A stretch of DNA of 24,173 bases from a virus: positions 1 through 24,173 of IMG/VR virus record IMGVR_UViG_3300028573_000054. The stretch is one strand, 5' to 3'. Within the stretch, counting starts at the first letter, position 1. Each line of letters begins with the position of its first letter. The translations under genes and the position numbers were made by a program. The notes beneath the pieces are model-generated. The model was given only the letters and a program-made list of their open reading frames with translations, ran no database searches and was not told the DNA's origin. Of the stretch, positions 1-24,173 are shown piece after piece.

Positions 1-786
1 GGGACCTTCAGCGCAACTCTCGTGAGTGGCTCACCGGTCATATCCAACGTTACCGTACCCTCGATATTGATCGTAGGCGGAACGATCACGGACATTCAGG
101 CCGCGATTCCCGCTAACACGACGGTGCTGAGCATCAACTCGGGTGCGGGCACCGTCACTTTGAGTGCCAATTCTCTCCAGACGGTCTCAACGCCCGAGAT
201 ATTCACCTACACCACGCCAGGGAATATCAACATCCAGAGACCCTTGAGGATCGACTCCGGGTACACCCGAATCAGTGACGGCGCCGGGGATAACAATCTC
301 GACTACTGGTTCGAATGCACCATGAGTCTGGAGCGTTATAACGAGTTCGGACTCAAGTTCAATCCCGGTCCGTGGCCCCTAGTGCTAGCCTATCAGCCGA
401 CCTTTCCGCTGGGTACGTTCTGGGTCTATCCCAATCCCTCGATCGCAGGGGAAGTGCATCTCTTCACGGATCTGATCCTGTCGGACTTCACCAGTCTGAC
501 GGTCGATGTGAAGCTACCGCAAGGCTATGCGCGGGCGTTGAAGAAGCTCGCGGCGCTCGAGCTTTCCCCGTCATGGGGAAAGAGCGTCACGCCGCAATTG
601 CAGCGTCAGGCTGCCGAGGCGCGCGCCTTCATCAAGCGTCTGAATGCCTCCCCTGTGGTCACTCTGCGCTACGACTCAGACATTGTGAAGAGTCAGCAGA
701 ATGACGCGGGTTGGATAATTCACGGCGGCTTCGTGGGATTCATGTGTTGTCTGGTAGGGGCAGAGCTAGTAAAATGGTTCATGTAA
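1..786 (+). CDS. P22 gp4-like tail accessory factor, 5' partial
   Basis: The frame is open from base 1, so the true start lies upstream. The last ~190 residues resemble the P22 gp4 family, a neck protein that joins the portal to the tail hub and helps retain packaged DNA: a run of aromatic/proline segments (YWFEC, PGPWPLVLAY, FWVYPNPS), then a helical C-terminal part with ALKKLAALEL and RQAAEARAFIKRLNASP. Residues encoded at 7-222 form an extra beta-rich domain that also occurs in the downstream gp10-like protein. The last ~20 residues (from HGGF onward) look unlike a usual gp4 end and run into the HNH gene, suggesting that insertion of that gene replaced the original 3' end. Family call is by recognition, not by search. 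Confidence 0.75.
   Translation, partial: GTFSATLVSGSPVISNVTVPSILIVGGTITDIQAAIPANTTVLSINSGAGTVTLSANSLQTVSTPEIFTYTTPGNINIQRPLRIDSGYTRISDGAGDNNLDYWFECTMSLERYNEFGLKFNPGPWPLVLAYQPTFPLGTFWVYPNPSIAGEVHLFTDLILSDFTSLTVDVKLPQGYARALKKLAALELSPSWGKSVTPQLQRQAAEARAFIKRLNASPVVTLRYDSDIVKSQQNDAGWIIHGGFVGFMCCLVGAELVKWFM
7..222 (+). repeat. Beta-rich inserted domain, copy 1 (in gp4-like protein)
   Basis: About 70 residues from TFSATL to FTYTTPG. By hand alignment it matches residues 151-225 of the gp10-like protein at about 28 positions with a few short gaps; shared landmarks are G-x-P-x-IS, PS-x-L-x-V, TD, AIP, SI, TL-x-AN and FT. This is protein-level similarity; the DNA is not obviously repeated. Confidence 0.6.
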
Positions 787-809
787 ATCCACAATTACAT
801 GAGGCATTT

Positions 810-1400
810 ATGCATCCCCTGAAGGGCAAAAAACAGACTGCCGCGCATATTGCTGCGCGCATGAAATCATTCCGGAAGACGCGCAAAGCCAGTCCATGGA
901 AAGCGGGTCGCCCTGAAAATACTCCTAAGGAGTTGTGGTCAAAGGTTGAGAAGCGCGGTCCGAATGAATGTTGGCCATGGAAGGGCTGGGTTCATGAAGA
1001 TAGTTATGGTCGTACTCAGATCAATGGGAAGGCTTATTTCGCACATCGAGTGATCTTCAATCTCGTCCATCCGGGCGCTATCACGTTAAGTGCTCCGCGC
1101 AAAAGAACAGAGTGGGGATTCTTGCGTCATTCTTGTGATAATCCGATCTGCTGCAATCCTGCACATCTGGAGATCGGCACACATCAACAGAACATGGATG
1201 ACAAGGTTGAACGAGGTCGCTCTCCTAATTATTCAGGTGACAAAGGTCCGCGTTGCAAATTGACGATGAATGATGCTCGTCAAGCGCGGGCCCTTTACAA
1301 ACAAGGAATAGGCCCTACGGCATTGGCTCGCCGATTCGGCATCAGTCTTCCCAGCATGAAGACGCTTCTGCGCGGGCTCTCTTATAAGGAGCCTGATTGA
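810..1400 (+). CDS. HNH endonuclease with C-terminal HTH (free-standing, homing type)
   Basis: A 196-residue protein. Residues 107-128 carry an HNH_3-type core: H107, C109, N111, C114, N116, H119 and N128 in the order RHSCDNP-CCNPAHLE-GTHQQN, followed by the typical D-VERGR tail. Residues ~150-190 look like a helix-turn-helix (ALYKQGIGPTALARRFGIS), common in phage HNH proteins for DNA recognition. The start at 810 is chosen because GAGG lies 5-6 bases upstream; an ATG at 774 is an alternative. It sits between the gp4 and gp10 genes and its stop overlaps the gp10 start (TGATG). Base composition is lower in GC (roughly 48% in lines I counted) than the flanking tail genes, consistent with a mobile gene. 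Confidence 0.85.
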   Translation: MHPLKGKKQTAAHIAARMKSFRKTRKASPWKAGRPENTPKELWSKVEKRGPNECWPWKGWVHEDSYGRTQINGKAYFAHRVIFNLVHPGAITLSAPRKRTEWGFLRHSCDNPICCNPAHLEIGTHQQNMDDKVERGRSPNYSGDKGPRCKLTMNDARQARALYKQGIGPTALARRFGISLPSMKTLLRGLSYKEPD

Positions 1401-3163
1401 TGTTCGAGGGCAGTGACATCGGCTTCTGTGGACCAGCATACGAGGCTCCGCTCAGTCTTCAGGACGCCGAGCGCTGCATCAACTGGTTTCTAGAAGTTGA
1501 CAAGAACCCCAAGGCCAAGATGCCTTACGCGCTCCTGGGCGCTCCGGGGCTGAATCCGATCATCAGCACCATTACCGGCGCGGTACGTGGTGCCTGGGTA
1601 CTCCCGGGGAACCTCACGGCGCTCTTTGTGGTGTCCTCCACGCTCTACTTGGCGAGCGTCACCGCTCAAGCGACACAGACCAGCATCGCGCAATTCTCCA
1701 TCCAGTCAGTCGGCACGCTGCTCACCAACGCCGGCCGCGTAGTGATCCGAGACAATGGTGTGCTGTTCAACGGTCTGGGCGGGTACGCGGTTCTAGTGGA
1801 TGGCACGAATGGATATTTCTATCGGATCGCAGGCGCCGGCAACGTCACGTTCACCGGCAATCTGACGATCGGGGCTCCGACGATCAGCTTCACGGCCGGT
1901 CAGTTGGTGCCGAGCTACCTGCTCGTCTCCAATGCCGCGACTCTCACAGATAGTCTTAGCGCGATACCCTCGACTACGATCCAGTCGATCAGCTTCACCG
2001 CGAACACGATCACGCTGAATGCGAACGCGACCTCCAATCAGACCGGCGACACGTTCACGCTCGCTATCCCACAGTTCGGCGTGATCAACGATCCGGCCTT
2101 CTTAGGGGCTGACCGCGTTGCCTTCATTGAAGGCTGGCTGATCTTCAATCAGCCCGGCACGCGGACGTTCTACACCAACGCGCCGGTGCCTTATACACTG
2201 ACTTTCGCAGGCGCTTTCTACGCATTGAAGGACAGCTCGACCGATAATCTCATAACGCTTTTCGAGAATAATCGCGAAGCTTGGTTAGTCGGTGAACGCA
2301 CGAGTGAAGTCTGGTACAACTCCGGCGGGACGAGCTTTGCGTTCTCCCGCTTACCCGGAGTGGGGCCCCAGATGGGCTGCTCTGCCAAGCATTCCATCAC
2401 GCGTGTCGGGCCTAACCTATGTTGGCTTGCGCAGAACGAGCAAGGTCAGAATCAGGTGGTGATGACCAACCAATACTCGGTCATCCCGATCTCCAATCAC
2501 GCGGTGGAGAATGCGATTTCGACCTATCCGGTCGTTTCCGATGCAATCGGAGATTGCTATGAGGATCGCGGTCACCTCCAGTACGTTCTCACGTTTCCCA
2601 CCGCGGATGTGACCTGGTGCTTTGATCTCAAAGTCTGGTCCGATACCAACGGGGAGGCGGGATGGTGGCAGCGCCTGTCATGGAATCCCACGACCGGTAC
2701 CTATCACCGTCACGTCGGCAACTGCTTCGTGAACTTCGCGAACCTGCGTCTGTGGGGGGACTATCAGACGGGACAGATTCACCAGCAGGACCGCAACTTT
2801 TACACCGATGCGGCAAATCCCCTACGCGCCCAGCGACGCACTCCGCATATCTGGTCCAAGGAGGATCGCAACCGCATCTTCCAATCCTCCCTCCAGGTGG
2901 AATTCAAGGCCGGTACGGGGCTACAAACAGGCCAGGGCTCAAGCCCCCAGGCCATGATCCGATGGTCGGATGACGGCGGACAGACCTACGGAGGCGAGGT
3001 ATGGGCCCCTATTGGTGCCGCCGGTGTGACTCGCGACAGAGCGATGGTGATGCAACTCGGGGAGGCGCGGGACCGCGTGTATGAAGTGAACGTGAGTGAT
3101 CCGGTCTCACGCGACATTGTCGGAGCGACGCTGTTCGGTGAGCGCCAGGAGAAAAACGGGTGA
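1400..3163 (+). CDS. P22 gp10-like packaged DNA stabilisation protein
   Basis: A 587-residue protein resembling P22 gp10 (472 aa), the tail hub/needle-platform protein that seals the neck after packaging. Recognisable features are the N-terminal CINWFLEVDKN-KAKMPYALLGAPGL and mid segments DPAFLGADRVAFIEGWLIFNQPGT and FYTNAP. The start is the ATG inside TGATG at the HNH stop; a TTG one codon upstream is less likely. The protein is longer than P22 gp10 partly because residues 151-225 are an inserted beta domain, placed in the loop just before the INDPAF segment. Overlaps the next gene by GTGA. Confidence 0.85.
   Translation: MFEGSDIGFCGPAYEAPLSLQDAERCINWFLEVDKNPKAKMPYALLGAPGLNPIISTITGAVRGAWVLPGNLTALFVVSSTLYLASVTAQATQTSIAQFSIQSVGTLLTNAGRVVIRDNGVLFNGLGGYAVLVDGTNGYFYRIAGAGNVTFTGNLTIGAPTISFTAGQLVPSYLLVSNAATLTDSLSAIPSTTIQSISFTANTITLNANATSNQTGDTFTLAIPQFGVINDPAFLGADRVAFIEGWLIFNQPGTRTFYTNAPVPYTLTFAGAFYALKDSSTDNLITLFENNREAWLVGERTSEVWYNSGGTSFAFSRLPGVGPQMGCSAKHSITRVGPNLCWLAQNEQGQNQVVMTNQYSVIPISNHAVENAISTYPVVSDAIGDCYEDRGHLQYVLTFPTADVTWCFDLKVWSDTNGEAGWWQRLSWNPTTGTYHRHVGNCFVNFANLRLWGDYQTGQIHQQDRNFYTDAANPLRAQRRTPHIWSKEDRNRIFQSSLQVEFKAGTGLQTGQGSSPQAMIRWSDDGGQTYGGEVWAPIGAAGVTRDRAMVMQLGEARDRVYEVNVSDPVSRDIVGATLFGERQEKNG
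1850..2074 (+). repeat. Beta-rich inserted domain, copy 2 (in gp10-like protein)
   Basis: Encodes gp10 residues 151-225 (FTGNL to AIPQ). It is homologous by hand alignment to the domain at 7-222 in the gp4-like protein. It interrupts what in P22-type gp10 proteins is a short loop between an NGYFY segment and DPAFLGAD, so it reads as a discrete insertion and not part of the core fold. Confidence 0.6.
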
Positions 3164-3501
3164 TTCAGTTCAATCGCATGCCCGATGTGGGTCAGCCCTT
3201 GACGATCAAGGGAGTGATCGCCTCGGGGTGGTTCCGATTCTGGCAGGGTCTTTTCAGCGGGACGCCAACGGGTGGAATTTCGGTCCTGACCGTGGGTACG
3301 TCTCCCTTTACCTACGTCGCTCCAGTCGGAGGATCGGTCATCGTGAACGGTGGAACCACCACTCAGATCAAGTTCAGCCGCGACGGAGCGAATTTCTATA
3401 TCACCGGACTCACCGCCGGCATGTTTCCGGTGAGCCAGGGTGATCAACTCGTCGTGACCTACTCGGTAGGGCCTCCGACTATGACTTTCGTACCGCGATG
3501 A
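3160..3501 (+). CDS. Small beta-rich virion protein, unknown function
   Basis: A 113-residue protein starting at GTG in a GTGA overlap with gp10 and ending in an ATGA overlap with the cupin gene, so it belongs to the tail operon. The sequence is Gly/Thr/Val rich with alternating hydrophobics (SPFTYVAPVGGSVIVNGG, IKFSRDGANFYITGL, GDQLVVTYSVGPPTMTFVP), which suggests an all-beta small virion or head-tail decoration protein. I recognise the style as common in podovirus tail operons but cannot assign a role. No signal peptide or membrane segment. Confidence 0.7.
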   Translation: MIQFNRMPDVGQPLTIKGVIASGWFRFWQGLFSGTPTGGISVLTVGTSPFTYVAPVGGSVIVNGGTTTQIKFSRDGANFYITGLTAGMFPVSQGDQLVVTYSVGPPTMTFVPR

Positions 3502-3926
3502 ATATCCAGACTCTGCCACGGCGAGAGGAGATTGAGCGCTTGCAGACAGCTGCCGCGAAGTTACCGCAGGTGGAATTGCCCACGAAGCACCACTTTGCTG
3601 ACGGTATGTATTGCCGCGAGCTGTTTCGTCCCAAGGACACGCTCATCGTCGGGAAAGTGCATCGACGCGAGCACTTCTACATCGTGCTCTCCGGGGAAGT
3701 CACAGTCGTAGGGGATGGCAAGCGCGAGCGCATCAAAGCCCCGCGCATACTGTTGAGCGCTCCCGGCACAAAACGCGCTGTATATGCCCACGAGGACTCG
3801 ATCTGCATCACGATCCATCGCACTGATGAGACCGATTTGGATGCCATCGAGCGTGAGTTGGTTGAGCCTGATGAGTCCGCGTTGTTTGACGCCCATAACC
3901 GCCTGAAGACGGAGTTTCTCAAATGA
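3498..3926 (+). CDS. Cupin-fold protein in the tail operon
   Basis: A 142-residue protein with one cupin-like core: HRREHFYIVLSGEVTVV around residues 55-71 matches the first cupin motif (H...EHF...G) and the later APGTKRAVYAHEDS matches the second. The remaining His residues could bind metal. Both ends overlap neighbours by ATGA (3498 and 3923), so it is co-translated with virion genes. Similar cupin-like genes are seen in tail regions of some podoviruses; whether it is an enzyme, an assembly factor or a virion part is not known. The C-terminal third is acidic and helical. Confidence 0.75.
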   Translation: MNIQTLPRREEIERLQTAAAKLPQVELPTKHHFADGMYCRELFRPKDTLIVGKVHRREHFYIVLSGEVTVVGDGKRERIKAPRILLSAPGTKRAVYAHEDSICITIHRTDETDLDAIERELVEPDESALFDAHNRLKTEFLK

Positions 3927-4756
3927 GTTGGGTTGCCGTAGGCGTCGCCGGCGCCTCCCTCTTAGGTGGTATCCTGGGATCTAACGCCTCCGAGAAGGCC
4001 TCCCAGGAACAGGCAGCAGCGGCGGCGCGCGCGCAACAGATCTCGCTCGGTGAGTTCAACACGATCACCCAGCAAGAGTCCCCCTTTCTAGGGGCCGGCT
4101 ATGGGGCGTTATCGCAAGAGAACTACCTCCTGGGGATCGGCGCTCCGGGGACCGCGACCAATTCCATGGCGGGCACGCCCGGGACTGCCGCCTCGAGTAC
4201 CGCGGGGGGGTATGGGAGTCTCGTACAGCCCTTCAATCTGAGCGACTGGCAGCAGCTCTCACCAGCCTACAACTTCCAGAAACAGCAAGGACAGCAGTCG
4301 GTACTGAACGGCGCGGCCGCAGGGCAGGGCGCGATGTCCGGAGCGGCTCTCAAGGATCTCACCGACTACAACCAGGCCGAAGCCAGTACGAGCTTCAACA
4401 ACGCGTTCAATCAGTACCAGACCCAGCAGGGAAACATTTTCAGCCGTCTGTCGGGGATTGCGAATCTCGGGCAGTCTGCTGCATCCAATACGGCGCAATC
4501 AGGTGTTGCCCTCGCAGGACAGGCGGCGCAGAGCGCGACGAACATCGGCACGGCGCAGGCGGCTGGCACTATCGGCTCCGCCAATGCGATCAGTGGGGGG
4601 ATTAACTCGGCTGCTCCATGGTTAGCTTATGGCGGCGGCGGGAGCGGAGGGTATTCCGGGGGCTCGTACAATTCTGTCATGAACGGCAATGGCACCTACG
4701 GTGCCCCCAACAGTTACGGCAGCGGTTATACGCTCTCTGACTATGGAGCGGACTGA
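3923..4756 (+). CDS. Probable DNA ejection (internal virion) protein, P22 gp7-like
   Basis: A 277-residue protein. It begins with a hydrophobic Gly/Ala stretch (VAVGVAGASLLGGILGS), followed by an Ala/Gln-rich helical region (EKASQEQAAAAARAQQ) and repeated small-residue segments with many Gln/Asn. The C-terminus is Gly/Ser/Tyr rich (YGGGGSGGYSGGSYNS). This composition, size and position match P22-group ejection proteins that are carried in the capsid and enter the host envelope ahead of the DNA. Assignment rests on composition and gene order, not on a catalytic motif. TGATG overlap with the next gene. Confidence 0.65.
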   Translation: MSWVAVGVAGASLLGGILGSNASEKASQEQAAAAARAQQISLGEFNTITQQESPFLGAGYGALSQENYLLGIGAPGTATNSMAGTPGTAASSTAGGYGSLVQPFNLSDWQQLSPAYNFQKQQGQQSVLNGAAAGQGAMSGAALKDLTDYNQAEASTSFNNAFNQYQTQQGNIFSRLSGIANLGQSAASNTAQSGVALAGQAAQSATNIGTAQAAGTIGSANAISGGINSAAPWLAYGGGGSGGYSGGSYNSVMNGNGTYGAPNSYGSGYTLSDYGAD

Positions 4757-6228
4757 TGCCCGAGATGACTCCCATCGGCAATACGTTCAACGCCCCCAAC
4801 CCCATGACAGGGATCAATACCCTGTCGGGCATTGTGGGTATACAACAGAAGCAGCAGGCCCTGCATACCGGTCAGTACCAGCAGGCCACTGCGCAGGCTG
4901 AGAGTGAACAGGCACAGCAGAAGAATCAGGAGCTACAGAAGGTCTCGGCTCTCATGCAGAGCGTTCATGGAGGTGGTTACCGCAAAGCAGACGGATCGCT
5001 CGATCGTCAGAGGTTCGCCGACGATGTCTCCACCGTGGCACCGGCCTATGGTCAGGCAATCGCCACAAGCGCATTGGCTCAGGCGAACGAAGTCGTTCAG
5101 AACCAGAAGGCTAAACAGGACCTCACTGATTCCGCCCGCGCTTCACTTGGCTCGACCTTGACCGCTCTAGCCAAAGATCCCAACACGCGTCGCGATGATG
5201 TGATCAACGGCTATACACAATGGATGCAGGATCACAAGGATGATCCGGCCGCCTTCCGGGTAGGTCTCGCTCAGGCAGCGCTGCTGCCGCAGAATGACGC
5301 GGACCCAAAATTCCGCGATATTCTAGGAAAATATGCCGCAACCTTGACGGGGCAGCCTACAACTGCGCCTTCCACGGTGGAAACTCCCGGACAGATCCAG
5401 CCCGGGCAGACATCGAGCATCACCGGGGAATTCAGTCCCGCAGGTTCCCCGATTGCCAAGCCTCCCACGCAGACTACCAACGCGGCGGGCCAGATCGTCA
5501 ACCGCAATCCACAGACGGGGGCGCTATCGGCCGTGCCGGCAGGAGGATCTGCGAGAGCCGGCAACGGGACACCAGGAGGCATCAATCCGACCACCGCACA
5601 GGCCCAGACCGCCCAGGGAGCGGCCAAGGATGCTGCGGCCAACATTGAGGACGCACGAGCGATCGGAGATCACGCTCCGGCGGTACGGAACGTTAACGAT
5701 CAACTCCTGCAGCTTTCCAGCCAAACTGGCACTGGTCCAGGCTCACAAACGTTACAGAAGCTGGCAGCGGTAGTAGGACTGCCTTCCGGAGCACGTTATC
5801 AGGAGATAACCGCCTATCTAGATCGCCAGGCAGCGCTATCCGCCCGTCAAATGGGCGTGCCCAATACTAATGCGGGACTAGCTGCCTCCCAAAGCGCCAC
5901 AGGTACTACCGAGTACACCCCGAAAGCATTGCAGGAGAAAGTGAAGTTTGCCGATGCCCTGAACTCCGGCGCGATGGCCTATCGACAGGGGTTGGATAAG
6001 GCGGTCGGTACCGGAGCGGCGCCGGATGTGGGCAAATACCAAGCGTTTCGCTCGGCATGGTCGCAGAACTTCGATCCCGACGTGTTCCGGGCCGAAGACG
6101 CGATCCGGCGCGGCGATAAATCTGAACTCAACACTTTGAGGCAGCGGCTCGGGCCGGATGGAATGAAGGCGCTCGCTCAGAAGCGAGCGAATCTGAACCT
6201 GCTCACACAGGGTCAAATTCCGCAATGA
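4756..6228 (+). CDS. Probable internal virion / ejection protein (gp20 position)
   Basis: A 490-residue protein with no recognisable catalytic motif. Residues ~30-120 are Gln/Ala-rich helix (QQKQQALHTGQYQQATAQAE), residues ~195-290 are a low-complexity Pro/Thr/Gly linker, and the rest is helical. It lies between the gp7-like and gp16-position genes with one-base and four-base overlaps, the place of P22 gp20 in the ejection set. Function is inferred from order and composition. It could instead be a scaffold-like or tail-tube component. Confidence 0.6.
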   Translation: MPEMTPIGNTFNAPNPMTGINTLSGIVGIQQKQQALHTGQYQQATAQAESEQAQQKNQELQKVSALMQSVHGGGYRKADGSLDRQRFADDVSTVAPAYGQAIATSALAQANEVVQNQKAKQDLTDSARASLGSTLTALAKDPNTRRDDVINGYTQWMQDHKDDPAAFRVGLAQAALLPQNDADPKFRDILGKYAATLTGQPTTAPSTVETPGQIQPGQTSSITGEFSPAGSPIAKPPTQTTNAAGQIVNRNPQTGALSAVPAGGSARAGNGTPGGINPTTAQAQTAQGAAKDAAANIEDARAIGDHAPAVRNVNDQLLQLSSQTGTGPGSQTLQKLAAVVGLPSGARYQEITAYLDRQAALSARQMGVPNTNAGLAASQSATGTTEYTPKALQEKVKFADALNSGAMAYRQGLDKAVGTGAAPDVGKYQAFRSAWSQNFDPDVFRAEDAIRRGDKSELNTLRQRLGPDGMKALAQKRANLNLLTQGQIPQ

Positions 6229-8255
6229 GCGCCGATCCCGTCTATGATTTTTTCTCTTCTGGAGGAGATGCGACATCAGCACCTTCGGGAGATCCAACGC
6301 ACGACTTTTTCTCCACGGGGAAAATCCCTGGAGAGACAGCGTCTCCGCCGACCACCTACGACGCCAATTTGTTCCGCAAACGAGTAGGACGCGACCCTGA
6401 GCCTGCAGAACTAGCCAATTTTAAGGCAATGAAGGGAGTCGGTTGGGCCGGTGATCCGACTCAGGGGAAGTTCACAGTGGGTCAGGCAGCCATCGGAGGA
6501 GCTGAGGATGCCCTATCGTTGGGAACCTCAATTCCCGCGAGTATTACCGCAGCACCCGCCTATTTGGCCGGACTGACCGGAATAGGCGGCACGGACTCAC
6601 TCTCTGCCGCGCGCGCCACGCGCAACGCTATGACCTATCAGCCACGCTCGGAAGCCGGACAAGCCGGTATGGAGACTATCGGTCAGATCAAACCGGGAGA
6701 GATCGTACCGCGCTTGCTGGATGTCTCAGGACACCCTCAGGCTGCCGATACCGTGCGCGATGTGACGGAGCGGGTGGGCGATGTGGCACCCCTCGCAGGA
6801 GAGGTAGCGGCGGGGTTTCCAGGCTCGCGCGCCGTTGGCCGGGGTGCGGGACGCGCGATCTCTCCGATGGTAGATCCAGAATCGGTGCCGCTGACTGCAC
6901 AGGAAGTGCTCACGCAAGCGGCGGTGAATTCCCCCCAATCGATGGGCGCTGCTGCTGCTGCCGCGGATCTCTCCAAAGCTAGTCCAGAACTCAAGGCTCG
7001 CATTGTCCGAGAGGCCCAACAAACCGGTGGAGCGGTCAATGCCGAGACGATGGGGCGTCATATTGAAGCCGATACACTGCCGGTAAAAATTCAACTCACG
7101 CCAGGGCAGGCGATGCAGGACCCCGCAGTCATCTCGAGCGAGATGAATAACCGCGCGCGCACTCCCGGACTGCCTGATCTGCTCAATAATCAGAACAAGG
7201 CGCTGGGCGCTAACATACAAGCAATCCGGGATCAAGTTGGGCCCGATGTGTTTTCGACGAATGCCGCAGAGCATGGCGATACGTTGATACAGGCTTACAA
7301 AGATAAGGCGAAAATCGCCAACGACGATATCTCCGCGAAGTATCAGGCTCTAAAAGATGCCAACGGCGGCAGGTTCCCTGTCGATGCGAAGGGTCTATTG
7401 GATAACGCCAGTAAAGAGCTACATCAGGAATTGTTGTTCGATCACGCTCCAAAGGCTGTGATGTCAACGTTGGGACGGCTTGCTGACAGCGGAAACATGA
7501 CATTTGAGAACTTTGAATCTCTGCGTACCAATCTCGCTCGTATACAGCGTTCCCCAACAGCGGACGGAAATGAAAAGGCAGCGGCCGGTATCATTCGCAG
7601 TTCAATGGAGCAACTGCCGCTTGCTCCTGGCGCAGCCAGTCTGAAGCCATTGGCGGATACAGCTCGTGCGGCTGCCAAGGCGCAATTTGATGCGGTAAAA
7701 GTAGATCCCGCCTATAACGCCGCCGTGACCGACTCGGTTGCGCCTGACGACTTCGTAAGAAAATACGTCATCGGCGGGAAGCGTGATGACGTTGCAACCA
7801 TGCGTCAGAATTTGGCGGATAACCCCACGGCGACTCAGACGATGGGCGTAGCGGCTCTGGATCACTTGAGGGATCAGGCAGGAGTGGGACCTGGCGGCAG
7901 CGGCAACTTCTCACAAGCGGCTTATAACAAATATCTGCAGGCGTTGCAGCCGAAGCTTGGGGCGCTCGTGGATCCACGCACAGAAGAGACGTTGGAGAAG
8001 CTAGGTAACGTCGCTCGTTATACCCAGGCCCAGCCCAAGGGATCGTACGTCAATAATTCAAACACGTTGGTTGGAGCGCTTGGCGAGCACGCTCTCAATG
8101 CTGGAGAGAATTTGCTGAATGCGAAGACCGGTGTCGGTGGAACGCTGCTACGCAAGGCAATCGATAAGCGCGCTGCGGATAAAGCGGCGAAAGAGACGAT
8201 GACCCCCTACGGCGGAATGGGTCGTCTCTCAGACTTTGGGAAGCCGCCGCAGTGA
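6225..8255 (+). CDS. Large internal virion / ejection protein (gp16 position)
   Basis: A 676-residue protein, third of the ejection set and close in size to P22 gp16 (~609 aa). The N-terminus carries two copies of a short tag, DPVYDFFSSG (residues 4-13) and DPTHDFFSTG (23-32). After a hydrophobic Gly/Ala region (~85-125, SLGTSIPASITAAPAYLAG) the rest is long Ala-rich helix. The C-terminus contains KETMTPYGGMGRL, a motif repeated at the end of the minus-strand gene just downstream. No transglycosylase active-site motif is evident. Starts in an ATGA overlap. Confidence 0.65.
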   Translation: MSADPVYDFFSSGGDATSAPSGDPTHDFFSTGKIPGETASPPTTYDANLFRKRVGRDPEPAELANFKAMKGVGWAGDPTQGKFTVGQAAIGGAEDALSLGTSIPASITAAPAYLAGLTGIGGTDSLSAARATRNAMTYQPRSEAGQAGMETIGQIKPGEIVPRLLDVSGHPQAADTVRDVTERVGDVAPLAGEVAAGFPGSRAVGRGAGRAISPMVDPESVPLTAQEVLTQAAVNSPQSMGAAAAAADLSKASPELKARIVREAQQTGGAVNAETMGRHIEADTLPVKIQLTPGQAMQDPAVISSEMNNRARTPGLPDLLNNQNKALGANIQAIRDQVGPDVFSTNAAEHGDTLIQAYKDKAKIANDDISAKYQALKDANGGRFPVDAKGLLDNASKELHQELLFDHAPKAVMSTLGRLADSGNMTFENFESLRTNLARIQRSPTADGNEKAAAGIIRSSMEQLPLAPGAASLKPLADTARAAAKAQFDAVKVDPAYNAAVTDSVAPDDFVRKYVIGGKRDDVATMRQNLADNPTATQTMGVAALDHLRDQAGVGPGGSGNFSQAAYNKYLQALQPKLGALVDPRTEETLEKLGNVARYTQAQPKGSYVNNSNTLVGALGEHALNAGENLLNAKTGVGGTLLRKAIDKRAADKAAKETMTPYGGMGRLSDFGKPPQ

Positions 8256-8302
8256 AATCGCTACAAACGATCCATGCCACCGTAAGGCGTCATGACTTCT
8301 TT
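8190..8302 (+). repeat. Inverted repeat encoding the same peptide motif on opposite strands
   Basis: Left arm 8190-8228 (plus-strand codons of KETMTPYGGMGRL), right arm 8264-8302 (minus-strand codons of KEVMTPYGGMDRL), 35 bases apart. The arms match at 28 of 39 bases and the codon phases coincide. Of the 11 mismatches, 7 are at third positions, and 11 of 13 amino acids are identical. Could form an imperfect hairpin in RNA, but the substitution pattern fits protein-level constraint better. Confidence 0.8.
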
Positions 8303-8404
8303 GGTCAGCCGAGCGGTTTCGCGCTGCCTGCGCCAAGCCTGGAAGCTCTTCCAGATGAAGATCGCGCAGGCCGTACCGACGAGGATTTTAAATATGGTGG
8401 TCAT
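8261..8404 (-). CDS. Micro-membrane protein antisense to the late operon, with MTPYGGM tail
   Basis: A 47-residue protein: one N-terminal membrane segment (IFKILVGTACAIFIW), a basic stretch (RRQRETARL), and a C-terminal KEVMTPYGGMDRL that repeats the tail of the ejection protein at 6225-8255. About three quarters of its codons end in G or C, clearly more than in the opposite-strand frame (about half). The start at 8404 is uncertain: no clear Shine-Dalgarno precedes it, and in-frame ATGs at 8428 and 8482 would give longer versions. It lies on the opposite strand in the only sizeable gap of the late operon. An alternative is a remnant of an inverted, divergent copy of the ejection gene 3' end. 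Confidence 0.55.
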   Translation of the reverse strand: MTTIFKILVGTACAIFIWKSFQAWRRQRETARLTKEVMTPYGGMDRL

Positions 8405-8460
8405 AGCAACCACTGTAATCCCGCCCATCACTGTACGCGCAACTGGATGGAGGGGATTCT

Positions 8461-10365
8461 GTGACCGCCACCTTCCTGGCACCGTACCCGGTCCAGAAGT
8501 TTTTTGACAATAACGGGGTTCCCCTTGCCTTTGGATTGCTGACGACCTACGCGGCTGGGACCAATACGCCGATTGCGACCTACGTTGATTCGACCGGGAT
8601 CACGACGAACACCAATCCGATCACGCTCAATTTCCGGGGGGAGTGTTCTCTTTGGCTCCTTCCAAACGTCGCCTACAAGCTCGCGCTCACCGATTCGGCC
8701 GGTAACGTCATTCCGGGGTGGCCGGTAGACAACATCGTCAACGCCGCCCTGATCAGCCTCTACGGCGGGGTCGATACCGGGACGGCGAACAACTATATCC
8801 TGAATTTCGCCTCTCCCGTTCCTCCGAACACCAACGGCCAGGTGGTCTACTGGTTGCCGTCGAACTCCAATACCGGCCCCTCGACCATCAATGTGAATGG
8901 AGGAGGGATCCAGCCCATCCTCAATCCCAATGGGACGCCTCTGGGGGCGAATCAGATTCTTTCCGGTCAGTTTGTCTCCATCATCGAGATCAACGGCATC
9001 TGGCAGCTCTACGGCGGTTCTGGCGTAGGTGTGAACGTCGGGACATTCGGGACCGAAGTACCGTTGCCGTCAGCCACGACGACCGATCTGGGGAGTGTAT
9101 CGGGGCACAATGTCCAGATCACTGGCACGACCACAATCACCTCTTTCGGGGCTTCCGCTCAGGTGGTGGCGCCGATCTACATCGGACGATTCACCGGCAC
9201 GCTCACCCTTACCAATTCCGCGAGCCTGATGTTGCCCGGTGGAAATAACATCAGTACAGCCAATGGGGATTCCTTCATCGCGGAGTACCTGGGCTCAAGC
9301 ATCTGGAAGGTTCTTTTCTATCAGTATGCCGCCGCCACCAGTGCGACCTCGGCGGTCAAAGCCTCCGATACTCAGCGCATATCCACCACGACACTCACGG
9401 CCGATCCTGATCTGCAACTGACCTTGCTCACGGGTCAATACGAGTACGAGCTCTTCATGCTCTTTGACTCGGTCACCGCCGCCGCCGGCTTCAAGTTCCA
9501 GTCGAACGGAACCGCTATCGATAGTCGCGGGACTTCCCCAGCCGGCGCCACGGGTCTGGTGAACGCCGCCGCCTACGGCCCCAAGCTCGAGTCCTTTGTG
9601 GGCGCGACATTGACCTACGCGACGGTAGGGACGGCGGCCAATAGTAATCAGGTCTCCTACAAAGGTTCGCTCCTGGTCAGTACGCCAGGGACTTTCGGAA
9701 TTCAGTGGGCCCAAGGCACTAGCACCGCGAGCAATACGACCTTGCGGGCGGGCTCCTATCTGACGGCCACTCTGCTGGCTCAGAAGACAAGCTCTAACGC
9801 CACGATCCGCATCTATACGACGCCTGGAACGGCGACGGAAACCATTCCGGTGGGTGTCACCAGCTGCACCATCGAGGTATTCGGCGGTCCGGCGGGCGGG
9901 GGCACGGGTTTCAACCTGGGCGGCGGTAGCAATTCCGCCGGCGGCGGCGGTGGCTCCGGTGCGTATTCCCGCACAACGGTCTCGGTCTCAGGTGCCGGGG
10001 GGCTGACCATGCAATACACCGTAGGTGCTGCTGGAGTGGCGTTGAACGCGGGTGGTCTGTCGCAAGTGGTCTCGGGCACCTTCTCCCTCACAACCGTGCT
10101 CGCCAATGGAGGTTCACCCGGGGTGGCGTCAACCTCGACCCATCCGGGCGCAGGAGGCGCGGGCGGGACTGCCTCGGGTGGGACGGTCAATACGAGCGGT
10201 AATGCGGGCACCAATGGTACACGCGGGTCCCCGGGAGTGGCAGGTCAAGGCGGCCCGGGTGTGCCCGGCATCAACTTCGGAGGCGCGTCCGGCGGGTTAG
10301 GGGGCACTGTGGGTGCCGCTCAATCCGGTACCGGTCCGGGCGCCATTGTCTTCTCCTACACCTAA
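8461..10365 (+). CDS. Tail fibre with Gly-rich receptor-binding tip
   Basis: A 634-residue protein. Residues 1-92 are a virion-anchor domain shared with the spike at 10371. Then come beta modules: ~195-290 (TTTDLGSVSG, TGTTTITSFG, IWKVLFYQ) and ~300-440 (TQRISTTTLTADPDLQLTL to YLTATLLAQ), types seen in many phage tail proteins. Residues ~447-634 are a glycine-rich domain (repeated GG, GGGGGSG, GTRGSPG) ending in GAIVFSYT, like Gly-rich phage adhesin tips. The GTG start is supported by GGAGGGG just upstream. Likely binds a host surface receptor. Confidence 0.8.
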   Translation: MTATFLAPYPVQKFFDNNGVPLAFGLLTTYAAGTNTPIATYVDSTGITTNTNPITLNFRGECSLWLLPNVAYKLALTDSAGNVIPGWPVDNIVNAALISLYGGVDTGTANNYILNFASPVPPNTNGQVVYWLPSNSNTGPSTINVNGGGIQPILNPNGTPLGANQILSGQFVSIIEINGIWQLYGGSGVGVNVGTFGTEVPLPSATTTDLGSVSGHNVQITGTTTITSFGASAQVVAPIYIGRFTGTLTLTNSASLMLPGGNNISTANGDSFIAEYLGSSIWKVLFYQYAAATSATSAVKASDTQRISTTTLTADPDLQLTLLTGQYEYELFMLFDSVTAAAGFKFQSNGTAIDSRGTSPAGATGLVNAAAYGPKLESFVGATLTYATVGTAANSNQVSYKGSLLVSTPGTFGIQWAQGTSTASNTTLRAGSYLTATLLAQKTSSNATIRIYTTPGTATETIPVGVTSCTIEVFGGPAGGGTGFNLGGGSNSAGGGGGSGAYSRTTVSVSGAGGLTMQYTVGAAGVALNAGGLSQVVSGTFSLTTVLANGGSPGVASTSTHPGAGGAGGTASGGTVNTSGNAGTNGTRGSPGVAGQGGPGVPGINFGGASGGLGGTVGAAQSGTGPGAIVFSYT

Positions 10366-10370
10366 TAATC

Positions 10371-12764
10371 ATGACAGCCCAACTCGCACCCACACCGGTT
10401 TTCAAGGCCTTCGACAACAACGGCTTGCCATTGGCATTTGGCATTCTCACGACCTATCAAGCGGGGACCCTACTAAAGCAGGCAACCTACGTTGATTCTA
10501 CCCAGACAACTCAGAATACCAATCCGATCATCCTGAATTTCAGGGGAGAGTGTGAGTTGTGGCTCGACCCGACACTCACCTATAAGTTCGCGCTCACAGA
10601 TCAGTTTGGCAATACTATCCCGGGTTGGCCGGTCGATGGCATCCAAGGTGGCTTCACACCGTCCGCGATTGCGGCATCCCTCATTCCGACACCGACCGAT
10701 ACATGGAATCTAGGCAGCCCCACCAATAGCTGGGCGCAGCTCTACCTGGGTGCCAATGCAGCGCCAGTATATGACTCGGTCACAGGTAACATCGGATACT
10801 ACGCGCGCACCGCCGCAGAGATCGCAGCCGGGGTGACGCCGGTGAACTATTCGTATGCGCCGGGGGATATCCGTAGATACGGTACGAATACAGCGCCTGG
10901 CACCACTGACATGACATCAGCCTTCCAGGCGGCAGCATCGTGCAATGCTGTCGTGGTCTTGAAGGCTGACACATACCTTGTGGCCAATGTCACTTTGACG
11001 CAATCTGTTTTATTTCAGGGTCAGGGTTTTGCAACCGTTATTCTGGACAAGGCCACGGCTCTGACTCACGGTACTTACTCGCAGAACATCTTTACAGCAA
11101 CTGCGTCTATAGACTCTATCGTTTTCAGGGATCTAACTTTGGATGGAGCGTGCGCAGGCCCTAGCAATGCGCTCGATAGTAGCGAAATAGCGATGGTGAA
11201 GATCACCAATACTTCCAATGTTACTTTCGAGCGAGTTAAGCTGACCCGCTATTGCGGGGCATTTGGAGGAACAGTCAAGGCTATCAGCGCCTCATTCTGG
11301 GAGGCGATCGTAGTTCAGAACGCTGCCAGGACCATTTTTCGCGACTGTCTATTTACAAACAACCACTATGAGATGGTGCTGATATGGAATGCGCCTGGCA
11401 GCAACAACGAAGTACTTATAGACGGTTGTTCTGAGATAAACACGGGTACCCCTGACTCGCACACATCCTTTGACTTAAATGGCGGGCACAACACCGTCGT
11501 CAATTGCCTATGGAGTAACACCGGACCTGACAGCCAGTTGAATTGCCAGGTCGCGCAAAGTATACGGGTCGCGAACTGTACTTTTCTAAGTATGCAGCCT
11601 GGAACAGCGGCACAATGCAACATAGGACAGGACACGTTCCCATTCAATTCTGATGTGTTGATAGAAAATAACTACTTCCTGAACGCTAACTCAGCGGCTA
11701 TTTCAGTCGGTTCAGGTAGCTCGATCATCATCCGCGGCAATGTCATAGACACTCCGGTTAACTACGGAATAAAACTGACCTCTGGTGTAACAAGTTTCGG
11801 TAATTATTCAATAGAATATCCGACCTCGGAAGGGTGGCCAGCTGCGGTATCAAGCGGTAGTAATTCTATTGTTATAGAGAATAATGTTATCAACGCTGTA
11901 TCGAACTCTGGCTCATTATCCAGCGGAATATTCCTGCATACGGTAACCGCCAATAGCGGTTACTGGTTCAAGGATGTGCTGATCAGCGGCAATACCGTCA
12001 CAGCGGGAGCGGCCCCCAATAACACTTTCTGGGGTCTGCGCCTGGATGACTTACAGGATCTCGTCATCCGAGACAATTGGCTTCAGTACACCCAGAATGG
12101 GATTAATTTTGAGACGCTCGTTCAGAACGCCAGGATCGAGGGAAACACCTTCAACGGTGTACCTCCGTCCACTAATAATGACATCCTCTGGAATGGCGCT
12201 TTCACCTCCAGCAACGTCAAGATCCGTAATAATCAGTTCAACCAGTATCCGGTTGGGCAAAACGGCACTGTCAACGTCTTCGCTGGGTCTGTATCTGGCT
12301 TGGATATCATCGACAATGTTGGTATTCATCCGACACTGCCTGTGCAGGGACCTGCGAATACCGCCTATGTGGCTTGGCAGACCAAAGGTGGCATTAGGAC
12401 TACGACAGCCGCGCCAAGCAGTGGAGACTACGCGCTGAACGATGTTGTTAAAAACGTTCCGACTGCAGCACAGCCAGGCGAGTACCTCTGCATCACCCCT
12501 GGTTCTTTCGGATCGGCTCTGACCTGCACTGCAAATGGGACCTTGGGCAACAATTTCTTCACCTGTAGCGCGGTAGCGCAGTTACATGTGGGTCAACACT
12601 TTACTGTTGCTGGCGCAGGAGTGGCCGCGGCTAACCTGACTTGTACTTGCGTCTATATAACCGGCTCAACTTTCTACGTCGATCAGGTGATATCCACATC
12701 TGTCAGTGGAGCCGCAATGACATTGGTCAATCCTGCCTTCGTTAAGTCTGCGAACTATACATGA
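10371..12764 (+). CDS. Tailspike, pectate-lyase-like right-handed beta-helix
   Basis: A 797-residue protein. Residues 1-93 are the same anchor domain as in the fibre (shared FDNNG-PLAFG-LTTY, ATYVDST, LNFRGEC, NTIPGWPVD). From ~165 (GDIRRYGTN-APGTTDMTSAFQAAA) it reads as a pectate-lyase-3/beta-helix entry followed by many short turns rich in Asn, such as IENNYF, IIRGNVID, IENNVIN, ISGNTV, IRDNWL, IEGNTF and IRNNQF, typical of spikes that bind or cleave surface polysaccharide. The last ~100 residues form a Thr/Val-rich beta domain. Base composition drops sharply in the helix (74 G+C of 180 at 11761-11940), a sign of horizontal exchange. Catalytic residues cannot be assigned by eye. Confidence 0.85.
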   Translation: MTAQLAPTPVFKAFDNNGLPLAFGILTTYQAGTLLKQATYVDSTQTTQNTNPIILNFRGECELWLDPTLTYKFALTDQFGNTIPGWPVDGIQGGFTPSAIAASLIPTPTDTWNLGSPTNSWAQLYLGANAAPVYDSVTGNIGYYARTAAEIAAGVTPVNYSYAPGDIRRYGTNTAPGTTDMTSAFQAAASCNAVVVLKADTYLVANVTLTQSVLFQGQGFATVILDKATALTHGTYSQNIFTATASIDSIVFRDLTLDGACAGPSNALDSSEIAMVKITNTSNVTFERVKLTRYCGAFGGTVKAISASFWEAIVVQNAARTIFRDCLFTNNHYEMVLIWNAPGSNNEVLIDGCSEINTGTPDSHTSFDLNGGHNTVVNCLWSNTGPDSQLNCQVAQSIRVANCTFLSMQPGTAAQCNIGQDTFPFNSDVLIENNYFLNANSAAISVGSGSSIIIRGNVIDTPVNYGIKLTSGVTSFGNYSIEYPTSEGWPAAVSSGSNSIVIENNVINAVSNSGSLSSGIFLHTVTANSGYWFKDVLISGNTVTAGAAPNNTFWGLRLDDLQDLVIRDNWLQYTQNGINFETLVQNARIEGNTFNGVPPSTNNDILWNGAFTSSNVKIRNNQFNQYPVGQNGTVNVFAGSVSGLDIIDNVGIHPTLPVQGPANTAYVAWQTKGGIRTTTAAPSSGDYALNDVVKNVPTAAQPGEYLCITPGSFGSALTCTANGTLGNNFFTCSAVAQLHVGQHFTVAGAGVAAANLTCTCVYITGSTFYVDQVISTSVSGAAMTLVNPAFVKSANYT

Positions 12765-12793
12765 GCCAACCTCAACATTCCTGGCTACCCTGA
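12761..12793 (+). other. Ten-codon micro-ORF bridging spike and lysis genes
   Basis: ATG overlaps the spike stop (ATGA). The ten-residue frame (MSQPQHSWLP) ends in a TGA that overlaps the ATG of the next gene (TGATG). The next gene has no clear ribosome binding site, so this could be a re-initiation bridge. It may also be chance. Confidence 0.3.
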
Positions 12794-13095
12794 TGGACGA
12801 CTCTGGACAATTCGACGTGCGCAGGTTACGCAGGTCTCCTAACTTCGGGACGTGGCTGACGATGATCGCCATGGGCGCGGGGCTCGTTGCGGCCTGGGCA
12901 ACCAATGGCAATCGCCTGGCGAACGTCGAGCAGCAGCAGACCGAGAATAAGGCCGAGGTGCAGAGAATGGAGGCGCACATCTCCTCCGATGACTCGCAAA
13001 TCGCAGTTCTCGCCACACGGCTTCAGGTGATTATCGAACAACTGGCAGAAGCCAATGCGAAGCTCGATAGGTTGGAAGAGGAGCGGCGTAAGTGA
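12793..13095 (+). CDS. Membrane-anchored coiled-coil lysis-cassette protein (i-spanin-like topology)
   Basis: A 100-residue protein: a basic N-terminus, one membrane segment (~residues 20-37, WLTMIAMGAGLVAAWAT), then a coiled coil to the end (ANVEQQQTENKAEVQRMEA, QLAEANAKLDRLEEERRK). It sits directly before the endolysin. N-in/C-out with a periplasmic coiled coil is the layout of Rz-type inner-membrane spanins. I saw no lipobox-bearing outer-membrane partner embedded in or after it, so the spanin role is an inference; a holin regulator is possible. Confidence 0.65.
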   Translation: MDDSGQFDVRRLRRSPNFGTWLTMIAMGAGLVAAWATNGNRLANVEQQQTENKAEVQRMEAHISSDDSQIAVLATRLQVIIEQLAEANAKLDRLEEERRK

Positions 13096-13535
13096 CCATG
13101 CTCTCGCCCCTCGGCCGCGCCATGATTCAGCACTTCGAGGATTACGCTTCTAAAGCGTATCGCAAATTCCCCAATGAGCCGTGGACCGCAGGGTGGGGAC
13201 ACACTGGCCCGGATGTCACGGAGAACACGGTCTGCACACCCGATGAGGCGGAAGAGTGGTTCAGCCAGGATATTCGGCATGCGGAGAGCGCGGTCGTCGC
13301 TTACACCGGAGTCCTGAGTCAGCATCAGTTCGATGCTTTGGTGTCCTTTGCATACAACGAGGGGATCGGAGCGTTCGCGCAATCCACGCTCCTGAGACTG
13401 CTCAATGCCCGCCAGATATCTCAGGCGGCGGATGAATTTTTGAAGTGGGACAACGTGGCTGGGAAGCCGAGCGCCGGTCTGCTGCGTCGTAGAACACTCG
13501 AGCGAGCTCTCTTTTTGGACGGGATCACTCTATGA
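13092..13535 (+). CDS. Endolysin, GH24 (T4/P22-type) lysozyme
   Basis: A 147-residue muramidase predicted to cleave the glycan backbone of peptidoglycan at lysis. The catalytic Glu is E16 (MIQHFE) and the substrate-loop signature is WTAGWGHTG (T32, H37). Later motifs QFDALVSFAYNEGIGAF, LRLLN and GLLRRRTLERALFL are family-typical. The position that is Asp in T4 lysozyme (E+9) reads Lys here (Y-R-K-F-P-N-E-P-W-T) with a one-residue shift, so the usual E-D-T triad is not evident. There is no signal peptide, so export would depend on the holin. ATGA-type overlaps on both sides. Confidence 0.88.
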   Translation: MTMLSPLGRAMIQHFEDYASKAYRKFPNEPWTAGWGHTGPDVTENTVCTPDEAEEWFSQDIRHAESAVVAYTGVLSQHQFDALVSFAYNEGIGAFAQSTLLRLLNARQISQAADEFLKWDNVAGKPSAGLLRRRTLERALFLDGITL

Positions 13536-14047
13536 ATTTCGGTCAAACCGCTAAATCCGTACTTGCCACGGTAGCTCCTCTCCTGGGAACAGCTCTCGGC
13601 GGCCCATTCGGCGGACTCGCCGGCAGCCTGCTCTCAAAAGCCCTCGGTACGAGCGATCCCAAGGCCATGGAGGCGGCGATCACCTCGACCGACCCAGACA
13701 TCCTCCTGAAGCTGAAACAGGCGGATAACGACTTCCAGGCGCAAATGAAGACCCTGGAGATCAGCGAGGAGAAGCTGTCCTTCGAAGATACGGCGAACGC
13801 TCGGGCCCGGGAAGTGGCGGTCAAGGACACCACGCCACGCAATCTCGCCTACCTCATCATCGGCTTCACAGGTCTGTGCATCGCCGCAACTCTTGCGGGT
13901 TGGACCAAGGTGGACTCAGCGCTCGCTGGTACGCTGATCGGCTACCTCGTAGCCGAGTGCCGCTCGACGCTAACTTATTACTTTGGATCCAGTCAGGGGA
14001 GTAGGGATAAAGATCAGGCGCTGGCGGATATCGCCAAACAAGCCTGA
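13532..14047 (+). CDS. Holin, three-TM (GTA holin-like)
   Basis: A 171-residue protein with an N-terminal hydrophobic Gly/Ala-rich segment (LATVAPLLGTALGGPFGGLA), a charged central helix (KLKQADNDFQAQMKTLE) and two C-terminal membrane segments (LAYLIIGFTGLCIAATLAGW and ALAGTLIGYLVAECRSTLTYYFG). This fits the 3TM holin family found beside endolysins and in gene-transfer-agent lysis. It overlaps the endolysin by ATGA. It ends 11 bases from the convergent minus-strand cluster and I see no hairpin terminator in that gap. Confidence 0.75.
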   Translation: MNFGQTAKSVLATVAPLLGTALGGPFGGLAGSLLSKALGTSDPKAMEAAITSTDPDILLKLKQADNDFQAQMKTLEISEEKLSFEDTANARAREVAVKDTTPRNLAYLIIGFTGLCIAATLAGWTKVDSALAGTLIGYLVAECRSTLTYYFGSSQGSRDKDQALADIAKQA

Positions 14048-14058
14048 GACCGTTTTTG

Positions 14059-14160
14059 TCATTGGGACAGCCATCGCCAAATAAGGCCAATGATAGTTCC
14101 TACAACGATCGCAGACGGTATTCCTACGGCAAAGAATCTATGCCAGCTTTTATTTGTCAT
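14059..14160 (-). CDS. 33-aa single-TM micropeptide B
   Basis: MTNKSWHRFF, a membrane segment (VGIPSAIVVGTIIGLIW) and a short RWLSQ end. Its ATG overlaps the stop of the preceding 33-aa gene (ATGA). It is the last gene of the minus-strand cluster, ending 11 bases from the holin gene. Function unknown. The longer frame running through this region from 14430 is not supported, because its upstream part is out of frame with the better small genes. Confidence 0.55.
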   Translation of the reverse strand: MTNKSWHRFFAVGIPSAIVVGTIIGLIWRWLSQ

Positions 14161-14258
14161 GGGCGCTTTCTGGTAGACCGAAGCATTACGAGAGTCATCC
14201 AGCCGCCCACACTCATCCCGAGACCGAAGGCGACGATTAGCCAATAGGCAGGAATCAT
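14157..14258 (-). CDS. 33-aa single-TM micropeptide A
   Basis: MIPAYWLIVAFGLGMSVGG, then a second hydrophobic patch and a basic end (RSTRKRP). This is a positive-inside pattern with the N-terminus outside, or a re-entrant segment. It overlaps micropeptide B by ATGA and is the same length. Small phage membrane proteins of this type exist in many early regions without known function; roles could include superinfection exclusion or lysis control. Confidence 0.55.
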   Translation of the reverse strand: MIPAYWLIVAFGLGMSVGGWMTLVMLRSTRKRP

Positions 14259-14273
14259 TCGATACCCGTTGAG

Positions 14274-14420
14274 TTATCGGCACGTCAGTCGACGCCACCG
14301 CAAGCGCATAAAGAACTTCCCTATCAGCGGCCATGAGCAGAGAGAAGCTAGCACCGGATGTGCTGCGTCGTATTCGTTCAGCGCGCTCATGGTTTGGTTG
14401 AATTTTTCCCGTTCTGACAT
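14274..14420 (-). CDS. 48-aa hypothetical protein
   Basis: Starts at an ATG preceded by AAAGGGTGA. The sequence begins MSEREKFNQTMSALNEYDAAHP, continues with a hydrophobic/aromatic patch (VLASLCSWPLIGKFFM) and ends very basic (RLRWRRLTCR). May associate with membrane or nucleic acid. The alternative frame here (part of a 123-codon reading frame) lacks a good start. Confidence 0.45.
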   Translation of the reverse strand: MSEREKFNQTMSALNEYDAAHPVLASLCSWPLIGKFFMRLRWRRLTCR

Positions 14421-14480
14421 CACAAGTCACCCTTTGGTTGATCTGGTCTATAGCCCTTCATCGTCGTCACGCATGTTCAT
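14420..14480 (-). other. Junction with micro-ORFs and a strong ribosome binding site
   Basis: After the 57-aa gene a strong TAGGAG site precedes an ATG opening only eight codons (MRDDDEGL). A second 13-codon frame (MKGYRPDQPKGDL) begins at 14461 and ends in TGATG with the next gene. One base lost would join the two, so this may be a decayed small gene or a coupling leader. Confidence 0.3.
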
Positions 14481-14650
14481 CTCCTATAGTTGATTGGTTT
14501 CCTCGGGCACTTCATCCCCAAGACATGGTAGATATCCGCGCCCTTGAAGCTGCAGTGTTCGCACGGCTTGATTCCGCGCTCCGCATAGAACTCGCGCGTT
14601 TCTCGTGCTAGGGAGCTTTTACCGTGTTGGCGTCCGGTGTAGACGAGCAT
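14477..14650 (-). CDS. 57-aa Cys-containing small protein
   Basis: Starts MLVYTGRQHGKSSLARETREF and contains CEHCSFKGADIYHVLGMKC, a C-x2-C with a later His and Cys that could bind one zinc. Its stop is just before a TAGGAG site for the following micro-ORF. It is not a recognised family. High third-position GC and tidy spacing to its neighbours support it as real. Confidence 0.5.
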   Translation of the reverse strand: MLVYTGRQHGKSSLARETREFYAERGIKPCEHCSFKGADIYHVLGMKCPRKPINYRR

Positions 14651-14677
14651 TACGAGTTATCCGATAGTTGGGTAAGG

Positions 14678-14899
14678 TCAGAAATTCTCGCTACAAAACG
14701 CGGCCCATTCTTCCGCTTTACGCTTAGCAGACTCCTCAGTGTCAATGACTCGACCTTCCCTGATTACGTCGAAAAATCGCACGAATTTCCCTTGGGCGTT
14801 TTTAACTCCCCACGCTATACACTTTGTGCGGCGTCCGGTGCCATTAACGCCGCCGCCAGGAGCGGTATCAGTAGCTGGTGCGACTGTGTAGGTATTCAC
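14678..14899 (-). CDS. 73-aa hypothetical protein
   Basis: GTG start with AGGTG a few bases upstream. Ala/Gly/Thr-rich N-terminus, then an alternating beta region (TKCIAWGVKNAQGKFVRFFDVIREG) and a charged helix ending AEEWAAFCSENF. Soluble, no recognised domain. Member of the operon downstream of the RHH-like gene. Confidence 0.55.
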   Translation of the reverse strand: MNTYTVAPATDTAPGGGVNGTGRRTKCIAWGVKNAQGKFVRFFDVIREGRVIDTEESAKRKAEEWAAFCSENF

Positions 14900-14919
14900 T
14901 TAACACCTAGTTGGTCAGG

Positions 14920-15252
14920 TCAGTAGGGCGTGTCAGTGAGGCCTTCCCACTCATCTTGTTCGCGCTCGATCACTTCCCTTTCCAGATCGTCGAATCTGCA
15001 TCCCGCAGCCTGAAGAGACGCACGGGTCATCTGTTCGACCTTCTTGACCCGACGGCTCATATGGAGCTTGTGAACCGCTGCCGCCGTGTCATCCACGGTC
15101 TCACCATCGGCCCAATACTCCTGCACGAGATCGTTGTAGCGCTGTTGCAGTTCATAGCCACATGAGCCCCAGCCGAAAGGGGCGGTATGCAAACGCTGCG
15201 CAACGAATTCGCGGAAGTTCGTTAGCGGGCACGTGTTTTGCGTTTGGTTCAT
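14920..15252 (-). CDS. 110-aa hypothetical protein
   Basis: ATG start in an ATGA overlap with the RHH-like gene, so the two are probably co-translated. Aromatic N-terminal part (FGWGSCGYELQQRYNDLVQEYW) and an acidic helical C-terminal part ending in TDTPY. Two other small proteins of this strand also end in Pro-Tyr. No recognised domain. Confidence 0.6.
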   Translation of the reverse strand: MNQTQNTCPLTNFREFVAQRLHTAPFGWGSCGYELQQRYNDLVQEYWADGETVDDTAAAVHKLHMSRRVKKVEQMTRASLQAAGCRFDDLEREVIEREQDEWEGLTDTPY

Positions 15253-15500
15253 GGATATTTACCCTTTTGGTTGACGGGTTTTCGTTTGCGCTTGTTCTCG
15301 CATTTGACGCATATGCAGCTTGGCATGTGAACTCCAACCGGGAGTCCCATCGCCAGGCGTCGCTTACCTAGACGGTCCGCGAGATCCCTGATCTGATCTG
15401 CATCGTTTGGATGTACCCATAATTCCAAGCGAGTTACACCAAGTCTCTTTCGGCGTATGCGCTCGGCCCGTTTACGTTCTGCTGCTGTTTTTCCGACCAT
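15249..15500 (-). CDS. Ribbon-helix-helix-like DNA-binding protein, probable regulator
   Basis: An 83-residue protein. A basic N-terminus (KTAAERKRAERIRRKR) precedes a short strand plus helix, GVTRLELWVHPNDADQIRDLADRL, written here in two parts: GVTRLELWVHP and NDADQIRDLADRL. This resembles the MetJ/Arc/CopG fold, where the strand contacts the major groove. A C-x-C-x2-C patch (SCICVKC) and a basic tail follow. The ATG lies immediately after a sigma70-type promoter with a palindrome in its spacer and has no Shine-Dalgarno site, so the mRNA is probably leaderless or nearly so. Autoregulation is an inference from position. Confidence 0.6.
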   Translation of the reverse strand: MVGKTAAERKRAERIRRKRLGVTRLELWVHPNDADQIRDLADRLGKRRLAMGLPVGVHMPSCICVKCENKRKRKPVNQKGKYP

Positions 15501-15506
15501 GGAAGT

Positions 15507-15535
15507 AATGTATCACCGTGACCGGTCACAGTCAA
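15507..15535 (-). promoter_or_regulatory. Sigma70-type promoter of the RHH-like gene
   Basis: Reading the minus strand: TTGACT (15535-15530), a 17-base spacer, then TACATT (15512-15507). Spacing and both hexamers are close to consensus. The expected start of transcription is at or within a few bases of the ATG at 15500. Confidence 0.7.
15518..15529. promoter_or_regulatory. Palindromic operator in the promoter spacer
   Basis: GTGACCGGTCAC is a perfect 12-base palindrome filling most of the spacer between the -35 and -10 boxes. It extends imperfectly to 22 bases (18 symmetric). A protein bound here would block RNA polymerase. The adjacent RHH-like protein is the obvious candidate. I saw no second perfect copy in the window. 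Confidence 0.6.
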
Positions 15536-15596
15536 GTGCGTGTTTTCAGTGGATGCGTCCCCCACGGCTACAGGGGTACTACGCCGCTACCGGTTG

Positions 15597-15785
15597 TCAT
15601 TTCGCATCACCTCCTTCGATAAGCGCTTTGGGGTGTTTGGGTCGCCTAGCGAGTTCAGGGAAAGCGGCGCGTAGCGCCTTCTCAGCCTGATACCGCCTAC
15701 CAGACTCGCCGAGAGGATCGCAGACGGCCGCGTCCACCGTTTCGTTGACGAAGGCTATGAACGCTTCAAATTGCTCACTGGTCAT
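15597..15785 (-). CDS. 62-aa hypothetical protein
   Basis: Starts at the ATG in a TAATG overlap with the preceding gene. Sequence begins MTSEQFEAFIAFVNETVDAAV, all helical, then basic (RRYQAEKALRAAF, RRPKHPK). A longer in-frame start at 15824 is rejected because of the overlap. The last gene before the 97-base promoter gap. Confidence 0.55.
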   Translation of the reverse strand: MTSEQFEAFIAFVNETVDAAVCDPLGESGRRYQAEKALRAAFPELARRPKHPKALIEGGDAK

Positions 15786-15982
15786 TACTTGCCGTCCTGT
15801 GGTTGATGTCGCCTTCGCAACCATTCTGCGCGCGCCTTCTGGCTAGCCTTCCAGCGCTCCCCATCGGCCCTCAGCTCTTCAGCCGGCACCGCCTTGTCGG
15901 CAACGTAGTCCCACACCCATAGGCGTCCCTGGATGCGCATCTGGCCGTAGAGCTTGCATAGGTTGCGGAGGCCGTTACCCAT
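15785..15982 (-). CDS. 65-aa hypothetical protein
   Basis: Begins MGNGLRNLCKLYGQMRIQG, with a start inside the end of the preceding gene. It contains a LWVWDYVADKAVP strand and a basic helix rich in Trp/Arg (ERWKASQKARAEWLRRRHQ). The layout is typical of small phage proteins that bind a partner or DNA, with no recognised family. Confidence 0.55.
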   Translation of the reverse strand: MGNGLRNLCKLYGQMRIQGRLWVWDYVADKAVPAEELRADGERWKASQKARAEWLRRRHQPQDGK

Positions 15983-16307
15983 GGTTGTCCTTCGTGGGGT
16001 GGGATGAGGTATACCAGCCATGGAATGGAGCCTCCTTTCGTGGCGGAACCTTCCAAAATTCCGCCCACAGAATGTTGTGGGCGGAATCCTCTGTCACGCG
16101 CACATACCGCATGCCTTCCTTGTGCCACGACTCCATCTGCTCGCTAATCCATGCGCGCCGGTCGACACATTTATCGATTGCGCTGTCGGGTCTCTGAGGA
16201 ATCCACACCGCAAACACTGTGCATCGATGTAGATCGACCCCATGAGATGCAGTGATCTCGATATCAATGGGGAATTCTTCTGTAGGTTTAAAGTTAACGG
16301 TTTCCAT
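15975..16307 (-). CDS. 110-aa hypothetical protein
   Basis: ATG at 16307 chosen; a GTG three codons upstream is possible. A beta strand (FPIDIEITASHGVDLHRCTVFAVWIP) is described in two parts: FPIDIEITASHG and CTVFAVWIP. The C-terminal half is Trp/Lys-rich (ILWAEFWKVPPRKEAPFHGW). Soluble, function unknown. Overlaps the upstream gene by 14 bases and the downstream by 8. Confidence 0.6.
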   Translation of the reverse strand: METVNFKPTEEFPIDIEITASHGVDLHRCTVFAVWIPQRPDSAIDKCVDRRAWISEQMESWHKEGMRYVRVTEDSAHNILWAEFWKVPPRKEAPFHGWYTSSHPTKDNHG

Positions 16308-16488
16308 TGCCGTCACCTGCGCTGTCCCGAGAGTCGCACTTGGCTTCGATCAGCATTGCTATTGCGCGCACGATGGCATCGGCAAACCGCTCCTGCTGGG
16401 CTGGAGTCGAGTCGTCATTGGTGATGCCATCAATAGCCACTGGCAACACTTGCCGTAAAAAATCGCGAGCCTCGCTCTCTCTGGTCAT
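16294..16488 (-). CDS. 64-aa hypothetical helical protein
   Basis: ATGA overlap with the upstream 39-aa membrane gene. Two predicted helices (REARDFLRQVLPVAIDG approximately, and QQERFADAIVRAIAMLIEA) and a disordered Asp/Gly/Asn tail. No recognised domain. Confidence 0.5.
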   Translation of the reverse strand: MTRESEARDFLRQVLPVAIDGITNDDSTPAQQERFADAIVRAIAMLIEAKCDSRDSAGDGNGNR

Positions 16489-16604
16489 GGGTGTTTATCC
16501 GATCCATTGTCCGATCTGCCTTTCTTATAGCCAGCATAGAAGCCGCAGAGCCAGACGAAGATTCCCGCTAGTAGCGAAAACCCAAGTTGCACATCAAGTG
16601 GCAT
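16485..16604 (-). CDS. 39-aa single-TM protein
   Basis: Starts MPLDVQLGFSLLAGIFVW after GGAGG at a good distance, with one membrane segment (GFSLLAGIFVWLCGFYAGY) and a basic/polar tail (KKGRSDNGSDKHP). Topology is likely N-out/C-in. One of several micro-membrane proteins in this cluster. The longer frame from 16763 is a shadow. Confidence 0.6.
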   Translation of the reverse strand: MPLDVQLGFSLLAGIFVWLCGFYAGYKKGRSDNGSDKHP

Positions 16605-16606
16605 TG

Positions 16607-16837
16607 TTAGCGCCTCCAGAGCAACAGAGCTATGATGATCCATAGTAAATCTCGCTCGGTGAGCTGTTGTGCCCATGGACCAATCCACCTGCACAGTGCA
16701 ATCACGCATCCTAGAAGTAACAGCCAGAAGCACCAAACAGCGAGCGGCCGGACGAACTTCCATGATTCCTCGGATTCTTCTCGTGTGCTCCGCGTGGGTC
16801 CGGCGCCTTCATAGATCAGTTTAAATAGCCAGTTCAT
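16607..16837 (-). CDS. 76-aa two-TM protein
   Basis: ATG preceded by GGAG. N-terminal MNWLFKLIYEGAGP, then a charged loop (RSTREESEESWK), a long membrane segment (LAVWCFWLLLLGCVIALCRW) and a second at the C-terminus (LLWIIIALLLW). Possibly a superinfection-exclusion or holin-like membrane protein; function not shown by the sequence. Confidence 0.6.
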   Translation of the reverse strand: MNWLFKLIYEGAGPTRSTREESEESWKFVRPLAVWCFWLLLLGCVIALCRWIGPWAQQLTERDLLWIIIALLLWRR

Positions 16838-16860
16838 CGCTTCTCCGTCGCACTATGTGA

Positions 16861-17103
16861 TCAGCGAACTACCCGCAGCTTCGGCTTACCGACGACTCGC
16901 GTCTTCCTGCGCTTGCGTGTGTTCTTGGCGATCTGGTCCAGCTTGCGCGGGACCTCAATGAAGTTCGGGCACTGCAAGACACGGTTGAGCGCTTGTAGTT
17001 CCTCGCGGATATCGGTCAATACCGATACGATGGCCTGATTCCAACTGTAGCCGCCACCCTTATCGGGCTGTTCGTTCCACTGCCAGTTTCGAGTTCTTCT
17101 CAT
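16861..17103 (-). CDS. 80-aa basic protein
   Basis: ATG after GAGGTAATC. An N-terminal Trp/Arg region, a central amphipathic helix (AIVSVLTDIREELQALNRVL) and a very basic C-terminus (KNTRKRRKTRVVGKPKLRVV) that suggests nucleic-acid contact. Not a recognised family. Confidence 0.6.
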   Translation of the reverse strand: MRRTRNWQWNEQPDKGGGYSWNQAIVSVLTDIREELQALNRVLQCPNFIEVPRKLDQIAKNTRKRRKTRVVGKPKLRVVR

Positions 17104-17117
17104 GATTACCTCAGTCT

Positions 17118-17294
17118 CTAAGGGGTTTTCTTCAGTGAATAGAACGCCACGGTCACCTGGGCGCCGTTCGCGAGCTCAATCCGGTAGCGCCCACTAGCCG
17201 TCCGACGCAGGATCGTCGCGGGTATGTCCTGGTAGCGGTGTGAGCCAAGATGCTTCTCGTAGAGCACGCGGTCGCCTTGTTTAAAATCGCTCAT
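17118..17294 (-). CDS. 58-aa small beta protein (SH3/KOW-like composition)
   Basis: ATGA overlap with the upstream 62-aa gene. The sequence pattern GDRVLYEKHLGS, ATILRRTASGRYRIELANG and AQVTVAFYSLKK is alternating beta with turns, as in small SH3-like barrels. Function unknown; too short to appear among the longer reading frames. Confidence 0.55.
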   Translation of the reverse strand: MSDFKQGDRVLYEKHLGSHRYQDIPATILRRTASGRYRIELANGAQVTVAFYSLKKTP

Positions 17295-17479
17295 GACTGA
17301 CCCGAGGATGTATTGGATGCGCGTCTTCGCTCAGCGAGAATTCGCCAGCACTCCTGGCAATTGGTCATCGGTTTGTGCGTAGACATCATGACGGCATCGC
17401 CTGTCGTCGGCTTCACTCGGCATAGGGCGCCGTACCAATCCCCCTCGCGCACCGGGCCGTAGTGCGTTACGTGACTCAC
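17291..17479 (-). CDS. 62-aa Cys-containing hypothetical protein
   Basis: GTG start in a GTGA overlap with the Gp37/Gp68 gene. Contains HYGPVREGDWYGALCRV and later NCQECWRILAERR; one Cys and a C-x2-C could form a zinc site. Small proteins of this pattern occur in phage early regions. The longer start at 17560 is rejected because of the overlap. Confidence 0.55.
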   Translation of the reverse strand: MSHVTHYGPVREGDWYGALCRVKPTTGDAVMMSTHKPMTNCQECWRILAERRRASNTSSGQS

Positions 17480-18348
17480 CCTTCGCTCCCGGAACAGTTT
17501 ATGGAATGTGCGCTTCTCGGGAACTCTCTGACGCGTAGGTACATGGGGAAGTGATCCCAATTCTTGAACTCGTGCCAGTTAGCCTGCGAGCCCTGCTTCA
17601 TGAAGAACGCGACGCCAGCATCCTGGCAATCGACACGGAGCTTCTCCGCCCAATCGGCCTCCATGGGTCGCGCACGCGGGCCGCTCTCGCCGCCACAGAT
17701 GACCCAATTGATAGATGGTTGCTCGACGACTTGTCCTACGCACGAATACTCATCGCCATTCAGCGCGCAGAGATCGTCCCTACAGTCCTCCGAATGAGTG
17801 AAGTACTCCGAGCAGAGCCACTCGCGATCTAGCAGGATGTGACTGATCAGTGGCTCACAGGACAGGAAGCGAACCGCGGCCGGGACCCTGAGCAACTTAG
17901 GGATATCGCGGTCCGCTTCCTCCTGGTTGACCACTGTGGCGCCTATCCAGACATTCGGATATCCGTCACCCCAATCAGCCGGTAGCATGCGAGGCGCATT
18001 GCCGATCCGCTTCGTCAGGAGTAGCCAGTCGAGTTCCGGCGTCTCGCGGATCAGATTCCACAGCCGCGCGCGCGGTACCTCGACGGATACGTGATTGTCG
18101 AAGACGTCGGCCATTGAGTTCGTGAACACGCGGGGCCTGCGGCCATTCGCCTTGCGTGCCCACTTCAGCGGCTCACGCCAGTGCGCGTCACTAAAGAGGC
18201 GCCTCGAGCCGGTCCATAAGTGATCCATACCAAGGCGGTGCGCCCACGTGGCCGCGTAGCATTCGTCGCAGGCGGGCGAGATTCGATCGCAACCCCACCA
18301 GGCGTTGAAAGTATGGTCACACCATTCAATGGCAGTGTTCTCAGCCAC
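17476..18348 (-). CDS. Phage Gp37/Gp68 family protein (DUF5131), radical-SAM-like
   Basis: A 290-residue protein. The N-terminus has IEWCDHTFNAWWGC followed by C-D-x-x-S-x-x-C-x-x-C-Y: C20, C27 and C30 in a C-x6-C-x2-C arrangement resembling radical-SAM clusters. Other family marks are VFTNSMADVFD, LDWLLLTKR, WIGATVVNQ, FLSCEPL, WVICGGESG and FFMKQGSQANW. The family is frequent in phage and mobile elements, with substrate unknown. GTG start with GGGAG upstream, overlapping the winged-helix-like gene by 8 bases. Confidence 0.85.
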   Translation of the reverse strand: MAENTAIEWCDHTFNAWWGCDRISPACDECYAATWAHRLGMDHLWTGSRRLFSDAHWREPLKWARKANGRRPRVFTNSMADVFDNHVSVEVPRARLWNLIRETPELDWLLLTKRIGNAPRMLPADWGDGYPNVWIGATVVNQEEADRDIPKLLRVPAAVRFLSCEPLISHILLDREWLCSEYFTHSEDCRDDLCALNGDEYSCVGQVVEQPSINWVICGGESGPRARPMEADWAEKLRVDCQDAGVAFFMKQGSQANWHEFKNWDHFPMYLRVREFPRSAHSINCSGSEG

Positions 18349-18592
18349 CTTGTTCTCCCGAGTGCTGTTTGGCGCTTCTCACTTGCCACTGTCGGTTCAC
18401 AAATTCGATAAACCCGGCTTTGCGCTGTCTCTGCAGCCATCGGTCAACAGTACGCATCGACTCCGGACCGTCAGGCACACCTGCTCGCTCTGCCACAATC
18501 TCGAGTTGCGAGGCAGTAGCCGGACCATTGTCCAACCGAGCGCAGAGCGCCTCGAACACGCTATGCGGTACTTCAAACCCATGGACCTTCAC
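18341..18592 (-). CDS. 83-aa winged-helix-like protein
   Basis: GTG start in a GTGA overlap. The pattern of a helix (SVFEALCARLDNG), a helix-turn-helix (TASQLEIVAERAGVP, RTVDRWLQRQRKAG) and a strand pair (FIEFVNRQWQVR) suits a small winged-helix DNA-binding domain. Possibly a replication or regulatory accessory. It directly precedes the Gp37/Gp68 gene. Confidence 0.5.
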   Translation of the reverse strand: MKVHGFEVPHSVFEALCARLDNGPATASQLEIVAERAGVPDGPESMRTVDRWLQRQRKAGFIEFVNRQWQVRSAKQHSGEQGG

Positions 18593-18828
18593 GACTGTTC
18601 TCCCGTCTTGCCCTTGGGAAAGCAGGGCTTGCGACCCATGCAGCGCACCCCCACGACGTATTTGAACTCTCCAGCGCCGGGCCACTGCTCGATTTGCACG
18701 CCACCGATCACAAGGATGGAGCCCTTCTTGGACTCAACATAGCGAATGATGGCGCGGTAGAGTTGGCTCGTCGGATCACGTCCGAGGATCTTTCTATGCT
18801 TCGCCTTCGACTTATTTTTGGCTTTCAT
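18589..18828 (-). CDS. 79-aa basic hypothetical protein
   Basis: ATG preceded by a weak AGAAAG. Lys-rich N-terminus (KAKNKSKAKHRK), a helix (LYRAIIRYVESKK), a beta segment (SILVIGGVQIEQW, YVVGVRCMG) and a Lys/Gly tail. The longer start at 18921 would overlap the 49-aa membrane gene out of frame and is rejected. GTGA overlap with the winged-helix-like gene. Confidence 0.55.
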   Translation of the reverse strand: MKAKNKSKAKHRKILGRDPTSQLYRAIIRYVESKKGSILVIGGVQIEQWPGAGEFKYVVGVRCMGRKPCFPKGKTGEQS

Positions 18829-18844
18829 ATGGGCGCTTTCTCGC

Positions 18845-18994
18845 TCACGGGTTGCATTTGATATGCCAGATAAGTCCAGCCTCCCCGGACTTCTGACATT
18901 GACGATAAATGTCCCTATCATGAGCTATGACTCCCACAGTCACGGCGACCATCCATATCAAGTGAATTCTCCAATCTGATAGAAGACTTATCAT
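18845..18994 (-). CDS. 49-aa single-TM small protein
   Basis: Starts in an ATGA overlap with the upstream 213-aa gene. Sequence MISLLSDWRIHLIWMVAVTV then GVIAHDRD, and a Cys-containing tail (YRQCQKSG, HIKCNP). One membrane segment (LIWMVAVTVGVIA). C-out topology with two Cys could allow a disulfide. Not a recognised family. Confidence 0.55.
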   Translation of the reverse strand: MISLLSDWRIHLIWMVAVTVGVIAHDRDIYRQCQKSGEAGLIWHIKCNP

Positions 18995-19632
18995 TGTTGG
19001 TCACCCTTCCCGTTCACGGCGCCGCAGTCGCAGGCTAGACGCACAACTTCACCGGCTGGCGTAAACCAGCGTGCGCATGTCGAGCTGTGTATGACGCCGT
19101 TCTCGTCGCTCAACGGAGCTCGAATAGGCAGATCCGAGGCTTTCTCCGGTTGTCGCACACCTTTGATGCCTGCAGCCCAAAGTGCCGGTGCACAGGCCGG
19201 ACACGTGCAGGGTGCAGAGTGGCGATCCTTTGTTTCCACGGGTGGCGTATCTCCCCATAGAAAGGATTTTGCATCGTGCAGCCAGCCGTCATCGTTTGGA
19301 AACTGACTGACAGCCCGCTCTAGAAGATGCCGAGTGCTACTGAGTCCCTTCGTCTCGTTGGCGCCTATTGCGCCTTTAATACGACGCCACTCATCAGGAG
19401 TTAGGCTCGCGACTTCGTCGCCGCTTTCCAGCAGCAAGTCGATGTGCCTGACGATTTCCGCTACCGTTTTTGAGGCGGCCGGTTGCGTCTCGTTAGCAAA
19501 CTCTCCTACCAACACCTCATTCAGGTGGCGGTGAATGGCGTTCATCTCTTCAGTCGTCACGGCCCTGTTAAACACCAGCTCGTGAGCCATGTGATCGTGA
19601 TCGATGGGCCGAAGTGAGACGGCCAGTAACAT
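18991..19632 (-). CDS. 213-aa hypothetical protein with Cys clusters
   Basis: ATG at 19632 chosen because AAAGGAGAT lies just upstream; the longer start at 19725 is rejected. The N-terminal ~60 residues resemble a small ferredoxin-like beta-alpha segment (MLLAVSLRPIDHDHMAHELVF), split here as MLLAVSLRP and HELVFNRAVTTEEM. A helical middle (AEIVRHIDLLLESG, DEWRRIKGAIG) follows, then CTCPACAP and a C-terminal STCARWF plus LACDCG, giving Cys patterns that could bind metal. Function unknown. Confidence 0.6.
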   Translation of the reverse strand: MLLAVSLRPIDHDHMAHELVFNRAVTTEEMNAIHRHLNEVLVGEFANETQPAASKTVAEIVRHIDLLLESGDEVASLTPDEWRRIKGAIGANETKGLSSTRHLLERAVSQFPNDDGWLHDAKSFLWGDTPPVETKDRHSAPCTCPACAPALWAAGIKGVRQPEKASDLPIRAPLSDENGVIHSSTCARWFTPAGEVVRLACDCGAVNGKGDQQ

Positions 19633-19654
19633 GATTATCTCCTTTGAGGTGGGA

Positions 19655-19900
19655 TCAGTAGCCACGGCCACTCCGATGCGGGATGACAGGACGCCCGCGC
19701 GTTGGGTCTTTCTCGTACGCCTCACAAGCCTGCCAGTAGGCGATCCATGACTCGTTAGGCAGCGGACTGTTACCCGGCAACTTCCAGCCCTTGCTGGCGG
19801 CGAGGTTCTGCCACTTCTGGAACTCGGCCAGATTGCGCGCGAGGAGTTGGCGCTTCTCCAGGTCGGTCATCTCATCCTTGGAAGGGTTCCGCTCAGTCAT
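19655..19900 (-). CDS. 81-aa hypothetical protein
   Basis: ATG at 19900 overlaps the end of the upstream gene by 8 bases. Helical first half (LEKRQLLARNLAEFQKWQNLA) and a Trp/Tyr-rich second half (NESWIAYWQACEAYEKDP), split at its natural turn GWKLPG. Ends GRGY. No recognised domain. Confidence 0.55.
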   Translation of the reverse strand: MTERNPSKDEMTDLEKRQLLARNLAEFQKWQNLAASKGWKLPGNSPLPNESWIAYWQACEAYEKDPTRGRPVIPHRSGRGY

Positions 19901-20174
19901 GACTCACCACGTGGAAACTAGGAACGGCCTCGCGATCGACGGTCACGTTGTGAACAGCTCCATCAATGACGATTGCGAACTCGATGGGCCACTTGGACTC
20001 CCAGCCGTAGTGCTGGGTGTGGAAGTCCTCTGCGACTGCCTCAGCGATTTCATCAACCGTAGACTCGGGATTGCAGTCGACCGCATAGGCATGCTCGCGG
20101 CAACCGCCGTACTTCGGGCGCCAGTAGGTGACGTTCATCAGATCTGCAGATGGCGCTTCAGAATGCGATGTCAT
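19893..20174 (-). CDS. 93-aa hypothetical protein
   Basis: ATG at 20174 with GGAGG a few bases upstream; it overlaps the preceding gene by 17 bases. A Trp/Tyr/Cys region (VTYWRPKYGGCREHAYAV), a helix (STVDEIAEAVAEDFHTQHYG) and a strand pair (PIEFAIVIDGAVHNVTVD). Small soluble phage protein with no recognised domain. Confidence 0.6.
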   Translation of the reverse strand: MTSHSEAPSADLMNVTYWRPKYGGCREHAYAVDCNPESTVDEIAEAVAEDFHTQHYGWESKWPIEFAIVIDGAVHNVTVDREAVPSFHVVSHD

Positions 20175-20529
20175 CTTCTTCCTCCACTGTCGCTGCAACG
20201 CGCGGTAAAGGTTTGGGCGGCTCAATGCGCTTAACCAGGTCCCATATCGGCTTGCAATTCGCGCAGGGCTCGCTCGTGGCTTCCTCGTCGCTAGGACCGC
20301 TCACGATTTCGCCTGACCCTTGGCAGTCTTCGCACGACTTGGCATGTGCGCGTAGGAACGGAATGCACTCAACGAGACTCCGGCTCTTGTCGTCGAGCTC
20401 GGTCAGCAAGTAGTCGCAGTCCCTACGCCAGCCCTGTGCATGGTTGCTCGGCGCAGTCTGCTCGATTGGATCATTGAGCAGGGCGCGGATCGACTTCATC
20501 CGCTCATCTTCGGTTGGCGCTTCTTTCAT
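20158..20529 (-). CDS. 123-aa protein with DnaJ-type zinc-binding pattern
   Basis: ATG at 20529 in an ATGA overlap. Contains a helical region (RRDCDYLLTELDDKSRSLVE), then CEDCQGSGEIVSG and CANC, a C-x2-C-x-G-x-G ... C-x2-C pattern seen in DnaJ-like zinc fingers. Acidic C-terminus (VEEEDDIAF). Possibly a zinc-dependent adaptor; the longer start at 20634 is a shadow. Confidence 0.6.
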   Translation of the reverse strand: MKEAPTEDERMKSIRALLNDPIEQTAPSNHAQGWRRDCDYLLTELDDKSRSLVECIPFLRAHAKSCEDCQGSGEIVSGPSDEEATSEPCANCKPIWDLVKRIEPPKPLPRVAATVEEEDDIAF

Positions 20530-21017
20530 AGCGACTGCCTCGATTCGAGTGGCTCGACCTGGGTTAGCGGGTCCTGATGTTTCAGAGCGCGATAGGCGTT
20601 CTGTAGAGGCAGCGCAACGAACAGATCCCAGCACCGCTTCTCTATCTCAACGTTGCGCACGGCATCGATCAGGCCACGTAAGCCGTTCTGAAGCCGAACA
20701 GTCTGTTTGTCGATGGCATCCCATTCCTCGCGTGTGAAGGGTGACTCATTGGCTTGCTCACTGATCCCGTCGCAGAGGCGATGGAGGCGCTCAACAGGCG
20801 AGCTATCTCGTGCCCGCTTGACGACGAATTGGCCGTCACAGAAGGCGCTATTGAGCCTGGCAGCCAGTCGCGCAGCCGTCACCCAGCGGAAGCATCGCCA
20901 GATCGGGCCGGTCCCCTCGCCGCACATCACATTCCAGCGCCAGCCGGCACGCACGAGGTGATAGCGGTCCCGATCAGTGGAAGGGTGAATAGGCGTGTTT
21001 GGATGCTCACCGTTCAT
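20526..21017 (-). CDS. 163-aa hypothetical protein
   Basis: ATG at 21017 overlaps the methyltransferase stop (ATGA). An N-terminal Trp/Arg region (YHLVRAGWRWNVMCGEG, IWRCFRWVTAARLAARLN) and a helical C-terminal half (EEWDAIDKQTVRLQNGL, LIDAVRNVEIEKRCWDL). Not a recognised family; co-translated with the methyltransferase. Confidence 0.6.
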   Translation of the reverse strand: MNGEHPNTPIHPSTDRDRYHLVRAGWRWNVMCGEGTGPIWRCFRWVTAARLAARLNSAFCDGQFVVKRARDSSPVERLHRLCDGISEQANESPFTREEWDAIDKQTVRLQNGLRGLIDAVRNVEIEKRCWDLFVALPLQNAYRALKHQDPLTQVEPLESRQSL

Positions 21018-21952
21018 ATCGGCATTCCTATCGTTGTGCGTCGAAGCTCGTGGAGCTCGACGTATTCGGGATTCAATTCGCAACCGATGAAGTGGCGGCC
21101 GAGATCAGTCGCAACTTGGCCAGTGGTCCCGCTGCCCATGAATGGATCGAGCACGATGTCGCCGGGGCCCGCGCTCGCCAGAATACAGGGCTTGATCAGC
21201 TCGGGTGGGAAACAGGCGAAGTGCGCTCCGCTGAACGGCTGGGTCGGTACAGTCCATACCGTGCGTTTATTGCGACCCTGCGCGGTGTAGTCGATTCGGG
21301 CTAGTGTCCGAGGACTGGTACCGGGAGGCCTAGCCGCCGGCGGCTCATCTCGACCTTCTCGACCATTGAGCCGACCGGTGTCTGTCGCCGGCTCCTTGAT
21401 GCTGTCCGCATCGAAGTAGTAGCGCTCCGCCTTGGCAAACAGGAAGAAATACTCATGGGCCTTCGTGGGGCGGTCCGTGACGCTCTCAGGGAGTTGGTTT
21501 GGCTTGTGCCAGATGCAATCTGAGCGCAGCCACCAGCCATCATCTTGGAGCGCGAAGGCGACGCGCCATGGAATGCCGAGAAGATCCTTCGGCTTCGCAC
21601 CCGTGAATCTGCGGCCGCGACCTATCCCGGTGCCGCCATGTAGGGGCCCGACATGCTTTCCGCCCGAAGATCCGCCCCATTTGCCATCGTTCGCGTAGCT
21701 GTCGCCCAGGTTGAGCCACAAGGTTCCGTCGTCGGCGAGGGCCTCGCGTACCAGCCGGAATACCTCGACGAGTGCTTCGATGTACTCACTCGGCGAGGCC
21801 TCGCGCCCGATCTGCCCCGGCATGCCGTAATCACGCAGCCCGAAGTAGGGCGGCGAAGTCACGCACGCCCGGGCCCGAACGCCGTCGGCTGCCATCGCTC
21901 GTAGCAACTCGCGACAATCACCGACGTGCGTTTTGTTGAGCCAGTCCGTCAT
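21014..21952 (-). CDS. Site-specific DNA methyltransferase (beta class, N4-C or N6-A)
   Basis: A 312-residue protein. The catalytic motif TSPPY is at residues 32-36 and precedes the AdoMet-binding DPFMGSGTT at 269-277; this order (motif IV before I) defines the beta class. NLGDSY (81-86), DCIWHK (145-150) and HEYFFLFAK (166-174) fit the family. SPPY is used by both N4-cytosine and N6-adenine enzymes, so the base is not settled. I see no restriction enzyme nearby, so it is likely an orphan methyltransferase that protects phage DNA or marks it. Preceded by GGATAA-type weak ribosome binding site and overlaps the next gene by ATGA. Confidence 0.9.
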   Translation of the reverse strand: MTDWLNKTHVGDCRELLRAMAADGVRARACVTSPPYFGLRDYGMPGQIGREASPSEYIEALVEVFRLVREALADDGTLWLNLGDSYANDGKWGGSSGGKHVGPLHGGTGIGRGRRFTGAKPKDLLGIPWRVAFALQDDGWWLRSDCIWHKPNQLPESVTDRPTKAHEYFFLFAKAERYYFDADSIKEPATDTGRLNGREGRDEPPAARPPGTSPRTLARIDYTAQGRNKRTVWTVPTQPFSGAHFACFPPELIKPCILASAGPGDIVLDPFMGSGTTGQVATDLGRHFIGCELNPEYVELHELRRTTIGMPI

Positions 21953-21976
21953 GTATTTATCCGTTCGGCCAACGGG

Positions 21977-22345
21977 TTAGTACGGCTCGCCTTCGTAGTC
22001 GTCTTGACCACTTGGCTCCGTAGCGGCGATCAGATGATTCCCGCCGACCGAAACCTTCAGCTCTTTGAGTTTCGATTGCGCCTCTTGGATGCGGCGCTCG
22101 AGCTGGCTGATTTCCTCGGTCTGCCGCGCGAGGCGCTCCAGGTCGTGGAGGTTCTTGATGAGCGTGACCTTGTGGCCCTCGCAAATCTCCTCGGCGCGCG
22201 CCTGAAGCTGCTTTGTCGCCTCGATCGCGTCTTCGCCGTCATCCAGCTTCGCGTTGAGGTGCACGTCGCAACGCAGATTCGAGTACTGCTCGTACGGATG
22301 GTTGAAGGTGCGACCGGCTGAGACCTTGATTTCGTCGATTCTCAT
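21977..22345 (-). CDS. 122-aa conserved-type phage coiled-coil protein
   Basis: N-terminal beta part (IDEIKVSAGRTFNHPYEQYS, LRCDVHLNAKLDDG) followed by a long coiled coil (ATKQLQARAEEICE, LERLARQTEEISQLERRIQ). The GRTFNHPYE-YSN pattern is one I recognise from phage small proteins near recombination and replication genes, but function is not established. Ends in Pro-Tyr. The gene lies directly upstream of the methyltransferase. Confidence 0.65.
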   Translation of the reverse strand: MRIDEIKVSAGRTFNHPYEQYSNLRCDVHLNAKLDDGEDAIEATKQLQARAEEICEGHKVTLIKNLHDLERLARQTEEISQLERRIQEAQSKLKELKVSVGGNHLIAATEPSGQDDYEGEPY

Positions 22346-22390
22346 GAACAGGTACCTTTGGTTAGAACATTGAGCGGATACCGCGACCGG

Positions 22391-22606
22391 TTAGTAAGGC
22401 GTCGCATAGCGCCATCGCTTTGTTGGGTCGTAAGGCTCGACGCATCCCACGCAGAGCACGCGGTCACCAACGAGCTTTAATCTAGTGGGATGGCGGGAGC
22501 CGGCGGCGATTGAGCCGTCTTGATTGGGACAGGGCCCCGTATGCTGGCGATTACATTCGCCGGAGCATTGGCACGTCGCGCCACCACCTGAAGGGTGGCG
22601 CTTCAT
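22391..22606 (-). CDS. 71-aa Cys-rich zinc-binding candidate
   Basis: Contains CQCSGECNRQH-x2-PC early and VLCVGC late, with a His, enough ligands for one or two zinc sites. The CxCxxxC...HTGPC look recalls the N-terminal part of some HNH-type proteins, but no His-Asn catalytic core follows. First gene of the minus-strand cluster left of the attachment region. Ends in TPY. No strong promoter motif seen upstream. Confidence 0.55.
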   Translation of the reverse strand: MKRHPSGGGATCQCSGECNRQHTGPCPNQDGSIAAGSRHPTRLKLVGDRVLCVGCVEPYDPTKRWRYATPY

Positions 22607-22626
22607 GACTGTGCTACCTTTGTGCT

Positions 22627-22678
22627 CCGGGTACCCTGAAAATGGCCCGTTTCGACCCGGAATTGACTAACTAAGTCA
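22627..22678. repeat. Inverted repeats beside the attachment site
   Basis: CCGGGT (22627-22632) and ACCCGG (22655-22660) form one dyad; inside it GGGTACCC (22629-22636) is a perfect 8-base palindrome. TGACT-N5-AGTCA (22664-22678) is a second dyad. Their position next to the tRNA fragment and integrase suggests integrase or excisionase binding, but no footprint is known. Confidence 0.4.
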
Positions 22679-22697
22679 TTGATTACTGTAAGTTCAC

Positions 22698-22747
22698 TAG
22701 CCCTTACAAGGCGAATGTCGGCGGTTCGATCCCGTCTGCACCCACCA
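22698..22747 (+). other. attP core: tRNA-Val(TAC) 3' fragment
   Basis: The anticodon loop CTTACAA (22703-22709) is followed by a variable loop, T-stem GGCGG/CCGTC around TTCGATC (22720-22736), acceptor 3' strand TGCACCC (22737-22743), A, and CCA (22745-22747). No matching acceptor 5' strand or D arm lies upstream, so it is not a complete tRNA. The T arm and CCA end closely resemble gammaproteobacterial tRNA-Val. It lies 5 bases from the integrase end. Phage genes flank both sides, so attP is the best reading. Confidence 0.75.
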
Positions 22748-22751
22748 TAAT

Positions 22752-23768
22752 TCAAGCCTTTTTGCGTTTCCGGCTCGAAGCCGTGTGCGACATCTGTGCA
22801 ACCTTGCGAGCCGCTTCCACCGCATTTGAGGGCGCGAGGTGCGCGTACCGAAGCACCATGCGATAGGACTTCCAGTCTCCGAGCACCATCAATTCCGGTA
22901 GCGTCACGCCGTTCTGGACAGCCCAGGACGCCCCCGTGTGCCGCAGGTCGTGCCACCGTAGCCCCGGCAGCCCAGCCCGCTGCGACGCCTTCCTGAACGC
23001 CGCCGTATTGAAGTTGTCGATCGGCTTCTTCTCGTACTGGAATACGTGCAGACCTTGAGGATGGGAGGCCCGGCATTCCTTCAGGACTGCTATAGACTCC
23101 TCGGTGAGAGGGAAGCTGAACGTCCGACCCGCCTTCATCTGCGAGCTCGGCACCCAGGCCTTGCGGCCCTTTATGTCCACTCGATCCCATGTCAGGCTGC
23201 TCTGCGCCCGCATCCGTAGTAGCGTAAACACCGCGAAACGCGCGGCCCGCTCGAGGTGCCGCGGCAGCTCCCGCCGCAACCGCTGGAACTCCTCTGGCGT
23301 CAGGAAGCGCGGCTCGGCCTCCGGCTCGCCGTACATCGGAATCGGTGGGCAGGACTCCAGGTAACGCCAGGCGACGCATTTCTTTAACACCGCGCGCAAC
23401 GTGCGCATCGCCCGGTCTACCGTCGAGTGGCTCCAGCCTTCGGCGAGTCCATCCTTGCGTAACTCCTCGATCACATCCGGATCGGCCACCGATGAGACGG
23501 GATACTCGTCGATCTTCGGTGAGAGCCACGCGAGGATCTCGCGATCGCGTTTGCGGGACTTTCTGGAGTCTGTCAGCCATCGCTGCTGAGCCTCTTTCCA
23601 CGGAACGGCACCACGATCTCCGAGCTTGTCGCGCCGCCAGAGCCTTTGCTGGAGGACGGTTTCGAATTCCTCAGCGGCTTTTCGATCCGCCGTGCCCGTT
23701 GACTGGCGAGTCTTGCGGCCAATGCGGACCCACCAGTGGGGGCTCCCGGGGCGTCGGTAGAGTGGCAT
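22752..23768 (-). CDS. int: Tyrosine-type site-specific integrase
   Basis: A 338-residue recombinase. The catalytic residues are R185 (LLRMRAQSSLTW), K212 (MKAGRTF), H273-x-x-R276 (HDLRHTG), W299 in the His/Trp position (LGDWKS) and the nucleophile Y308 (LRYAHL). Residues ~1-55 form an arm-binding-type region and ~60-145 the core-binding SAM-like helices. It ends next to the tRNA-Val fragment, the expected target site. It overlaps the HTH gene by 196 bases. Confidence 0.93.
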   Translation of the reverse strand: MPLYRRPGSPHWWVRIGRKTRQSTGTADRKAAEEFETVLQQRLWRRDKLGDRGAVPWKEAQQRWLTDSRKSRKRDREILAWLSPKIDEYPVSSVADPDVIEELRKDGLAEGWSHSTVDRAMRTLRAVLKKCVAWRYLESCPPIPMYGEPEAEPRFLTPEEFQRLRRELPRHLERAARFAVFTLLRMRAQSSLTWDRVDIKGRKAWVPSSQMKAGRTFSFPLTEESIAVLKECRASHPQGLHVFQYEKKPIDNFNTAAFRKASQRAGLPGLRWHDLRHTGASWAVQNGVTLPELMVLGDWKSYRMVLRYAHLAPSNAVEAARKVAQMSHTASSRKRKKA

Positions 23769-23920
23769 CGCTCATCGATCCATTGTTGTAGTAAGTGAGC
23801 GGGGAATACCCAGGCGCGGCCTATCTTGGTCGCGGGCACCTCGCGGGCCTTCGCCATCTTACGCAGCGTATCAGGGTGAACGTGCAGTTCGGCTGCCGCT
23901 TGCTGTAGACGAAGGTTCAC
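23573..23920 (-). CDS. Excisionase-like helix-turn-helix protein overlapping int
   Basis: A 115-residue protein with GTG start after GGAGAAGA. Residues ~1-50 are a MerR/HTH_17-like domain: LQQAAAELHVHPDTLRKMAK, then VPATKIGRAWVFPAHLLQQW, ending at a typical wing and helix. The C-terminal half is low complexity and mostly the out-of-frame shadow of integrase. Such HTH proteins beside int often act in excision or int regulation; the role is inferred. Confidence 0.7.
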   Translation of the reverse strand: MNLRLQQAAAELHVHPDTLRKMAKAREVPATKIGRAWVFPAHLLQQWIDERCHSTDAPGAPTGGSALAARLASQRARRIEKPLRNSKPSSSKGSGGATSSEIVVPFRGKRLSSDG

Positions 23921-24053
23921 GGCTCTTCTCCGGCAACGGCGGCAACGGCCTGCGATCCTGTCCCCGCTTGATGATCCCCGCCTGAACCTCGATGGAGTGC
24001 TGCCGAAGCTGGCGCTTCAATCTCCAGAGGCGATACCAGACCGGTAGCCACAT
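23871..24053 (-). CDS. 60-aa basic small protein
   Basis: ATG preceded by an excellent AGGAGGG. Starts MWLPVWYRLWRLKRQLRQH and continues with GIIKRGQDRRPLPPLPEKS, Arg/Trp rich; the last residues overlap the HTH gene. Third codon positions are strongly G/C, unlike the competing frame here. It could be a small DNA-binding or regulatory protein. Confidence 0.55.
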   Translation of the reverse strand: MWLPVWYRLWRLKRQLRQHSIEVQAGIIKRGQDRRPLPPLPEKSREPSSTASGSRTARSP

Positions 24054-24173
24054 GACACTCCCTCCTGGGCAGAATCTTGGACGAGGGCCAGATCGCCGGC
24101 AGTTTGAGCCGTGCCTGGACTTTCATCCACAACTCCCGCTCGGTTCCGTAATGTTTTTCAAACAACTTGCTCC

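What the first reader, a model, noticed from the sequence alone, without database searches (positions are those of the whole stretch)
8190..8302. Same 13-residue C-terminal motif on two opposite-strand genes, with synonymous divergence
The ejection protein (plus strand) contains KETMTPYGGMGRL near its C-terminus. The short membrane protein on the minus strand immediately downstream ends in KEVMTPYGGMDRL. Codons align in phase; 28 of 39 bases match, 7 of the 11 mismatches are at third positions, and 11 of 13 amino acids are identical. A hairpin kept for RNA reasons would not be expected to vary at codon third positions in both arms. This suggests the peptide itself is selected in both proteins, for example as a virion-incorporation or partner-binding tag, or that an old inverted copy stayed functional.
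Basis: partly seen in the sequence, partly recalled or inferred. Interest (0 to 1): 0.72.

Follow-up and report, generated by a model that had tools for sequence, protein, structure and literature searches.

The report
Membrane microprotein copying phage ejection-protein tail
A soil-type short-tailed phage carries, next to the gene for the protein that helps push its DNA into a cell, a tiny membrane protein that ends in the same short conserved peptide; three related phages do too, which suggests a membrane-tethered decoy that blocks DNA entry by competing phages, an idea that has not been tested.

Summary
In detail: KETMTPYGGMGRL (8190-8228, +) in a gp16-like ejection protein (E-protein) and KEVMTPYGGMDRL (8264-8302, -) ending a 47-73 aa one-TM ORF, 11/13 aa and 28/39 nt. 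Nucleotide identity is what independent codon choice gives (28.3 expected), so the peptide, not the DNA, is shared. The E-protein peptide is a family-wide C-terminal linear motif (..[AS]LxPGAG[LITV]..), in 70 of 78 distinct E-protein tails. Scanning ~16,600 ORFs of related contigs with a profile of it gave four clear hits, all TM microproteins abutting the E gene: window and L001 (opposite strand) and L067, L068 (same strand). Window and L001 match their own E-protein best of 78; L067/L068 match the family consensus. In 16 of 45 relatives with a gap there (0.65 expected) an opposite-strand TM ORF abuts the E gene tail-to-tail, where P22 has sieA, an inner-membrane superinfection-exclusion gene whose escape mutations lie in the C-terminal regions of gp16/gp20. 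Best reading: a sieA-position exclusion microprotein that shows a decoy of the E-protein tail at the inner membrane. Motif sharing is well supported; the function is inferred. The window ORF has no Shine-Dalgarno or codon-bias support.

The parts
6225..8255 (+). gp16-like ejection protein (E-protein), 676 aa
   Evidence: Last of the gp7/gp20/gp16-type gene trio before the tail-fibre genes; relatives in PAE2, AH02, EBPR podovirus 1 and many IMG/VR contigs
8190..8228 (+). C-terminal linear motif KETMTPYGGMGRL of the E-protein
   Evidence: Core motif in 70 of 78 distinct E-protein tails
8261..8482 (-). TM microprotein ORF (likely start ATG 8404, 47 aa, or ATG 8428, 55 aa; longest from GTG 8482, 73 aa)
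   Evidence: no Shine-Dalgarno and neutral codon use
8351..8404 (-). predicted transmembrane segment, followed by 4 K/R in 10 residues (C-terminus predicted cytoplasmic)
   Evidence: Hydropathy
8264..8302 (-). copy of the E-protein motif, KEVMTPYGGMDRL, at the microprotein's C-terminus
   Evidence: own E-protein is the best match of 78
3923..4756 (+). gp7-like ejection protein
   Evidence: phrog_598 'DNA ejection', E = 4e-25
4756..6228 (+). gp20-like ejection protein, by gene order
   Evidence: Synteny; C-terminal part 86-73% identical in relatives L035-L038
8461..10365 (+). tail-fibre-type gene bounding the locus (place of P22 gene 9)
   Evidence: gene order
22752..23768 (-). tyrosine integrase: the window phage is temperate
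   Evidence: PF00589, E = 4.8e-18

Best explanation
The E-protein (gp16-like) ends in a conserved short linear motif that docks on a partner when the DNA-injection conduit assembles at or across the inner membrane. The adjoining microprotein is a single-pass membrane protein that shows a copy of this motif on the cytoplasmic face of the inner membrane, in the gene position and orientation of P22 sieA. It most likely works in superinfection exclusion: the tethered motif competes for the docking site of incoming E-proteins and stops injection by relatives. Shown: the motif, its conservation, its exclusive presence in the E-protein and this microprotein, the locus position. Inferred: expression, membrane insertion, topology, binding partner, exclusion.
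For: Core motif in 70 of 78 distinct E-protein tails. Profile scan of ~16,600 ORFs: hits at 22.0, 19.1, 18.3 and 16.4 bits are all TM microproteins abutting the E gene; next best 12.1. In whole contigs the motif is otherwise found only in the E-protein. Window and L001 copies match their own E-protein best of 78. Synonymous sites saturated while the peptide is kept. Opposite-strand TM ORFs abut the E gene in 16 of 45 relatives with a gap, 0.65 expected; about half have a clear Shine-Dalgarno. P22 sieA lies at the same place and strand, 22 nt after gene 16; [quoted passage not shown] The C-terminal domain of T7 gp16 is presumed to reach the cytoplasm and its last residues are needed for infectivity (PMC8954989). 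Window phage is temperate; integrase in 5/18 contigs with the TM microprotein against 3/52 without, p = 0.02.
Against: No sequence homology to SieA or to any PHROG or PADLOC family. The window and L001 ORFs have no Shine-Dalgarno and no codon-bias signal, and the plus strand is open too. Only 4 of ~80 relatives carry the motif in a microprotein; the window's nearest relative, L018, has a TM microprotein without it. L067/L068 copies do not match their own E-protein and are co-oriented with late genes. L001 (41 kb) has no tyrosine integrase, so lysogen expression is not general. No partner of the motif is known.
Confidence: 0.5

Rival explanations
1. Virion-incorporation or conduit part: the shared motif is a packaging or assembly tag, and the microprotein is packaged with the E-proteins and ejected to form part of the inner-membrane channel.
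For: In L067 the microprotein starts in a GTGA overlap with the E stop and has good codon bias, so it is probably co-expressed late with the E-protein; one motif in two proteins fits one shared binding site.
Against: In the window and L001 the gene is on the strand opposite the late operon; most relatives with the same E-protein motif lack any such microprotein, so it is dispensable for virion function.
Confidence: 0.17
2. Inverted duplication or gene conversion: the end of the E gene was copied in reverse into the neighbouring ORF and has no function of its own.
For: In window and L001 the arms are inverted, close and in phase, and match the own E-protein best; L001 nucleotide identity is slightly above independent codons (P = 0.03).
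Against: Window identity is just that of independent codons; L067 and L068 are not inverted and do not match their own E-protein best; a decayed copy would not keep 11/13 aa with saturated synonymous sites.
Confidence: 0.1
3. RNA feature: the inverted pair is a hairpin (for example a terminator between convergent genes) and the peptide match is a by-product.
For: Both inverted loci fold better than dinucleotide shuffles, z = -3.4 and -4.95.
Against: Synonymous recodings of the same peptides fold as well or better in 84% (window) and 13% (L001) of cases; no T run follows; L067/L068 have the peptide without an inverted repeat.
Confidence: 0.04
4. Other membrane role, such as a small lysis or membrane-recruitment protein that borrows the motif to hold E-protein or a host factor at the membrane during assembly.
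For: Some distant relatives have plus-strand TM microproteins of holin-like look after the E gene.
Against: The window has a separate lysis region (spanin-like and lysozyme-like genes, 12793-14047); opposite-strand position; no holin family match.
Confidence: 0.12
5. The window ORF is not translated and the match is coincidental.
For: No Shine-Dalgarno, neutral codon use.
Against: Score 63 against a maximum of 37 in shuffles; three further cases at the same place.
Confidence: 0.07

Closest known systems
P22 SieA superinfection exclusion protein (phrog_7745)
   Same: Membrane protein gene on the opposite strand directly after the gp16-type ejection gene and before the tail-fibre/tailspike gene; target region of SieA is the C-terminal part of gp16/gp20 (PMC10883804)
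   Different: SieA is 164 aa with several membrane segments and no copy of a gp16 peptide (best local match to gp16 or gp20 is at shuffle level); the microprotein is 47-73 aa, one TM, no homology
HK97 gp15 and other small prophage membrane proteins that block DNA injection
   Same: Prophage-encoded proteins that block DNA injection; [quoted passage not shown]
   Different: Long-tailed phages; no copy of the target's own peptide has been described there, to my knowledge
P22/Sf6 gp16 and T7 gp16 ejection proteins
   Same: Gene order, mostly helical, ejected conduit protein; T7 gp16 has C-terminal residues needed for infectivity (PMC8954989)
   Different: The PGAG-type motif was not recognised by eye in P22 gp16; profile similarity to P22 gp16 is marginal (hhalign E = 0.029)
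EBPR podovirus 1 gp24 (L017)
   Same: Annotated opposite-strand 54-aa TM protein tail-to-tail with the E gene
   Different: No motif copy; basic tail only

Membership tests
P22 SieA family | Gene between homologues of P22 genes 16 and 9 | tested here: met
   Microprotein 8261-8482 lies between the E gene (ends 8255) and the tail-fibre gene (starts 8461)
P22 SieA family | Opposite strand, tail-to-tail with gene 16 | tested here: met
   Stop 6 nt after the E stop; P22 sieA 22 nt after
P22 SieA family | Sequence homology to SieA | tested here: not met
   No PHROG match for the microprotein while P22 SieA hits phrog_7745 at 9e-109
P22 SieA family | About 160 aa, polytopic inner-membrane protein | tested here: not met
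   47-73 aa, one predicted TM
P22 SieA family | Blocks DNA injection; escape by E-protein changes | not testable with these tools
   Needs infection experiments
gp16-type ejection proteins (for 6225-8255) | Third gene of the 7-20-16 block after gp10-type tail genes | tested here: met
   phrog_578 head closure Hc3 upstream, phrog_598 DNA ejection two genes before
gp16-type ejection proteins (for 6225-8255) | Profile similarity to P22 gp16 | tested here: inconclusive
   hhalign E = 0.029 over 89 columns, collinear
Holins / lysis proteins | Match to a lysis family | tested here: not met
   No PHROG or Pfam lysis match for the microprotein

The most novel reading that the evidence does not exclude
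A new mechanism of superinfection exclusion: a membrane-anchored decoy that carries the phage's own ejection-protein docking peptide and blocks conduit assembly of related phages by competition, with specificity set by a ~12-residue motif that tracks the own E-protein (window, L001) or a wider family consensus (L067, L068).
Probability: 0.4. Interest if true: 0.82.

Novelty: new variant of a known kind. Interest (0 to 1): 0.62.

Why it matters
How SieA-type membrane proteins stop DNA injection is unknown. If the microprotein is a decoy of the E-protein tail, the docking peptide and its binding site become testable at once: one short motif, two proteins, natural variants with matched and unmatched motifs. 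It also gives gp16-like ejection proteins of a large environmental phage group a defined C-terminal functional motif, and marks a locus of diverse, mostly unannotated TM microproteins behind the E gene.

Tried and rejected
Genome scan for prophages with E-protein profiles: no relative in 84,980 genomes with the patterns used. tblastn of the microprotein in phages (best E = 0.9, a TM-type match) and plasmids: nothing meaningful. tblastn of the consensus motif alone in phages: no match. SieA against P22 gp16/gp20 for a similar peptide copy: none above shuffles. Fold search of the E-protein model (mean pLDDT 77.6) in PDB: nothing; in viral predictions only uncultured-phage homologues among the best hits. 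Selection for the RNA hairpin: not supported. DNA-level duplication signal: none in the window, weak in L001. DNA pattern for KExMTPYGG in IMG/VR: only the L018 contig besides the window.

Full report
What is there. The window is a virus record of 24,173 bases from a temperate, P22-like short-tailed phage: head-closure gene (phrog_578), short tail-fibre protein, gp7-like ejection protein (phrog_598), a gp20-like and a gp16-like gene, two tail-fibre-type genes, a lysis region and a tyrosine integrase. The finding sits at the end of the gp16-like ejection gene (E gene, 6225-8255). On the opposite strand, 6 nt behind the E stop, ends an ORF with one hydrophobic segment, a basic stretch and KEVMTPYGGMDRL as its last residues. 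The E-protein has KETMTPYGGMGRL eight residues before its end.

The peptide is a family-wide motif of the E-protein. Seven of eight scans of IMG/VR with E-protein or gp20 sequences and alignments (the eighth was a DNA pattern) gave about 80 non-redundant relatives. Of 78 distinct E-protein tails, 70 have the core motif near the end, typically (A/S)LxPGAG(L/I/T/V)xxLxDIGK. The window and its nearest relative L018 have the variant MTPYGG(M/L). In an AlphaFold model (46 sequences, mean pLDDT 77.6) the motif follows the last helix (639-658) as an extended stretch with block pLDDT of 83-89.

The motif recurs in a second protein, always in the same place. A 12-column profile of the E-protein motif was run over all ORFs of the fetched loci and contigs (16,624 and 16,583 ORFs). 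Four non-E ORFs stand out at 22.0, 19.1, 18.3 and 16.4 bits, the next at 12.1. All four are TM microproteins abutting the E gene: L001 (minus, MHIPFGIVVLISLLLIGPDLYRKWKNDRYVRRATEPGAGLATIRKR), window (minus), L067 (plus, GTGA overlap with the E stop...DEVYEILKPGAGLEYQEPAKRRAPLRVVK) and L068 (plus...SAEEKSLAPYAGLDYKEPK; its hydrophobic segment is short and its start codon uncertain). Outside the E-protein and these microproteins no further instance was found in the whole contigs scanned. On an E-protein tree the four need at least three changes of state; L067 and L068 are sisters, window and L001 are not. The TM parts of the four are not alike beyond composition.

Peptide, not DNA. In the window 28/39 nt are identical; with both peptides fixed and codons drawn from the phage's own usage 28.3 +/- 1.7 are expected, and 3 of 9 informative codons agree against 3.2 expected. 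Synonymous sites are saturated. The inverted arms do fold as a hairpin, but synonymous recodings fold as well or better in 84% of cases for the window and 13% for L001, and the plus-strand cases have no inverted repeat. So neither a selected hairpin nor a recent inverted copy explains the finding.

Self-match. The window and L001 microprotein motifs match their own E-protein better than any of the other 77 tails; L067 and L068 rank their own E-protein 38th and 22nd and resemble the family consensus. Tracking of the own E-protein is therefore seen in two cases only.

The locus. Of 45 non-redundant relatives with a gap of 90 nt or more behind the E gene, 16 have an opposite-strand TM ORF ending within about 40 nt of the E stop; 0.65 are expected when the intergenic DNA is shuffled. 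They are unrelated in sequence (L122 and L135 excepted), eight have a Shine-Dalgarno-like site at the proper distance, and one is annotated in EBPR podovirus 1 (gp24). Cultured phage AH02 has an unannotated 23-codon TM ORF there (read by eye). P22 sieA lies at exactly this place and strand, 22 nt behind gene 16. [quoted passage not shown] Integrase is more frequent in contigs with the TM microprotein (5/18 against 3/52, p = 0.02), though contigs are incomplete and the groups are partly clades.

Mechanism. The best-supported reading is exclusion by mimicry: the E-protein tail docks on an unknown partner at or inside the inner membrane, and the microprotein shows the same peptide, tethered to the membrane with its C-terminus predicted cytoplasmic, to occupy that partner. 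Steps shown: motif conservation, sharing, position. Steps inferred: translation, membrane insertion, partner, exclusion. Weak points: the window and L001 ORFs lack a Shine-Dalgarno and codon bias, and the plus strand is also open across the gap; the nearest relative L018 has a TM microprotein without the motif; L001 shows no tyrosine integrase; L067/L068 are co-oriented with the late genes, which would fit late-infection exclusion or a virion role.

Membership. It works like a sieA locus by position and membrane character but fails the SieA family on homology, size and topology, so it is not filed as SieA. The E-protein is gp16-like by gene order; profile similarity to P22 gp16 is marginal. 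My searches of the open paper library found no description of an exclusion protein that copies an ejection-protein peptide; subscription papers were not covered.

Noticed in passing
window 8461-10365 and 10371-12764: Two tandem tail-fibre-type genes share a similar N-terminal adaptor domain (FDNNG.PLAFG.LTTY.AGT...LNFRGEC.LWL) but differ afterwards.
   Followed up: no
window 6225-6330; L016 1253-1360; L001 1523-1620; L012 3371-3530: The E-protein N-termini carry a repeated short motif (window DPVYDFFSSG / DPTHDFFSTG; L016 DPRTDFFASGG / DARTAFFASGG; L001 FDPDAYLAEK / FDPDAYLEMR): possibly a second linear motif at the other end of the protein.
   Followed up: no
L002, L003, L018, L023, L035, L069, L073, L074, L076, L107, L122, L135, L142, L017 behind the E gene: Diverse opposite-strand TM microproteins without the motif, tail-to-tail with the E gene; several with strong Shine-Dalgarno sites; candidate exclusion genes.
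   Followed up: partly
L215 901-3456; L005 4717-7314: These relatives of the E-protein have an N-terminal transglycosylase (SLT) region, absent from the window protein (for L215; L005 by eye).
   Followed up: partly
window 8252-8464 (+): A plus-strand 70-aa ORF starts in a GTGA overlap with the E stop and ends in a GTGA overlap with the fibre gene, antisense to the microprotein; similar gap-filling plus ORFs exist in L001 and L018. No coding signal, but not excluded.
   Followed up: partly
L118, L126, L130 directly behind the E gene (+): Plus-strand coiled-coil plus TM microproteins that look like small holins, in the distant branch of the family.
   Followed up: no
L221 6282-6353 (-), Pseudomonas phage AH02: Unannotated 23-codon TM ORF (MFFFYCCMMTVAFIGYLAFQNDR) tail-to-tail with the ejection gene of a cultured phage.
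   Followed up: no
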